Source: an uncultured Victivallales bacterium
GTDB lineage: Bacteria; Verrucomicrobiota; Lentisphaeria; Victivallales; UBA1829
Direction of reading: 5' to 3'
DNA: 64,000 nucleotides
Assembly: GCA_944391115.1 (NCBI GenBank)
Contig: CALXSJ010000004.1
Span: 165,957 to 229,956 of the forward strand
The notes beneath the pieces were generated by a model. That model was not told the DNA's origin, did no database searches, and saw only the letters and a list, made by a program, of their open reading frames with translations. The position numbers and the translations under genes were made by a program. Every line of letters begins with the position of its first letter. The first letter of the stretch is position 1. Positions 1 to 64,000 of the stretch are shown in pieces.

Positions 1-1021
1 TGCAGTCGGCGAAAGCGGCTCCCATCGGATTGCCCATTCCACGCCACTGACGGATGAACGGAAGCGTGATCTCCGAAATAATGTCCTCAAGCAGCAGACG
101 ATATTCCGCACGTTCCTTCCGGGAAATTTTTATTCCGCTGTCTTCAATCTGTTTGTAAATATTGCAGTAGGCGGAAGGAAAGACGTAGTCGCCGAAGTGG
201 GTCAGCCGTCCCCAGTTGCAGTGATGCGGGTATCCCGGACGGAAAATCTTTTTCCCCGTCCCCCGCACCATGTGCTTCTTGAAGAACTTTGCATAGGCAC
301 GCATGGCGTTCAGTCTTTTTCTGGCAGTGTCGGGATCTTTCTTCCGCATTCTGCTCACTTCATAATAGAGATACTGCGCCTTCATGCAGCGGAGAATCGG
401 TTTCCAGTAGATTTTTTTCCCGCCCGGAAGCTGATGATACTCCAGTTTCATGTCTTCAAAGACGTCCGCCCCCGTGGTCGGCAAAGTCTTTTCGGAGAAG
501 ACGAAACCGCAGCGGGAACACTGCATGTGATCTTCCTCAAACGGCAGGAAGGCGATGCAGTTCTCCTTCTTGCACTTCGGGCAGAACTGACTTTTCCCTC
601 TTGACGGATCACCTGAAAATGTCAAAGCCAGGGCGCCTCCTGAACAGTCGATGAAATGCTCGATCCATTCCGGGGTTCCGAACTGGAATTTCGAGGCAAG
701 CTCTCCGATGTTGATCCGTCCGTTGTAACCGCACTTGAGTTCCTTCTGTTCTCCTCCGAGCTTATAAACAAGATGAATGACCTTGTCCGAGTTCCGGATT
801 TTGAGATTCTGCTTCGTCCGGCGGGGATGATTGTGAAATTCCAGGCGGGTGCCTCCCCTGACCGCCTTTCTGATCGTATCGGTAATGTCCACCGTTTCGG
901 CGCCTTTTCCGTAAGTGGCGGAAATGATTTCCAGTTTCGGCGGCGCGTCTTCCGTTTTCCCGTGCAACATGCAGGCGCTGAACACCAGCAGCAACATGAC
1001 ATACATTCTTTTCAATCTCAT
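1..1021 (-). CDS. Secreted heparinase II/III-like protein, N-terminal part (partial)
   Basis: About 340 codons are present before the gene leaves the window at its 3' side. My minus-strand translation starts at the ATG at 1021 with a hydrophobic signal peptide of about 20 residues (MRLKRMYVMLLLVFSACMLHG), so the product is exported. A paired-cysteine zinc-ribbon-like segment (CPKC ... CSRC) follows near residues 145-175, and then an alpha-helical, Trp/Tyr-rich part begins. This layout is known in heparinase II/III-superfamily polysaccharide lyases of Planctomycetes and Lentisphaerae, which have an alpha/alpha toroid followed by a beta-sandwich. The catalytic region lies outside the window, so lyase activity is inferred. 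It is the last visible gene of a minus-strand run behind a GntR regulator, two prepilins and an oxidoreductase. A shorter reading at 622-1002 in another frame is a shadow. Confidence 0.55.
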   Translation of the reverse strand, partial: MRLKRMYVMLLLVFSACMLHGKTEDAPPKLEIISATYGKGAETVDITDTIRKAVRGGTRLEFHNHPRRTKQNLKIRNSDKVIHLVYKLGGEQKELKCGYNGRINIGELASKFQFGTPEWIEHFIDCSGGALALTFSGDPSRGKSQFCPKCKKENCIAFLPFEEDHMQCSRCGFVFSEKTLPTTGADVFEDMKLEYHQLPGGKKIYWKPILRCMKAQYLYYEVSRMRKKDPDTARKRLNAMRAYAKFFKKHMVRGTGKKIFRPGYPHHCNWGRLTHFGDYVFPSAYCNIYKQIEDSGIKISRKERAEYRLLLEDIISEITLPFIRQWRGMGNPMGAAFADC

Positions 1022-1054
1022 GCCATCATCCTTTCCCGTATCATGTATTTTTAT

Positions 1055-1963
1055 TTATTTGGTAAATTCATTCAAATGCACCGTTCTGCCCGCATCGTTC
1101 AGGCTGCGGCTTGCCGCCTCAAGAAACGCCATGATCTCCAGACTTTCCCGCAGATCAACCGGTGATTTTCCGGTCTTCAGGAATCCGGTCAGATGTTTCG
1201 TCAAAGTGTAAATATGGGAAACGCTGCGGTCCTGAATTCCGACTGCATGCCCCGCTCCGGAAGTCAGCCGGACCCCGAATTCAGACGCGCCTTTCCGGCA
1301 GCCGCAGACAAATCCGAGACGCCCGTCCTTCCAGTTCCCGATCAGGAGATCCGCATCCTCCGAATGAACGCTCCGGACGCTTTCGCAGCCGGTTCCCAGA
1401 TAACTGTAAAGAAGTTCGGCGCTGTGAATGCCGTACCAGAAATAGTCGCGGTAATCCGGCGGAAGCGGCAGCGGTCCGAAAGTTTCGGCAACGGCGATTT
1501 CCGACGGCTTGACGGGAAGAGCGGAAACCCCCGCGGCATACCGGATGCTGGATGCGGTCATGACGGGAGTGCCGTATTGTTCCGCAAGGCGGACAATCTC
1601 CAGCGCATCCGCATAGGAGCATGCGAACGGCTTGTCGATAAACACCGGTTTCCCGAAAGGGGCGAGAATCCGGAATTGTTCCGGATGCTGCCGTCCGTCG
1701 CAGCTTGTGAGAAGGTAGGCGTCCATGTCCGCCATATCCGCAATGGAATCGACTATTTCCGCGCCGTTTTCGCGCAGAATGTCCGTAAACTTCTCCACGC
1801 GGGTCCAGCTTTCGGAAAAAAGCCTGCTTCCTCCCGGATACGCTTTCCGGATTGTCCCTGCGCCGGGGATATGAAACGGGTCGTCCTTCCAATTGAAGAC
1901 CTTTGCAAAGGCCGCCACGTGTGAAGTATCCAGCCCGATGATTCCGATTTTCAGCTGTTCCAT
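1055..1963 (-). CDS. Gfo/Idh/MocA-family NAD(P)-dependent oxidoreductase
   Basis: A 302-residue cytoplasmic sugar-type dehydrogenase. The Rossmann start is KIGIIGLDTSH, a form seen in a Gfo/Idh/MocA subgroup. FIDKPF stands in for the usual EKP motif, and GIHSAELL carries the expected catalytic His. The start was placed at the ATG at 1963 because GGGGAG lies about 9 bases upstream. A more upstream ATG at 1996 would overlap the stop codon of the preceding prepilin gene and has no better site. These enzymes oxidise or epimerise sugars, inositols and uronates. Placed between prepilin genes and a heparinase-like gene, it probably processes a sugar released by the lyase, but the substrate is unknown. 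Confidence 0.8.
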   Translation of the reverse strand: MEQLKIGIIGLDTSHVAAFAKVFNWKDDPFHIPGAGTIRKAYPGGSRLFSESWTRVEKFTDILRENGAEIVDSIADMADMDAYLLTSCDGRQHPEQFRILAPFGKPVFIDKPFACSYADALEIVRLAEQYGTPVMTASSIRYAAGVSALPVKPSEIAVAETFGPLPLPPDYRDYFWYGIHSAELLYSYLGTGCESVRSVHSEDADLLIGNWKDGRLGFVCGCRKGASEFGVRLTSGAGHAVGIQDRSVSHIYTLTKHLTGFLKTGKSPVDLRESLEIMAFLEAASRSLNDAGRTVHLNEFTK

Positions 1964-1995
1964 TTTCCAATCTCCCCGCCGCACCCACTGCGGCA

Positions 1996-2730
1996 TTATT
2001 CTATTTTCATGCGTTCCTTGACCTGCTGATCCGTCATATTCTTTCTGCTGAAGGTGCCCACATGCCCGTCAAAATAAAGCGTGTTGCTCCTGTTTGAATG
2101 CGGGTAGGAAATACTTTCCACTGATTGAATGTTTCCCTCTCCCATGGTCGAAACGGTGCCATTCCGAGATTCAAGCCGGAGAATGGAAACAGACGGCCGT
2201 TTCAGGCTGTCAATTCGAAGTTTCGTATAAATGTGCTCCGGCTTCCACATGTTGTGCCATGCCGCATAATCCACATAACGGGCCTGCCGGTTCATGTTCT
2301 CTCTTCCCGGGCAGTAAAATGCCAGAGAACCATAGTACCCACAACGGGGATTGAAATGCGACTCCTCATGCTCTTTTGTTGAAGTGCCTTTGCTTCCCAT
2401 ATAGGGATTCAACGGAACGGCATGATACCTGGGGTTGCTTGCATCATATACAGGATAATGGCCCTTGTAATCATTTGCATAAGAGAACAAAGCCACTCCC
2501 TGCTGCTTCAGATTGTTCTGGCAGGAGCTTGCCTTTGCCATCTCCCGCGCCTTGTTCAGCGCAGGCATCAGCATCGCCGCCAGAATCGCGATGATCGCAA
2601 TCACGACCAGAAGCTCGATCAATGTAAAAGGAGCAATGCCCCGCATCGCAGAATGCTGAACACGCGATGCCGGAACGACCATTCTTCCCGAAGAACGCCG
2701 AGTGATCATGGAAACATTTTTGTGCATCAT
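1996..2730 (-). CDS. Prepilin-like protein with H-x9-DG C-terminus (copy 1)
   Basis: A 244-residue pseudopilin-like protein. A 34-residue basic leader precedes [16 protein letters not shown], the hydrophobic N-terminal helix of type IV pilins and type II pseudopilins, with Glu at +5 (E39). The residue before the cleavage site is Pro34, not the usual Gly. The C-terminus has H-x9-DG ([14 protein letters not shown]), a signature of a prepilin family greatly expanded in Planctomycetes and Lentisphaerae. Two Cys-containing segments (SSCQNN; FYCPGR) could form a disulfide. The start has AAGGAG at good spacing. It lies between a regulator and sugar-catabolic genes, so it may assemble a surface fibre or display or bind glycan. 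That role is inferred. Confidence 0.85.
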
Positions 2731-2760
2731 CTTAAATCTCCTTGTTGGCTGAAGATCAGC

Positions 2761-2874
2761 TTATTCCACTTTCATGAAGTCAGAGAAACTCTCTCCATTC
2801 ATTGACACAGGCAAAGTCCCCGTATTTCCAGTCAGATACAGAAAAGGGCGCCTAGCATCGGTTCCAGTTTTCAT
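2761..2874 (-). pseudogene. Decayed 3' end of a third prepilin gene
   Basis: In the 177-base gap between the two intact prepilin genes, a minus frame of 37 codons ends in MKVE and a stop. It aligns with the end of copy 1: LYLTGNTGTL versus [10 protein letters not shown], and MKVE versus MKIE, each followed by TAA. The positions of the His and Asp in H-x9-DG are both Thr here. The frame is closed upstream by a TGA just before the end of the other prepilin gene, so at most the last 30-37 codons survive. I read it as a remnant left by deletion or recombination among tandem prepilin genes. A real 37-residue peptide starting at 2874 is possible but has no convincing ribosome site. Confidence 0.5.
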
Positions 2875-2907
2875 TGACAACACAGCAAATCACCACCCCG
2901 TTTACTG

Positions 2908-3630
2908 CTATTCAATCTGAAAGAAAGTTGCCGCAAGCTGATTTTTGTTCCGTCCGCCGCCGGCAAAGTTTGAAACATGTCCGTCAAAATAAAGCGAATT
3001 GGTCTTGAGCTGATGCCCGAACCAGGTCTGACTGGCATCAGTCATTGATGCGGTTCCATGCCCGCTGCGGTTGGTATCCACACGGAGAAGGGATGCGCTC
3101 GGTCTTTTCAGACGGTTTATTCTCAACTCGGCAGGATGAATGGACCAATTTCTATCAAGCGTCCCATGATCCGATTCATAAACCTTAATGGCGGTGTTGT
3201 TGCGCGCCGGACAATAGAAGACTTTGGAACCGCCGCGTGTTTTGAAGTTGTTTGCAAACTCCTTTGAGGTGTCCAGCGGAACTTTGGTAAGATAAGGATT
3301 AATCAGCAGCGGGGTGACATATCCGATATACGGCCGACTATCATCACTGTATAACTCGTCTACTATTGAAGTTACTGTACAGACCGGGTACCAGTCGGAA
3401 TAATCATGGTAATAAGACTGGAATGCCACCCCCTGCTGCTTCAGATTGGACTTGCAGTATGCGGCCTGCGCCATCTGCCGCGCCTTGTTCAGCGCAGGCA
3501 TCAGCATGGACGCGAGAATCGCAATGATCGCAATCACGACCAGGAGCTCGATCAGGGTGAATTTCACGAACCCGCATCCCGATCCGTCGCTCAGAACACA
3601 AACTCCGCTGATTGCTTTTCTTCTCGACAT
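2908..3630 (-). CDS. Prepilin-like protein with H-x9-DG C-terminus (copy 2)
   Basis: A 240-residue protein paralogous to the prepilin encoded at 1996-2730. A 23-residue leader ends in Lys23, then [20 protein letters not shown] forms the pilin helix, with Glu28 at +5. The next block ([19 protein letters not shown]) matches the paralogue closely, while the globular middle differs. The C-terminus keeps H-x9-DG ([14 protein letters not shown]). The start was moved to the ATG at 3630, which has AAAGGAAC upstream. The longer frame to 3801 has no site and would run into the regulator gene. The -1 residue is Lys rather than Gly, so if it is processed, the peptidase must tolerate this. Confidence 0.85.
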
Positions 3631-3688
3631 GGCATAAGTTCCTTTCTGGAATATTAAATTGTATTGACCGGAGCAATCGTAAAAAGTT

Positions 3689-4750
3689 TCACAAGGATCC
3701 CCCCCGCGTGATGAGAAAAGTGCTTTCTCCCAGAACCGGACCATTCGCCGCAATGTCAGCCGGTTTCGAGGTTGTGAACAGATCAATGAGGGTATTTGCA
3801 TCTTTCTGATAATCGATGTCTATCGACGCCAGACTGGGACGGAGCATGCGTGCGGTTTCAATGTCCGCGATGCCGAGAAGCGCCATCTTCTCCGGCACGG
3901 GAATCCGCATTTCCCGCAAGGCCTGAAGCAGTCCGCTGCCCAGTCCGTAATTGCTGGCACAGAAAAAAGCGGTGCATCCGGGATCCCCTTCCGCAAGATG
4001 CTTCATCATGAACGCATAGCCGTCTTCACCGTCGGGGAGAATGCAGAGCATCCGCCCGGAGACGGGAAGCCCTTTTTCCTTCATCCATTCCTGATAACAT
4101 CTGGTGCGTTCTTCAAAAGTTCTTCCGGCACAGGAAAAACATCCGATGCGGCGATGTCCTTTCTCATAAAGGGTGTCCAGAGCCTGCGACACCAGTTTCT
4201 TTTCATTGTAGCAGTAACGGCAGCAGTCGTCCAGCTGACGTGCGGCGGAACTGCTTCCGTAGAACATGTGGAACACGTTCAGCTCCTGCAAGGCCTGATG
4301 GTGCCGCAGCATCACATCCGCACAGCGGAAGAAGACAATTGCAAACAGTTTCTTGTAGATGATCCGAAGATTCCGGAGATTCTCCTCGAAATCATCCGTA
4401 GTGCAGTTGATGGTAACCCAGCCGGCCTTGGAGGCATAAGGCGACTCTCCGAGGCCATAGGAAAACTGGTTCAGCTCATTGCGGTTGGATCTGGAACCAG
4501 GAGAAACGATCAGAATCTCTTTCGTGCGGCTGGTCGGCGAAACGAAGATGCCGCTCCGGCTTCTGCGGAAGATCAGTCCCCGGGCCTCCAGATTCTCCAG
4601 CGCGGAAACAACCGTCGCCTGACTGGCATGATAGCGCGCTTTCAGTTTGGCCACAGACAGAAAACGGTCGTAGACATGATAGGAGCCATGGAGGATCTGC
4701 TCCTCCAGTTCCGCCTCCAGACGTTTGCTCTTTGACAGTCGTTCACCCAT
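3689..4750 (-). CDS. GntR-type regulator with LacI/PBP1-like sensor domain
   Basis: A 353-residue DNA-binding protein. Residues about 5-75 form a GntR-type winged helix ([15 protein letters not shown] ... [17 protein letters not shown]). The rest resembles the periplasmic-binding-protein-like effector domain of LacI-family regulators, including GHRRIGCFS and a C-terminal block ending [13 protein letters not shown]. AraR of Bacillus has this layout and responds to a sugar. The gene heads the minus run of prepilins, oxidoreductase and heparinase-like gene, so it probably controls that locus in response to a glycan-derived sugar. A near-consensus promoter and a 12-bp palindrome directly upstream suggest autoregulation. 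The start has GGTGAAG about 6 bases ahead. Confidence 0.8.
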
Positions 4751-4783
4751 ACCGCTTCACCAATATTTTTATGAAATTTCAAC

Positions 4784-4795
4784 TATATCGATATA
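4784..4795. promoter_or_regulatory. Palindromic operator candidate (TATATCGATATA)
   Basis: A perfect 12-bp palindrome lies 14 bp downstream of the -10 hexamer of the regulator's promoter and 34 bp before its start codon. Its position fits a site at which the GntR/LacI-like protein represses its own transcription. No second copy was noticed before the prepilin genes. Confidence 0.5.
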
Positions 4796-4808
4796 ACCCT
4801 CATTATAT

Positions 4809-4836
4809 ATTATAACAAAAAACTTATTTTTGTCAA
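4809..4836 (-). promoter_or_regulatory. Sigma-70-type promoter of the GntR regulator
   Basis: On the minus strand TTGACA (4836-4831) and TATAAT (4814-4809) are both perfect consensus hexamers with 16-bp spacing. The only gene downstream in this orientation is the GntR regulator, whose locus it probably drives. Confidence 0.75.
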
Positions 4837-4868
4837 GTCCCCTGCGGGGCAAATTCATCTTTTTTTTC

Positions 4869-4881
4869 GGGGGGGGGGGGG
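4869..4881 (+). repeat. G13 homopolymer tract
   Basis: Thirteen G residues follow a T-tract and one C in the gap between the hrpB stop and the regulator promoter. No gene crosses the tract. Such runs slip in replication and in sequencing, so the exact length is uncertain. Confidence 0.9.
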
Positions 4882-4949
4882 CGGTCCGCCGGGCCCGCGC
4901 CTCCATCCGGATTTCCGGCGCAGCCCCGGCGGACACCGTTTTTCCTGAT

Positions 4950-7478
4950 TCATCCGCGGAGGAGACTTTTTTTCGTGCGCCCCCGGTGCGGCAAAGCCTG
5001 AAAAGGATCCTCCGGCCAGTCATGTTTCGGATAACGCCCGCGCATCTCCTTGCGGACAAGGAAATAGGAATCCTTCCAGAATCCGGCGAGATCGCCTGTC
5101 ACCTGCACCGTCCGCATCGCGGGGGAAAGAATGTCCATGACGACGGCAACGCGTCCGTCCGCCACGCGCGGGCTCTCCGTCATGCCGAAAATCTCCTGAA
5201 GCCGGACGGAAAGGCGCGGCGGCTCCGTCCCGTAATCGACCCGGATTTTCGAACCGCTCGGCACTTCGATCCGTTCCGGCGCAAGAGCATCCAGCAGGCG
5301 GCGCTTCTGAAAATCCAGAAGATTTTCCACGGCGGCGGCCAGCACGGCGCCGCGCAGGGATTCCAGCGAGGTGTTCTTCTCCGTCAGAAAAGGCGCCAGC
5401 CATGTTTCAAGCGTCGCCTTCAGCGTCTCTTCCGAAAGATCGGGCCATTCGTCTCCGAGCGCACGGCGGAGGAAGGCGGTGCGCACGAGAAGGGAACGCT
5501 CGTTCGCCGACCACGGAAGGGAATTCAGCGGCTCTTTCCGCAGCCCGGCGATAAGCGTTTCAGTCCGGAGCGCCTGAGGAATCCGGTCCGAGAACGCGGG
5601 TATGGATTTCCTCGAAAGCACGATGGACCCCAGACGCCGCGTGACAGCGGCCTCCAGAGATTTTGTTTCCGCGTTCCACTCCACTTCCGCCTCCTCCGCG
5701 GCCAGTTCCTTCCGGACGTGTTCAATTTCAGAAAGCGAGAGCGGCGCCCCGAGCACGATGACCGGGAGCTTCCCCGTTCCTTCCGCCTGTGCGGCGCAGA
5801 GGAATTCCGACGATGCCATGCTGTCGGCGGGATTCAGTTTCGCCGCCGTGCCGTTGGCAAGAACATACTCTCCCGAGTTCGGGCTCCGGACCCGGGCGAT
5901 GCGGTCCGGATACGCCTGCGCCAGCAGTGCGCCGCAATATGGCACGTCATCCTGTGAAAACGATTCGCCCGTCAACTGCCGGAAGACGCTCTTCACCCGC
6001 TGAAACGCGGCACGGTCGGCATTCGGCGGAAGTCCCGGAGCGTCTTTCCCCAGAAAAACAATCCGTTCCCGGATGTCCGAATGCGGGGTGTCCCGCAGAA
6101 AATCCCGTTCAGACAGGACTGCGGCCAGCGCACAGGCAAGTCCTTCCAAATGCCGGCTGCGCGCCGAGAGAATCATGTGCGCCAGACGCGGATGCAGCGG
6201 AAACGCCGCGATTTTCTCCCCGTGCGGCGTCAGGCGCGCACTTCCCGCTTCCAGCGCGCCCAGACCGCACAAGAGCCGGAACGCCTGTTCCAGTTTCGCG
6301 CGCGGCGGAGGATCCAGCCATTTCAGAGTATCCGCGCGGTCCGGCGGGACGCCCCACTTCACCAGTTCCAGCGTGAGGGAGGCGAGATCGGCCTCCAGGA
6401 TCTCCGGCGCGGCAAACGGTGCAAACGCGCGTTCCTCGGCAGGACTCCACAGGCGGTAGCAGACGCCCGGCGCGGTCCGTCCGGCACGCCCGCGCCGCTG
6501 TTCGGCAGACGCCAGCGAAATACGGACGGTCTCCAGTTTGTTCATCGCCGTTTTCGGGGAAAAGCGCGGCACGCGGACCAGTCCGGAATCGATGATGACG
6601 CGGACCCCGTTCACCGTGATGCTGGTCTCCGCCACCGGCGTGGCAAAGATCACTTTCCGAAAAGGCGGAGGAACTTCCTCCAGCGCCCGGTCCTGCTCCC
6701 GCGCCGGAAGATTCCCGTAAAGCGGCAGAAGCAGCAGACGGCGCTCCTCCGCATCGGGAACCGCGGCCTCGACGGCGCGGATCGCCGCACGGATCTCATA
6801 TTCTCCCGGCAGAAAAACCAGAATGTCGCCCTCCTCATGGTTCAGGGCGTGAATCACCGCGCGGCGGACCTCGTTTTCAAGCCGTGCTCCGCGCTCCGGC
6901 GCCCGATAGGAAACACGAACGTCGTAAAGACGTCCTTCCGAAGAAATGACCGGCGCGCCGGATAGCAGCGCGGAGACGCGCGCGGCATCCATCGTGGCGG
7001 ACATCACGAGAATCCGCAGGTCGTCGCGCAGCGCGGAGCAGGCGTCGAGCGCCAGCGCAAGCCCGAGATCGGCATGGATGCTCCGTTCATGGAACTCGTC
7101 GAAAATCAGCAGGGAGACCCCCTCCAGGACAGGATCGTTCTGAATCATGCGCGTCAGAATTCCCTCCGTAATGACCTCGATCCGCGTTTCCGGCCCGGCG
7201 ACGGTCTCGAAACGGGTGCGGTAGCCGGCCCGTTTCCCGGCCTTTTCCCCGAGCAGGTGCGCAATTCTCGCGCCTGCGCTCCGGGCGGCGATCCGGCGCG
7301 GTTCCAGCATCAGGATTTTCCCGCCGCGCAGAAAGGGGGCGTCCAGAAGCGACGGAGGAACCACCGTGCTTTTGCCCGCGCCGGGCGCGGCGCAGAGAAC
7401 CGCACAGCGGCTGTTTTCCAGGGCACGCTCCAGATCGTCCAGAACGGCTTCGACGGGCAGACCGGTATTCAGGCGCAT
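4950..7478 (-). CDS. hrpB: ATP-dependent helicase HrpB
   Basis: An 842-residue DEAH-box helicase, normal length for HrpB. Walker A is PGAGKST (residues 32-38), the Walker B/DEAH-like motif is DEFH (127-130), and SATM follows. The helicase C-terminal region has QRRGRAGRTAPG, typical of motif VI. The final 130 residues match the HrpB C-terminal domain (MRTVQVTGDLAGFW, RYPKHDWPEDP). HrpB is a cytoplasmic RNA-helicase-like protein of uncertain substrate. The start codon overlaps the 3' end of the sirtuin gene by 10 bases, so the two are likely cotranscribed and translationally coupled. Confidence 0.92.
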   Translation of the reverse strand: MRLNTGLPVEAVLDDLERALENSRCAVLCAAPGAGKSTVVPPSLLDAPFLRGGKILMLEPRRIAARSAGARIAHLLGEKAGKRAGYRTRFETVAGPETRIEVITEGILTRMIQNDPVLEGVSLLIFDEFHERSIHADLGLALALDACSALRDDLRILVMSATMDAARVSALLSGAPVISSEGRLYDVRVSYRAPERGARLENEVRRAVIHALNHEEGDILVFLPGEYEIRAAIRAVEAAVPDAEERRLLLLPLYGNLPAREQDRALEEVPPPFRKVIFATPVAETSITVNGVRVIIDSGLVRVPRFSPKTAMNKLETVRISLASAEQRRGRAGRTAPGVCYRLWSPAEERAFAPFAAPEILEADLASLTLELVKWGVPPDRADTLKWLDPPPRAKLEQAFRLLCGLGALEAGSARLTPHGEKIAAFPLHPRLAHMILSARSRHLEGLACALAAVLSERDFLRDTPHSDIRERIVFLGKDAPGLPPNADRAAFQRVKSVFRQLTGESFSQDDVPYCGALLAQAYPDRIARVRSPNSGEYVLANGTAAKLNPADSMASSEFLCAAQAEGTGKLPVIVLGAPLSLSEIEHVRKELAAEEAEVEWNAETKSLEAAVTRRLGSIVLSRKSIPAFSDRIPQALRTETLIAGLRKEPLNSLPWSANERSLLVRTAFLRRALGDEWPDLSEETLKATLETWLAPFLTEKNTSLESLRGAVLAAAVENLLDFQKRRLLDALAPERIEVPSGSKIRVDYGTEPPRLSVRLQEIFGMTESPRVADGRVAVVMDILSPAMRTVQVTGDLAGFWKDSYFLVRKEMRGRYPKHDWPEDPFQALPHRGRTKKSLLRG

Positions 7479-8224
7479 GCGTGAACCTCGCGCAGAAGCG
7501 TTTCCATGACCTCGACCGCGCGCCCCTGGAGGAAGATATCCGTAATGGAATTCGTGTAGGCGGATTCCTGAAGATTGATCTCAATGATTTTCGCCCCGTG
7601 CCGTCTGGCTTCGCGCGGGACTTCGCAGGCGGGCATGACTTCGCCGGTCGTCCCGATGACGATCACATAATCGCAGTCGGCGGCCGCGGCGAAGGCTCCT
7701 TCAAAGGCGTCCTCGGGAATGCCCTCGCTGAAAAAGACAAAATCGGGCTTGAGCAGGCCTCCGCATTTCGGACAGGAGGGCCGCTCCGGGGCAATCAGGC
7801 CGCGGGTGGTTTCAAACCGGGATCCGCATTCCGTGCAGAGCAGTTTGTCGAGTGTGCCGTGAAACTCCAGCACATGTTTCGAGCCCGCGCGCTGATGGAG
7901 ACAGTCGATGTTCTGCGTGACCACCGTGTGAAGGAATCCCTCCCGTTCCAGCGCGGCAAGCGCCTTGTGAGCCCCGTTCGGAAGGGCGCCGCCCCAGTTG
8001 TCGTAGAAGACTTCCCGGATCTGCGCCCAGGAGCGTTCCGGACGGGCGTGGAAATAATTGAGTTCGATGAATTCCGGATCATATTTATGCCAGAGTCCGC
8101 CCGGCCCCCGGAACGGCGGAATCCCGCTTTCCACGGAGATTCCCGCTCCCGTGAAGGCCATTCCTTTCGCGCCTTTCGCACGGATCAGCGCCGCCGCGGA
8201 GGCGGCATTTTTCAAAAATTCCAT
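7469..8224 (-). CDS. cobB: Sir2-family NAD-dependent protein deacylase
   Basis: A 251-residue sirtuin. The NAD-binding GAGIS (residues 26-30) with ESGIPPFRG, TQNID (103-107) and the catalytic His122 in EFHG are all present. A structural zinc site is formed by C130, C133, C151 and C154. The enzyme removes acyl groups from lysines with NAD as cosubstrate. The start was set at 8224 because AGGAGGT precedes it by about 7 bases; the 11-codon extension upstream has no site. A consensus promoter lies just upstream. Deacetylase versus desuccinylase specificity cannot be read from what I see. Confidence 0.92.
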   Translation of the reverse strand: MEFLKNAASAAALIRAKGAKGMAFTGAGISVESGIPPFRGPGGLWHKYDPEFIELNYFHARPERSWAQIREVFYDNWGGALPNGAHKALAALEREGFLHTVVTQNIDCLHQRAGSKHVLEFHGTLDKLLCTECGSRFETTRGLIAPERPSCPKCGGLLKPDFVFFSEGIPEDAFEGAFAAAADCDYVIVIGTTGEVMPACEVPREARRHGAKIIEINLQESAYTNSITDIFLQGRAVEVMETLLREVHACA

Positions 8225-8263
8225 CGAAATACCTCCTGTTCCTGCTTGATTTCCCACCGTGGA

Positions 8264-8292
8264 ATTATACTGTTAAAAGACAAATTATGCAA
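8264..8292 (-). promoter_or_regulatory. Sigma-70-type promoter for sirtuin-hrpB
   Basis: On the minus strand TTGCAT (8292-8287) and TATAAT (8269-8264) are spaced by 17 bp, about 40 bases before the sirtuin start codon. It probably drives sirtuin and hrpB together. Confidence 0.65.
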
Positions 8293-8310
8293 TCGGATTC
8301 CGGAGGGAAA

Positions 8311-9519
8311 ATGGCGCGAAAATTAAGAAATCAGGTCGTCAGGGCGGCGAAGGGCGCAGCAAAGGATGCCGCGCGCCATTCTCTCCGGCGTCTTTTCCGC
8401 GCCAGATTCGCCCTCCCGGCTGTTCTCCTCGTGTCTGCGGGGGCACTCGGATTCACCTTTGTGCCGGAAGAATCCGTGCCGCCTTTGCTGGAACCCCTCC
8501 ATAGCTGTCTTCTGCGGCAGCGGAACCATGCGGTCCGCTCGACGGGACTTCCCGTTTCGCTCTACGAGGACGCGGTGCGAATTGAAAATCCCTCCGGCAG
8601 TCCGGTCCAGCTTTACTTCGCTCCGTCTCCGCGGATCGCAGGCGCGCTTGCGGAATTCATCGGGACGGCGCTCTCCACGCTGGACGTCTGCATCTACGAC
8701 CTGGATCTGGAGAATGTCGCGGACGCGCTGATCGATGCGCAGAAACGCGGCGTCTCCGTCAAGGTCGTGACGGACAGCGACAACTACAAGCTGAACGCCG
8801 TGCGCCGTCTTCTGGAAGCCGGGATCGAGGTGATTCCGGACAACCGGAAAAGCATCATGCACAATAAGTTCGTCGTTGCGGACGCCATGCGCGTCTGGAC
8901 CGGCTCCTTCAACTTCACCGAAAACTGCGCGGGCAGGAACGACAACAACGCCATCGTCCTGGAGTCTCCGGAACTTGCCGCCGGATACATCGCAAAATTC
9001 GACGAATACCATGCTGGCAGGTTCAGCCGGGCGGCAAAGCTGCGCACGGAAAACCCGTCCGTCAAAGCCGGTTCCATTCCGGTGCGCTATGCGTTCTCGC
9101 CCTCGGACGGCGTGCGGAGAATTCTTCTGGAGGAGCTCTCCTCCGCGCGGAAAAGCGTCGATGTGATGGCATTCTCCTTCACCGACGGCACACTTGCGGA
9201 CAAGCTGGCGGAACTGGTCCGCAGAGGCGTTGCGGTGCGCTGTCTTTTCGACAACGGACAGGCGGGCAGCAAATACAGCAGAAAAGGAGCTCTCGCCAAG
9301 GCGGGAGTCCATGTCTGCTCCTCGCCGAACCGGACCGGCAAAATGCACCACAAGGTCATCATCATCGACAACACCACGGTCATCACGGGCAGCTACAACT
9401 ATTCGCGGAACGCCGAGGAGTTCAACGACGAGAACATCATCGTCCTGCGCTGTCCGGCGATCGCGCGCTATTACACAAAGGAATTCAAACGCTGCATCCG
9501 CGGCACCAAAGGCTACTGA
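8311..9519 (+). CDS. Membrane-anchored phospholipase D-family protein (two HKD motifs)
   Basis: A 402-residue protein with a basic N-terminus, one hydrophobic segment (about residues 33-50) and two PLD-like domains. The HKD motifs are MHNKFVVAD (near residue 184) and MHHKVIIID (near 346), each followed by TGSFNFT or TGSYNYS. This arrangement is typical of bacterial PLD-family nucleases and phosphodiesterases, which act as a pseudo-dimer. The N-terminal segment suggests that the catalytic part lies in the periplasm. The start at 8311 has GGAGGG directly upstream; an ATG at 8287 has no site and lies inside the opposing sirtuin promoter. The substrate (nucleic acid or phospholipid) is not evident. 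Confidence 0.85.
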   Translation: MARKLRNQVVRAAKGAAKDAARHSLRRLFRARFALPAVLLVSAGALGFTFVPEESVPPLLEPLHSCLLRQRNHAVRSTGLPVSLYEDAVRIENPSGSPVQLYFAPSPRIAGALAEFIGTALSTLDVCIYDLDLENVADALIDAQKRGVSVKVVTDSDNYKLNAVRRLLEAGIEVIPDNRKSIMHNKFVVADAMRVWTGSFNFTENCAGRNDNNAIVLESPELAAGYIAKFDEYHAGRFSRAAKLRTENPSVKAGSIPVRYAFSPSDGVRRILLEELSSARKSVDVMAFSFTDGTLADKLAELVRRGVAVRCLFDNGQAGSKYSRKGALAKAGVHVCSSPNRTGKMHHKVIIIDNTTVITGSYNYSRNAEEFNDENIIVLRCPAIARYYTKEFKRCIRGTKGY

Positions 9520-9568
9520 AACGGAGGAATCCTCTCCAACGTTCCGGAATCCGGAAAGCTTCCCCCGC

Positions 9569-10498
9569 TCATCCGAGATCGGCAAAAAGCCAGGTGGAAA
9601 GATAACGCTCTCCGGAATCCGGCATCAGGACCACGATCCGTCTGCGGGAATTCTCCGGACGTCCTGCGACGGTCAACGCGGCCCGCAGCGCGGCGCCGCC
9701 GGAGATTCCCGCAAGGATTCCCTCTTCGCGGGCAAGTCTGCGCGCAACATCCCCCGCCTCGTCCGCACCGACGGTCACGACCTCGTCAATGATTTTCGTG
9801 TTCAGGATTTCGGGAATGAAATTGGCGCCGATGCCCTGAATCCCATGGGGTCCCGCCTTGCCGCCGGAAAGAATCGGGGATTCACGCGGCTCGACCGCAA
9901 TGAGCTTCAGCGCCGGATTCTTCTCTTTCAGACGGGTTCCGATGCCGGTCAGCGTCCCGCCGGTCCCGACACCTGCGACGAAAATATCGACACGGCCTCC
10001 GGTGTCGCGCAGAATCTCCTCCGCGGTGACGCGGTAGTGATAAGCCGGATTGGCCGGATTGGTGAACTGGCCGGGAATGATCGAACCCGGATTGGCGTCA
10101 TGCAGCTCCTGCGCCTTGTCAATCGACCCCTGCATGCCTTTCGCTCCCTCGGTCAGCACGATTTCGGCTCCAAGCGCGGCCAGAAGCTTGCGCCGTTCGA
10201 CGCTCATGGTCTCCGGCATGGTCAGGATCAGCCTGTATCCCTTGACCGCCGCCGCCATGGCAAGCCCGATTCCGGTGTTGCCGCTGGTCGGCTCGATGAT
10301 GAGGGCGCCTTTTTTGAGACGGCCGGATTTCTCGGCGTCTTCGATCAGGGCCAGTCCGATGCGGTCCTTGACGCTTGACATCGGATTGAAGGATTCGAGC
10401 TTCAGCAGAATTTCCGCAGAAGAGGGATTCAGTTTGTTCACCCTCACCAGAGGCGTGTTCCCGATGAGTTCCAGAATATTGGCCGCGATTTTCGTCAT
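9569..10498 (-). CDS. cysK: Cysteine synthase A (O-acetylserine sulfhydrylase)
   Basis: A 309-residue PLP enzyme that makes L-cysteine from O-acetylserine and sulfide. The PLP lysine is K44 in SSVKDR, the phosphate/substrate loop is TSGNTG (71-76), and the C-terminus [11 protein letters not shown] is typical of CysK. The start at 10498 has AAGGAG at 9 bases; the longer frame to 10648 lacks a site. It converges with the PLD gene and diverges from the MATE gene. No cysE or sulfate genes are adjacent. Confidence 0.95.
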
Positions 10499-10792
10499 GA
10501 TGCTTCTCCTTGCTGTTCCAGTCCGCTTTCCATGCAATTTAACAGCCCGGGCGTCAAATTCCACCCGGCAATACGGTTTTTCTCCGTTTTTTCCGCATTG
10601 GGGAACCCTGTGCGCGGGACCGGGAAGGAAGCTCGATTCAGGAAGCAAATAATTTAAAAATCAAATTTTCTCGCGTCTCCACTGGAAAAATGCCGAACCA
10701 GGATTATATTTTTCTCCCCTGATGCAGGTTTTCAAGGGGGAATCCCCGGAACGTCCTGAAACGGCGGTCCGTTTTTCCAGCAGAGAGAGATT

Positions 10793-12304
10793 ATGTTCAG
10801 CAAACTGTTTTTGTCCATCTTCCGCACATTTTTCGGTTATTTCAGCAAACGCCAGTTTTTCGAGCCGGGCGGGTATCAGGAAATCTGGCGCATCGCGTGG
10901 CCGCTCATCATTCTCAGCGCAAGCAACACGATCATGATGATTACCAACCGGGTCTTTCTTGCGTGGGACTCCAAGGACGAGGTCGCGGCGTCGATGCCGG
11001 CCTCCCAGATGTTCTTCACCCTGATGGCGTTCTTCCTCATCACAACCTCGTTCACGGCGACAATCGTCGCGCAGCATCACGGATCGGACAACCGCGTCGG
11101 ATGCATCCGCGCGGCCTGGAACGGGTTTTATTTCGGCGCGATCGTCGCCGCGGTTCTCGCCTATCTGCTTCCTCTCGGGGGGGCCTGGATCCTGACGCAC
11201 AACGGGCATCATCCGCAGATTGCGGCCTATGAGGCGGAGTACTTCATCGCCCTGTCTCCGTGCGCGGGACTGATCTGCATAGAAACCCCCTTTCTCTCGT
11301 TTTTCACAGGACGCGGGAAAACCCGGATCGTGGCGGCCATCAAAATCATCGGCTGCCTGATCTCCATCCCGCTGAACTATGTTTTCGTCTTCGGCAAGTT
11401 CGGGCTGCCGCCGCTGGGAATCCTCGGCGCCGGTTTCGCAAGCTCCATTGCAAGTCTCTGCTCCCTCGGCATTTCCGCATCCTGCTTCCTCCTTGTCGAC
11501 CAGAAGGAATACGAGACACGGAAACATAAGCGTCTCCATATGGAATACCTCCGGAAACTGCTCTGCTTCGGCACGCCCGCCGGCTTTCAGACCTTTCTGC
11601 GGAATGCCGCCTTCGCCTGTGTCATCATCATGATCGGACGTCTCGGGACCGAACCGCTTGCGGCAACCAGCATCGCGCTTTCGATCAACATGATCGGCAA
11701 CATGCCGATGATCGGCCTGATGGACGCCACCAGCATCATCACGGGACAGTACATCGGCAAGCGCCGTCTGCTCGTCGCTGACAGGATCGCGGGACGTTCC
11801 ATCCGGATCCTCTTCGTCTGGATGCTTTCCATTTCCGTCATCTACCTCTTTTTCCCGCAGCTGCTGATCCGGATTTTCGACTCGCAGAACCAGGGAACAA
11901 CCCACATGAACAACGAGCTTGTCACCGAATACATCATCTCCATCCTGCGCCTTGCTGTGATCTTCAACCTGCTCGATGCGACGCGTTTCATCACGATGGG
12001 CAGTCTGCGCGGCGCGGGCGACACCTTCGTTCCGCTGCTGATCGGACTCGGAACCTCCTGGCTGATCCAGATCCCCGGCACAGTCTATCTCGTCTACTTC
12101 GCGCACGCTTCGGTGGGAACGGTCTGGCTTTTCATCACATTCTACATTGCGTCGGACGCGTTTTTCATGCTCTGGCGCAGGAAAAGCGGCGCATGGAAAC
12201 ATATCAGTGTCATCGATCTGCCGCCCGCAACGGATGAAAACTCCTCCGGCGACCGGCTTGCGCAGCTGAACAGCGGGAGGACTGAAACTCCCGCACGGCC
12301 ATAA
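10793..12304 (+). CDS. MATE-family multidrug/toxin efflux transporter
   Basis: A 503-residue inner-membrane protein with about 12 hydrophobic segments. The conserved early segment (EIWRIAWPLIILSASNTIMM) and repeated half-domain motifs such as PLNYVFVFGKFGLPPLGILGA are typical of MATE (NorM/DinF-like) cation antiporters. The protein is longer than usual because of a roughly 40-residue hydrophilic C-terminal tail. Codons for part of this tail (12243-12285) match a non-coding stretch at 40388-40430 at 38 of 43 bases. The ribosome site is only moderate (AGAGAGA). The 583-codon opposite-strand reading over this gene is a shadow. Confidence 0.9.
   Translation: MFSKLFLSIFRTFFGYFSKRQFFEPGGYQEIWRIAWPLIILSASNTIMMITNRVFLAWDSKDEVAASMPASQMFFTLMAFFLITTSFTATIVAQHHGSDNRVGCIRAAWNGFYFGAIVAAVLAYLLPLGGAWILTHNGHHPQIAAYEAEYFIALSPCAGLICIETPFLSFFTGRGKTRIVAAIKIIGCLISIPLNYVFVFGKFGLPPLGILGAGFASSIASLCSLGISASCFLLVDQKEYETRKHKRLHMEYLRKLLCFGTPAGFQTFLRNAAFACVIIMIGRLGTEPLAATSIALSINMIGNMPMIGLMDATSIITGQYIGKRRLLVADRIAGRSIRILFVWMLSISVIYLFFPQLLIRIFDSQNQGTTHMNNELVTEYIISILRLAVIFNLLDATRFITMGSLRGAGDTFVPLLIGLGTSWLIQIPGTVYLVYFAHASVGTVWLFITFYIASDAFFMLWRRKSGAWKHISVIDLPPATDENSSGDRLAQLNSGRTETPARP
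12243..12285 (+). repeat. Dispersed 43-bp repeat, copy A (inside MATE C-terminal tail)
   Basis: Thirty-eight of 43 bases match 40388-40430, including an unbroken 13-base core GCTTGCGCAGCTG. Here it encodes part of the MATE tail (SGDRLAQLNSGRTE). In the other copy the same frame reads SGGQLAQLDRGRTE but lies outside any recognised gene. Confidence 0.6.
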
Positions 12305-12323
12305 AACCGCTCGTGCATTTTTC
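12293..12323 (+). terminator. Weak terminator candidate after MATE gene
   Basis: GCACG pairs with CGTGC and is followed by ATTTTTC. The stem is short and the left arm overlaps the last codons of the gene, so support is modest. Confidence 0.35.
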
Positions 12324-12492
12324 GCGGGGTCAAGGGCTTCCCGGACCCTGCCGTGATCCGGCGGCGAAACGCCGGTCGTGCGCGGCACGAAATCTCCGCC
12401 CGGAGCGGTCATGTCTGCTCAATAAGGAGCTGCCGCTGAAGCCGGCATAAGCACGAAAAACAGGAAAAATCCCGATTTCTCAAAAAAAAAGG

Positions 12493-12520
12493 TTGCAAAA
12501 AACAAAAGACAGGCTATAGT
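12493..12520 (+). promoter_or_regulatory. Sigma-70-type promoter of rpmA
   Basis: TTGCAA and TATAGT are separated by 16 bp. The -10 hexamer ends 55 bases before the rpmA start codon. Confidence 0.65.
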
Positions 12521-12575
12521 ATCTGCCTATGTTTGCATGTAATCTGAAAATGCTATTATTCCAAGGAGACATATC

Positions 12576-12842
12576 ATGGCACATAAAAAAGGTCAGTCCA
12601 GCAGCAGAAACGGGCGCGACAGCCAGCCGAAGATGCTCGGCGTCAAGGCGTTCGGCGGCGAGTTCGTCACCACCGGCAGCATCATCATCCGCCAGCGCGG
12701 AACCAAATACCATCCCGGAAAAAATGTCGGATGCGGCAGAGACTATACGCTTTTCGCACTCGCCGACGGGACAGTGAAGTTCTCCAAGGCCAGACGCACG
12801 ATCGACGTCATTCCCGCCCCCGCGGCGGAAGCGGCCAACTGA
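12576..12842 (+). CDS. rpmA: Ribosomal protein bL27
   Basis: An 88-residue basic protein starting [16 protein letters not shown], the standard unprocessed bL27 N-terminus that reaches the peptidyl-transferase centre. [21 protein letters not shown] is the conserved core. A clear ribosome site (AAGGAG) precedes it. The usual partner rplU (bL21) is not upstream, where a promoter and a non-coding gap lie instead. obgE follows after a terminator. Confidence 0.97.
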
Positions 12843-12863
12843 TTCTTCCAGCGTCCATTCCAG

Positions 12864-12895
12864 GCCCGGACCTTTTGAATCCGGGCTTTTTTTTT
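12864..12895 (+). terminator. Rho-independent terminator between rpmA and obgE
   Basis: GCCCGGA pairs with TCCGGGC across a 9-base loop, followed by nine T residues. It would end most rpmA transcripts and leave reduced read-through into obgE, whose start is 39 bases on. Confidence 0.9.
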
Positions 12896-12933
12896 GGATA
12901 TCCAGACACAACCCTCATCCCGGAGTATTATTC

Positions 12934-13962
12934 ATGTTCGTAGACAAAGCCCAGATCACCGTCAAGGCGGGAAACGGCGGAAACGGATGCTGCAGCTTCC
13001 GTCGCGAAGCCTTTATCCCGAAGGGCGGGCCGAACGGAGGCGACGGAGGAAACGGCGGCAATGTCGTGTTCGTCGCTGCGCCGGGAGAACAGACCCTGCA
13101 GGATTTCCTCTACACGCGCCGCTTTGCAGCTGAAAACGGCATTCCCGGAAAAAGCAAGGACATGCATGGAAGACGCGGGAAGGATCTGAAAATCAAGGTG
13201 CCCCCCGGAACCATTGTCCGGAATGCCGAAACGGGAGAGGTGCTTGCGGACATCGACGCTCCCGACAAGGAAGTCGTCGTGGCATACGGCGGAAAGGGCG
13301 GACGCGGCAACACCCGGTTTGCCACGAGCGTCAACCGCGCGCCGCGCGAACATGAGCCCGGAGAAAAGACCGAACCGATTCCCGTGGAACTGGAGTTGAA
13401 GATGATCGCGGACGCGGGTCTGGTCGGATTCCCGAACGCGGGGAAATCGACTCTGCTGTCGGCGATCTCCAACGCGAAGCCGAAAATCGCGCCTTATCCC
13501 TTCACCACGCGCCATCCCGTGGTCGGAGTAGTGGAATATCCCGATTTCAGGACGCTTCTCATGGCCGACGTGCCGGGCCTGCTCGACGGCGCCCACCGCA
13601 ACGTCGGACTCGGGCACTCCTTTCTCCGCCACATCGAACGCACGAAAATCCTGATCTACGTGCTTGACATGGCGGGCGTCGACGGGCGCAATCCCTGCGA
13701 CGACCTCAAAACGCTCAAAAAAGAGCTTGACCTCTACATGAAGGATCTCAGCAGACGCGCGTCTTTGATCGTCGCCAACAAAATGGACCTTCCCGAAAGC
13801 GCGGAAAATCTGAAACTGCTCCGGAAAAAAGTCCGCGGCATCCCGATTGTCCCGATCAGCGCCGCAACGGACCGTTCCTTCGATACGGTCAGGAACGCCA
13901 TCCGCGCCGCGCTGGAAAAAAGAATCGCGGACGAAAGCCGCCCCGGCGGACTGAAAAACTGA
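12934..13962 (+). CDS. obgE: GTPase ObgE/CgtA
   Basis: A 342-residue ribosome-associated GTPase. The Gly-rich Obg fold spans residues 1-158 (VKAGNGGNGCCSFRRE; GGDGGNGG). The G domain carries GFPNAGKST (G1), a DVPGL G3 motif and NKMDLP (G4). It acts in 50S maturation and stress signalling. The protein lacks a long C-terminal OCT extension, ending soon after the G domain. Its place next to rpmA is the widely conserved arrangement. Confidence 0.96.
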   Translation: MFVDKAQITVKAGNGGNGCCSFRREAFIPKGGPNGGDGGNGGNVVFVAAPGEQTLQDFLYTRRFAAENGIPGKSKDMHGRRGKDLKIKVPPGTIVRNAETGEVLADIDAPDKEVVVAYGGKGGRGNTRFATSVNRAPREHEPGEKTEPIPVELELKMIADAGLVGFPNAGKSTLLSAISNAKPKIAPYPFTTRHPVVGVVEYPDFRTLLMADVPGLLDGAHRNVGLGHSFLRHIERTKILIYVLDMAGVDGRNPCDDLKTLKKELDLYMKDLSRRASLIVANKMDLPESAENLKLLRKKVRGIPIVPISAATDRSFDTVRNAIRAALEKRIADESRPGGLKN

Positions 13963-14081
13963 AGCCGAAATCCGCTCCCGTTTGCCTCAACCCCGATTTT
14001 CCGGGGAAATCCTCCTTTTTCCATGGCATATTTTCCTTTTTATGGTATATTATGTGCTTTATTTAAAAAACAGGAGCCGAA

Positions 14082-14837
14082 ATGGACTTTTTCTTTCAGG
14101 GATTCTCAACGCTTCAGGTTGCCGTGCTGTGCGTTTCCGCCGTCATCATCGGAATCAATAAAACAGGAATGCCGGGACTCGGGCTGCTCCCGGTCGTGAT
14201 GCTGGCAAACACATTCGAACCGGGACTGTCCACCGGGCTTCAGCTGATGATGATCGCCATGGCGGACATTCCGGCGATCATCTGCTACCGGAAAACAGTC
14301 AACTGGAATATCATTCTCCGCCTCCTGCCGGCCGCCCTCGCCGGAATCGGTATCGGCGTGCTTGTGCTTTACTTCGCGTCAAACGTGAACCTGAACATTC
14401 TGATCGGCATCATCGTCCTCGGCCTCTGCATTTTCACGACGCTCAAGGATTTCATCTGGCGCGACGCAACAAAAGTCCCGACCCACTGGACCTTCTCCGC
14501 CTTCTTCGGTCTCCTCGCGGGATTCACAACCCTGGTGGCCAACGCCGCGGGTCCGATCATGGCAATCTATCTGATCTCCATGCGGTTCGACAAGAAAACC
14601 GAATACATGGGAACCGCCGCATGGTATTTCTTTCTCCTGAACTGGCTCAAACTGCCGATCTTTTACGCGCAGGGGCGCATTACGCCGGAATCCTTCCGCG
14701 CGGATCTCGCCATGATTCCGCTGCTTCTCGCCGGAGCCGCGCTGGGAATCTGGGTGCTGAAAAAACTCCCGCAGCGCCTTTTTGAGAAAATCGTGCTGTT
14801 CCTTTCCGCGGCGGCGGCGCTCAAGCTTTTCTTCTGA
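14082..14837 (+). CDS. TauE/SafE-family membrane permease (copy 1)
   Basis: A 251-residue protein with about 8 hydrophobic segments. GINKTGMPGLGLL near the N-terminus and GLLAGFTTLVANAAGPIMAIYL in the second half are the paired TauE/SafE motifs. The family exports or imports sulfite, sulfoacetate and other organic anions; the substrate here is unknown. CAGGAG precedes the start. It stands alone, about 120 bases after obgE and about 190 bases before fmdB. Confidence 0.88.
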   Translation: MDFFFQGFSTLQVAVLCVSAVIIGINKTGMPGLGLLPVVMLANTFEPGLSTGLQLMMIAMADIPAIICYRKTVNWNIILRLLPAALAGIGIGVLVLYFASNVNLNILIGIIVLGLCIFTTLKDFIWRDATKVPTHWTFSAFFGLLAGFTTLVANAAGPIMAIYLISMRFDKKTEYMGTAAWYFFLLNWLKLPIFYAQGRITPESFRADLAMIPLLLAGAALGIWVLKKLPQRLFEKIVLFLSAAAALKLFF

Positions 14838-14953
14838 CTGTGCCACCCCGGAGGCAAGCTGTGTCACAATGTCTCAGAAAATGAAATTTTCATCCAGGAA
14901 GGATTTAATATATCAGAATGGGAATCAAGATGTTGCACAACATTGGCAATTTC

Positions 14954-15001
14954 TGGCACAAAGAATGCTTGATATTCCGGTTATTACAGAAAAAATATAA
15001 T
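14954..15001 (+). promoter_or_regulatory. Candidate promoter region of fmdB-htpG-dnaJ (sigma-54-like element plus TATAAT)
   Basis: TGGCAC...TGCT at 14954-14969 has the diagnostic GG-N10-GC spacing of sigma-54 promoters. A TATAAT lies at 14996-15001 but its -35 region is weak. No CIRCE element (TTAGCACTC inverted repeat) is seen. Which element is used cannot be decided from sequence. Confidence 0.35.
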
Positions 15002-15030
15002 TTTGAGATAAAAAACAAAGGAGTTGGAAA

Positions 15031-15237
15031 ATGCCTACTTATGAGTATGTGTGCGAAGCATGCGGACATGATTTCGATGTCTTTCAGCGCATGACCGATG
15101 AAAAGCTCAAACAGTGCCCGAAATGCAAGGCAATGAAGCTCAAACGGAAAATCGGCGGCGGCGCCGGAATCATTTTCCACGGCAAGGGTTTTTACTGCAC
15201 CGATTTCAAGAACACGTCCCCCGCCCCCTCGAAATAA
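15031..15237 (+). CDS. FmdB-family zinc-ribbon protein
   Basis: A 68-residue protein. MPTYEYVCEACGHDFDVFQ and CPKCK supply the four cysteines of the FmdB (CxxC_CxxC_SSSS) zinc ribbon, thought to be regulatory. The C-terminus ends in the GKGFYCTDF block common to the family. AAAGGAG precedes it. It is 36 bases upstream of htpG, so it is probably the first gene of the chaperone operon. Confidence 0.9.
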   Translation: MPTYEYVCEACGHDFDVFQRMTDEKLKQCPKCKAMKLKRKIGGGAGIIFHGKGFYCTDFKNTSPAPSK

Positions 15238-15273
15238 TCCGTTTTTCCCCGCCAGAGAAGGAGGTCCCCCCTT

Positions 15274-17190
15274 ATGGAAAACAGCATGCAGTTCAAAGCC
15301 GAAGTGCAGCAGCTTCTTCAGCTCATGATCCACTCGGTTTATTCCAACAAGGATATCTTTGTACGCGAACTGGTCGCCAATGCCGCGGATGCGATCGACA
15401 AGGCGCGCTTTGAATCTCTCAGCAAGCCGGAATTCGCCCAGGAATGGGAAATTCGGATCGAAGCCGATGAGAAGGAAAACACCCTTACGATTTCCGACAA
15501 CGGCATCGGCATGAATCACGACGAGCTGGTGTCCGACATCGGGACGATCGCCCGCTCCGGCACCAAGGCGTTCATCGAAGCGATGAAAAACGCCAAGGAT
15601 GCCGAAGGGAATGCTTCCGCCGCAGGGCCGGAACTGATCGGGCAGTTCGGCGTCGGCTTCTACTCCTCGTTCATGGTCGCGGACCGCGTGGACATCCTGA
15701 CGCGCAAGGCAGGTTCGGACAAAGCCTGGAAATGGTCCTCCGACGGGCGCGAAGCATTTACCATTGAAGAGGCGCAGCGCGACGGTCAGGGCACCATGAT
15801 CATCCTGCATATGAAAGAGGATGCGAAGAACTATCTCGACTACTGGAAGATCTCCTCGATCATCAAGAAATATTCCGACTTCATCGAATATCCGATCCGG
15901 ATGCGTCATACCGTCAGGAAGGACGACAAGGAAACCGTGGAAGACTCCACGCTCAATTCCATGAAGGCCATCTGGCTGCGCCCGGAATCCGAGGTGACGC
16001 CCGAAGAGTTCAACAGTTTCTATACGCACCTTTCCGGACAGATCGGCGAGCCGCTCAAGCGCATCTCCTACAGCGCGGAAGGGACCTCCGAATTCAAGGC
16101 GCTGCTCTTCCTCCCGGCGCGCGCGCCGTTCGATTTCCAGTTCGGCGAACGCAGAACCAACGGTCTGCACCTTTACGTGAGACGCGTCTTCATCACGGAC
16201 AACTGCCCGGGACTCCTGCCGGATTACCTCCGCTTTGTCTCCGGCGTCGTGGACTCCAGCGACCTGCCGCTGAACATCTCGCGCGAAATGCTCCAGGACA
16301 ACCCGCAGATTCTCAAGATCAATAAAAATCTTGCCAAACGCATCATCTCCGAGCTCACGAAAATGCTGGAGAACGACCGCGAAAAATACGAGCAGTTCTA
16401 CAAGGAGTTCGGCCGCCTCATCAAGGAAGGCGTCCACATGGACTTCGCCAACCGCGAAAAACTCCAGAACCTGCTCCTGTTCGAGACCATGAACGGGCCG
16501 AAGGGCAAACTCGTGACGCTGAAGGAATACCGTGACGCGATGCCCGCTCTCCAGCAGGAGATCTACTACATCACCGGCGACAGCCGCGAAACGCTGGAAT
16601 CCTCGCCGCATCTGGAAATTCTCCGCAAGGAGAACTACGACGTTCTCTTCATGACCGATCCCATCGACGAATGGGTGATCTCCGAAATCGGCACCTACGA
16701 CGGGAAGAAACTCAAATCCGTCAACAAGGGCGACGTCAAGTTCGATGAATCCATCCAGAAGGAGCTTGAGGAGAAAACGAAAAAGGCCGCCGACGAAAAC
16801 AAGCCGCTGGTGGAACTGATTAAAAAGGCGCTCGGAACCAAGGTCAAGGACGTGCGCTTCTCCTCGCGCCTGACGGAAAGCGCCTGCTGCCTCGTCAGCG
16901 ATGAATACGATCCGAGCGCATACATGCAGCGCGTGCTGAAGGCGATGGACAGAAACGCGCCGAACGTTCCCCGGATTCTGGAACTGAATCCGGATCATCC
17001 GCTGGTGGTCGCCATGAAGAAACTCCATGAAAAGGCGCCGGACAACGCACGGCTTTCCGAGTTCTCCGAAATGCTTTACGACCAGGCGCTTCTCGCAGAA
17101 GGCAGTCCGATCCCCGATCCGCTTCTCTTCACGAAACGCACCGCCGCGCTGATGACGCTCGGAGTGGAAAAAGAAGCGAGTGCCGACTGA
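15274..17190 (+). CDS. htpG: Molecular chaperone HtpG (Hsp90)
   Basis: A 638-residue Hsp90 of normal bacterial length. The GHKL ATPase motifs are SDNGIGM, GTIARSGTKAF and GQFGVGFYSSFMVAD. The middle domain (RRVFITDNCPGLLPDYLRF, DLPLNISREMLQ) and the C-terminal dimerisation domain are intact. AAGGAGG precedes the start. It acts in the cytoplasm on client proteins with the DnaK/DnaJ system. The dnaJ start overlaps its stop by one base. Confidence 0.97.
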   Translation: MENSMQFKAEVQQLLQLMIHSVYSNKDIFVRELVANAADAIDKARFESLSKPEFAQEWEIRIEADEKENTLTISDNGIGMNHDELVSDIGTIARSGTKAFIEAMKNAKDAEGNASAAGPELIGQFGVGFYSSFMVADRVDILTRKAGSDKAWKWSSDGREAFTIEEAQRDGQGTMIILHMKEDAKNYLDYWKISSIIKKYSDFIEYPIRMRHTVRKDDKETVEDSTLNSMKAIWLRPESEVTPEEFNSFYTHLSGQIGEPLKRISYSAEGTSEFKALLFLPARAPFDFQFGERRTNGLHLYVRRVFITDNCPGLLPDYLRFVSGVVDSSDLPLNISREMLQDNPQILKINKNLAKRIISELTKMLENDREKYEQFYKEFGRLIKEGVHMDFANREKLQNLLLFETMNGPKGKLVTLKEYRDAMPALQQEIYYITGDSRETLESSPHLEILRKENYDVLFMTDPIDEWVISEIGTYDGKKLKSVNKGDVKFDESIQKELEEKTKKAADENKPLVELIKKALGTKVKDVRFSSRLTESACCLVSDEYDPSAYMQRVLKAMDRNAPNVPRILELNPDHPLVVAMKKLHEKAPDNARLSEFSEMLYDQALLAEGSPIPDPLLFTKRTAALMTLGVEKEASAD

Positions 17191-18332
17191 TGGCCGACTA
17201 TTACGAGATCCTCGAGGTCACGCACGAAGCGACTGATACGGAAATCAAAAAATCCTATCGCCGCCTCGCCGTCAAGTATCATCCGGACAAGAATCCCGGC
17301 GATAAATCGGCCGAGGAGCATTTCAAGGAAATCTCCCACGCCTACGAGATTCTCGGCAATCCCGAAAAACGCCAGCTTTACGACCAGTACGGCGAAGCCG
17401 CGTTCACGAACGGCGGCATGGGCGGAGGGGGAATGGACCCGTTCGACCTCTTCCGCGAAGCGTTCGGCGGCATGGGCGGAGGCATCTTCGACTCCTTCTT
17501 CGGCGGCCAGTCGCGCCGTTCGGATCCGAACGGTCCCGTGGACGGTTCGGACCTGCGCTACAATCTGGAAATCACCTTTGAAGAAGCGGTGTTCGGCGCG
17601 GACAAGACGATCGAATTCCAGCGTATGAGCGCCTGTGAAATCTGTTCCGGCTCAGGCTGCGAACCGGGAACATCCCGGAAACGCTGCCCCCGCTGCGGCG
17701 GAAGCGGCCAGATCGGAATGTCGCAGGGATTTTTCACGATCATGCATGAATGCCCGAACTGCCACGGAGCAGGCGTCATGGCGGAGAAGCCCTGCCGCCA
17801 GTGCGGCGGAACCGGGCAGCGCAAAGTGAAGCGGACGGTGCAGGTGCATATTCCGCCGGGCGTGGACACCGGCACGAGGATGCGGGTCGCCGGAGAAGGC
17901 GAACCGGGGCTCCGCGGCGGCAGGAACGGCGATCTCTTCGTCATCACGCACGTGCGCGAACACGAAATCTTCCAGCGGGACGGGCTTTCCGTCTACTGCA
18001 GCGTGCCGATCGATTTCCCGACGGCGGCGCTCGGAGGAACCGTCGACGTCCCGACCGTCACAGGAAAAACATCTCTGGAAATTCCCGCCGGCACTCAGAC
18101 CGGCGATGTATTCACGATCCGCGGCAAAGGAATGCCCTCCCTGCGCGGACAGGGGCGGGGCGACCATTACGTCAAGGTTTTCGTGGAAGTTCCGAAGAAA
18201 CTTTCGGACGAACAGCGCAACGCATTGAAACATTATTCCGAAACGTTTCAATCCAAGGGAAACGGAGGCTCGCACCCTGTGCGGGAAAACTTTCTGGAAA
18301 AGGCTAAACGCTTTTTTCAGATCGGCGCTTGA
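17190..18332 (+). CDS. dnaJ: Chaperone protein DnaJ
   Basis: A 380-residue type I Hsp40. The J domain (residues 1-68) has HPD at 31-33, followed by a Gly/Phe-rich linker. Four zinc-binding repeats (CEICSGSG, CPRCGGSG, CPNCHGAG, CRQCGGTG) and the substrate-binding C-terminal domains follow. It stimulates DnaK ATPase and delivers unfolded proteins. The TGATG overlap with htpG indicates coupled translation. dnaK and grpE are not in this window. Confidence 0.95.
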   Translation: MADYYEILEVTHEATDTEIKKSYRRLAVKYHPDKNPGDKSAEEHFKEISHAYEILGNPEKRQLYDQYGEAAFTNGGMGGGGMDPFDLFREAFGGMGGGIFDSFFGGQSRRSDPNGPVDGSDLRYNLEITFEEAVFGADKTIEFQRMSACEICSGSGCEPGTSRKRCPRCGGSGQIGMSQGFFTIMHECPNCHGAGVMAEKPCRQCGGTGQRKVKRTVQVHIPPGVDTGTRMRVAGEGEPGLRGGRNGDLFVITHVREHEIFQRDGLSVYCSVPIDFPTAALGGTVDVPTVTGKTSLEIPAGTQTGDVFTIRGKGMPSLRGQGRGDHYVKVFVEVPKKLSDEQRNALKHYSETFQSKGNGGSHPVRENFLEKAKRFFQIGA

Positions 18333-18407
18333 ATTTTTCGGTTTCTGATTCCAGGAAAAAGACGGAGGAACCGGAAGAGCCTCATGACGCGGCATTTTCC
18401 GGCGGAC

Positions 18408-18439
18408 GCTTTTCCGGAGACTTTCCGGAAAAGCGCATT
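18408..18439. terminator. Hairpin between convergent dnaJ and TauE-type gene
   Basis: An 11-bp perfect stem (GCTTTTCCGGA with TCCGGAAAAGC, 5-base loop) lies 76 bases after dnaJ and 14 bases past the opposing gene's stop. The T-rich tails are short, so efficiency is uncertain. It may serve both directions. Confidence 0.5.
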
Positions 18440-18447
18440 TGCAACGC

Positions 18448-19365
18448 TCAGTGCGCCTTGGGATGCCGTCCCGCATACACGGTGAAAACGGCAAGATAAA
18501 GCACAAGTCCCGTGGCAATCGCCAGCATGAGATAACGGCTGAGTTCCGCATGACCGTAGATGTTGAGCACGGTATTGGCCAGAACCGCAATCGCGACAAC
18601 GGCAAAACTCTTGTGAATGTGCTGCGCGTAACCGTTGTCGTAAATAATCGCATGCAGTTTCGCTCCAAGCGGAAATCCGAAGATGCCTCCGACGGCGACC
18701 AGCATGGAAATTGCAAACATATGCCACTCAAAACCGCTGCGCGCAATCAGATAGGTCAATCCGCCCGTGACGGTCGTCACAAGAACCAGAAGACGGACAA
18801 TCCGGCTGGTATAGTATTCCGGAACTTTGAATCCGCTTGTCAGCAGCGGCCGGATCAGAAGTCCGCCCCCGATGCCGAGCATGGAGGAGAGAATGCCCGT
18901 CAGCAGGCCCATCACGAGGGCGATCCGGCTTTTCCCGGGCGTGATCGGCGGCATCTCGTCGTTGTAGCAGGCGGTTTTGCTGGCAAGCGTCTGAAAGATG
19001 ATGACCAGAATAATGACGATCAGCATCCACTGCAGCCAGCGCGCATCGCCGGTCAAGGCAATCAGCTTCGTGTTGATGCTTTTCCCGAAGAGCGACGTAA
19101 GCGCCGCGCCGATCCCGATCGGAAGCGCGAGAGAAAGTCCCGGTGAACCTTTCTTCCAGCCGATCTGCGGAGCCTGCTTCGAAACGGTCAGAATGGTGGA
19201 CGGCACCATCTGCAGAAGCCCGATTCCGACCGCCTGCATCGGATCGCAGCCGAGAATCAGCATGGTCGGCACGACGATCCAGCCGCACCCGACACCCCAG
19301 TATCCCCCTGACATCATGCCGATGAAACCGATGAGCGGACCGATGACATAAAAAGCGGGATCCAT
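18448..19365 (-). CDS. TauE/SafE-family membrane permease (copy 2)
   Basis: A 305-residue membrane protein with about 8-9 hydrophobic segments. GMMSGGYWGVGCGWIVVPT near the start and GILSSMLGIGGGLLIRPLL in the second half are the TauE/SafE pair. It is longer than and only distantly similar to the copy at 14082-14837. Its start lies 2 bases after the SGNH-hydrolase stop, with GAGGGAG inside that gene, so it belongs to the esterase operon. An anion released by the hydrolases could be its substrate, but this is inference. Confidence 0.87.
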   Translation of the reverse strand: MDPAFYVIGPLIGFIGMMSGGYWGVGCGWIVVPTMLILGCDPMQAVGIGLLQMVPSTILTVSKQAPQIGWKKGSPGLSLALPIGIGAALTSLFGKSINTKLIALTGDARWLQWMLIVIILVIIFQTLASKTACYNDEMPPITPGKSRIALVMGLLTGILSSMLGIGGGLLIRPLLTSGFKVPEYYTSRIVRLLVLVTTVTGGLTYLIARSGFEWHMFAISMLVAVGGIFGFPLGAKLHAIIYDNGYAQHIHKSFAVVAIAVLANTVLNIYGHAELSRYLMLAIATGLVLYLAVFTVYAGRHPKAH

Positions 19366-19367
19366 GT

Positions 19368-20081
19368 TCAGCGCTCCCTCTCCTCAAGAAGGTCTATCGC
19401 ATAGCGGGCGATCAGTCCGGTCCGGCAGAAATCGCATTTGTCGTCGGCAAGTTTGAATCCGAACTTCCGCATGAGATCCAGCCCGATCACCATGTTGCCG
19501 TACAGGTTGACATGCATGTTGTCGCGCATCAGCAGGCGGTAGAGGTCCGGAGCGGAAAGGCGCAGACGCTCCCAGCGGGAATAGTTGTCGTTGATGCGGC
19601 AGTCCAGTTCCGCCGCCGCTTCCCGGATGATCTGCATATAGCGCGGAATCGCCCCGGCATAAGCGGGATCAAGACGTTCCAGATCGCAGGCATAGTAGGT
19701 CTGGAATACGACTTCCCCCCCCAGATCCCTCAGCTTTCCGGCAAGACGCCGGAGATTTTCACGGAAAAGGCTTTCGGAAATATTGCGGGACGGATTGGAA
19801 TCGTTTCCGCCGCAGGTCACGATCGTCAGGTCTGGCGAATACGGCGCGACATCCCGCTCAAAACGCTCCAGCATCTGCGAGGAGGTGTTCCCGCTGATCC
19901 CGGTGTTGATGAACTGCCCGACACTGCCGCCGAAGGTGTTTTTGAATCCAAGCTCCACATAGTCGAACCAGTGCATCCCCGTATCGAAACGCTCCGTGTT
20001 GGATGAGCCGAATGCGCAGACCCGAATGGTTTTTCCCGCGCGTATCTTTTCAAAAATTCCGAGATTGCTGAATTCACTCAT
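19368..20081 (-). CDS. SGNH/GDSL-family hydrolase
   Basis: A 237-residue esterase-like protein with no signal peptide. SGNH blocks are visible: FGSSNTE (block I, with Ser in place of Asp of GDS; nucleophile probably S27), NTGISGNT (block II Gly), GGND (block III Asn) and DNMHVNLYGN (block V Asp/His). Members deacylate carbohydrates and lipids. It overlaps the upstream esterase gene by 8 bases and has AAAGGAGG before its start. Together they suggest intracellular de-esterification of an imported sugar. Confidence 0.85.
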   Translation of the reverse strand: MSEFSNLGIFEKIRAGKTIRVCAFGSSNTERFDTGMHWFDYVELGFKNTFGGSVGQFINTGISGNTSSQMLERFERDVAPYSPDLTIVTCGGNDSNPSRNISESLFRENLRRLAGKLRDLGGEVVFQTYYACDLERLDPAYAGAIPRYMQIIREAAAELDCRINDNYSRWERLRLSAPDLYRLLMRDNMHVNLYGNMVIGLDLMRKFGFKLADDKCDFCRTGLIARYAIDLLEERER

Positions 20082-20868
20082 GGCAGGCCTCCTTTGCCAT
20101 TAAAACCTGATTGATGAAAGTCATGACGAGAAAACCGCAGCTGTCAAGAGCCGCGCCGTGATGGTGTCCGGGAAGCTGATAGCAGCGGACGAACTTGTGC
20201 CCGATCGCCCGCAGGCTCGCCGCCATGAATGCGTTCTCCTCGGGACGCGCCGGCATGTCGAGCCCGGATTCCCCCGTGACCATCAGGATCGGCGGCAGAT
20301 CGGCGGCGAGATTTCCGAGCGGCGCATATTCGTCCACCAGCGGATTGTACGGCCCGTTGTCGCGTCCGAGATCCGCCTTGATGTGAAAATGCGTCGTCAT
20401 CTGCCCGCTGATCAGCAGAAGTCCGGCAATCTCCCTGTAATGCAGTCCGTAAGGCGCAAGGAACTTCGGATTCATGACCGATATTGCCGCAAGATAGGAT
20501 CCCGCCGACATTCCCCCGATGAAAATTCTGCTCCTGTCAATTCCGAGCTCCTCCGCATGAGCGAAGCACCACGCAATTGCGCGCGCCGCATCCTCAATCT
20601 GCGCGGGCGCCTTGGCCGCGGGGGAAAGCCGGTAGCGCGGCTCGGCAACGGCGAATCTTCCGTCATAGATCTCATCCGGACATTCCCGATCGCCTCCGGT
20701 CATTCCGCCTCCATGGAAAAAAATGACCAGCGGATGTTTTTTCCCTTCCCGCGGCAGCGTCAGGTAAAGGGTCTGATCCGGATCGGAGGAATCCGCGTAA
20801 GCACGAACCTGAAACGGCTGATAGCTGTCCCGGTTCGGAACGGGAAAATCATGCCATGAACTTCTCAC
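20074..20868 (-). CDS. Alpha/beta-hydrolase (HSL-like esterase)
   Basis: A 264-residue esterase of the hormone-sensitive-lipase type. HGGG (residues 52-55) forms the oxyanion hole, GMSAG (119-123) holds nucleophile S121, and GHHHG near the C-terminus supplies the His. There is no signal peptide. I chose the GTG at 20868 as start because AGGAG lies 6 bases ahead of it and the promoter hexamers lie 49-77 bases further upstream; the open frame to 21084 would run through that promoter. It heads an operon with the SGNH hydrolase and TauE-type permease and is divergent from the CE15-like gene. Confidence 0.82.
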   Translation of the reverse strand: MRSSWHDFPVPNRDSYQPFQVRAYADSSDPDQTLYLTLPREGKKHPLVIFFHGGGMTGGDRECPDEIYDGRFAVAEPRYRLSPAAKAPAQIEDAARAIAWCFAHAEELGIDRSRIFIGGMSAGSYLAAISVMNPKFLAPYGLHYREIAGLLLISGQMTTHFHIKADLGRDNGPYNPLVDEYAPLGNLAADLPPILMVTGESGLDMPARPEENAFMAASLRAIGHKFVRCYQLPGHHHGAALDSCGFLVMTFINQVLMAKEACHE

Positions 20869-20912
20869 TTTCTGCTCCTGATAAGTTTGAATGTTGCTGC
20901 GATCTTCAGATT

Positions 20913-20945
20913 GTATACAGTATACGTTAAATGATCTTTTGTCAA
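20913..20945 (-). promoter_or_regulatory. Promoter of esterase operon with GTATAC-A-GTATAC operator candidate
   Basis: On the minus strand TTGACA (20945-20940) and TACTGT (20922-20917) are spaced by 17 bp. A 13-bp inverted repeat (20913-20925) overlaps the -10, as expected for a repressor site of the GntR or LacI type. No regulator gene is adjacent. Confidence 0.65.
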
Positions 20946-21087
20946 ATCCACCCGGCGGAATTCCGTCAATTTTGCAGACGGAACCTCCATTTCTCCAATA
21001 CGGGGGAACTGCTTCGGAAGCGGATGAGAAAAAAAGAAAGCGAAAGAGCAAAATTTTTCCCCCGCATCTGGAAATCCGAATCAAACA

Positions 21088-21110
21088 ATGTATCTTATGC
21101 AGATATACAT
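21088..21110 (+). promoter_or_regulatory. Imperfect inverted repeat before CE15-like gene
   Basis: ATGTAT and ATACAT flank an 11-bp centre 28 bp before the start codon. It resembles the neighbouring GTATAC site in its TATAC core and could be bound by the same regulator. Confidence 0.3.
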
Positions 21111-21137
21111 CCGGAAAATCAAATCAGGGAGAAAAAA

Positions 21138-22364
21138 ATGCCTCGCTCACAGGAAGAAATCAGGAAGGATATCAATTACGACGAATCAAAAGTTCCCGTA
21201 TTCAAGCTTCCTTCGCCGCTGGAACGGCCTGACGGCGGACGCGTCACGACCGCATATGAATGGGTGAACCGCCGCCGCGGAGAAGTGCTCGATTTCTACA
21301 AAAAGGAAGTTTACGGCCGGCTTCCGCCGCGCCCGGACAGAATCCACTTTGAAACCCTTTCCGTCCGGGATGACGCACTCGGCAACACCGCAATCCGCAA
21401 GGAAATCCGGATTCATTTTGAGATGAACAGCGCCAGATCGCATTCATTCGTCATGCTGCTTTACATCCCGAAAAACGCAAAACTTCCGCCGCCCGTCTTT
21501 CTCGGGCTCAACTTCAAAGGCAATCACGCGGCAACCGACGAACCCGACGTCATGATGACGGGAAGAAATATCGCAGGCGAACTGCTGGAACCCGACGGAC
21601 GCGGAAGCCAGGTTCACCGCTGGCAGTTCCGCGAAACCATCCAGCGCGGCTACGCCTCCGCGACAGCCTGTTATCACGACATTTATCCGGACTTCTGCAG
21701 CGAGGAGGGATGGCATCGCAGCGTCTACGGACTCTTCTATCCGGAAGAACCTGCGGAATCGATTCACAAACACGCGTCTTCCATCAGCGCCTGGGCGTGG
21801 GGACTCTCCCGCATGCTGGACTGCCTGGAAAACGAACCTTCCGTCGACGCGTCGAAAGCTGTCGTCCACGGACACTCCCGGCTCGGCAAGACCGCGCTCT
21901 GGGCAGGTGCAACGGATCCGCGCTTCCGTCTGGTCATTTCGAACGACTCCGGCTGCGGCGGCGCGGCGCTCTTCAAACGCTGTTTCGGAGAAAATCTCGA
22001 GGCCATTCTGGCGCTGGCGCCCTACTGGTTCGTCAGCGGTCTGCAGCGCTACATCAACAACGAGGCGGCTCTGCCTTTCGACCAGCACTGGCTGATCTCC
22101 CTGATCGCGCCGCGTCCGGTCTGCATCGCAAGCGCGACCGGAGATCTGTGGGCGGATCCGAAAGGAGAATTCCTCTCCGGCGTTTACGCTTCGGAAGTCT
22201 ACCGCCTTTTCGGCGCGGAAGGACTCGGCACGGAAACGATGCCTCCCCCGGATCAGCCGGTGACCGGGGAAATCAGCTATCATCTGCGGACTGGAAAACA
22301 CGACCAGACGCGCGAAGACTGGCTCCACTACTGGGATCTTGCCGGAAGACTCTTCGGGATGTAA
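21138..22364 (+). CDS. CE15-type glucuronoyl esterase-like alpha/beta-hydrolase
   Basis: A 408-residue protein matching carbohydrate esterase family 15, which cleaves ester bonds between glucuronoyl groups and lignin or alcohols. The nucleophile motif is GHSRLGK (S247). SNDSGCGGAAL follows, and TGKHDQT provides the C-terminal His (about 388). No signal peptide is seen with the ATG at 21138, which has GGGAG upstream, whereas known CE15 enzymes are mostly secreted. An ORF extension to 20931 has no site and would cross the operator region. It probably acts with the divergent intracellular esterases. Confidence 0.82.
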   Translation: MPRSQEEIRKDINYDESKVPVFKLPSPLERPDGGRVTTAYEWVNRRRGEVLDFYKKEVYGRLPPRPDRIHFETLSVRDDALGNTAIRKEIRIHFEMNSARSHSFVMLLYIPKNAKLPPPVFLGLNFKGNHAATDEPDVMMTGRNIAGELLEPDGRGSQVHRWQFRETIQRGYASATACYHDIYPDFCSEEGWHRSVYGLFYPEEPAESIHKHASSISAWAWGLSRMLDCLENEPSVDASKAVVHGHSRLGKTALWAGATDPRFRLVISNDSGCGGAALFKRCFGENLEAILALAPYWFVSGLQRYINNEAALPFDQHWLISLIAPRPVCIASATGDLWADPKGEFLSGVYASEVYRLFGAEGLGTETMPPPDQPVTGEISYHLRTGKHDQTREDWLHYWDLAGRLFGM

Positions 22365-22409
22365 TCCTGTCGCCGGAAAACGGGAACGGCAAAAAAGGCC
22401 GCAAACATC

Positions 22410-22450
22410 AAAGGCCCCGCCGATGCTGCATCGGCAGGGCCTTTCTTTTT
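22410..22450. terminator. Strong bidirectional terminator
   Basis: AAAGGCCCCGCCGATG pairs, with one mismatch, with CATCGGCAGGGCCTTT across a 3-base loop, with T-rich tails on both strands. It separates the CE15-like gene from the convergent RND operon. Confidence 0.9.
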
Positions 22451-22467
22451 CTTTTCCGTTCCGGAAA

Positions 22468-25400
22468 TCAGACTGCGGCTTTGCCTTTTCTGGAAGGCAT
22501 AAGTTTTCCGCGAAGCTTCATCAGAAAGCGCCGGATCCGGTTCCGTCTCGGTTTCGCGGTGTCATGCACGAAAATAAAGTAAAGGGCCGGAATCACATAC
22601 AAAGTCAGGAACGAGGCGATGGTCAGTCCGCCGACAACGCCCATGCCGCAGCTGGAGCGCAGTTCCGAGCCGAGACCACTTCCCAGCGCCATCGGCAGCA
22701 TGCCGGCCACCGAAGCGATACTGGTCATGACAATCGGACGGAACTTCGACTGTGTCGCAAGAAGCATCGCCTTGTGCGTCGTCACGCCGGAATTGACCAG
22801 CGAGGCGCACTCGTCCATAATCAGAATCGCATTGTTCACCACGATGCCGATCATCATCACGCCGCCGAGCAGTCCCATCATCGACATGGACATCCGGGTC
22901 GCCCAGAGAGTCGCATACATGCCGAGGAATCCGAGCGGAACCGTGAACATGATCAGGAAGGGCCGTGTCCAGGACTCCATGATCGCCGCGATCAGAAGAT
23001 ACGTCAGAACCGCCGCCAGCAGAATCACCTGCAGAAATTCCCGGGCGGTCTCGTTCATCAGCTCGACATTTCCGCTCATTCTGACGCCATAACCGGGCGG
23101 CAGAGCCTCCTGCGCCATCTTGCCGATCGCGCTGGAAACCGTGCCGAGCGCCATGCCGGGTGCGGTGTTCGCATACAGCCACATCGTGCGGACCTTGTCG
23201 TAACGGTTGACCACGACGGGACGGGTATCCTCGGTGATCTCCGCCAGCGCCTCGGCGCCGAGCGGGTTGTTGTCCTTGACGGTCGGAGCGGCCTGCCGGA
23301 GCTGTTCCTCCCCATATTCCTTCTGATTTTTCACACGGATATCGAACGTGCGCGCGCCGGCGCGGTAGTCGCCGACTTCGATTCCGTCAAGAGAACCGAG
23401 AAGATACTCGTAAAGTTCGTTCGCAGACATTCCCAGATTCTGCAGAACGGTCCGCCGCGGCGTGATATTGATGTTCGGCTTGCGCTCCCGCCGGCTGGAG
23501 TCCAGGTCGCGGGTAATGCCGAGGGCGGGCAGATTCTCCATCACCTGCATTTCGGCGTGTTCCAGGACGTCCAGGTCGGGACCGTTCATCACGCAGCGGA
23601 TTTCCGCGCCGCTTCCGCCGAACGTAGCGGGAATGGAAAGAGTGATGCGGCAGTTGTCCAGATAGGAAAGTTCCTTGCGGAGCAGCGCCTGCAGGGCATA
23701 GATGGACTCCTTGCGCTCGAACTTGTCCGTCGTGCGCAGATTGATCTGCCCGATGTAGACGGCGGAACTGACCTGGCCGCTGCCGCCGTCGGAATCGCCG
23801 ACGGAGATCGACATGCCGCGGATGAAGTCGAATTTCTTCAGATGGTCCGCCGCCTCGAGAATCAGTTTATTGGTCGTGTCAAGGTTGTAGTTTGTCGGAA
23901 ATTCAAACTTGATCCGGATCTCCCCCTGGTCGCAGAACGGCAGGAAGGAGAGTCCGACCTGCGGAACAATCCAGATCACAGTGGCCGCGGAAAGCGCCAG
24001 CACCGCCAGAATCAGGGTCTTGGGATGCCGGGCGGTCCATTCGATGCTCCGGTCGAATTTCCGGCAGAGCCAGTCATATCCGAGATCCCAGGGAACGAAC
24101 ATGCGCTGCAGGAAAGTTTTCTTCTGATTTTCCGAATCCTTCTTCTTTTTCAGGAGCACGCAGGCAAGAATCGGCGTCAGGGTAAAGCTGATGAAAAGCG
24201 AAACCAGCGTCGCGCCGACCATCACGCCGGCGAACGGCACCATCATCTGCCCGATCCGGGTGCTCATCATCATGACCGGAACAAATACGACAACGTTTGT
24301 CAGGGCGCTTGCCGAAACCGCCGCGATCACCTCGCCGGTTCCGCGTTCCGCGGCGGTCTTGATCGCCTCGCCGCGGTCAAGATGCTTGAAGATGTTTTCA
24401 ATCACGACGATCGAGTTCGTCACCAGAACGCCGACGGAACAGCCGAGGGAGAGGAGCGTCATGATGTTGAAGGAGTAGTTGAAATACGCCATCACGGCGA
24501 ATGTGACAATCACCGAAATCGGCATCGAAATCATCACGATGAATGTGGAGCGCGGCTCATGCAGGAAGAGGAACAGCAGCACGGCGGTCAGGATGATGCC
24601 GGTCAGGATGCTGCTCCATGCGTCGTCCACGGACGCCTGAATGAATGCGCCGGAATCGGTGAACCAGACCAGCTTCATGCCGGTCGGCAGTTCGCCGCTG
24701 CGCACCATCGCGTTGAAACGGTCGCGGATGCCGTTGATGACCTGGATCGCATTCGCCTCGCCCTTCTTGACAATGCGGAAACGCGCGGCGGGCTCCCCGT
24801 TCACATACGCCTTGCTGCGGACCTCCCGGCTCATGAATTTCACATCGGCGACGTCGCGCAGATAGATGCGCTTGTTCTTGAACTTGCCGACTTCAAGAGC
24901 CTTGATCTGCTCGAAGTCCTTGAAGTCGCCGTCGAAAGTGACGTTCTTCTCCACCTTGTCGAACTGAATCCGGCCGAGCGGTTCGCGAATGTTGTTTTCG
25001 CGCAGCTTGTTCACGACATCGTTGATCGAAAGATTCATGGCGGTCAGCTTTTCACGGTTCAGAAGCACATGAATCTGCATTTCATTCGCGCCGTAAACGC
25101 GGACTTCTCCGACGCCGGGCACCGAGGAAAAGCGGTCGGCGATCACGTCATCGGCGTAGTCATAGAGATCGTCCTGCGTACGGTCGCCGACGAGAAACGC
25201 CTGCACGACAGTGGTGGCATTGGTGTCGATCTTGCGGATCGTCGGCTCGTCCGCGCCGTCCGGCAGATCCGTGCGGATGCGGTTCAGCGCTTCACGGACA
25301 TCCATTGCCGCGATGTCGACATCGGTCCCCATGTTGAACTCGAGCTGGACGCGAGCCTCGTCCTCGATCGAAACGCTGGTGATGTGCTTGATTCCGTCGA

Positions 25401-25620
25401 TGGAGGAGACCGCGTCCTCGATCCGTTTGGCAATCTCCACCTCGATTTCAGTGGGACTGGCTCCGTCGTATTCGCAGCGCACCAGAACCATGGGAATTTC
25501 CATGTTCGGAAGCAGGTCGATGCTGATTTTCGGATAAAAGTTCAGCCCGATCATGACCAGAATGATGATGAGCGCGGTCATGGCGATCGGACGCTGAACG
25601 GACCATCTGCTTAAAAACAT
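22468..25620 (-). CDS. RND-family (HAE1) efflux permease lacking TM4 Asp pair
   Basis: A 1050-residue AcrB/MexB-type inner-membrane pump with two halves of six membrane segments and two large periplasmic loops. TM1 (RPIAMTALIIILVMIGLNFYP) and the late GIVVNNAILIMDE segment are typical. In TM4, where AcrB has two proton-relay aspartates (D407, D408), this protein has T401-N402 (VGVLVTNSIVVIEN). Energy coupling must therefore differ, or it belongs to a subfamily with another relay. It is the last gene of the two-component/efflux operon, 15 bases after the adaptor. No outer-membrane TolC gene is adjacent. The long opposite-strand reading is a shadow. Confidence 0.93.
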   Translation of the reverse strand: MFLSRWSVQRPIAMTALIIILVMIGLNFYPKISIDLLPNMEIPMVLVRCEYDGASPTEIEVEIAKRIEDAVSSIDGIKHITSVSIEDEARVQLEFNMGTDVDIAAMDVREALNRIRTDLPDGADEPTIRKIDTNATTVVQAFLVGDRTQDDLYDYADDVIADRFSSVPGVGEVRVYGANEMQIHVLLNREKLTAMNLSINDVVNKLRENNIREPLGRIQFDKVEKNVTFDGDFKDFEQIKALEVGKFKNKRIYLRDVADVKFMSREVRSKAYVNGEPAARFRIVKKGEANAIQVINGIRDRFNAMVRSGELPTGMKLVWFTDSGAFIQASVDDAWSSILTGIILTAVLLFLFLHEPRSTFIVMISMPISVIVTFAVMAYFNYSFNIMTLLSLGCSVGVLVTNSIVVIENIFKHLDRGEAIKTAAERGTGEVIAAVSASALTNVVVFVPVMMMSTRIGQMMVPFAGVMVGATLVSLFISFTLTPILACVLLKKKKDSENQKKTFLQRMFVPWDLGYDWLCRKFDRSIEWTARHPKTLILAVLALSAATVIWIVPQVGLSFLPFCDQGEIRIKFEFPTNYNLDTTNKLILEAADHLKKFDFIRGMSISVGDSDGGSGQVSSAVYIGQINLRTTDKFERKESIYALQALLRKELSYLDNCRITLSIPATFGGSGAEIRCVMNGPDLDVLEHAEMQVMENLPALGITRDLDSSRRERKPNINITPRRTVLQNLGMSANELYEYLLGSLDGIEVGDYRAGARTFDIRVKNQKEYGEEQLRQAAPTVKDNNPLGAEALAEITEDTRPVVVNRYDKVRTMWLYANTAPGMALGTVSSAIGKMAQEALPPGYGVRMSGNVELMNETAREFLQVILLAAVLTYLLIAAIMESWTRPFLIMFTVPLGFLGMYATLWATRMSMSMMGLLGGVMMIGIVVNNAILIMDECASLVNSGVTTHKAMLLATQSKFRPIVMTSIASVAGMLPMALGSGLGSELRSSCGMGVVGGLTIASFLTLYVIPALYFIFVHDTAKPRRNRIRRFLMKLRGKLMPSRKGKAAV

Positions 25621-25635
25621 AAGTGACTCTCCCCG

Positions 25636-26802
25636 TTATTCCGGCTTGATGGCGCGAAGCAGCGAACCGTTGTTGACAAAGGTCTGTCCGGTCACGACGA
25701 AACGTTCCTTGAGAAGATCGGCGGCGTTGACGACCTCGCAGTATTTGCCGTCCACGATGCCGCGGACCACATTGAAGCTTTTCGCGCGGTTTTCGGCATC
25801 GACCGCATAAACAATATAACGGTCGTTCGCACGGAGCAGCAGGGCGTCGGCGGGAAGCCCGTAAGCCTCTTTTTCCTCGAGAATGATGTTCAGGTCGCAA
25901 AGCGTGCCGCTGACCAGATGCGTCTCCGGCGGAACCAGAGCCTTCAGTTTGAAAGTGCGGCTTTCGGGATCAATGCTCGGCGCCTTGTAGGTGACGACGC
26001 CCTTGCCTTTCCGCTCGCCGTCCAGCGCGAATTCCACAGGAGTCTTTCCCGCAGTGACGATATCATAGTAGATCGAACTGATGTAGCAGATCACTTCCAG
26101 CTTTTTCTGATTTTCGATCTTGAGAATGTTCTGCCCGACGGTGACGTATTCATTCTCCTCCACGTATTTGTCCACGACAATGCAGTCGAAGGGAGCCTCG
26201 AGCACGGAGTCCGCCAGATTCTTCCTGGCGATAATCAGATTCCCCTCGGCCTGCTTCAGCTGCGCCTTCGCATTGGAAATGGCCGCCTGTGCGGTTCTCA
26301 CATCGGTCTTGGCTTTCTTGTAGGCGGTCTCGTAGTTTTCAAAATCCGCCTGGCTGGTGACCTTGGAGCGCCAGAGGCTCAGATAGCGTTCATAGTCCCG
26401 TGTCGCCTTTCCGTCGGAGATTTTCGCATTTTCCAGGGCGATCTTCGAACTTTCCAGCTCAGCCTGCTTGACCTTGATTTCATCTTCGCAGACCGTGACC
26501 TGATTCTTCAGGATCTGCCGGTCGATGCCGAACAGGACATCGCCCTTCTTCCGCACATCGCCTTCATCGACTTTCAGTAGTTCGAGCGTGCCGCTGATCT
26601 TCGCCGAAATCGTCGCATATTCCACCGGCCAGACCGTGCCCTGCACGGGAATCTGCCTCCGGAACACCCGTTTCTGCAACGGCTCCAGGGTAACGCGGAT
26701 TTCCCGCTCCGCAACATTCTTCTGCCGTTCCTTCGAACAGCCGCCGCCAACCGCCAGCCCCAGCGACAACAGGACTGCAAGAGAATAAAAAGACCTGTTC
26801 AT
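25636..26802 (-). CDS. RND periplasmic adaptor (membrane fusion) lipoprotein
   Basis: A 388-residue AcrA-like adaptor. The N-terminus MNRSFYSLAVLLSLGLAVGGGC is a lipoprotein signal with lipobox GGGC. Residues about 60-110 form the biotinyl-lipoyl-like region (ISAKISGTLELLKVDEGDVR). A coiled coil of about 100 residues rich in Ala, Lys and Glu follows, then beta-barrel and membrane-proximal domains. The start at 26802 has GGAGG at 9 bases. It links the RND pump to an outer-membrane channel. Confidence 0.92.
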   Translation of the reverse strand: MNRSFYSLAVLLSLGLAVGGGCSKERQKNVAEREIRVTLEPLQKRVFRRQIPVQGTVWPVEYATISAKISGTLELLKVDEGDVRKKGDVLFGIDRQILKNQVTVCEDEIKVKQAELESSKIALENAKISDGKATRDYERYLSLWRSKVTSQADFENYETAYKKAKTDVRTAQAAISNAKAQLKQAEGNLIIARKNLADSVLEAPFDCIVVDKYVEENEYVTVGQNILKIENQKKLEVICYISSIYYDIVTAGKTPVEFALDGERKGKGVVTYKAPSIDPESRTFKLKALVPPETHLVSGTLCDLNIILEEKEAYGLPADALLLRANDRYIVYAVDAENRAKSFNVVRGIVDGKYCEVVNAADLLKERFVVTGQTFVNNGSLLRAIKPE

Positions 26803-26933
26803 GCAACCTCCATCCTTCTCAATTCGCACCGATTCCGGAAAATATCCCAAGCCGTAAACACTTCGACACGTAAAATACCACGGGGACATGCGCACTTCAA
26901 CAATCTTGACAATATTCTGACAAAATATTGATT

Positions 26934-28709
26934 TCAACTCGACAAATGAGGCGGATCAAGCGGCAGGACGAGATGGAATTCCGTGCCGGCGCCCGGGGAG
27001 GAATCCACGGAAACCGTTCCTCCGTGGTAAATGGCGATCTGTTTTACAATGGCAAGCCCGATCCCGCTGCCGTTCTGTTTCCGGCCGCCGGCGGGCACCC
27101 GGTAGAAACGCTTGAAAATCCGCGACTGGTGTTCCGGGGGGATGCCGGCCCCGTCGTCATGCACGCGGAAATCGACAAATCCGCCGTTCCGGACGGCGGA
27201 AACAGTGATCCGTTTCGCTCCGCTGTGAAGCACCGCATTGGAAATCAGGTTGTTGAGAGCCTGCTGCAGCAGCAGGAAATCCCCGGAAAATTCCACTGCC
27301 TGGCACTCCCCGATCCGGAGCTCGATTCCGGCATGCGCGGCGGCGGGACGGCAGACCTCAACGGAACTCCGGAGCACGGCGGTGGAACGGAGCGGAAGAA
27401 AATTCTCCTCCGTTCCCTTTCGCATGTTTTCCAGGGAGGTCAGCGTCAGGAAGTTCAGCAGCAGAGAGTGGAGACGCTCGGACTGGCGCGTCAGGGTTTC
27501 GATGCAGCGCGCCTTGTAATCGGCATTGTCGAGAGCGCCGTTGTTGATGGCGTCGACCGCACCGACAATTCCGGTAAGCGGAGTTTTCATTTCATGGGAA
27601 ATCGCGGCGATGAAGTCGCTGCGGTAGGCTTCGAGCTTGCGGATATCGGAAAGATCGGTGGCGGAGATCAGAAAGGAACGGCGGTTGTCCCGCGTGAAAG
27701 AGACGGTGTTAACCAGAAGCTGAAAGGTCTGCTCCCCGCGCCGGAGCGCAAGTTCGCCGGAACATTCGCCGGTCTCGGATGCCCGGCTCAGCAGGTCCCG
27801 GAGCTCTTCAGGACAGACAAGCGGACCGGAAACCCGCGGCGGCACATCTCCTGCAAAAAAAAGTTCCGCTGCAGTTTTGTTCCACTGCTGGACTCTCCCC
27901 TCCGGATCGACCAGCAGAACCGCCTCGGTCAGAGCGTTGAAAATCGCTTCGCGTTCATTCGCCCCGTCCCGGAGGGACAGAATCTGCTTTTTCAGCTGCT
28001 CGGTCAGCGACTGAAGGCAGAGGGCAATTTCGCGGATCAACCCGCTCTTCGGCACATATACGGGATATTCCAGCTCGCCGGACGAGATTTTGGACATGCT
28101 GGCAAAAAGCCGGTTCAGCGGCGAACGGATCCAGCAGACGAAATAGGTAATCAGCGCCAGCGTGGAAAGAATCCCGAGCAGGCTCAGAATCAGAATGCCG
28201 AGTCTCGTCTGCCGCATCAGGATCGTCATGCTGCTGCATCTCGAGGCCATCACGAGGACGTAGTCCTGCCCGCGCGCACGAAAACGGACGGAATGATAAA
28301 CCATGAAGGAGTTCAGATTCCGGTCGAACTTGACCAGGACGTTCTCCTCCCGGTTGGTTTTGAATATATCCTTGATTTCCGGCTCGCGGATGTGCTCGAC
28401 CAGATACGCGGGAACTCCCTCCGTCTCCATGATGACGCCTTTGCCGCGGGCGATGATCTTGACAATCACGGGATTGGAACTGTGGTTGCTGTTGAGCATC
28501 CGGTGCATTTTGTCCAGCTGATTGGATTCCAGCAGGTCGCGGAACATGCGGACCAGATAGAAATTGTTGCGCCGTGTCTCTTCGGCGACCTCTTCAAAAT
28601 AGGCATCCTGAAAGTTGGCCAGCTGAATATCCAGCAGAAAAATGGAGAGAATGATGATTCCGCCGATGATCGCGGGAACAAACAGCAGGACCGTGTCTTT
28701 CCGCGCCAT
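26934..28709 (-). CDS. Sensor histidine kinase (PhoR/WalK-like)
   Basis: A 591-residue membrane kinase with TM helices at about 8-28 and 168-192 bracketing a 140-residue periplasmic sensor. A HAMP-like linker follows, then a PAS domain (about 250-350), HisKA with H372 in SHEMKTPL, and HATPase with NNLISNAVLHS, DDGAGIP and GSGIGLAIV. It starts 3 bases after the response regulator and precedes the efflux genes, so it likely senses an envelope stress or pump substrate and controls the RND pump through its partner. Confidence 0.93.
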   Translation of the reverse strand: MARKDTVLLFVPAIIGGIIILSIFLLDIQLANFQDAYFEEVAEETRRNNFYLVRMFRDLLESNQLDKMHRMLNSNHSSNPVIVKIIARGKGVIMETEGVPAYLVEHIREPEIKDIFKTNREENVLVKFDRNLNSFMVYHSVRFRARGQDYVLVMASRCSSMTILMRQTRLGILILSLLGILSTLALITYFVCWIRSPLNRLFASMSKISSGELEYPVYVPKSGLIREIALCLQSLTEQLKKQILSLRDGANEREAIFNALTEAVLLVDPEGRVQQWNKTAAELFFAGDVPPRVSGPLVCPEELRDLLSRASETGECSGELALRRGEQTFQLLVNTVSFTRDNRRSFLISATDLSDIRKLEAYRSDFIAAISHEMKTPLTGIVGAVDAINNGALDNADYKARCIETLTRQSERLHSLLLNFLTLTSLENMRKGTEENFLPLRSTAVLRSSVEVCRPAAAHAGIELRIGECQAVEFSGDFLLLQQALNNLISNAVLHSGAKRITVSAVRNGGFVDFRVHDDGAGIPPEHQSRIFKRFYRVPAGGRKQNGSGIGLAIVKQIAIYHGGTVSVDSSPGAGTEFHLVLPLDPPHLSS

Positions 28710-28712
28710 GAT

Positions 28713-29399
28713 TCACTCTCCGGCGATCCGGTAGCCGACGCCGCGGATGGTTTCGATATGATCCGCCCAGTCTCCGAGTTTTCTGCGCAGATTGACCACA
28801 TGCATATCGATGGCGCGCGCCGTGACGGAGTAATTGTCACCCTTGACCTCGCGGATGATCTGGTTCCTCGTGAAGACACGCCCGGGATTCGCGGCGAGAA
28901 GCGCCAATGTGCGGAACTCGTCGGCAGTCAGCATGAGCGCCTGTCCGTCCAGTGTGGCGCTGTAGGTGGAAAGGTCAATCGAAAGCGAGCCCAGCACAAT
29001 GTTCCGCGTCGCTCCGCCACGGGATGATTTCTTCCGAAGCTGAACCGCGATTCTGGCGGCAAGGACCTTGCTGCTGTAGGGTTTTGTAATGTAATCGTCC
29101 GCCCCCATCTCCAGGCCGAGCACGATGTCGTTTTCCTCTCCCTTGGCGGTCAGCATGATGATCGGAATGTCCGCAAGCGCGGGATTGTTTTTCAGGTTCC
29201 GGCAGACGGTGAGTCCGTCGATCCCCGGCAGCATGACGTCAAGCAGGATCAGATCGGGAAGCAGTTTTGCCGCCAGTGCGAGCCCCTCCCTTCCGTCGGA
29301 GGCGCAGTATACCTGCTGGAAACCGTTCATATTGAGATTCATCTTCGTCATGTCGCAAATGGAGGCGTCGTCTTCAATCATCAGAATTTTCGGGTTCAT
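28713..29399 (-). CDS. OmpR/PhoB-family response regulator
   Basis: A 228-residue regulator. The receiver domain has the acidic pocket EDD (10-11) and phospho-acceptor D54 (LILLDVMLPG), then LTAKG and ITKPY. The C-terminal winged helix ends IETIRGVGYRI. The start at 29399 has GGAGGAG upstream. It is first in the operon with kinase, adaptor and pump behind one promoter. Confidence 0.94.
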   Translation of the reverse strand: MNPKILMIEDDASICDMTKMNLNMNGFQQVYCASDGREGLALAAKLLPDLILLDVMLPGIDGLTVCRNLKNNPALADIPIIMLTAKGEENDIVLGLEMGADDYITKPYSSKVLAARIAVQLRKKSSRGGATRNIVLGSLSIDLSTYSATLDGQALMLTADEFRTLALLAANPGRVFTRNQIIREVKGDNYSVTARAIDMHVVNLRRKLGDWADHIETIRGVGYRIAGE

Positions 29400-29442
29400 G
29401 GCATGGTCTCCTCCATTGCAGGTTGTATTTTCGGGACGCTTA

Positions 29443-29471
29443 ATTATACAGCGGCAGTTCCGTTTTTGCAA
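29443..29471 (-). promoter_or_regulatory. Sigma-70-type promoter of the regulator-kinase-RND operon
   Basis: On the minus strand TTGCAA (29471-29466) and a perfect TATAAT (29448-29443) are 17 bp apart, between the dinG stop and the regulator start. No clear direct-repeat PHO-box-like element was found beside it. Confidence 0.75.
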
Positions 29472-29504
29472 ACCGGAAGCCGGACAATCCCGCAAAAGAC
29501 CCGT

Positions 29505-31538
29505 TCAGAAATATTCCACGGGGCAGCGCGGAATGGAATTCAGAAAGATTCTGCCATAGTATTTCGCAACCATCCGCGGATCCAGAACCACGATAATGCC
29601 GCGGTCGGTCCGGCTCCGGATCAGCCGTCCGATTCCCTGGCGGAACATCAGGACCGCGTCCGGAATCGTATATTCCTCGAACGGACGTCCGCCGGCGGCC
29701 CGGATCCGTTCGCAGCGCGCCTCGATCAGCGGATGGTTCGGAACGGCAAACGGCAGTTTCGTGATGATGACGTTGCTCAAGGCATCGCCGGGAACGTCCA
29801 CGCCGGTCCAGAAGCTCTGCGCGCCGAAAATGACGCCGTTTCTGCTCTGTCTGAACTCGTTGAGCATCGCTGTCCGGGAGAGAGATTCCCCGTGAATCAG
29901 AAGCTGGTAGCCGGCATTCCGGAAGGCCGGGCCGAGCGCATCCGCGCAGAAACGGAGCATTCCGTAGTTCGTGAACAGCACGAAGGCATGTCCCTTCGTG
30001 AAATCGACGAAATCCCGGATCGCCCGCACCGCCGCATCATTGTAATTCGCTTCGGACGGCAGCGGCATGGTACGCGCAAGATACAGCTTCACCTGGCTCC
30101 GGTAGTCAAACGGGGTGTCAAGAATCAGGTCCGTGCCGTTGCAGAAGCCGACACGGCGCTTGAAATACTCCAGGTTCCCGTTCACGGCAAGCGTCGCACT
30201 GGTGAGAACGACCGGAAACGACTGCATGAACAGAGCCCCTTTCAGAATGTCCGGAACGTTCAGCGGAGCGGAATACAGCTCAATGATATTGTTCCCCGTG
30301 AAGGAACCGCGCCGCTCCTCCGCCCAGTAGACATATTCCGGCTCCTCCTGTGAAATAAAGCCGGAAATGGAATCGCTCAGGGCGAGACAGCGGTCGATCT
30401 GGGCCCGGAGTTCCGTTTTGAACTCCTCGTTTTCCTGTTCGTCGGTATAGCTCTGCAACACCTTTTCCAGCTCCCGGAACGAAACGGAAAGATTATCTTC
30501 AAACTGCCCGAGACGCCGGATCCTCATGCAATGGTCGGGAAAGCGTTCGAGAGGCTCCTCGAACTGGCCGAAAAACGCCTCGGAAAGCTCATGAATTTTT
30601 GCAATGAGTCCGCGCACGACCATCGAGGACTCCCCCGGCCGGGCAAGAAGACCGCGCCCGCTGTTCGGGTTGTAAAGACGGTTCAGAAAGAAGCGGACCG
30701 CGGACGAGGTCAGATGAAGCCCCAAGTGTTTCGCGGCGTTGTCCTCCAGCGTATGCGCCTCGTCGAACACGACTGCGGAATAATCGGGCAGCGGCGTGGC
30801 CTCCTGATGCTCCAGCGCGCGCATTTTGAGATCGACGAAAAAAAGCGCGTGATTGGTTACGACGATGTCCGCCTTGTCCCATTCCCTGCGTGCCCGCCAG
30901 TAGAAGCAGGAGCGGAAAAAGCGGCAGGAAGGGCCGCCGCAGGACGCGGTTTCGCTGCACAGACAGTTCCAGACGCCGCGTTCCAGTTTGAACGGAAGAT
31001 CGGAATAGAATCCGGTTTCGGAAGTTTCCGCCCATCGAGCGACCTGCGCCGCATCCGACTCAAATCCGGCGACCGGCAGAAATTCATCGCGGTGCTCCCC
31101 GAGAGCGAGCGCAAGTCTGCGGCGGCAGAGATAATTGGCGCGTCCGACCGCGATCACATAGGAGAAATTGAGTTTCATGAGATCCTTCAGAAGCGGAAGA
31201 TCCTTGCGGACAAGCTGCTCCTGAAGATTGATCGTCTCGGTGGTCACCAGCACCGGACGGCGGACGGAAAGAGCATGGTAAACTGCCGGAATGAGATAGG
31301 CGAAACTTTTGCCGACCCCCGTCGGAGCCTCCACGCAGAGATTGGCGTTTTTCTCGAACGCCTCCGCAACCGCGAATGCCATATGCTCCTGCTGAACCCG
31401 GCGCTCGTAAGGGCGCCCTCCATACGCGGGCGCGTCCCTGAGCGGCGTATCCTCCGAAAAGAATGCGCGCGTGTTATGCAGGCAGCAACTCTTGATTTCC
31501 TTGAAAAAGCATTCCTCATGTTCCGCGATTTCGATCAT
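29505..31538 (-). CDS. dinG: DinG-family ATP-dependent DNA helicase
   Basis: A 677-residue XPD/DinG-like superfamily 2 helicase. Walker A is TGVGKS (73-78) and DEAH is at 259-262. Iron-sulfur ligands C138, C200, C205 and C211 keep the DinG spacing (C-x4-C-x5-C). The C-terminal helicase domain has FGAQSFWTGVDVPGD and QGIGRLIRS. It unwinds DNA 5' to 3' and resolves R-loops and G-quadruplexes. The ribosome site is weak (GGAAGCGGGAA). Confidence 0.88.
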   Translation of the reverse strand: MIEIAEHEECFFKEIKSCCLHNTRAFFSEDTPLRDAPAYGGRPYERRVQQEHMAFAVAEAFEKNANLCVEAPTGVGKSFAYLIPAVYHALSVRRPVLVTTETINLQEQLVRKDLPLLKDLMKLNFSYVIAVGRANYLCRRRLALALGEHRDEFLPVAGFESDAAQVARWAETSETGFYSDLPFKLERGVWNCLCSETASCGGPSCRFFRSCFYWRARREWDKADIVVTNHALFFVDLKMRALEHQEATPLPDYSAVVFDEAHTLEDNAAKHLGLHLTSSAVRFFLNRLYNPNSGRGLLARPGESSMVVRGLIAKIHELSEAFFGQFEEPLERFPDHCMRIRRLGQFEDNLSVSFRELEKVLQSYTDEQENEEFKTELRAQIDRCLALSDSISGFISQEEPEYVYWAEERRGSFTGNNIIELYSAPLNVPDILKGALFMQSFPVVLTSATLAVNGNLEYFKRRVGFCNGTDLILDTPFDYRSQVKLYLARTMPLPSEANYNDAAVRAIRDFVDFTKGHAFVLFTNYGMLRFCADALGPAFRNAGYQLLIHGESLSRTAMLNEFRQSRNGVIFGAQSFWTGVDVPGDALSNVIITKLPFAVPNHPLIEARCERIRAAGGRPFEEYTIPDAVLMFRQGIGRLIRSRTDRGIIVVLDPRMVAKYYGRIFLNSIPRCPVEYF

Positions 31539-31662
31539 TTCCCGCTTCCGTCCCGTATCTCTGATGAACGCGGAAAGATAGCGCGGAAGAGCCGTTTCTT
31601 CAAGCGCTTTTTGCAGGAAACGGCAAAGAGTTTTTTCATTGCGTCTGTGCTGCGGCTCTTTA

Positions 31663-32313
31663 TCAGGCCTTCACCAGGGTTTTCCGGACGGTCCGGAACG
31701 GTCCATGAAGCAGCCGCACGAGAAGCCCTACGGCAACGGCGGCGACCAGCGTGCCTTCCCGGATGCCGTTGACCGAGCCGGCAGTCAGCACGGATACCAG
31801 GACGGCCAGCACGACCAGAGTAACGTCAAAACAAATTTTCACGGTGCCGAAATTCCAGTTGCGCCACATTGCAAGCGCCTTCACAAATCCCTCGCCGGGA
31901 AGATACGTCACATTGGCGGCCAGCTCGCAGGCGATGCCGATCGCAAGAATCAGACATCCGGCCAGCTGCTCCGCCATGCGCAGCGCGTAGTTCGCCGGGA
32001 CGTAAAACTGGGAACACCACATTCCGAGGTCGATGAAAAAACCGAACAGACTGACCGCAAGAATCTGCGACAGCTGATGCAGCTTGAAATCCCGTCCCTG
32101 AATGCAGAGCTGACCGAGCAGAAACAGAAGATTGACGAGAACCGTCCACATGCCGAAGCTCAGCGGAGCGGCAAAAGTCAGCACATACGGGAGGCTGGAA
32201 ATCGGACTGGTGCCCAGCTCCGGACGCGTGCTGAGCGCCACTCCGAATCCGCAAAGCGCCATCCCGGCAAGAAAACAGACAAACCGTTTGCGTTTACTGA
32301 ATCTGTGCTTCAT
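31663..32313 (-). CDS. YczE/YyaS/YitT-family membrane protein
   Basis: A 216-residue protein with about 5 membrane segments. The first segment (CGFGVALSTRPELGTSPISS LP region) carries the small-residue/LGTSP signature of YczE-like proteins, a family with no firm biochemical function. Its start overlaps the MarR gene by 20 bases, so it is probably the gene controlled by that regulator. Confidence 0.75.
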   Translation of the reverse strand: MKHRFSKRKRFVCFLAGMALCGFGVALSTRPELGTSPISSLPYVLTFAAPLSFGMWTVLVNLLFLLGQLCIQGRDFKLHQLSQILAVSLFGFFIDLGMWCSQFYVPANYALRMAEQLAGCLILAIGIACELAANVTYLPGEGFVKALAMWRNWNFGTVKICFDVTLVVLAVLVSVLTAGSVNGIREGTLVAAVAVGLLVRLLHGPFRTVRKTLVKA

Positions 32314-32743
32314 CTTCGGCCTCCTCCCATGCGTTCCGGCAGATGCTCTGCAGCGCCCTGGACAGCGCCGCGCGTTCCGTCCGGCACAGTCCTTTGCAGA
32401 GCCGCCGCTCCGTCTCCCGGAAGACTTCCAGAATCTCTTCCCCGATCTGCTGCCCCTTCAACGTAAGACGGACTGTGGAGTTCTTTCTGTTGCCGGGCGC
32501 TTTCGTGCGGACAACCAGCCCGGCATGCTCCATCTTTCCGAGAATCAGCGAAAGCGTCGGAGGCTCCAGCAGACAGGCATCTGCAATTTCACGCTGAAAC
32601 GCGGAAGAGGTCCGCATCAGGAAATCGATTACTTTCGGCTGGCCCGGCAGAAGTTCCGGATGCCGCCTGCGGATGTTTCTCAGGAAAGTCCGCTGAAACA
32701 GCGTATGCGCCGCCAACAGCTGAAAATGAAGCGTATGAAGCAT
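32294..32743 (-). CDS. MarR-family transcriptional regulator
   Basis: A 149-residue winged-helix regulator. Residues about 38-105 form the HTH and wing (DACLLEPPTLSLILGKMEHAGLV; RKNSTVRLTLKGQ). N- and C-terminal helices give the MarR dimer interface. A 26-bp palindrome over its promoter implies autorepression relieved by a small ligand. The overlapping downstream gene encodes a membrane protein, the usual MarR-transporter pairing. Confidence 0.9.
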   Translation of the reverse strand: MLHTLHFQLLAAHTLFQRTFLRNIRRRHPELLPGQPKVIDFLMRTSSAFQREIADACLLEPPTLSLILGKMEHAGLVVRTKAPGNRKNSTVRLTLKGQQIGEEILEVFRETERRLCKGLCRTERAALSRALQSICRNAWEEAEDEAQIQ

Positions 32744-32756
32744 GGATCAAACCTCT

Positions 32757-32804
32757 TATATTGTTAGCATGCTAATAATATAACACGCTTCCGCCTTTTT
32801 GCAA
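32757..32804 (-). promoter_or_regulatory. MarR promoter with 26-bp palindromic operator
   Basis: On the minus strand TTGCAA (32804-32799) and TATATT (32782-32777) are spaced by 16 bp. A palindrome at 32757-32782 centred on TTAGCATGCTAA has one mismatched pair and covers the -10, a classic MarR-type site. Confidence 0.75.
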
Positions 32805-33096
32805 GAGCGCATCTCTGAAAAATTCTGCAGGAAACCGGAAAAGCAGGAGCAGTCCGCCAGGACAGCGTGACGCGCTTCAAGACCGAAAGCGGCTTTCCGA
32901 AGAGGAAAACGCCTCATTCAGGCAGAATGTTCCGCAGCAATAAGAAACCGGAACAGAGGGAAACACAGAATCGGAACGCAAACAATCCGCGGGAGAAAGA
33001 GGAAAAGACTCCGCAATTTTCGGGGGGCCGCGGAGGAACAGATCCGGAAAGCAATTCCCCTGCCCGGCACGGAAAACTTCTCATATCCGCACGGCG
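32805..33096. other. Non-coding stretch with nothing recognised
   Basis: About 290 bases upstream of the MarR promoter and downstream of the acyltransferase stop. Short frames on both strands lack ribosome sites and recognisable composition. No terminator with a clear T-tract was seen. Confidence 0.5.
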
Positions 33097-34107
33097 TCAC
33101 TCTTTGCGCGCCATCTCACGCAGCTGGGCCATTTTCGCCTTCATGGAAAAGAAACGCCTGCTGGGCACTCTCGCATAAGACGGGTAGCGCTTGCGAACCT
33201 CCGGGGAAACATCCTCCGGAATGTACTGAAATCGCCGGTAAAGCCAGAGATACTGATCCGGCGCCATGCGGATGAACTCTTCGGTAATGTCCGTCAAAGC
33301 CTGGATCAGCGCTTCATCGCTCTCATATTCAGAAGCGGGCTTCGGCAGTTCCCGCAGAATCGCATTGAACTTTCCTTCCGTCCGGATCGCGGTGCCGATG
33401 GCGACAAAGCGGTTCCGGGAACGCGCCAGCACGGCAGGTGCGCGGCTGACGGGAACGGGAATGCCGAACAGATTGACAAACACACCGCCGTTGCGCGGCC
33501 GGGTGTTCTGGTCGATCAGAATGCCGATCGTGTATCCCTCGTCCAGCGCCTTTTTCATATTGCGCGCCGCACCCTTGGAATGCAGAATGCGGACATCGCC
33601 GGCGGACCTTCCGGAACTGATCAGACGGTCCAGATAGGGATTGCGGGCCGTTTTGACCACGGTTGCCATCCGGTAATGAAACAGCTGGGAAAGAATCCGT
33701 CCGGCGAACTCCCAGTTTCCCAGATGCGGTGTCACAAGAATCGCGCCGGTGCCGTCCTCCATCCTGCGCAGCCCCTCTTCTGCGCAGACGCGGCAATTGG
33801 TCAGATCGACGGTTTCCGCAAACTTGTCCGGATGGCTGCAGGCCCAGAAAAACTCGCAGAGGGTTCTCACCAGATTTTCCAGACTTCTGTGCGCAATCGC
33901 CTTGACCTCCCGTGCATCCTTTTCCGGGAAAGCCGCATGAATGTTAACGCGGCAGAGCGAACCGAAACCGGGAAGATAATAAAGGAGCGTGCCGAAGACA
34001 CGTCCGATCGCACCGAAAGAGCGATATGGAAGCAATCCCATGAGCTTGAAAGCGGCAAGCACCGGCAGATATTCGGCGCGGGCTTTCATGTCCTTGAGAA
34101 TTTTCAT
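33097..34107 (-). CDS. Lipid A / lysophospholipid acyltransferase (LpxL/HtrB-like)
   Basis: A 336-residue acyltransferase. HLGNWE gives the catalytic H128 and E133 (HX4E), with a hydrophobic N-terminal segment at about 15-50 anchoring it to the inner membrane. ILIDQNTRPRNGGVFVNLFG is the second conserved block of the family. LpxL-type enzymes add secondary acyl chains to Kdo-lipid A, consistent with an outer membrane. It is the third gene of the rpsA run, 19 bases after an unknown protein. Confidence 0.85.
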   Translation of the reverse strand: MKILKDMKARAEYLPVLAAFKLMGLLPYRSFGAIGRVFGTLLYYLPGFGSLCRVNIHAAFPEKDAREVKAIAHRSLENLVRTLCEFFWACSHPDKFAETVDLTNCRVCAEEGLRRMEDGTGAILVTPHLGNWEFAGRILSQLFHYRMATVVKTARNPYLDRLISSGRSAGDVRILHSKGAARNMKKALDEGYTIGILIDQNTRPRNGGVFVNLFGIPVPVSRAPAVLARSRNRFVAIGTAIRTEGKFNAILRELPKPASEYESDEALIQALTDITEEFIRMAPDQYLWLYRRFQYIPEDVSPEVRKRYPSYARVPSRRFFSMKAKMAQLREMARKE

Positions 34108-34126
34108 GCACCGTCTCCAGGCCGCG

Positions 34127-35197
34127 TCAGCGGTTCAGGCGGCGCCTGTGCGGAACCGGGCCGAGATACGGCGCCGAAGTGTTCCTGTCGGAATAAATGC
34201 CATTGGAGAAGAGCACATCCCGCAATGCCGAGGCGGCAATGTTCTGGGCAAGATGTGTCATGTTTTCCTCAGGACAGTTCCAGGTTTCCGGCTCCTTGAC
34301 CAGACGGAAGGTCAGATCCGGCATGACATAAACCAGTCCCCAGGAATCCGCGATTTCATCCGGTTTCACGGTATTCTCCGGAACCGCCAGGTAAAGCTGC
34401 GAGGCGGTTTTCGCCGCGCGCATCCGGTCGAGGCGGCTTCCGTGGTACAGCGCATATTCCAGCTCGTCAATCCGTTTCAGGCACTGCCGGTAGGCCTTGT
34501 TCGCGCTTTTCTTGTAGTCCCAGGAGTCGAAATCGGCAAACAGCGTATCCGTTTCCTTGAGACCGGGTTCCGTCCGGCGGATTTCCGCCTCCAGATTGCA
34601 GCGTTCCAGTTTGGCGGCGGAAAGAAGCGCGGTCAGCTCCCGCTGGTTGGAACAGTCCATGGAAATGATGTTTTCAAAGCTGGTTTCCACGACGGCGGTC
34701 CGGACAACGCGGAGAATTCCCTTTCTGCCGCCCGCTGGTTCCGACCAGAAAGCGGCAGCATCAGCCTGGAACTTTTTCAAACGGGTGGGAACGGACATTG
34801 CCAGTCCTGTGGGATTCAGCGCGGCGAGAAAGGCAAGCGCCGCACGCTTGAGATTCTGCGGAGTCAGCTCCTGCTTCCGCGGAGGATCGCAGACAATGAC
34901 AGGAGTGCTTCCGGGCTCCGGAAGAGACTCTCCGGAAGTTGCGGGAGAAGAAATGAAACGGGCGGCATCTTCCGGCTGCGGCGTCTCCTGGGAAAGTTCC
35001 TCCGGAGGGGCCTTTTCATCGGACGCATCCGCCCATTCAGTTTCATAATCCTCGATTTCAACGACCTCCAGCTCTCCGGAGCCGGTTTCATCCTCTCCGG
35101 AGAACAGATCGTCGTTCAGGGCGGCGTCTTCCCGCACGTCTTCTTCAAGCGGTCCGAAATCAAAAAGCATCTGCATGTTTTTTTTCGTTTCAGACAT
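34127..35197 (-). CDS. Unknown protein with possible PD-(D/E)XK-like C-terminal region
   Basis: A 356-residue protein of unrecognised family and no signal peptide. Residues 1-110 are highly acidic and low in complexity, probably disordered. Residues 110-356 look globular. They include NLEAEIRRTE, DFDSWDYKK, a helix RQCLKRIDELEYALYHGSRL, then QLYLAVPENTVKPDEIADSW and GLVYV. The strand-helix-strand order with a 'LAVPE...WGLVYV' end recalls restriction-endonuclease-like (PD-(D/E)XK) proteins such as MmcB, but the catalytic Lys is not clear (EIR instead of ExK). Position between rpsA and an lpxL-like gene gives no functional clue. GGGAGG precedes the start. Confidence 0.75.
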   Translation of the reverse strand: MSETKKNMQMLFDFGPLEEDVREDAALNDDLFSGEDETGSGELEVVEIEDYETEWADASDEKAPPEELSQETPQPEDAARFISSPATSGESLPEPGSTPVIVCDPPRKQELTPQNLKRAALAFLAALNPTGLAMSVPTRLKKFQADAAAFWSEPAGGRKGILRVVRTAVVETSFENIISMDCSNQRELTALLSAAKLERCNLEAEIRRTEPGLKETDTLFADFDSWDYKKSANKAYRQCLKRIDELEYALYHGSRLDRMRAAKTASQLYLAVPENTVKPDEIADSWGLVYVMPDLTFRLVKEPETWNCPEENMTHLAQNIAASALRDVLFSNGIYSDRNTSAPYLGPVPHRRRLNR

Positions 35198-35234
35198 CAG
35201 AACACGCCTCCCTGTTTTTTCAGATCAGAAGCGA

Positions 35235-36971
35235 TCAGTTGTTGTCGCTGACTTCGAGCTCGTCAAGGGCGTCGCCGATGACTTTGCCCATGTCGACAAG
35301 AGCCGCACCCGGCTTGAGAGCCGCGGAGACTTCCTCGCCGGCGGCCTTCAGGTCGTCTTCGGAGTATCCCTCCTCAAGCGCCTTGATGCTGAGCCCGATC
35401 CGGCGCTCGTCCTTGTCGATCTTGATGACACGCGCCTCGATCTCCTGGCCGAGCGAGAGTTTGTCCTTGACCTTCTCCACGCGATCCTTGCTGATCTGGG
35501 AGATGTGGACAAGCCCGTCGATCTTGTGGGAAAGCTCGATGAACGCGCCGAAGGCGGTGATCTTGGTGACTTTGCCCTTCACCACATCGCCGATCTTGTA
35601 CAGGGACTCGATATTGGCCCACGGATCGTCCTCGGTCTGCTTGAGACCGAGAGAAATGCGCTGCTGCTGCGGATCGATGTCGAGAATGACGGCGTCGACT
35701 TCGTCGCCGACCTTGAGCACTTCGTTCGGGTTGTTGATCTTGCGCGTCCAGGACATGTCGGAGACATGGATCATGCCGTCGATGTCGTTTTCGATTTCGA
35801 CGAAGGCGCCGTAGCTGGTCATATTGCGGACCTTGCCCTTGATGCGGCTTCCGGCCGGATACTTCTCTGCGAGAACCTCCCACGGATTGCGGGTCTTCTG
35901 ACGGAGTCCGAGAGAAATCTTCTTGGCCTCCTTGTCAATGTCGAGAACGACGGCCTCGACCTCTTCACCGACGCTGACGACATCGCCGGCCTTGGTCACG
36001 CGCTTGGTCCAGGACATTTCGGAAACGTGGATCAGGCCCTCGACACCCTGTTCAATTTCAACAAAAGCGCCGTAAGGCATGATGTTGACGATCCGGCCCT
36101 TGACGACATTGCCGACCGCGTATTTGGATTCCACCTCGTCCCACGGATTGCGGGTCTTCTGCTTGAGGCCGAGGGAGACGCGCTCCTTGGCAAAGTCAAT
36201 ATCCAGAATCATAACCTCGACATCCTGTCCGATTTCAAGCATTTCGGAAGGATGGGAGATTCTGCCCCAGGACATGTCCGTGATATGGAGAAGACCGTCC
36301 ACGCCGCCGAGATCGATGAAGGCGCCGAAATCCGTGATGTTCTTGACGACGCCCTTGCGGATCTGACCGACTTCCATCTCCTTGAGGAGGGCGGAGCGGC
36401 GATCCTTGCGGGACTCCTCAAGCAGTTCGCGGCGGGAAACGACGATGTTCTTGCGGTCCTGGTTGATCTTGAGGATCTTGAGGTCATATTCCTTGCCGAT
36501 GAATTCGTCCATGTTCTTGACGGGTCCGATGTCGATCTGGGACCCGGGCAGGAAGGCCTCGACGCCGTTGAGGTCGATGATGATGCCGCCCTTGACGCGG
36601 TGCTTCATCAGACCGCGGATCACGCTGCCTTCGCCATATTCGGACGTGATCTTTTCCCAGGACTTGATGAAGTTCGCCTTGGAAAGACTGATCTCCGGCA
36701 TATTATTCTCATTCTCGATCGCTTCGAGAAAAACATCCACCTTGTCGCCGACCTGCGCTTCGTTCCAATCTCTGAATTCCGTGCTCGGGATAAAGCCTTC
36801 CGCCTTGTATCCGATGTCCACGAGAGCGCCGTCCTGTCTTTTCTCCACGATTCTGCCGGGAACGATGGACCCTTCGGCGAAATTGTTGCTCTTTTCCGCG
36901 CCGTTCAGCAGCTCTTCCATGGAAAGATTGCTGCTCAGATCGACATAGCTTTTTGTGTTTTCCGTTGTCAT
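35235..36971 (-). CDS. rpsA: Ribosomal protein bS1
   Basis: A 578-residue protein with six S1 RNA-binding repeats, each near G-x-V-x-G-x-V and FGAFV/I, ending in IHVSEMSW-type blocks; the last four are most alike. It binds mRNA on the 30S subunit. I chose the ATG at 36971 because the protein then starts MTTENTKSYVDLSS; the frame to 37049 would enter the 5' leader. The leader has no good Shine-Dalgarno sequence, as is known for rpsA genes under S1 autogenous control. The unknown gene and acyltransferase follow closely. Confidence 0.96.
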   Translation of the reverse strand: MTTENTKSYVDLSSNLSMEELLNGAEKSNNFAEGSIVPGRIVEKRQDGALVDIGYKAEGFIPSTEFRDWNEAQVGDKVDVFLEAIENENNMPEISLSKANFIKSWEKITSEYGEGSVIRGLMKHRVKGGIIIDLNGVEAFLPGSQIDIGPVKNMDEFIGKEYDLKILKINQDRKNIVVSRRELLEESRKDRRSALLKEMEVGQIRKGVVKNITDFGAFIDLGGVDGLLHITDMSWGRISHPSEMLEIGQDVEVMILDIDFAKERVSLGLKQKTRNPWDEVESKYAVGNVVKGRIVNIMPYGAFVEIEQGVEGLIHVSEMSWTKRVTKAGDVVSVGEEVEAVVLDIDKEAKKISLGLRQKTRNPWEVLAEKYPAGSRIKGKVRNMTSYGAFVEIENDIDGMIHVSDMSWTRKINNPNEVLKVGDEVDAVILDIDPQQQRISLGLKQTEDDPWANIESLYKIGDVVKGKVTKITAFGAFIELSHKIDGLVHISQISKDRVEKVKDKLSLGQEIEARVIKIDKDERRIGLSIKALEEGYSEDDLKAAGEEVSAALKPGAALVDMGKVIGDALDELEVSDNN

Positions 36972-37066
36972 TTTGCTGTTTTCTTTAGTTTGGTTCTGTT
37001 GCCTGTCAAGGAAACTCCCTGTGAACGGATGCGTTTCATCCGCGCACACCTCTTTTGCGAACGGAT

Positions 37067-37095
37067 AAGATACTCCTCCTCAGACGGATTGTCAA
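37067..37095 (-). promoter_or_regulatory. Sigma-70-type promoter of rpsA
   Basis: On the minus strand a perfect TTGACA (37095-37090) and TATCTT (37072-37067) are spaced by 17 bp. The leader to the rpsA start is about 95 bases, long enough for autogenous regulation. Confidence 0.75.
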
Positions 37096-37179
37096 GCGGT
37101 CCGCCGATTTTTCAGCAAGATAATTTCCAGCTCCGCGGACCCCCGTCCGCAGCGGCCCGCGGCTCGGGGATGCGCCGTT

Positions 37180-38661
37180 TTATCCGGCCAGCTCCCGGAA
37201 TTTCGCGTATGCCGCGTCATAGGGGGCGCGGTCCACGGCGCGCGGCGTGTAGATTTTCGGCGTGAAGGAGGCCTTCACGATCTCCCGCGCCGCCGCGAGA
37301 TCCTTTACGGAACCGGCGGCCATCGCCTGCGAAAGGATGTTGCCCGTCGCGGTCGCCTCGACCGGACCGGCGATCACCTTCACATTGCAGATGTCCGTGG
37401 CGATGCGCATCAGGACGTCCGCGTTCGAGCCGCCGCCGACGATGTTCAGACAGTCGTAGGCATTTCCGGAAAGCTCGGAAAGCTGCTCGAGTTTCGCGCG
37501 GAAGCAGAGCCCGAGCGAATCGTAAACGCAGCGGATCGTTTCGGCATCGTCCGGAGTTCCCTGTCCGGTGCGTTCGCAGAAGCGGCGGATCTTGCCCGCC
37601 ATGTCGCCGGGAGACAGGAATTCGCGTTCGTTCGGATTGATGATGAAGCGCAGCCCTTCGCACTCCATCGCCATTTTGTCGATCACGGACCAGGGTTTCT
37701 TTTCGCCGTCGCGCTTCGCCCAGTCCGCGCGGAGTTCCTGTGCCAGCCACATGCCGATGATATTCGTGAGGAAGCGGATCTTTCCGTTCAGTCCGCCTTC
37801 GTTGGTGAATCCTGCCTTGCGCGCCTCCTCCGTCAGGACGGGCGCGTCCAGTTCCGCGCCGAAGAGCGCCCAGGTTCCGCAGCTGGTGTACACCCATTTG
37901 CGGTCGTCCGGCGCGGGAACCGACGCAACCGCCGAGGCGGTGTCATGACTCCCGACCTTGCAGATGTCGATCCGCGGAATGCCGAGCTCCTGCGCAAGTT
38001 CCGGCTTCAGTTTTCCGACAATCGTCGAAGGCGGCGTGATCTTCGGGAAGAACGAACGGGAGAATCCGAGTTTGTCCAGCGTGACGAAGTCCCATTCGCG
38101 CGTGACGGCGTTCAGCATGTGGGAGGTGCTCGATTCCGTGTATTCGCAGGTGCGGTCTCCGCTGAACAGATAGGAAAGCGCGTCGGGAATCATCAGCATG
38201 ATGTTTCCTTCGGCGAAATCCTCCGGATGCTGTTTCCGGTGCGCGACCAGCTGGAACAGCGTGTTGATCTGCATGAGCTGCATGCCGGTGCGGGAATAGA
38301 GTTCGGCTTCGGGGACCGTCCGGAACACCTCTTCCGGGATGTTGTCCGTGCGGGAGTCGCGGTAGTTGTAAGGCTCGCGTGCGAAAGAGCCGTCCGGCTT
38401 GACGATCACGTAATCGACGCCCCATGTGTCGATGCCCATGCTCCGGATGTCCGGATATCTGGCAAGAGACTTGCGGATTCCCTCCTTGATCTCGCCGAAC
38501 AGGGATTCGGCATTCCAGTAAAGCGAGGTGCCGCGTTCCGTCGGACCGTTTTCAAAGCGGTGCATCTCCTCAAGCGTGATTTTCCCGTTTTCCAGAATTC
38601 CGACGATTGCCCGCCCGCTGGAGGCGCCGAGGTCGATGGCCAGATACTTTTCAGATGCCAT
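37180..38661 (-). CDS. rhaB: Rhamnulokinase
   Basis: A 493-residue FGGY-type kinase that phosphorylates L-rhamnulose. The N-terminal phosphate-binding loop is AIDLGASSGRAIVG, with DTWGVDYV, GSHDTASAV and the C-terminal NIVGGGSNADVLMR, all typical of RhaB. AAAGGAAA precedes the start. It stands alone with its own promoter; no rhaA, rhaD or rha regulator is in the window, so the rest of the pathway must be elsewhere. Confidence 0.92.
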   Translation of the reverse strand: MASEKYLAIDLGASSGRAIVGILENGKITLEEMHRFENGPTERGTSLYWNAESLFGEIKEGIRKSLARYPDIRSMGIDTWGVDYVIVKPDGSFAREPYNYRDSRTDNIPEEVFRTVPEAELYSRTGMQLMQINTLFQLVAHRKQHPEDFAEGNIMLMIPDALSYLFSGDRTCEYTESSTSHMLNAVTREWDFVTLDKLGFSRSFFPKITPPSTIVGKLKPELAQELGIPRIDICKVGSHDTASAVASVPAPDDRKWVYTSCGTWALFGAELDAPVLTEEARKAGFTNEGGLNGKIRFLTNIIGMWLAQELRADWAKRDGEKKPWSVIDKMAMECEGLRFIINPNEREFLSPGDMAGKIRRFCERTGQGTPDDAETIRCVYDSLGLCFRAKLEQLSELSGNAYDCLNIVGGGSNADVLMRIATDICNVKVIAGPVEATATGNILSQAMAAGSVKDLAAAREIVKASFTPKIYTPRAVDRAPYDAAYAKFRELAG

Positions 38662-38715
38662 GGGATTTTCCTTTCCAAAGTCCGTTTTTCATGATTTGCG
38701 GTTCCGTTTGCTGCA

Positions 38716-38744
38716 ATTTTACATCGCAACACGTGTCTTTTCAA
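38716..38744 (-). promoter_or_regulatory. Sigma-70-type promoter of rhaB
   Basis: On the minus strand TTGAAA (38744-38739) and TAAAAT (38721-38716) are spaced by 17 bp. An 8-bp palindrome ACACGTGT (38729-38736) sits in the spacer and could be an operator. Confidence 0.65.
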
Positions 38745-38774
38745 ATTACTTTCCGCAAAGTGACGCTCTTTTTC

Positions 38775-38803
38775 TTGCTTAAATCGGGAAATCATTGTAT
38801 ATT
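38775..38803 (+). promoter_or_regulatory. Sigma-70-type promoter of kdsD
   Basis: TTGCTT and TATATT are spaced by 17 bp, and the -10 ends 36 bases before the GTG start. Confidence 0.6.
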
Positions 38804-38839
38804 GCCTCCGGAAATTCATCATCAGGAAAGGACGCAATC

Positions 38840-39820
38840 GTGGATACGGAACTTATTTTGAAGACGGGCGCGGAAGCCCTCCAGCTGGAAATCGACGGAC
38901 TTGTCCATCTCAAGGAACATCTCGGCACGGAATTCGCCGAACTGGTCCGCCTCTGCATCCGGATTCTGGACAACGGGGGGAAAATCGTCGTATGCGGGAT
39001 CGGCAAAAGCGGACATGTCGGAAAAAAGATCGCGGCGACTCTCGCCAGCACGGGATCTCCTTCCATCTTCGTCCATGCGGTGGAGGCCATGCACGGGGAT
39101 CTGGGCATGCTGCAGGAACACGATCTGCTGCTCGCGCTCAGCTACAGCGGAGAAAGCGACGAGCTGGTCCGCGTTCTGATTCCCGCGAAACGCCTCGGCG
39201 TCACGATCGCGGCCATTACGGGAAATCCGGCATCCTCTCTGGCGAAACTCGCCGATCTCACCGTGCCGCAGACCGTTCCCCGGGAAGCCTGTCCCTTCAA
39301 TCTGGCTCCGACGACAAGCTCGACCGCGACGCTCGCGCTCGGCGACGCGCTCGCCATGACCCTGCTCAAACTGCGCAAATTCACGAAAGAGAAATACGGA
39401 CGCCTCCATCCATCCGGCGCGATCGGGCGCGCCGTCACGATGCGGGTGTCGGACGTCATGCGCAGCGGCGACCGCCTCGCGCTGGTTCCGCCTTCGGCAA
39501 CGATCAAGGAGACGATTCTGTCCATGACCAAAGCGCATGGAGGCTCCGCAGTCATCATCGATGAAAACGGCGGTCTTCTCGGCATTTTCACCGACGGGGA
39601 TTTCCGCAGAAAAGCCGAAAACGATCTGGACATCCTCTCCAGGAAGGTCGGAGAAGTCATGACCAGGAATCCCGCATCCATCTGCGCCGACGCCCTTGCA
39701 GTCGAGGTCCTGAAGGTTGTCGAAGCGCGCAAGATCGACGATATCATCGTGCTCGATGCCAAAGGGAAAGTGGTCGGAATCGTGGATATTCAGGACCTGC
39801 CGGGACTCAAGCTCATGTGA
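38840..39820 (+). CDS. kdsD: D-arabinose 5-phosphate isomerase (KpsF/GutQ type)
   Basis: A 326-residue protein: a SIS sugar-isomerase domain (GIGKSGHVGKKIAATLASTG; ALSYSGESDEL) followed by two CBS domains (VMRSGDRLALV..., VMTRNPASI...). It converts ribulose 5-phosphate to arabinose 5-phosphate for Kdo and thus lipopolysaccharide. I chose the GTG at 38840, which has GGAAAGG upstream; a TTG at 38795 overlaps the promoter. It agrees with the lpxL-like gene nearby in implying a Kdo-lipid A outer membrane. Confidence 0.93.
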   Translation: MDTELILKTGAEALQLEIDGLVHLKEHLGTEFAELVRLCIRILDNGGKIVVCGIGKSGHVGKKIAATLASTGSPSIFVHAVEAMHGDLGMLQEHDLLLALSYSGESDELVRVLIPAKRLGVTIAAITGNPASSLAKLADLTVPQTVPREACPFNLAPTTSSTATLALGDALAMTLLKLRKFTKEKYGRLHPSGAIGRAVTMRVSDVMRSGDRLALVPPSATIKETILSMTKAHGGSAVIIDENGGLLGIFTDGDFRRKAENDLDILSRKVGEVMTRNPASICADALAVEVLKVVEARKIDDIIVLDAKGKVVGIVDIQDLPGLKLM

Positions 39821-39830
39821 AATGACATCC

Positions 39831-39878
39831 GACTCCGGGCGCGCATTGTTCCGCGTCCGGATGGAGTCAGGCTTTTTT
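39831..39878 (+). terminator. Rho-independent terminator of kdsD
   Basis: GACTCC pairs with GGAGTC, enclosing a second GC-rich stem (GGGCGCG with CGCGTCC), followed by six T residues. The end overlaps the stop codon of the convergent small gene. Confidence 0.75.
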
Positions 39879-40219
39879 CAGCGGCCAGGTCCCGGTCCCC
39901 TGCCCGGTCCGCCGGGTCTCCTCACGCGCGGCGGACCGTCATGCCGGAACTTCCGCGGAGGAGGCGGCGCAGGGCGGTACACCGGAGGCGCCGGATACCA
40001 GGCGGGCGGCACGTAAACCGCCGGAGGGGGCGGCGGGGGCGGTGTCACCGCCACAACGGGCGGATAGTAAACCGGCGTCCCGATGGAAACCCCGACGTCC
40101 GTTCCGTGCCGGGAGCTTCCGACCGAAACTCCGATCCCCCCCAGATTCACCGAAACATTTCCTGCAAACGCGAAGGCCGCGCTCCCAACCAGAAGTGCTG
40201 TAAGAATGATCTTTTTCAT
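39878..40219 (-). CDS. Small secreted proline-rich protein
   Basis: A 113-residue protein of unknown function. MKKIILTALLVGSAAFAFA is a clear signal peptide. About 35 residues of simple beta-type sequence follow (VSVNLGGIGVSVGSS), then a Pro/Tyr/Val-rich region with a run of seven Pro, and a basic Pro-Gly-Arg end. Similar short 'YPPPP' proteins occur in many Gram-negatives as exported proteins without known role. AGGAG lies 10 bases before the ATG at 40219. A hairpin (CAGGGA/TCCCTG) sits in the leader. Confidence 0.7.
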   Translation of the reverse strand: MKKIILTALLVGSAAFAFAGNVSVNLGGIGVSVGSSRHGTDVGVSIGTPVYYPPVVAVTPPPPPPPAVYVPPAWYPAPPVYRPAPPPPRKFRHDGPPRVRRPGGPGRGPGPGR

Positions 40220-40387
40220 TGCCTGTTTCTCCTCTGTTTGTGTTGAACTGCAATTGCTTTTCAGGGAATTTCTCCCTGTCATTGCCTGAAATAACGACAA
40301 AGAAAATCAGTTTATTGCATTAAATAATTAAATTTTTAAACTATTTAATTTTTTTATTATTCTCCGGTGCAGAGATCGGGAATTTCG

Positions 40388-40430
40388 CCTCCGGCGGCCA
40401 GCTTGCGCAGCTGGACCGCGGCAGGACTGA
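40388..40430 (+). repeat. Dispersed 43-bp repeat, copy B (intergenic)
   Basis: Thirty-eight of 43 bases match 12243-12285 inside the MATE gene. Here it is followed by a hairpin and a T-run, so the full element may extend to about 40490. Confidence 0.6.
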
Positions 40431-40548
40431 GAGGAGAGCACGAAGCAATTTTTGGCGATGCGGAGCATCGCGGGATTAACCTATTTTTTTTGAAGGAAAT
40501 CAGCCGGGGGAAACGCGCGTTTCCGATGCGGGCATTTTTCTGCACGCC

Positions 40549-40576
40549 TTGATTTCCATGCCCGGGACAATATATT
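40549..40576 (+). promoter_or_regulatory. Promoter of Sel1-repeat gene
   Basis: TTGATT and TATATT are spaced by 16 bp, 70 bases before the start codon. Confidence 0.5.
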
Positions 40577-40645
40577 ACCATTCCTGCAGCAAGCCGGTCC
40601 GGTCATGTCGCGGCGGCGCGAAATCACGGAAAGGAATGTTTCCCC

Positions 40646-42154
40646 ATGAAAATTCTGCTTTTAGCCTTCGGATTTTGTTTTCTTTTTCCCGTTCTGCATG
40701 CGGACGAACGGCTTGAAAACGCGAAAAAAACACTGTTTTCCGCGCAGACTCCGGAAGAAGACCGGAAAAATGCGCTGGCGACACTGCGCCTGCTGGCGGA
40801 AACGGGAGACACGGAAGCGGAATACTGGTATGCCTGGATGCGCCATTACGGAAAAGGCGGAATGCCGGCGGACAAACCGGAGGCCTTCCGTTTCTTTTCC
40901 CGGGCGGCGGAAAAAAATCATACCCGCGCACTGTACTGGGTGGGCTACTATCACGGCAACGGATTCGAAATGGAAAAAAATCCCGGACTGGCCTTTGCCT
41001 ACATGAAAAAAGCGGCGGAAAGCGGATCGCCGGAAACCATGTGCGGCTTTGCCGAGGAATGCCTGGCGGGACGCTTTTTCCCGAAAAACGATCCTCTGGC
41101 CTTTCATTATCTGCAGCGCGGCGCGGAACAGGGACATGCGTCTTCCCTTTATCACCTCGCACGCTGCTATCGTTACGGCCGCGGAGTGAAACGGGATCAG
41201 AAGAAGGCGTTTGAACTCTATCGCCGGGCCGCGGACAAAGGCAATCCATATGCCCAGTATCAAACGGCCATGGCAAGTTTCTTCTCCCGGGGAACCCCGC
41301 GGGATGAGGCCCTGGAATTCAAGTATTTCGGAATGGCCGCGGAAAAAGGCTACGCTCCCGCGCTCTTCCGGCTCGGCAACTGTCATTATTTCGGATTCGG
41401 CACGCCGCAGGATTTCTCCAAGGCGCTGCGCTGTTTCCACGCGGCGGCGGAAAAAGGCAGCTGCGACGCAATGGTTCAGATCGGCTACTGCCATTCCCGC
41501 GGGTTCGGCGTGAAGAAGGATGAAACGGAAGCGGTCCGCTGGTATGAAAAAGCTGCGGCAAAAAAAGATCCCGGGGCCTATCTGCAGCTGGCGCGCGCCT
41601 TTTTTTCCGGTTCCGGCGTCCGGCAGGATTACCGGAAATCCTATGAATATTACACTCTTCTGGAAAAAAGCAGATCCTCGATGAAATGGTTCGCCATGAG
41701 TGAAATCGGGCTGTTCCACGAAAAGGGCATCGTCGTGCCGCAGGATGACCGGAAGGCGTTTTCCTACTACAATCGGGCGGTGGACTGCGGCGGCAGAATC
41801 AAGGCGGGCCTTTTCCTGCTGCATGGGCGGGGGACGGAAAAGAATCCGGAGCAGGCCTTGAAAAAATTCAATGACAGCGTGGCATTCGGGAAAAGCCCTC
41901 TGGGCGCCTATCTGGCGGGATCGCTCCATCTCTCCGGCACAGGAACGGAAAAAGATGAAAGAAAAGCGGCGGAACTCCTGAAAATCGCCGCGGAAGCCGG
42001 TTATATTCCGGCCATGCGAAAATTAAGTGAGCTTTTCCGCCATGGCATCGCAGGAGGCGCGCCGGATCCGGAACAGGCTTCGGAATGGTCCCGGCGGGCG
42101 GAAAACACGCCGGAACTGCCGGATTCCCGCTTCATCGGCACGGCTCACAGGTGA
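40646..42154 (+). CDS. Secreted Sel1-like repeat protein
   Basis: A 502-residue protein with signal peptide MKILLLAFGFCFLFPVLHA and about 12 Sel1-like repeats (36-residue helical pairs such as AFRFFSRAAEKNHTRALYWVGYYHGNGFEMEKNP). Such solenoids act as protein-protein scaffolds in the periplasm or on the surface. Some repeats are shortened near residues 380-420. AAAGGAA lies 11 bases ahead of the start. The partner is unknown; the next gene is 137 bases away behind its own promoter. Confidence 0.85.
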   Translation: MKILLLAFGFCFLFPVLHADERLENAKKTLFSAQTPEEDRKNALATLRLLAETGDTEAEYWYAWMRHYGKGGMPADKPEAFRFFSRAAEKNHTRALYWVGYYHGNGFEMEKNPGLAFAYMKKAAESGSPETMCGFAEECLAGRFFPKNDPLAFHYLQRGAEQGHASSLYHLARCYRYGRGVKRDQKKAFELYRRAADKGNPYAQYQTAMASFFSRGTPRDEALEFKYFGMAAEKGYAPALFRLGNCHYFGFGTPQDFSKALRCFHAAAEKGSCDAMVQIGYCHSRGFGVKKDETEAVRWYEKAAAKKDPGAYLQLARAFFSGSGVRQDYRKSYEYYTLLEKSRSSMKWFAMSEIGLFHEKGIVVPQDDRKAFSYYNRAVDCGGRIKAGLFLLHGRGTEKNPEQALKKFNDSVAFGKSPLGAYLAGSLHLSGTGTEKDERKAAELLKIAAEAGYIPAMRKLSELFRHGIAGGAPDPEQASEWSRRAENTPELPDSRFIGTAHR

Positions 42155-42225
42155 AAGACGCTTCCGGAGGTGTTCCCCATACCCCGACGAAACGCTCTTT
42201 TTTCCCCTTTTTTTGTATTTGGAAC

Positions 42226-42253
42226 TTGATGCCTGACGGAAGCGTTTTATATT
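42226..42253 (+). promoter_or_regulatory. Promoter of the FAD oxidoreductase-to-mutL operon
   Basis: TTGATG and TATATT are spaced by 16 bp, 38 bases before the oxidoreductase start. Confidence 0.55.
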
Positions 42254-42291
42254 TCGATATGACATTCCAAACATTCAACGGGAGATTTTGC

Positions 42292-43302
42292 ATGAAAATC
42301 ATTGTCGCCGGAGGCGGACAGGCCGGCTGCACCGCAGCGAAAAGACTGAAGCAGAACCTGCCCGGCGCAGATGTGCTGCTGTTCGACGCCGACACCTGCG
42401 GGCTTTACGCAAAAATGCGCCTGCCCGATTACATCGCAGGCAAGGTTGCAAGGGAAAAACTGATTCTCGCTTCTCCGGAAGCCATGCGGGCGCAGGGGAT
42501 TGAAACCCATCCCGGCGAAACGCTGGAGAAAATCGATCCCGCCGCAAAGGAAATCCGGACCTCGGCGGGCCGGAGCTTCTCCTGGGACAAGCTGGTGCTG
42601 GCCGGCGGCGCGGACGCATTCGTCCCGCCGGTGAAAGGCATCGAACGCGTCAAGCCCTTCACGCTCCGCACGCTGCATGACGCGGACCGTCTCATTGCGC
42701 GCTCGGAAACGGCGGAAGACGCAGTTGTGATCGGCGGCGGACTGCTCGGACTCGAGGCCGCCTGGGCGCTCCGCGAACGGGGACTTGCAGTCACCGTGGT
42801 CGAATTCATGAACCGGCTTCTGCCGCGCCAGCTGAACGAGGCGGAGTCGGCGGTTCTGCTGGAGAAACTCTCCGGAGCGGGACTCCATTTCCGCCTCGGC
42901 GTTTCCGCCGCGGAGCTGGAACCGGGTTCCGCCCCGGACCGCGTGAAAACGACCTTTTCCGACGGAACCATGCAGGAAGCTGGAATTCTTCTTTTCTCCG
43001 CAGGCATCCGTTCCCGGATCCATCCCGCCGCGGACTGCGGAATTCAAGTGAACAAAGCCATTGTCGCAGATCACAGATTCCAGACGTCGCATCCCGACAT
43101 CCATGCGATCGGCGACTGCGCGGAAATCGACGGGCGCACCTGGGGACTCTGGGTTGCGGCAAAGGACCAGGGCGAGGCGCTCGGCGACATTCTTGCGGGA
43201 AAACGCGATTCCTTTGTCAGTCCCGTCTACACGCCGAACCTGAAAATTTCCGGAATTCAGCTCAAGGACATCCGTCAGGACGCTTCCGCAAAACCGCAGT
43301 AA
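42292..43302 (+). CDS. FAD-dependent pyridine nucleotide-disulfide oxidoreductase (NADH:rubredoxin reductase-like)
   Basis: A 336-residue flavoprotein. The FAD Rossmann motif is IIVAGGGQAGCTAAKRL, the NAD(P) motif is VVIGGGLLGLEAAWAL, and AIGDCAE closes the FAD site. There is no redox-active CxxC, as in rubredoxin reductases and the NirB N-terminal part. It probably passes NADH electrons to rubredoxin or another small carrier, plausible in an anaerobe. GGGAG precedes the ATG at 42292. It is first in a packed run ending with mutL. Confidence 0.85.
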   Translation: MKIIVAGGGQAGCTAAKRLKQNLPGADVLLFDADTCGLYAKMRLPDYIAGKVAREKLILASPEAMRAQGIETHPGETLEKIDPAAKEIRTSAGRSFSWDKLVLAGGADAFVPPVKGIERVKPFTLRTLHDADRLIARSETAEDAVVIGGGLLGLEAAWALRERGLAVTVVEFMNRLLPRQLNEAESAVLLEKLSGAGLHFRLGVSAAELEPGSAPDRVKTTFSDGTMQEAGILLFSAGIRSRIHPAADCGIQVNKAIVADHRFQTSHPDIHAIGDCAEIDGRTWGLWVAAKDQGEALGDILAGKRDSFVSPVYTPNLKISGIQLKDIRQDASAKPQ

Positions 43303-43312
43303 GGAGTTTTCC

Positions 43313-43909
43313 ATGAAACGCGTCCCCGGAGCCGTCCTGCTGAAAGCGATGCCAGGAAAAAGGAAAAAAAGCGCCGTTTCCGGGAAAACCGCTTCTCCGG
43401 CGGAAAAAACGAAAGCGGGGACGGGGAAAGACGAAAAGAAAAACAGGAAAACAAAAGCGAAAGCGGAAAAAAAGCGGAAGACGGAAAAAACGGAAACAAT
43501 GGAGCACGCCCGCAGTCTCCGCTCCGGCACTGTTCCCTATCTGCTGGAGGCGGACGGCACAATCCGGGTCATGCTGGTGACGCCCAAAGGCGGAGGAGCC
43601 TGGATGCTCCCGAAGGGAAATATGGAAAAAGGCATGACCGCCCATGAGTCCGCGGCCAAAGAGGCCTTCGAAGAGGCAGGGGTTGTAGGGATCTGCGATC
43701 CGGTCATGCTGGGGGAATACCGTTTCCGGCAATCGCAGCTGGTGCGGATTTTTCCGCTCCGGATTACGCGGATCCTGGAACACTGGGAGGAAACGGGGGA
43801 ACGTTCCCGCTTTCTCTTCAAGCTGGAAAAGGCGGTGAAAATCGCGGATGGAGAGGACATCCGGTCCGTTCTGCGGAAACTCCGGGACTACCTGGCAAAG
43901 CAATCATAG
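43313..43909 (+). CDS. Nudix hydrolase with Lys-rich N-terminal extension
   Basis: A 198-residue protein. Residues about 11-62 are a Lys/Ala/Glu-rich low-complexity extension. Residues 65-198 form a Nudix domain with box G102...K116-E-A-F-E-E121-A-G-V. The first Glu of the box is Met108 and the Arg is Lys116, while the metal-binding EAFEE core is kept. Similar boxes (LPKG..xKG..) occur in a bacterial Nudix subgroup thought to act on diphosphoinositol or nucleotide diphosphate compounds. It lies 10 bases after the flavoprotein and 16 before an ABC ATPase. The basic tail may bind nucleic acid or membrane. Confidence 0.85.
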   Translation: MKRVPGAVLLKAMPGKRKKSAVSGKTASPAEKTKAGTGKDEKKNRKTKAKAEKKRKTEKTETMEHARSLRSGTVPYLLEADGTIRVMLVTPKGGGAWMLPKGNMEKGMTAHESAAKEAFEEAGVVGICDPVMLGEYRFRQSQLVRIFPLRITRILEHWEETGERSRFLFKLEKAVKIADGEDIRSVLRKLRDYLAKQS

Positions 43910-43925
43910 GATACGGGAGCCGTTC

Positions 43926-44935
<1,010 letters not shown>

Positions 44936-44942
<7 letters not shown>

Positions 44943-45700
44943 AGCCGCAGGAACCTCTGACGAAACAGCTTGCGCCGCTGATTGTTTTTCTTGCGGTCAT
45001 TATTCTCTGCACCATGGTCATCAGCAGCCGGCATACGGCAAAAAAACATGCCGGAGAGACCGGAGCGCCGGTTGAAAGCGCTCAGCTCCGCATGGAACTG
45101 AGCCCGTTCCAATACAGTTACAGTGAAAATATGCTGCCGGCGGAGGATTACCGGGAAAAAAGCCCTTACCCGCGCGCGGATGCAACCCTGCAGCAGGCAA
45201 CCGGATTCTGCGACAACGGCGAATATGACAAGGCGGAGGATGTCCTCCGCACCGCCCTGGTGTTTCACCCCGCCAACCTCAAACTTCTTTCCATGCTCGG
45301 CAGCGTTCTCTATCTGCAGGGGAAATACAGGGATGCGGAAATGATCTTCCGCCGTCAGGCGTTTCTGCGTCCGGACGACACATCGGCATACAACAATCTC
45401 GGCGCGGCTCTTGCCAAGCAGCGGAAATTCCGGGAAGCCATTTCCGCCGCGGAAAAAGGCCTGCGCATGGAACCGGCCTCCTCCATCGCCGCACTGAATC
45501 TTTCCGGCATTCACTCCATGGCGGGCAACACAGACAAGGCGATCGAATACTTCAAGAAGGCCTATGACATGCTGGGAGAACGGATTCTGCCGCTTTCAAA
45601 CGATCCGAACTTCGACAATATCCGCAATCGCGAGGATTTCCGGCAAATCATCGATCAGGCGCGCTCGAAATCACAAAAGGAACCGCAGGATACCGAATGA
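44936..45700 (+). CDS. Membrane-anchored TPR protein
   Basis: A 254-residue protein. A single hydrophobic segment at about 13-29 (LAPLIVFLAVIILCTMVIS) anchors it, with the rest probably periplasmic. Residues about 80-225 hold three to four TPR repeats (YDKAEDVLRTALVFHPANL; YRDAEMIFRRQAFLRPDD; FREAISAAEKGLRMEPAS; TDKAIEYFKKAYDML). It overlaps both neighbours (7 and 4 bases), so it is translated with them, but no functional link to mutL is evident. Confidence 0.82.
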
Positions 45701-47583
45701 GCAAAATACAGCTTTTGACAGAACGCATCTACAATAAAATCGCAGCGGGAGAGGTTGTGGAACGTCCCGCCTCGGTTCTGAAGGAGCTGCTGGAAAATTC
45801 CCTGGACGCCGGCGCGCTCAGAATCACAGTCGCCGTCCGGCAGGGAGGCGAACAGCTGATCTCCGTCACGGACGACGGCGAAGGAATGGATCCCGACGAC
45901 GCCATTCTCTGCTTCGAAGCACATGCCACGAGTAAGATAAAAACGGAAAAAGACCTGTTCGCAATCACCTCGTTCGGGTTCCGCGGCGAAGCCATGCCCA
46001 GCATCGCATCGGTGGCGAAGGTGACGCTTCACACGCGCCGCCGCGACTCCGCCGAAGGCTTCGAAGTCGTCATCAACGGCGGGAAAATGCTTGCGTCGGC
46101 GCCGTTCGGCTGTGCGCCGGGAACGGAGGTCGTTGTCCGCGATCTCTTCTTCAACACCCCCGCGCGGAAAAAATTCCTGAGGAGCCGCGCAACCGAGGAA
46201 AAGCACATCGCCGAAATGATCACCAACATTTCCCTTGCCCATCCGGAGATCGGATTCGAACTGACTTTCGACGGACGGCCCTTTCTCTCAAGTCCGGCGG
46301 CAAAAGACCCGCTTCCCCGCATCCGCGCACTGTTCGGACGCGATTACGCGGACGCCATGATCCCGGTCTCCGGAAGCGAGCACGGCATCACGGTGAACGG
46401 CTTCATTGCCAGGCGTTCATTTACCCGTCCGACACGCATGGAGCAGCGAATCTTCGTGAACGGCCGCCCCGTGGAATCGCAGGCGGTTTATCGCGGCATC
46501 CGGGAGGGTTGCGGCCCCACGCTGGACAAGGGACGCTATCAGCCATGCATTCTTTTCCTTTCGCTGGATCCGTCCCGCGTGGATGTGAATGTGCATCCGG
46601 CAAAACGGGAAGTGCGCTTCTCCAGCGATTACGAAGTGACGGGATCGGTGCGCTCCGCGGTTGCCGCCGCGCTGCGCACGGCGGAAACCGCCGCTCTGGA
46701 CCTGGGCGGTTCTCTCTTCTCTTCAAGGGAGGCAGAGTGTCCGGGAAATGTCTCTCCCGCCCCCTTCCCCGACATCCCCGCCGTGCCGTTTGACACGGCC
46801 CGCACGCCGGAAACGGCACTCCTCGACCGGGTAATGGCAAACGCATTTGTCGATTATACGCCGTCCGCCCTGACAGCCCCTCCCGTCCGGGCCGTGTCGC
46901 TGCCGGGATTCTCCGAACCGCGCGAAAGAAGCGGCGTCACGCCGCTGCCGGAACAAAGCGAAGAATCCGCAGGCGGGGAACGCGCACTTGCCGGAGGGAA
47001 ACAGGCGGAACCTCTGGGAGTCCGCCTGATCGGCATTTTCAGCGACACCTACATTCTGGCAGAAAAGCCGGACGGACTGGTTCTGATCGATCAGCATGCC
47101 GCGCATGAGCGCATCCTTTTCGAGCGGATTCTCAAAGGCGTGGACGGAACGCTTTCCCAGCGTCTGCTGATCCCGGTCACGATTGAGCTTTCGCGTCCGG
47201 ACATGGCGTTTCTCTCCCGAAACGCCGAATTCGTCGAACAGGTTGGATACGAGGTCGAACTGTTTGGACAGAATACGGTCAAACTCAGCGCAATTCCCGC
47301 CGCGCTGCCGCAGGACCGTGCGGGCGACACCTTCCGGGACATGCTCTCCCGCGCAATCGACAGCGGCAGCTCCGCGACAGCCAGAACCGATCTGGAAACT
47401 GTCGCCATGAGCGCATGCAAAGCGGCGGTCAAGGCAAATGACAAGCTTACAGTCGAGGAGGCGGTCGCGCTCCTGAAGCAGCTGGTGCAGTGCGAGCAGC
47501 CTTTCACATGTCCCCACGGACGTCCGACAATCCTGAACATTTCCACGCGGGAGATTGAACGGAGATTCGGACGCAGGGGATGA
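45697..47583 (+). CDS. mutL: DNA mismatch repair protein MutL
   Basis: A 628-residue MutL. The GHKL ATPase is complete (KIAAGEVVERP, DDGEGM, TSFGFRGEA, GTEVVVRDLFFNTPARKKF). A variable linker runs over residues 340-440. The C-terminal domain has DQHA-x2-E-x4-E (465-476) and CPHGRP, the metal-dependent endonuclease motifs of MutH-less bacteria, so it can nick the strand itself. The start overlaps the TPR gene's stop in ATGA. Confidence 0.95.
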   Translation: MSKIQLLTERIYNKIAAGEVVERPASVLKELLENSLDAGALRITVAVRQGGEQLISVTDDGEGMDPDDAILCFEAHATSKIKTEKDLFAITSFGFRGEAMPSIASVAKVTLHTRRRDSAEGFEVVINGGKMLASAPFGCAPGTEVVVRDLFFNTPARKKFLRSRATEEKHIAEMITNISLAHPEIGFELTFDGRPFLSSPAAKDPLPRIRALFGRDYADAMIPVSGSEHGITVNGFIARRSFTRPTRMEQRIFVNGRPVESQAVYRGIREGCGPTLDKGRYQPCILFLSLDPSRVDVNVHPAKREVRFSSDYEVTGSVRSAVAAALRTAETAALDLGGSLFSSREAECPGNVSPAPFPDIPAVPFDTARTPETALLDRVMANAFVDYTPSALTAPPVRAVSLPGFSEPRERSGVTPLPEQSEESAGGERALAGGKQAEPLGVRLIGIFSDTYILAEKPDGLVLIDQHAAHERILFERILKGVDGTLSQRLLIPVTIELSRPDMAFLSRNAEFVEQVGYEVELFGQNTVKLSAIPAALPQDRAGDTFRDMLSRAIDSGSSATARTDLETVAMSACKAAVKANDKLTVEEAVALLKQLVQCEQPFTCPHGRPTILNISTREIERRFGRRG

Positions 47584-47629
47584 TTCTCCGGTCTCCTCCG
47601 GAAAAACAAGCGGAAAAGCACGGACTGTT

Positions 47630-49966
47630 TCAGAAACGGAACAGCCTGCGTTCCCCGGCCCGGAGCTTCTCCTTCGTGCGCATGCCGCGGAAGTCCAGCA
47701 GAAACGAGATGTCGCCGGAAGCGGCAAGCGTGACCTCCGTCCTTCCGGAAGTCCAGTGAAGGTCAGCTGTGATTCCTCCCCGGGCGCGAAGGCCGGAAAC
47801 CTCCCCCTCCTTCCAGGACGTCGGAAGAGCGGGCAGAATCTGGAGAACCGGCATGCCGTCCTCCGTTGTCATGTGGCTTTGCAGAAGCATTTCAGCGATC
47901 GCGGCGGCGACTCCGAAATTGCCGTCGATCTGAAACGGCGGGTGCGCGTCAAAAAGATTGATGTAAACACCGCCGCGGGAGTAGGAATACCCGCTATGCA
48001 CATCGACGACGGCAAGCAGATTCCGGATCACTCTGCAGGCATGGTCTCCGTCGAGAAAACGGGCCCATAATGCGACACGCCATCCCATTGCCCAGCCGGT
48101 GCTGAAATCGCCGCGCCGTTCCAGGGAAACCCTTGCGGCCTCATAATATTCCCGCCCCCGTTCCGGCGTGAACAGCGCACCGGGATAAACGCCGTACAGA
48201 TGGGAAAGATGACGGTGATGGATATCGGATTCTTCGAAATCCGCCCCGTATTCCAGAAGCTGTCCTTCCCGCCCGATGCCGGGCTTTTTCAGGCGCGGCA
48301 GCGCTGCGCGCAAACGAGACTCGACCGGATCGTCCTTCAGGCCGAGACGCTCAATGCAGAAAAGCGCCTCCCGGAAGTTTTCCTCAATCAGAGTCATGTC
48401 CATGATGGTGCCGGCCGCGACGGAAGCCGCTGCCCCCGTCTCCGGATCAATAAAACTGTTTTCCGGCGAAGTGGACGGAATCGTCAGAAGAGTGCCGTCC
48501 GGCTCCTCCACCAGGAAATCAAGCAGGAACTCCGCGGACCCGCGCAGGACGGGATAGGCTTCGCGCAGAAAATCTTCGTCAAGGGTGTAGAGATAATGTT
48601 CGAACAGGTGACGGCAGAGCCATGCTCCGCAGACCGGCCAGAATCCCCATTGCGCCTTCCCCGTTGCAAGCGAGGCGAAACGCCAGATGTCCGAATTGTG
48701 ATGCAGACACCACCCGCGGCAGCGGTAAAGCTGCTCCGCCGCCGCCCTGCCCTCCTCCGCATGCTCCCGGATCATGCGGAACAGCGGTTCGGCGCATTCC
48801 GCAAGATTCGCGCTTTCCGCCGGCCAGTAGTTCATTTCGGTATTGATGTTGGTCGTGTAGTTGCATCCCCAGGGCGGCATGAGCAGCGGGTTCCAGATCC
48901 CCTGCAGATTGGTCGCCTGCGTGCCGGGACGCGAGGAGGCGATCATGAGATAACGTCCGAAGTGATACAGCAGGGCCGCCATGTTCGGCGGCACGGTTCC
49001 GGCTTTTTCACAAGCCCTCAGTCGCTGATCGGTCGGCAGGAAATCCTCCTCCGTCTCGGGGAAACGCAGGAGAGAACGGTTGAAGAGAGAGCGGTTGTCT
49101 TCCGAATGCCGCGCAAGCAGATGTTCAAAATCCTGTCCGGCAGCCGCGGCGAAATCCTGCAGGCATTTTTCCTCCGGAGACGGTCCCCGGCTCCCCGGCA
49201 TGGTCTTCCAGTCGATGAAATCGCTGCGGATCGCGAGCAGAAGCACCACGCTGTCCGCGGTGCTCACCTGCAGAGTCCCGTCCGGCGAAACGGTGACGTT
49301 TCCTCCAGCCGGCACAGCTTTCAGACGCATCTGATAGCGGATTCCGGGACGGCCTTCGTCATTCCGCCAGACAATCCGGTCGCGGCGGTTGAAGACCGGA
49401 CACTCCCCGTTGAAGAAAATACAGGACTCTTTTCCCGCGGCACTTCCCCGGACTTCAGATTCAAAAAAGGCATCAAAGGAAACCGCCCCCGGCCGGTCGC
49501 CGGAAATGCGCATCACCATGAGCTGATCGGGATGACTGACGAAGCTCTCGCGCCGGAATGCCGTACCATCGGCCCGGAACACGGTGACCGCCAGCGCATT
49601 TTCCAGATCAAGCGAACGCGCATAATCCGACACCGCACCGTCGAAATGAAAACGGATGCGCAGGGTTCCGGCGGGCAGATAACTCTGGGAGTCGCAATCC
49701 AGGATCTCTTTCGAGATGAACTCATCCGCCTCCGTAAAACGCCGTTTCCGGATCATGGTGCGGGCCCGGGAGAGATTTTCAAACACCCGCGGGCTGTATG
49801 CGTGTCCCGGAAGTCCGGACCAGAGCGTATCCTCATTGAGAGCAATCGTCTCGTTTTCCGTTCCGCCGTAAACCATGGCGCCGATTCTGCCATTGCCGAG
49901 AGGAAGCGCCCCCTCCCAGAACGCCGCGGGCTCGCGGTAATGCAGAAATGCCGAACTTTTATTCAT
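47630..49966 (-). CDS. GH95-family alpha-L-fucosidase
   Basis: A 778-residue glycoside hydrolase without a signal peptide, so probably cytoplasmic. The N-terminal beta-sandwich ([23 protein letters not shown]) is followed by the (alpha/alpha)6 barrel with [17 protein letters not shown] and [13 protein letters not shown], all conserved in GH95. Family members cleave alpha-1,2-L-fucosides or L-galactosides by inversion. The start was placed at 49966 with AAGGGATG upstream. It has its own promoter with a palindrome and converges on mutL. Confidence 0.92.
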
Positions 49967-49999
49967 GACACATCCCTTCGCAAAGTTGTAACAGGAAAC

Positions 50000-50037
50000 T
50001 GTTCCGGAACAATACATGAAAATACCGCCGTACGCAA
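50000..50037 (-). promoter_or_regulatory. GH95 promoter with palindromic operator candidate
   Basis: On the minus strand TTGCGT (50037-50032) and TATTGT (50014-50009) are spaced by 17 bp. A perfect 12-bp palindrome TGTTCCGGAACA (50000-50011) overlaps the -10, as for a sugar-responsive repressor. Confidence 0.6.
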
Positions 50038-50134
50038 CGGGGCAGGAAAAAAAGTTCCGCTTTTTTTATGAAGAATCCCCATTCATGAAACCGAAAAAAC
50101 AGTTTTATTCATAAACGGGAGGAAAATCCCCGGT

Positions 50135-50758
50135 TCAGAGAACTTTCAGCAGCTCCACATCGAAAATCAGAGCGGCGCCGGGAGGAATCGCTCCGCCCGC
50201 TCCGCGTTCCCCGTATGCCAGTTCCGCCGGAATGAAAAGCCGGTATCTGGAACCTTCGCGCATCAGCTGAAGCGCCTCGGTCCAGCCGGGAATCACCTGG
50301 GTCAGGAGAAATTCCGCGGGCTGCCCGCGCTCGACGGAACTGTCGAACACCGTGCCGTCAAGAAGTTTGCCGGTATAATGCACACGGACTTTGCCGGTGC
50401 GTTCCGGCTTTGCCCCGGTTCCTTCCGCAAGCACCAGATACTGAAGTCCGCTTGCAGTGACCTTCACTCCCTCCTTTCTGGCATTGGCCTCCAGGAACTC
50501 CTTCCCCGCTCTGGCATTGTCCTCGGACATTTTCTTCATGCGGTCCTGTCCCGCCTGCTGCATCCGGGTCTGAAGTTCCTGCATCGCCCTCGCGTATTCC
50601 TCGGGAGGAATCCCGGGAGCTCCGGCCAAACAGTCCCGGAGTCCCTCCAGAACCAGCTCAGGTTTAACAGGGAGAGGGGACTTGAGCACATATTCCCCGA
50701 CATTAATCCCCAGCGCATAACTCATTTTCTCCATATCCGACGCAAATGTTCTGCCCAT
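50135..50758 (-). CDS. FKBP-type peptidyl-prolyl cis-trans isomerase (FklB/Mip-like)
   Basis: A 207-residue protein. Residues 1-95 form the helical dimerisation region (MEKMSYALGINVGEYV; EYARAMQELQTRM). Residues about 100-207 form the FKBP domain (VRVHYTGKLLDGTVFDSS; AYGERGAGGAIPPGAALIFDVELL). No signal peptide is visible with the ATG at 50758, which has CGGAG upstream, so it looks cytoplasmic like FklB. It speeds proline isomerisation during folding. Confidence 0.93.
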   Translation of the reverse strand: MGRTFASDMEKMSYALGINVGEYVLKSPLPVKPELVLEGLRDCLAGAPGIPPEEYARAMQELQTRMQQAGQDRMKKMSEDNARAGKEFLEANARKEGVKVTASGLQYLVLAEGTGAKPERTGKVRVHYTGKLLDGTVFDSSVERGQPAEFLLTQVIPGWTEALQLMREGSRYRLFIPAELAYGERGAGGAIPPGAALIFDVELLKVL

Positions 50759-50835
50759 AAAAACTCCGTTTTCCCTGCTGCCGCGCGATCCGTCCGCTCC
50801 GAATGAACGGCCGTTCCCGCCGGCTTGATCCGGAT

Positions 50836-50864
50836 AGTATACCGCACATCCCGCCAAGAGTCAA
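50836..50864 (-). promoter_or_regulatory. Sigma-70-type promoter of the FKBP gene
   Basis: On the minus strand TTGACT (50864-50859) and TATACT (50841-50836) are spaced by 17 bp, about 77 bases before the start. Confidence 0.65.
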
Positions 50865-54166
<3,302 letters not shown>

Positions 54167-54188
54167 GCCGGGAAGTCGAGGGTGATTC

Positions 54189-55517
54189 ATGAGAAAAGTT
54201 CCGAAAACAGTAACCGCGGACGAGGCGGTAAGCGTGGTGAAGTCCGGCGATCTGATCTATCTGAGCGGATTCGCCAACACGCCGGAAACGCTTCTGGACG
54301 CCCTCTGCCGCCGTGCCGACCGGCATGAATTTGAAAACGTCCGCATCCTGCAGCTGATGACCTTCGGGCCGGCGCCCTACATGGCGGAAAAATATGCGGG
54401 TATCTTCGTCAACGATCTTTTCTTCGTCGGCGAAAACAACCGGAAAGCGGTTCACGCGGGATTCGCGGACTATCTGCCGGTGGGACTGAGCGACACGCAG
54501 AACCTCTTCCGCACAGGCAGGCTCAAATGTGATGTCGCGATGATCAAGGTGACGCCGCCGGACCGGCACGGATATGTCTCTCTGGGTGTATCCGTGGACA
54601 TTACGCTTTCCGCCGTCATGACAGCGAAAAAGGTCATTGCGATCATCGACAGCTCCTCCCCGCGCACACTCGGGGACGCGCTGATCCCCTACAGCAAGAT
54701 CGACTATGCCGTCATTGCGACGCATCCCCTCCCGGAAGTGCTCTATCCGCCGTCCGGACCGCTCGACATCACAATCGGACGGAACTGCGCGGAACTCATC
54801 GAGGACGGGGCGTGCCTTCAGATGGGAATCGGATCGATTCCGAACGCAATTCTTTCCCAGCTCGGCGGGCACCGGGATCTCGGCATCCACACGGAAATGT
54901 TTTCCGACAATGTGATGCCGCTTGTGGAAAACGGAGTCATCAACGGGGAGCGCAAGCAGATCGACACGGGCAAACTGGTCACCAGCTTCATGATGGGATC
55001 GCGGAAATTCTACGACTTCATCAATGACAATCCTCTGGTGCTGATGAAAGACATCGGATATACGAACGACCCCTTCATCATCGCGAGGAATGACAATGTC
55101 GTGGCGATCAATTCCGCGCTCGAAGTCGATCTGACCGGCCAGATTGCGGCGGATTCAATCGGCACTTCGATGTATTCCGGCATCGGCGGACAGCTGGACT
55201 TCGTCTACGGAGCCTCCCGTTCGAAAAACGGCAAGGGCATCATCGCGATCTCCTCCCAGACGAACAAGGGCAAAAGCAAGATCGTCCCCGTCCTGACGCC
55301 GGGAGCGGGCATCACGACGCCGCGCCATCTGGTGCATTACGTCATCACGGAATACGGGATTGTGGATCTCTACGGGAAATCGCTTCAGGAACGCGCCGCG
55401 CTCCTGATTGAAATCGCACATCCGGATCATCGGGAGGAACTGGAAAAGGCGGCCTTCGAACGCTTTGGAAAATTCTTCCTCTATCGGAAAAGCCGCCGGA
55501 TGCTGAAGAAAAACTGA
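54189..55517 (+). CDS. Acetyl-CoA hydrolase/transferase family protein (4-hydroxybutyrate CoA-transferase-like)
   Basis: A 442-residue type I CoA-transferase. The catalytic Glu is E236 in GIHTEMFSDN, within the segment conserved between 4-hydroxybutyrate and acetyl-CoA transferases. MGIGSIPNAILS and GIGGQLDFVYGA flank it. It exchanges CoA between acyl-CoA and acetate or another acid, typical of fermentative metabolism. It follows the beta-galactosidase by 22 bases with GAGGGTGA as ribosome site, so it may be cotranscribed, though no pathway link is evident. Confidence 0.9.
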   Translation: MRKVPKTVTADEAVSVVKSGDLIYLSGFANTPETLLDALCRRADRHEFENVRILQLMTFGPAPYMAEKYAGIFVNDLFFVGENNRKAVHAGFADYLPVGLSDTQNLFRTGRLKCDVAMIKVTPPDRHGYVSLGVSVDITLSAVMTAKKVIAIIDSSSPRTLGDALIPYSKIDYAVIATHPLPEVLYPPSGPLDITIGRNCAELIEDGACLQMGIGSIPNAILSQLGGHRDLGIHTEMFSDNVMPLVENGVINGERKQIDTGKLVTSFMMGSRKFYDFINDNPLVLMKDIGYTNDPFIIARNDNVVAINSALEVDLTGQIAADSIGTSMYSGIGGQLDFVYGASRSKNGKGIIAISSQTNKGKSKIVPVLTPGAGITTPRHLVHYVITEYGIVDLYGKSLQERAALLIEIAHPDHREELEKAAFERFGKFFLYRKSRRMLKKN

Positions 55518-55562
55518 ATTCGTCCGCTGCAATCATCCGGAACGGAACATACGGAAAAGCAC

Positions 55563-56282
55563 ATGGATCTGGCAAGGCTTCTTCCTCTTCAATGGCAGGC
55601 GCTGCTTCAGGACGCACTGCGGGCGGATTCCTTTCGTCAGCTGGAAACGTTTCTGGAAAGGGAATACGGCTCCCAGGAGGTATTCCCGCCTTTGGACGAC
55701 CTGTTTTCCGCGTTCCGTCTCACTCTTCCGGAACGTCTGAAGGTCGTGATCCTCGGGCAGGACCCTTATCATGAAAAAGGACAGGCGCACGGACTTGCAT
55801 TTTCCGTCCGCCCCGGCGTGCGGCTGCCGCCTTCGCTGCGCAACATCTTCCGGGAGCTGCATGACGATCTGGGAGTGCCGGTTCCTGAAAGCGGCTCGCT
55901 GGAGCGCTGGGCCTCACAGGGGGTTTTTCTTCTCAATACGGTTCTGACCGTCCGCGCCCATGCGGCGAATTCCCACAGGAAACGCGGCTGGGAAGCATTC
56001 ACGGACGCCGTCATCCGGGCTGTCAGCGGTTTTGACCGGCCCCTTGTCTTTGTTCTCTGGGGTGATCCGGCGCAGAAGAAGGCATCGCTCATCGACCGGA
56101 CCAGGCATACCATCCTCGCCTCCGCGCACCCGTCGCCGCTTTCGGCTTACCGCGGTTTTTTCGGGAGCCGCCCCTTCTCCGCAGTCAACGCACGTCTGCG
56201 CGAGCTGGGAGAAGAGGAAATCCGCTGGGGAGAGGAAGAGCGGCAGTCCGGAATGACGGAAGTGCCTCTGTTTCCATTGTGA
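55563..56282 (+). CDS. ung: Uracil-DNA glycosylase, family 1
   Basis: A 239-residue repair enzyme. GQDPYH holds catalytic D67, LLNTVLTV and the active-site HPSPLSAYRGFFG are intact. It excises uracil from DNA. It starts 45 bases after the CoA-transferase stop. Its 3' end faces the phage-derived head module. Confidence 0.96.
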   Translation: MDLARLLPLQWQALLQDALRADSFRQLETFLEREYGSQEVFPPLDDLFSAFRLTLPERLKVVILGQDPYHEKGQAHGLAFSVRPGVRLPPSLRNIFRELHDDLGVPVPESGSLERWASQGVFLLNTVLTVRAHAANSHRKRGWEAFTDAVIRAVSGFDRPLVFVLWGDPAQKKASLIDRTRHTILASAHPSPLSAYRGFFGSRPFSAVNARLRELGEEEIRWGEEERQSGMTEVPLFPL

Positions 56283-56345
56283 CAGCAGAACGCGCGTGCC
56301 CTCTCCGGCTCATGGATGCCGGAACGGGGATGCGTTTCGGCGGGA

Positions 56346-56768
56346 TCAGTAAAAACGCATACTTTCCGGATCGAAATGCCGCTCCATTCCCGGGACATCA
56401 ACGGACCTTCCGGAGGACGAGGCGGGAAGCGCTCCCCCCGCCAGCTGAAGCCGTCCGGCGGCAAGATCGGCAAGACGCTCCATCGTGTCGCCGTAGGACT
56501 CTTTGATCTTGGCGGGGACATTGCTTCCCGGGCCGCGTTTGTAAAGCTCATACTCGGCGATCCGGAGCGTCCACTCCGCGACCATTTCATCCTGCGGCAG
56601 CGGAAGCGCATAGCGGACGGAGGCGAAACTTTCCACGACCGCCTCGGCACGGGAGAGAATCCGCTCGACAAGCACTTCAATCTCCTCTTCCGGAACATCC
56701 GCAAGGTTCGCCAGTTTCACGGGCGTGACCCTTTCGCGGAAAACTTCCAGTGAAATGTATTTTCCCAT
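56346..56768 (-). CDS. Mu-like phage Gp36 family protein (head-tail adaptor)
   Basis: A 140-residue protein matching the Gp36/DUF1320 family: an N-terminal MGKYISLEVFRERV, a helical core (ILSRAEAVVESFASVRYALPLP) and YELYKRGPGSNVPAKIKE. In Mu-like phages it lies downstream of the major head gene and is thought to join head and tail. AGGAAAT precedes it. Here it is the last phage gene; no tail gene follows. Confidence 0.8.
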   Translation of the reverse strand: MGKYISLEVFRERVTPVKLANLADVPEEEIEVLVERILSRAEAVVESFASVRYALPLPQDEMVAEWTLRIAEYELYKRGPGSNVPAKIKESYGDTMERLADLAAGRLQLAGGALPASSSGRSVDVPGMERHFDPESMRFY

Positions 56769-56793
56769 AAGAATTTCCTGATTTCAAATGAAC

Positions 56794-56816
56794 GCCCTGA
56801 TACGGAAGATCAGGGC
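56794..56816. other. Perfect 8-bp inverted repeat between gpT and Gp36 genes
   Basis: GCCCTGAT and ATCAGGGC flank a 7-base loop. No T-tract follows on the minus strand, so it is more likely an mRNA processing or stabilising hairpin than a terminator. Confidence 0.5.
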
Positions 56817-56889
56817 AGGATGAAAAAAGGAAAGCGGTGAAAAGCCGCGGAAGCGCTCTTCTCTTCCGCCTTCCCTTATGCGGAATGCG

Positions 56890-57795
56890 TTACGCCGCCG
56901 CGCCGCCCCGGAAGATCAGGTGCGGAAACGCGAGGAACGCTTCTCCGCGCGCATCGGCGCCGTAGACGTATTCCTTGCGGCAGAAGACATTTTCGTCATT
57001 CTCGCCGTCAAGACAGACCAGCGAGGGCTGTTTTCTCTGCTGGACGAAAAGCGGCTTGAGAATCCCGTTTGCCGCGGCGAGGAACCAGAGATCTTCGGCA
57101 TCGCCGGAAAGTTCAGGCAGCACGAGAAGTTCCGCACTCCCGTTCCACGGATTGTCGGTGGCGCCGACTCCCGCAGAAAGTTCCCGGAGCTGGAGACGGT
57201 CCTTGAGAATCGCAAAGGCGGCGGCCTCGTTCTTGGGACCGACGATCAGGAGATCCGGAACGATCCCGAGATTTCTTCCGTTGTGTCCGCGATACTCCAT
57301 CATGCTCCGGCGCGCCGCAGCATAACTCTCTGCGGAAAGAACCGCCGTGCTGTTGTTGGCAATCGGGGAATCGCCATAGACGCGGCCCGACGAGAAAAAC
57401 GCCGTGTCGTCGATCCAGGACGGATTCGACATAAGAGCCTCGACGGCGAGATCCTGCCAGATTTTTCCGGCATTGTAACCCATCTGCGCAATCAGCGTGG
57501 AATAGATCCCGTACTGATCGTCCTCAATGTCGTTGCGCGGAATGATGACAGTATCCTCGAAATCCCGGTTGACGACCTCGATTTTCCGCGTGCTCACATT
57601 CTTGAGCTGCCGTTCGCCGATCCATTCGCGCATTCCGCCGAACTGTTCCAGGAAGGGATAGACGTTTGCGGCCGTGCCGGACTGAATCGTACCGCAGAAT
57701 TTCTGCCAGGAATCGGGCACGCGCTCAATCCCGGAAGCAAAATTCATGTTGAAGCTCTTGAAAAGAAAATCCATGTTTTTTCTGCTGATATCCAT
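56890..57795 (-). CDS. Mu-like major head protein gpT
   Basis: A 301-residue HK97-fold-type capsid protein of the Mu gpT family. Conserved blocks are seen near the N-terminus (FKSFNMNFASGI), in the middle (PRNDIEDDQYGIYSTLIAQMG) and near LGIVPDLLIVGP. The normal length and intact frame suggest a functional capsid subunit. AGGAGGT precedes the start by 7 bases. It follows the decoration protein by 20 bases. Confidence 0.88.
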   Translation of the reverse strand: MDISRKNMDFLFKSFNMNFASGIERVPDSWQKFCGTIQSGTAANVYPFLEQFGGMREWIGERQLKNVSTRKIEVVNRDFEDTVIIPRNDIEDDQYGIYSTLIAQMGYNAGKIWQDLAVEALMSNPSWIDDTAFFSSGRVYGDSPIANNSTAVLSAESYAAARRSMMEYRGHNGRNLGIVPDLLIVGPKNEAAAFAILKDRLQLRELSAGVGATDNPWNGSAELLVLPELSGDAEDLWFLAAANGILKPLFVQQRKQPSLVCLDGENDENVFCRKEYVYGADARGEAFLAFPHLIFRGGAAA

Positions 57796-57815
57796 CTCTG
57801 CACCTCCTGCATCCG

Positions 57816-58238
57816 TTATCCGATGACCTGGTTTCCGATTTCGACAATAACCTGCGAATCCGCGTCGATCTCACGAAGGACGCCGGCACGAATGTGATTG
57901 GTTCCGCCGACCTTTCCAACCGTGTGGTCGTCGATGACATAGACCGCCTTGTTGATGTCCGCCGCCGTAAGCTTCTCGTCTTCACCGGCGGCATTGTCGA
58001 ACTTGAACACGCCGCTCTTGGCGATCACGCGTCCGTCGGCGGTGAATCCTTCGGCGCGGCCGATGACGATGAGCTTCGCGGCATCCGCGGCCGGTTCCGC
58101 TTCATTGGTCGTGCCGTTGATCGCGACAATGGAGCCGGTGTAGATTTTCACGCCGTCGCGCAGGGGACGCGTGCGGTGCAGTTTCTGGGTGTGACAGAGA
58201 ATTTCGGTGGTGTTTCGTGCGTTGGAGAGAGCAGTCAT
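57816..58238 (-). CDS. Mu-like capsid decoration/cement-type protein
   Basis: A 140-residue beta-rich protein. The pattern VKIYTGSIVAING, VIGRAEGF, GVFKFDNA and AVYVIDDHTVGKVG is typical of small proteins found between gpI and gpT in Mu-like prophages, thought to decorate the capsid. It overlaps the protease gene by 4 bases (ATGA), as expected of coupled head genes. Confidence 0.75.
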   Translation of the reverse strand: MTALSNARNTTEILCHTQKLHRTRPLRDGVKIYTGSIVAINGTTNEAEPAADAAKLIVIGRAEGFTADGRVIAKSGVFKFDNAAGEDEKLTAADINKAVYVIDDHTVGKVGGTNHIRAGVLREIDADSQVIVEIGNQVIG

Positions 58239-58711
58239 CGGCAGGTTCCTTTCATTTTTCTGATTGCCTTGCGCTGGGGTTCCGTAAGTCCGAGGAGCGA
58301 AGCGATTTTCGCTTCCTCGGGAGTGAAGGCGGTATCCGCTCCGTTCTCCGGGAGAGGAGCTTCATCGGTGTCCTTGTTGTCGGGGACGATCCGCGGAGCG
58401 GCGTCGCTCCACGTCCGGAATGCCGCAAGATCGTTTCTTGCAAAATCATGCGCCCAGGAGCGCATCTTTTCCGTGAGCTTTCCGTCAGCGAAGGCCGTAC
58501 GGACCGCTTCGTCCGCCTCGTGTGCCGCCAGGAGCAGAAGCTTCTCTTCGGCGGCGTCAAGCGACTCCAGTTCATTGAGCTGAAGAAATGTCGCGAGTTT
58601 CTTCGCGTCGGCATTCAACGCGTCGATTCTTTCCAGAACGGCCTTCTGCTGTTCCAGCGGATCCGCATCCGCAAGAGCAAGAAGACCGAGTTTTTCCAGA
58701 ATCTCATTCAT
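58235..58711 (-). CDS. Internal in-frame scaffold start within gpI-type gene (Mu Z-like)
   Basis: The codon at 58711 is ATG, in frame with the protease, and AAAGGAA lies 11 bases ahead. It would yield 158 residues (MNEILEKLGLLALADADPLE...), the helical scaffold half without the protease. Phage Mu makes its scaffold Z by the same nested arrangement. Use of this start is inferred. Confidence 0.55.
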   Translation of the reverse strand: MNEILEKLGLLALADADPLEQQKAVLERIDALNADAKKLATFLQLNELESLDAAEEKLLLLAAHEADEAVRTAFADGKLTEKMRSWAHDFARNDLAAFRTWSDAAPRIVPDNKDTDEAPLPENGADTAFTPEEAKIASLLGLTEPQRKAIRKMKGTCR

Positions 58712-59254
58712 GGCTGTGTTTTTCCTTTCGTTGTAATGTGGTTGCTGCGGCTCGTCACTTGCATCATGCGCCGCGGAATCGAGGTCATCGGCCGCAAGGG
58801 CCGGAATCCCGTGCATCGCGGGATGGTTCGTGAGAGCCACCGAATGAATCGCCGACACGTTTTTCCCGCTTCGGGAAAAGTAGAGCGTCGGCGAGAAGTA
58901 ACGGTATTCGCCGTTGAGCAGATATTTTTCAGCTTCGCGCGTCCAGTATTTGACTTTCGCGCAGAGTCCCTCCGCACTTTTGCGGAGTTCTCCGATCCAG
59001 CCCGCCGCCGGAGCTTTGCCGGAGGAGAGGCTCTGATGTTCAAAATCGATGACAAGATCGCGTCCCCGCGAGACAAACTCCTGAATGACGGCATCGGCAT
59101 CCGCCTCCGTAAATTCAAATTCACCGCGCACGCCGCCTTTGGTAAAAGCCGTTTTCCCATACCGGATCAGGAGCATGGACTCGGGAAGAGTGCGGAGATG
59201 AGTATCCGACACGGGGGAAACGCCGTCGAAAAATGCAAGTCTGCTGTGTTTCAT
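58235..59254 (-). CDS. Mu-like prophage gpI-type head maturation protease/scaffold
   Basis: A 339-residue protein. The N-terminal half (LLIRYGKTAFTKGGVRGEF; VIDFEHQSL; AGWIGEL; YFSPTLYF; SVALTNHPAM) matches the Mu gpI protease family, with His in DFEHQS. The C-terminal half is charged, helical and scaffold-like, ending in MKGTCR. The start was placed at 59254 (AAGGAG 8 bases ahead) rather than the GTG at 59263. An internal start would give the scaffold part alone. Confidence 0.88.
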   Translation of the reverse strand: MKHSRLAFFDGVSPVSDTHLRTLPESMLLIRYGKTAFTKGGVRGEFEFTEADADAVIQEFVSRGRDLVIDFEHQSLSSGKAPAAGWIGELRKSAEGLCAKVKYWTREAEKYLLNGEYRYFSPTLYFSRSGKNVSAIHSVALTNHPAMHGIPALAADDLDSAAHDASDEPQQPHYNERKNTAMNEILEKLGLLALADADPLEQQKAVLERIDALNADAKKLATFLQLNELESLDAAEEKLLLLAAHEADEAVRTAFADGKLTEKMRSWAHDFARNDLAAFRTWSDAAPRIVPDNKDTDEAPLPENGADTAFTPEEAKIASLLGLTEPQRKAIRKMKGTCR

Positions 59255-59259
59255 GCCTG

Positions 59260-60519
59260 TCACTCCTTTCCGGATGCGGATTGATCCAGTTTAATGCAGA
59301 AGGTTTTCTCGACCCATGCGCAGTCCGGGGAGAATCCGCTTTCCGCGAGAATTTTAACGATCTGCGCCTTTTCCGTCAGATTCTCCGGCGAGGCATAGTC
59401 AAGTTTGAATGCCAGCGTGCCTTCCGTGCCGTAGCGGAAACGCTCCAGAGGGGCGAGAATCTGCGTATTGATTGTCTCCATAAGATTCCGGCAGTCGGCT
59501 TCGAGGATGTCGTGCCGGACATTTTCCTGAATCTGTCCCCGGCTGAAGCCCGAAGCGCTTCCGCTGGAGGCGGTCTGCCCGAGGATAAGCATGGCGAACA
59601 GTTTGTCGATGTAATCCATCCAGGCCTGGTAGTCCGAACTCGCGGAACCGGCAGGATTCAGCACCTGAAGTTCGGATCCTTCCGTCACCACTCCCGTACC
59701 GTCCGAACCGATTTTCGACAGCGACTGGAGAATCGAGGTCCGGACACTTTCATTTTCAAAATCGTCATCCCGGATTTTTGCAATGATGAACGGGATTCCG
59801 AATTTTTCCAGATAGCGCGCCCGGTCCCGCATCGCGTAATGCTTGAAAAAGTAGAGCCAGACCAGGGGGCGGAGCAGACCGCCGCGGGAACAGGGACCGG
59901 ATTGCAGTTTGTGCGTATGCAGCACAAACTGGTTCGGATGGTATTCCGCAAGGGAACGGATTCTGCCGGAGAGCGTCAGCAGCGCCGGATTGCCGCCGAG
60001 ATCAAACTGCCAGTTCGACGGATCGATTTTCCGGAAGGCGGTGATCTCCTTCCCTCCTTCGCCCCAGATGAGCGCCGCACCGGAATAGCCGAGAGCCAAG
60101 GCATCCAGGAGATGCCGCATCAGCGCATGAATCCGCGCTCTCTCAAAAATGGAACGGACTTCGGCAACATGCGCGGCATCGTCTCCCTGAATGCTCCAGT
60201 CGCACGCCAGAACCGCCAGGATGCGGGTCTGCATATGGGCGGTGACGGCAGGTTCCTTTTCAAGCAGAATCCGGTAGAGCGCGGCCTGTTCGGACGGGGC
60301 ACCCTCGTTCGCCGCCGAGAGCAGACGCCGGATCAATCCCGCATTCAGTTTCGGGTCGTTCAGCGCCGTCCAGGAAAAGGTGAATTCGTCAAAATCCGCG
60401 CCCGTGCTCCGCGGAACGGAATGAATTGTCTTCCGGATTCTCTCCTCGCGGGAGAGTCCGGATTTCGCCCGGTACTTCATGACCGGCGAAAATGTTTCTG
60501 CTGCGTGTTTTCTCGTCAT
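59260..60519 (-). CDS. Mu-like portal protein (gp29/DUF935 family)
   Basis: A 419-residue portal-type protein. RLLSAANEGAPSEQAALYRI, ARARIHALMRHLLDALALGYS, WLYFFKHYAMRDRARYLEKFG and LGQTASSGSAS correspond to the DUF935/gp29 family of Mu-like phages. The start at 60519 has AAGGAG at 8 bases; an 84-codon upstream extension has no site. It heads the module, but the terminase gene (gp28) normally before it and gp30 (F) normally after it are absent. Confidence 0.88.
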   Translation of the reverse strand: MTRKHAAETFSPVMKYRAKSGLSREERIRKTIHSVPRSTGADFDEFTFSWTALNDPKLNAGLIRRLLSAANEGAPSEQAALYRILLEKEPAVTAHMQTRILAVLACDWSIQGDDAAHVAEVRSIFERARIHALMRHLLDALALGYSGAALIWGEGGKEITAFRKIDPSNWQFDLGGNPALLTLSGRIRSLAEYHPNQFVLHTHKLQSGPCSRGGLLRPLVWLYFFKHYAMRDRARYLEKFGIPFIIAKIRDDDFENESVRTSILQSLSKIGSDGTGVVTEGSELQVLNPAGSASSDYQAWMDYIDKLFAMLILGQTASSGSASGFSRGQIQENVRHDILEADCRNLMETINTQILAPLERFRYGTEGTLAFKLDYASPENLTEKAQIVKILAESGFSPDCAWVEKTFCIKLDQSASGKE

Positions 60520-60921
60520 GGAAAGATCTCCTTGGTTTGCTATTCGCCAAGCGTCAAAGAAAACCGGGCGGAAACAAGATGTTTTCCCCGATTCTACAAA
60601 AGAAAAAAGGCTTTTCGAACTCAGAAAAAAAATCCGTCCCATCATTCCCGTGTCAAAAAAAATACATCCCGGCGCCGGTACGGCACAGGAGAAGGATACG
60701 GCAGGAACGGAAAAAAGGAGCTCGTGCAGGAAATGAAAATACCTGCGTGACACCGGCGGGCCGGCATTCACACGGAACGGCTGGAACCCGTTGGAATTGA
60801 ATTCATATGCAATGATTGCGCCGCAGCAGAAATTTTTCCGCAGGACTCCGGAAAAACGTGCGGATCAGGATGGGAACCCGGACATATCTTTCAAAATGCC
60901 GGAAGAGAAAGGAGGGGACGG
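60520..60921. other. Non-coding stretch upstream of the phage head module
   Basis: About 400 bases between the portal start and the terminator of the neighbouring esterase. A possible minus-strand promoter (TTCGAA 60619-60614, TAGAAT 60596-60591, 17-bp spacing) lies 72 bases before the portal start. I find no terminase remnant, transposase end repeat or integration site. Confidence 0.5.
60591..60619 (-). promoter_or_regulatory. Possible promoter of the head module
   Basis: TTCGAA and TAGAAT on the minus strand are spaced by 17 bp. Both depart from consensus, so support is weak. Confidence 0.35.
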
Positions 60922-60955
60922 TAAAAACAATCCGCCGGAACTTTTCCGGCGGATT
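60922..60955 (-). terminator. Rho-independent terminator of acetyl-xylan-esterase gene
   Basis: On the minus strand AATCCGCCGGAA pairs perfectly with TTCCGGCGGATT (12 bp, 3-base loop), followed by GTTTTTAC. It insulates the head module from transcription of the glycan locus. Confidence 0.85.
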
Positions 60956-61007
60956 GCAGTCGCAACGCATACTTATGCGAAACAGGCGGAATATGCACCG
61001 CGTTTTT

Positions 61008-62486
61008 TTATTTCCCCGCTTTGCTGCGGAGAATCCTGTTAAGCGCCTTGTATCCCGCGGGATTCTTGCCTACATGCCCTTCCGTAGCAAAGATTGTCAT
61101 GTGTTTCTCCGTCGCGGCGGGGAGATTGTTGAATACGGCGTAAACGGACGTGGGAACGCACGTATTGTCAATCATTCCGACAGTCATATAGACTGGCGCC
61201 TTGATATATTTTGCAAAGTTGACGTTGTCGTAGTATTTCGACACTTCGGCGGTTTTCACATCAACCGGCTTTCCGTTCTTTGCGGCGAAAAGGCGCGGCC
61301 ATCCCGACTGGCGGCCCAGCAGATTGCCGGAATGGTCGCTCATGGCGGGAACACCGGTCAGGCAGAGGGAGACCTGCGGATCAAGCGAGGCGGCGACAAT
61401 CGACTGCGCACCGCCCTGGCTGGAACCCAGCACGATCAGATTTTTCCCGTCCCATTCGGGAAGCGTCTTCACATAGTCAAGCGCACGGAGAACGCGCAGG
61501 TACATGTCCCGGAAATAGAATTTTTCCCGGTCGTTCTTGTTCCTGTAGTAATAATTGCGCAGTTCATTGTTGTTCAATTTGTTGTAATATTCCCGCTTCT
61601 GCCCGTTGAGGATGCCATGCGCATTGACGTCAAAGAAAATCGCATTGTTCCGGAAAATCCTGGAGGCGGAACGGACTCCCGCGCCATGATAGGAGACAAC
61701 AGCCGGAAGGCTTTTGGGTCTGGCATTGAGCGGCATCGTGAGATATCCGGAAACCGGAACGTTGTTCACGCAGTCCACCTTGACATCATAGCACTGAAAA
61801 CGGTCCGCCTGTCTGCCTGTCAGGGGAACCGCAGTCTTTTCCGCACGGACCGGAATTTTCGCCAGCGCGGCTTTCTGATCATCCCAGAATTTCCTGAAAT
61901 CCGCAGGTTCGTCGCATCCGGCTCTGATCTTATCCGGCTCCACCATCGCGCCGGCGCCGGAAAGAATCGCTCTTTTGCGCTTCAGAAGAGGTTTCCCATT
62001 CTCGTCCAGCAACGTGGCCCGCACCTGAATCCATCCAGGTGCATCCAGAGAGGCCTCGCAGAAAAGCGGATTCCCATCCGTCTTCGTGATGATATTCTTC
62101 TGAAGCTTGCCGTCTCCGGAAGAAACCGCATAGCCGATTTTCTGCCCGTCCACAGGCTTGCCCGCCTTGTCAGCAAGAGTAATCCGGAACTGAATTTTTT
62201 CTCCCGCCCTGTAAACGTTTTTCTTTTGAACGGGAGTCACTTTGAGCTGGTAACTTTCATAAGCGGGACGGGCGGGCGCGGCGCTTTCAGCAACTTTCGC
62301 CGCGGCGGCAGGAACATCCGCTTTTTTTCCGGCAGCGGGTTCTGTCTTCTCCGTCCGGGAAGCCGGCGCGGATTCTGTCTTCCGACATTCCGATGAAGAG
62401 CAGCATCCGCAGCAGCATGCGCTCAGGAACAACGCGGCCAGAGCCGTCAGGCCGGCCGAGAATGCGATTTTGGATCCGGGTTTCAT
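61008..62486 (-). CDS. Acetyl xylan esterase (CE7/AXE1-like) lipoprotein
   Basis: A 492-residue protein. The lipobox is LSAC with C24 as lipidation site, followed by a run C25-C26-G27-C28-C29. A 45-residue Ala/Lys/Glu linker leads to an Ig-like domain (about 80-170) and an alpha/beta-hydrolase of the cephalosporin-C deacetylase/AXE1 type: nucleophile in LGSSQGG, Asp near GMIDNTCVP and His in TEGHVG. It deacetylates xylan or oligosaccharides at the cell envelope. AAGGAAGGAG precedes the start. It follows the DUF4838/CBM9 gene. Confidence 0.87.
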   Translation of the reverse strand: MKPGSKIAFSAGLTALAALFLSACCCGCCSSSECRKTESAPASRTEKTEPAAGKKADVPAAAAKVAESAAPARPAYESYQLKVTPVQKKNVYRAGEKIQFRITLADKAGKPVDGQKIGYAVSSGDGKLQKNIITKTDGNPLFCEASLDAPGWIQVRATLLDENGKPLLKRKRAILSGAGAMVEPDKIRAGCDEPADFRKFWDDQKAALAKIPVRAEKTAVPLTGRQADRFQCYDVKVDCVNNVPVSGYLTMPLNARPKSLPAVVSYHGAGVRSASRIFRNNAIFFDVNAHGILNGQKREYYNKLNNNELRNYYYRNKNDREKFYFRDMYLRVLRALDYVKTLPEWDGKNLIVLGSSQGGAQSIVAASLDPQVSLCLTGVPAMSDHSGNLLGRQSGWPRLFAAKNGKPVDVKTAEVSKYYDNVNFAKYIKAPVYMTVGMIDNTCVPTSVYAVFNNLPAATEKHMTIFATEGHVGKNPAGYKALNRILRSKAGK

Positions 62487-62536
62487 AACGTTCTCCTTCC
62501 TTGGTGATTATGGACAGCAATAAACTGCATCACAGG

Positions 62537-62564
62537 AAGATAGCATTGCATCAAAAAAAAGCAA
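62537..62564 (-). promoter_or_regulatory. Promoter of acetyl-xylan-esterase gene
   Basis: On the minus strand TTGCTT (62564-62559) and TATCTT (62542-62537) are spaced by 16 bp, about 50 bases before the start codon. Confidence 0.55.
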
Positions 62565-62581
62565 AGAAAAAAAGAAAAATA

Positions 62582-64000
62582 TCATTCCGGTTTCTCATCC
62601 GCATTTCCTCGGGTCTTTTCACTCTTTATCACGGAAATATTTTCAATATCGGCATTCCGGGCTCCGATATAGATATATCCCGCCTCATTTTCCGCCAGGT
62701 CAAAAGTGAAAATATGCTCTCCGGGCTCTTCCGACAGCGGGCTGAGGACGGTTTTTCCTTTCTTTTTGTGCATGAACTTCTTTCCTCTCAGGGAAAGTCC
62801 CGTGGAAGGATAGAACTCCAGATTTCCTTTTCCCGAAGCGCGCACCGTCACCGTGATGGTGCAGGGATGCAGACCGCGGGCGACGTTATGCCCGGTTTCG
62901 GAAAGGTTCATGATCTGATAAAGTTTTGTCCCCCTGAGCCGCACAATGTTTTTCCCGTCTTTTCTGACCAGAGAGGCGCGCTCAGGATTGGCTTTCCAGT
63001 ATTCCGGGAAGCCGTTCTTCCCGATCTGCGCAAAGGAGCCGTTTTTCACCACTTCCTTTCCTCCGGGAACGAGAGGGCGGTAGAAGGCGACATCGCTATG
63101 AGGACGCAGGCCGTCAATTCCGCCCCGGTCAACGGATGCCGGCGGCTGAAGATTCCGGATATTCCGCCAGACATGCAGCTTCCATGGCTGTCCGGGAAGA
63201 ATCTTTGCCACATTCAACGGCCTGACGGGAATTTTCATTTCCACGACATAACGGTCGGCATGGACCCTGGCGGCAACCGTGCACCGGGAATCGAAACTCT
63301 TGTCCATGAGTTTGGCATCGCAACAGGCGCCCAGCGTGTTGACCATAAACTGATAGTAAACCCCGTCTCCGGGGGTGCAGAGAAAAAGTTCCACGGAATC
63401 ATCCTCCGCGGCGATTCTGCCGTCATCCCGTTTTGTGAATTTCGCCTTGAGCGGCGACCATGCCCTGTCGTTCATGCACTCGATGGAAATATACCATGCA
63501 TCATCGTCGTAGACGGCGCGGACCAGAGTGCTTTCCTGCAAGGCGTTTTTCGTATAGGGACTGATGAATCTTGTCACAGGTTCCGCCTTTTTCCATTCCT
63601 CTTCGTCCAGAACCCCGTCGATTCTGATGGCATTGACCCGTTTCACCGGAACAACGACCCGTTTGCCGGATGCGTCCGCGCGGACCTTTTCCGCCGCCTT
63701 TACCCAGCTGCTTTCAAAGGCCTCCTTTTCCATTGCGACCCGTCTGGAAAGAAGGGGATCGTCCTTTGCCAGTTCTGCCGCCTCCTCCAGAAAGCCGCGC
63801 ATGGCATTTTCATTGTCCGCCACGGCAAGGCAGTAGGCTCCTCTGTCGGGACCGGGATACCATGCGTGCCCCGGAGCGTTCTTCCAGAGATCCCGTTTCA
63901 TATGCTGGAATTTCAGCATGGGCGAAGCCGCCTTTCCGTAATAATCCCGGATGGCGGAATCCACCAGCTTTTCCGCATCCAGACGGGGATTCCACCAGAG
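62582..64000 (-). CDS. DUF4838/CBM9-like glycan protein, C-terminal part (partial)
   Basis: At least 472 codons are visible; the 5' end is beyond the right edge. The first part (LVDSAIRDYYGKAASPMLKF; PGHAWYPGPDRGAYC) matches the end of DUF4838 proteins, which often accompany uronate-degrading enzymes. A CBM9-like module follows at about residue 115 of the visible part (IRIDGVLDEEEWKKA; DDAWYISIECMN; FMVNTLGA), then a beta-sandwich module (VVKNGSFAQIGKNGFPEYW ...) like carbohydrate-binding modules. It is probably exported, but the signal region is outside the window. Confidence 0.75.
   Translation of the reverse strand, partial: LWWNPRLDAEKLVDSAIRDYYGKAASPMLKFQHMKRDLWKNAPGHAWYPGPDRGAYCLAVADNENAMRGFLEEAAELAKDDPLLSRRVAMEKEAFESSWVKAAEKVRADASGKRVVVPVKRVNAIRIDGVLDEEEWKKAEPVTRFISPYTKNALQESTLVRAVYDDDAWYISIECMNDRAWSPLKAKFTKRDDGRIAAEDDSVELFLCTPGDGVYYQFMVNTLGACCDAKLMDKSFDSRCTVAARVHADRYVVEMKIPVRPLNVAKILPGQPWKLHVWRNIRNLQPPASVDRGGIDGLRPHSDVAFYRPLVPGGKEVVKNGSFAQIGKNGFPEYWKANPERASLVRKDGKNIVRLRGTKLYQIMNLSETGHNVARGLHPCTITVTVRASGKGNLEFYPSTGLSLRGKKFMHKKKGKTVLSPLSEEPGEHIFTFDLAENEAGYIYIGARNADIENISVIKSEKTRGNADEKPE

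Follow-up and report, generated by a model that had tools for sequence, protein, structure and literature searches.

The 64-kb window analyzed here (the whole stretch of DNA, G000:C4:165957-229956) comes from a 3.66-Mb assembly, G000, that is 95% complete and 0.2% contaminated. Between positions 56346 and 60519, five phage head genes, every frame open, lie on the minus strand and are flanked by ung and an acetyl-xylan esterase gene. They encode a portal protein of 419 aa (59260-60519; Pfam Portal_Mu, 1.5e-74; within-genus dN/dS 0.09-0.11), a gpI-type head maturation protease/scaffold of 339 aa (58235-59254; Pfam Mu-like_Pro, 1.6e-53; PHROG 328, 3.9e-55), a decoration-type virion protein of 140 aa (57816-58238; PHROG 1731, 5.1e-17; within-genus dN/dS 0.07-0.14), the major capsid protein gpT of 301 aa (56890-57795; Pfam Mu-like_gpT, 6.8e-61) and a Gp36-type head-tail adaptor of 140 aa (56346-56768; Pfam Phage_Mu_Gp36, 1.7e-17). 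For gpI, an alternative GTG start exists at 59263, but the ATG at 59254 is the more likely start, since it has a good ribosome site and the same start is found in relatives. The Pfam search gave no match for the decoration-type gene, which PHROG 1731 identifies as a virion structural protein. The gpT gene is present in a single copy in the genome, and its profile matched the solved capsids 8rkc (2.5e-49) and 9jod. A putative regulatory motif, TTTGACGCT, lies on the minus strand at 60550-60558, 39 bp upstream of the portal ATG, and is the sole copy on either strand of the window.

Host genes lie on both sides of the module: ung is accompanied by an acetyl-CoA hydrolase gene, and the acetyl-xylan esterase gene by one for a CBM9 protein. 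The GC and GC3 contents of the five head genes equal those of the surrounding host genes. No Mu transposition gene adjoins the module. A sequence-only reading had described five intact head genes in this order between host genes, which the open frames and the Pfam and PHROG matches confirm, and it had reported the absence of gp30 (Mu F; PF04233), which holds across the whole G000 genome. Its statement that no other phage genes accompany them is correct locally but fails at the level of the genome, as other contigs carry the large and small terminase genes (TerL and TerS), a tail module and the gene of a likely regulator; nor is the set minimal, terminase and tail genes being present at unlinked loci. 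A Mu-like prophage was considered and rejected because PF04233 is absent from the genome, gpT is single-copy and the terminase and tail genes are unlinked.

The distribution of the module was followed in 36 genomes of the family, G000 included, 30 of which contain gpT. In the group that we call clade A (G000, G016, G017, G018, G013, G015, G001, G002, G003, G004, G005 and G008), which spans about 12 species and six genera or more, the module is found by itself in host DNA, and the host context differs in almost every case. A search of other genomes for the same five genes, as the sequence-only reading had proposed, found all of them across clade A where the contig permits; the contigs of G017 and G003 stop inside gpI, and the decoration gene is absent from the G008 module. 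The flanks are common to G000 and G016 only. Clade-A gpT proteins share 63-92% identity with the window copy and are monophyletic (support 0.99), separate from phage and viral-contig copies. In the remaining gpT genomes, the gene belongs to ordinary phages or, in genus g5, to a second separated system and, in genus g9, to a syntenic cluster. In a sister genus, a second cluster resembling a gene transfer agent (GTA) adjoins uvrA. Scanning IMG/VR with the gpT profile returned four distant matches, the best at 44% identity, and no clade-A phage. Matches in the GTDB scan were loci of Lentisphaerae, Lentisphaeria or Victivallales, two entries named 'uncultured bacterium' and one 'Verrucomicrobia', which is G002 of the same family.

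Neither ung nor the module adjoins the acetyl-CoA hydrolase/beta-galactosidase pair in G018 and G017, and the G017 module is situated near homologues of window positions 9.5-18 kb. Because the whole neighbourhood has been rearranged in these two genomes, the empty-site comparison with them showed neither a clean empty site nor a readable att. A few copies are damaged, with a frameshift in gpI (G018), a TAG codon in gpT (G001) and a TGA codon at a cysteine of the zinc-ribbon protein described below (G016); all genomes are metagenome assemblies, so that these may be assembly errors.

A stand-alone TerL gene, encoding 436-454 aa, was revealed only by the broad PHROG 2 profile and is present in 12 genomes, namely clade A minus the 56%-complete G003, plus G009. 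In G000 it lies on contig C14 in unrelated host DNA. The clade-B terminase profile found no TerL in clade-A genomes except an extra phage-type one in G017; besides their stand-alone TerL, both G004 and G017 carry further terminases, in phage-like regions. Alignment of 15 TerL sequences showed invariant Walker A (GGSRSGKT), NEAT and RNase H-type residues, and solved phage terminases, including 5oe8, match the protein. Judged by the alignment and the solved homologue, its ATPase and nuclease motifs are thus intact, as expected of a GTA. Clade-A TerL is monophyletic with a support of 0.92. The candidate TerS, a protein of 143 aa encoded on contig C3 of G000, was discovered through the TTTGACGCT genome scan described below. 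Its match to Terminase_2 is weak (4.8e-4, residues 20-92, 21.2 bits against a gathering cut-off of 26.1), and the protein appears to keep an N-terminal DNA-binding (HTH) region. The gene occurs in 11 of the 36 genomes, all of them either clade-A members or G009, which belongs to the genus of G008.

Using a tail-gene profile from related phages, we found a match at G000:C1:87578-88339 and counterparts in G016 and G017, and in these three genomes a stand-alone tail module lies among host genes. In G000 the module encodes a 115-aa tube protein, a 237-aa protein, a 583-aa tape-measure-like protein and proteins of 259 and 231 aa, followed by a collagen/tail-fibre protein, a Laminin-G-type protein and proteins of 135, 86 and 143 aa. 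The 86-aa protein is holin-like, with one transmembrane segment, and the 143-aa protein carries a lipoprotein signal. The model of the 115-aa protein (pLDDT 64) resembles proteins of phage tail tubes, necks and baseplates, among them the particle structures 6tba and 6toa of RcGTA, the GTA of Rhodobacter capsulatus, and with modest confidence we assign it the tail-tube fold of phages and RcGTA. Few of the downstream genes are named by Pfam or PHROGs, and their identity is based on their position in phages together with the tube fold. Tube genes were also present in G018, G013, G015, G003, G004 and G005 (genera g1, g4 and g8) and were not found in G008, G009, G001 and G002; just two tail genes were seen together in G018 and genus g4. 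The tube, tape-measure and other tail genes resemble those of non-Mu phages of the same bacterial family.

Comparison of the DNA upstream of the portal, TerL and tube genes of G000, from which the motif was derived, showed that TTTTCTTTGACGCT is common to all three, far above the level in shuffled sequence. The form TTTGACGCT occurs 35-148 bp upstream of all five G000 loci, which are on separate contigs of 98-328 kb (head, C4; TerL, C14; TerS, C3; tail, C1; HTH gene, C10); the loci are unlinked in G016, G017 and G018 as well. Across genomes, the core TTTGACGC precedes every stand-alone TerL (31-57 bp, 12 of 12 genomes) and every TerS (11 of 11; 33-77 bp in ten, position -208 in G002). It also precedes the portal gene in nine of the ten clade-A genomes in which the start is available (38-56 bp in eight, -190 in G005), the G002 portal having TTTGACGG at -42 in its place, and lies 120-194 bp upstream of the tube gene in genera g1 and g8. 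This conserved placement covers six or more genera. By contrast, the motif is missing from the five TerL genes of phage location that were checked. Among 534 genes around the loci, 28 have TTTGACGC within 100 bp upstream, and 26 of these are genes of the system (portal, TerL, TerS, the HTH gene, a decoration gene and one tail-completion-like gene), compared with a background of about 0.4% upstream of other genes; this control argues against the motif being a common host promoter. When G000 was scanned blindly for TTTGACGCT, 33 sites were returned, nearly all intragenic, versus 22 for the reversed control; five of the 33 were placed as in promoters, upstream of the tube, portal, TerL, TerS and HTH genes. 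Since TerS and the HTH gene were not known beforehand and were discovered through TTTGACGCT alone, the motif predicts parts of the system. Its recurrence suggests that the loci are under coordinated control, which is a feature of GTAs.

The product of the fifth locus, on contig C10 of G000, is 158 aa long and combines a zinc ribbon of four cysteines (CxxC...CxxC) with a helix-turn-helix; it is a likely candidate for the regulator of the system. The gene was found in ten genomes, nine of clade A and G014 (genus g8), and the motif lies upstream of eight of the ten, in two copies in G008 and G005. In G000, G017 and G018 the gene is within about 10 kb of rpoB, and this vicinity is a stable chromosomal place. 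The predicted fold gave no significant structural match. Weak fold matches of the model, to winged HTH proteins and sigma region 4, serve as a lead only.

Within and between genera, dN/dS values (gpT, 0.07-0.12; portal, 0.09-0.18; decoration protein, 0.07-0.15; TerL, 0.05-0.17) show that these four genes are under purifying selection; for gpT and portal, the ratio had been proposed in the sequence-only reading as a check on decay. The gpI and gp36 genes evolve faster (0.06-0.39). Values of about 0.1 persist where dS reaches 2. Head-gene dS was close to the values for host genes, at 0.23-0.41 between G000 and G016 (host genes, 0.41-0.54) and 0.6-0.8 between G000 and G018 (host genes, 0.5-0.8). 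Protein distances followed those of rpoB, taken from tblastn-derived sequences, with Mantel correlations of 0.93 for portal, 0.92 for gpT, 0.86 for both TerS and TerL, 0.84 for decoration, 0.78 for gp36 and 0.74 for gpI, and none of 2000 permutations was as high. Distances of gpT also correlated with those of TerL (0.93) and TerS (0.94), although these loci are unlinked. Tail genes of G000 and G016 had a dS of only 0.02-0.19, against about 0.4-0.5 for host genes, which shows that the tail locus was recently exchanged and is not strictly vertical. The system is thus inherited vertically under purifying selection, with exchange of the tail locus between two species.

The five genes are likely to form the head operon of a chromosome-scattered GTA, a domesticated tailed phage inherited with its host. 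These gut bacteria would thus probably pass on a DNA-shuttling particle of their own. As far as its genes can tell, the system has the genomic features of a GTA. Structural and packaging genes occur without adjoining replication, integration or lysogeny genes in the flanks of head, TerL, TerS and tail, and they are spread over several loci, so that one particle cannot carry the whole set. The zinc-ribbon/HTH protein, or a factor recruited by it, would act as an activator at TTTGACGCT, turning on the five unlinked loci together and feeding back on its own gene. The prohead would then assemble from portal, gpI scaffold/protease and gpT, TerS and TerL would load it with a headful of host DNA, and Gp36 would link the filled head to a siphovirus-type tail whose tip would bear the collagen-type fibre and lectin-type proteins. 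The holin-like and lipoprotein genes that close the tail locus may serve cell lysis and particle exit, after which the packaged DNA could be transferred. Described GTAs work in this manner.

A domesticated, co-regulated particle could have another cargo or role, such as bacteriocin-like killing or the packaging of one chromosomal region under the direction of a TerS with a retained DNA-binding domain, and the fibre and lectin-like tail-tip genes would suit such a particle. We regard this as unlikely, given that a killing particle would not need the conserved TerS, TerL, capsid and portal, and that the TerS match on which directed packaging would depend is below the Pfam gathering cut-off (21.2 versus 26.1 bits). 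The sequence-only reading had also raised a recent remnant, and prophage fragments that are decaying and intact by chance would explain why the pieces are scattered, why a few copies are damaged and why Mu-type and other phages occur in the same family. Yet the check suggested in that reading refutes a recent remnant, since the genome holds no near-identical prophage and about 12 species have intact orthologues. Moreover, the same pieces are intact in at least six genera, dN/dS stays at about 0.1 even where dS reaches 2, the TerL, TerS and head genes are single-copy, and every locus carries the shared motif, from which TerS and the HTH gene were predictable. Decay is accordingly very unlikely.

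The same early reading had suggested a domesticated capsid, with a GTA among its forms; the conservation of the genes, the purifying selection on them, their inheritance together with the host and the shared regulatory sequence bear out the GTA but not a capsid that stands alone. It had further allowed for a satellite, and a compact head cassette with neither terminase nor integrase adjoining it does recall a capsid-forming island that depends on a helper for terminase and tail. This origin is highly improbable, however, as the same genome encodes TerL, TerS and a tail under the same motif, no integrase or island boundary was identified among the host genes flanking the loci, and the flanks vary while the genes follow the host tree, with rearranged sites within the genus. 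An encapsulin-like container for protein or RNA, derived from a phage capsid, is scarcely credible despite the seeming isolation of the capsid genes in the window, for such a container needs none of the conserved portal, adaptor, protease and distant terminase with intact catalytic motifs, nor the encoded tail. More specifically, the GTA that we favour might be an ancient, fully fragmented one of the PVC superphylum, with one operator, a new zinc-ribbon/HTH class of activator and a TerS whose retained DNA-binding domain may steer packaging to particular host DNA; we put this forward as a possibility, and a rather doubtful one.

Few GTA systems are known, mostly from Alphaproteobacteria, and we found no report of one in Lentisphaerota in the open-access literature. 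If our reading is true, it extends virus-derived gene shuttling to this phylum. Scattered GTAs are overlooked because each piece resembles a prophage remnant. A shared operator would offer a simple route to the scattered parts and turn orphan capsid genes of metagenomes into a testable regulon.

RcGTA and other alphaproteobacterial GTAs, including CcGTA, are likewise domesticated siphovirus-like machines without replication genes, encoded at several loci; they share with the present system vertical inheritance, purifying selection and a dedicated regulator on its own promoter, here a candidate. In RcGTA the regulator is GafA, which binds the promoter of its own gene and in which sigma-like DNA-binding regions have been tentatively recognized (PMC9638019), whereas the candidate here is a zinc-ribbon/HTH protein. 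Described GTAs tend to occupy several loci, some with one or two genes (PMC11841831); RcGTA, however, retains a main cluster, whereas here TerS, TerL, head and tail each occupy a locus of their own. The phage ancestor also differs, with a Mu-type gpT/portal/gpI head, as does the phylum. The TerS of described GTAs has no DNA-binding domain, although this is not strictly defining, whereas the present one seems to have retained its HTH region. BaGTA (Bartonella), VSH-1/BhGTA (Brachyspira), Dd1 (Desulfovibrio) and VTA (Methanococcus), likened here by description, are independently domesticated phages of unrelated hosts with an analogous proposed function. FpGTA I and II of Faecalibacterium provide a GTA of a gut anaerobe, with two loci about 125 kb apart (PMC12946183); FpGTA is podovirus-like with terminase and head genes in one operon, in contrast to the long tail, the shared motif and the at least five loci found here. 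Capsid-forming phage-inducible islands also carry their own capsid cassette, but here no integrase or island structure accompanies it, and terminase and tail are encoded unlinked. Mu-like phages have homologous portal, gpI, decoration, gpT and Gp36 genes in the same Mu order, but differ from the present system in that the latter has a single gpT locus, no gp30 and non-Mu tail genes. The features that set the system apart from described GTAs are the combination of a Mu-type head with a siphovirus tail, a TerS that may retain its DNA-binding part, the placement of TerS, TerL, head and tail in separate loci, and a new candidate regulator with its putative operator.

The leader of the tail-tube gene, from motif to ATG, measures 120-150 bp and is strongly conserved in G000 (the genome of the window) and its clade A relatives G016 and G018 (tube-gene upstream regions of L113 and L114; also L156), exceeding what is expected of plain leader DNA. 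On contig C25 of G017, also of clade A, a gene standing alone (L096:7605-8057, 150 aa) is homologous to a tail-completion-type gene of phages and has TTTTTGTTTGACGCT upstream; no orthologue was identified in G000. G017 holds several tail-tube copies (C95, C55 and C19), a 2387-aa frame on C55 that starts with a tail-gene (c5) domain (L120:9980-17143) and, additionally, a full phage on C127.

The HTH gene, the candidate regulator, carries in G016 (C20, L213) an in-frame TGA exactly at the conserved zinc-ribbon cysteine, Cys22, which could reflect an assembly error, a pseudogene or selenocysteine. In-frame TAG codons were found in G001, one in gpT (L042:12014-12931) and two in the HTH gene (L219), in contrast to the open frames of TerL, portal and rpoB. 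Five more interrupt an otherwise matching tail-gene homologue in G011 (C80:5405-6166, L119), possibly a TAG-recoded phage.

A second GTA-like cluster was observed in the sister genus g9, where it is present in 12 of 13 genomes and adjoins uvrA in most species (L055:6178-19728 on G029:C4, and loci L050-L059, L063, L064 and L068). It comprises TerL, gpI, decoration, gpT, gp36, tube-like and tail genes, with dN/dS of 0.05-0.24; no portal gene was found within this stretch, and the TTTGACGC motif was absent from the TerL upstream regions examined. Genus g5 likewise has head genes and TerL at separate loci (G006: L049 and L107; G007: L047, L108 and L118, with tail genes also separate), and its capsid belongs to another lineage (gpT identity about 41%), which suggests a third separated system.
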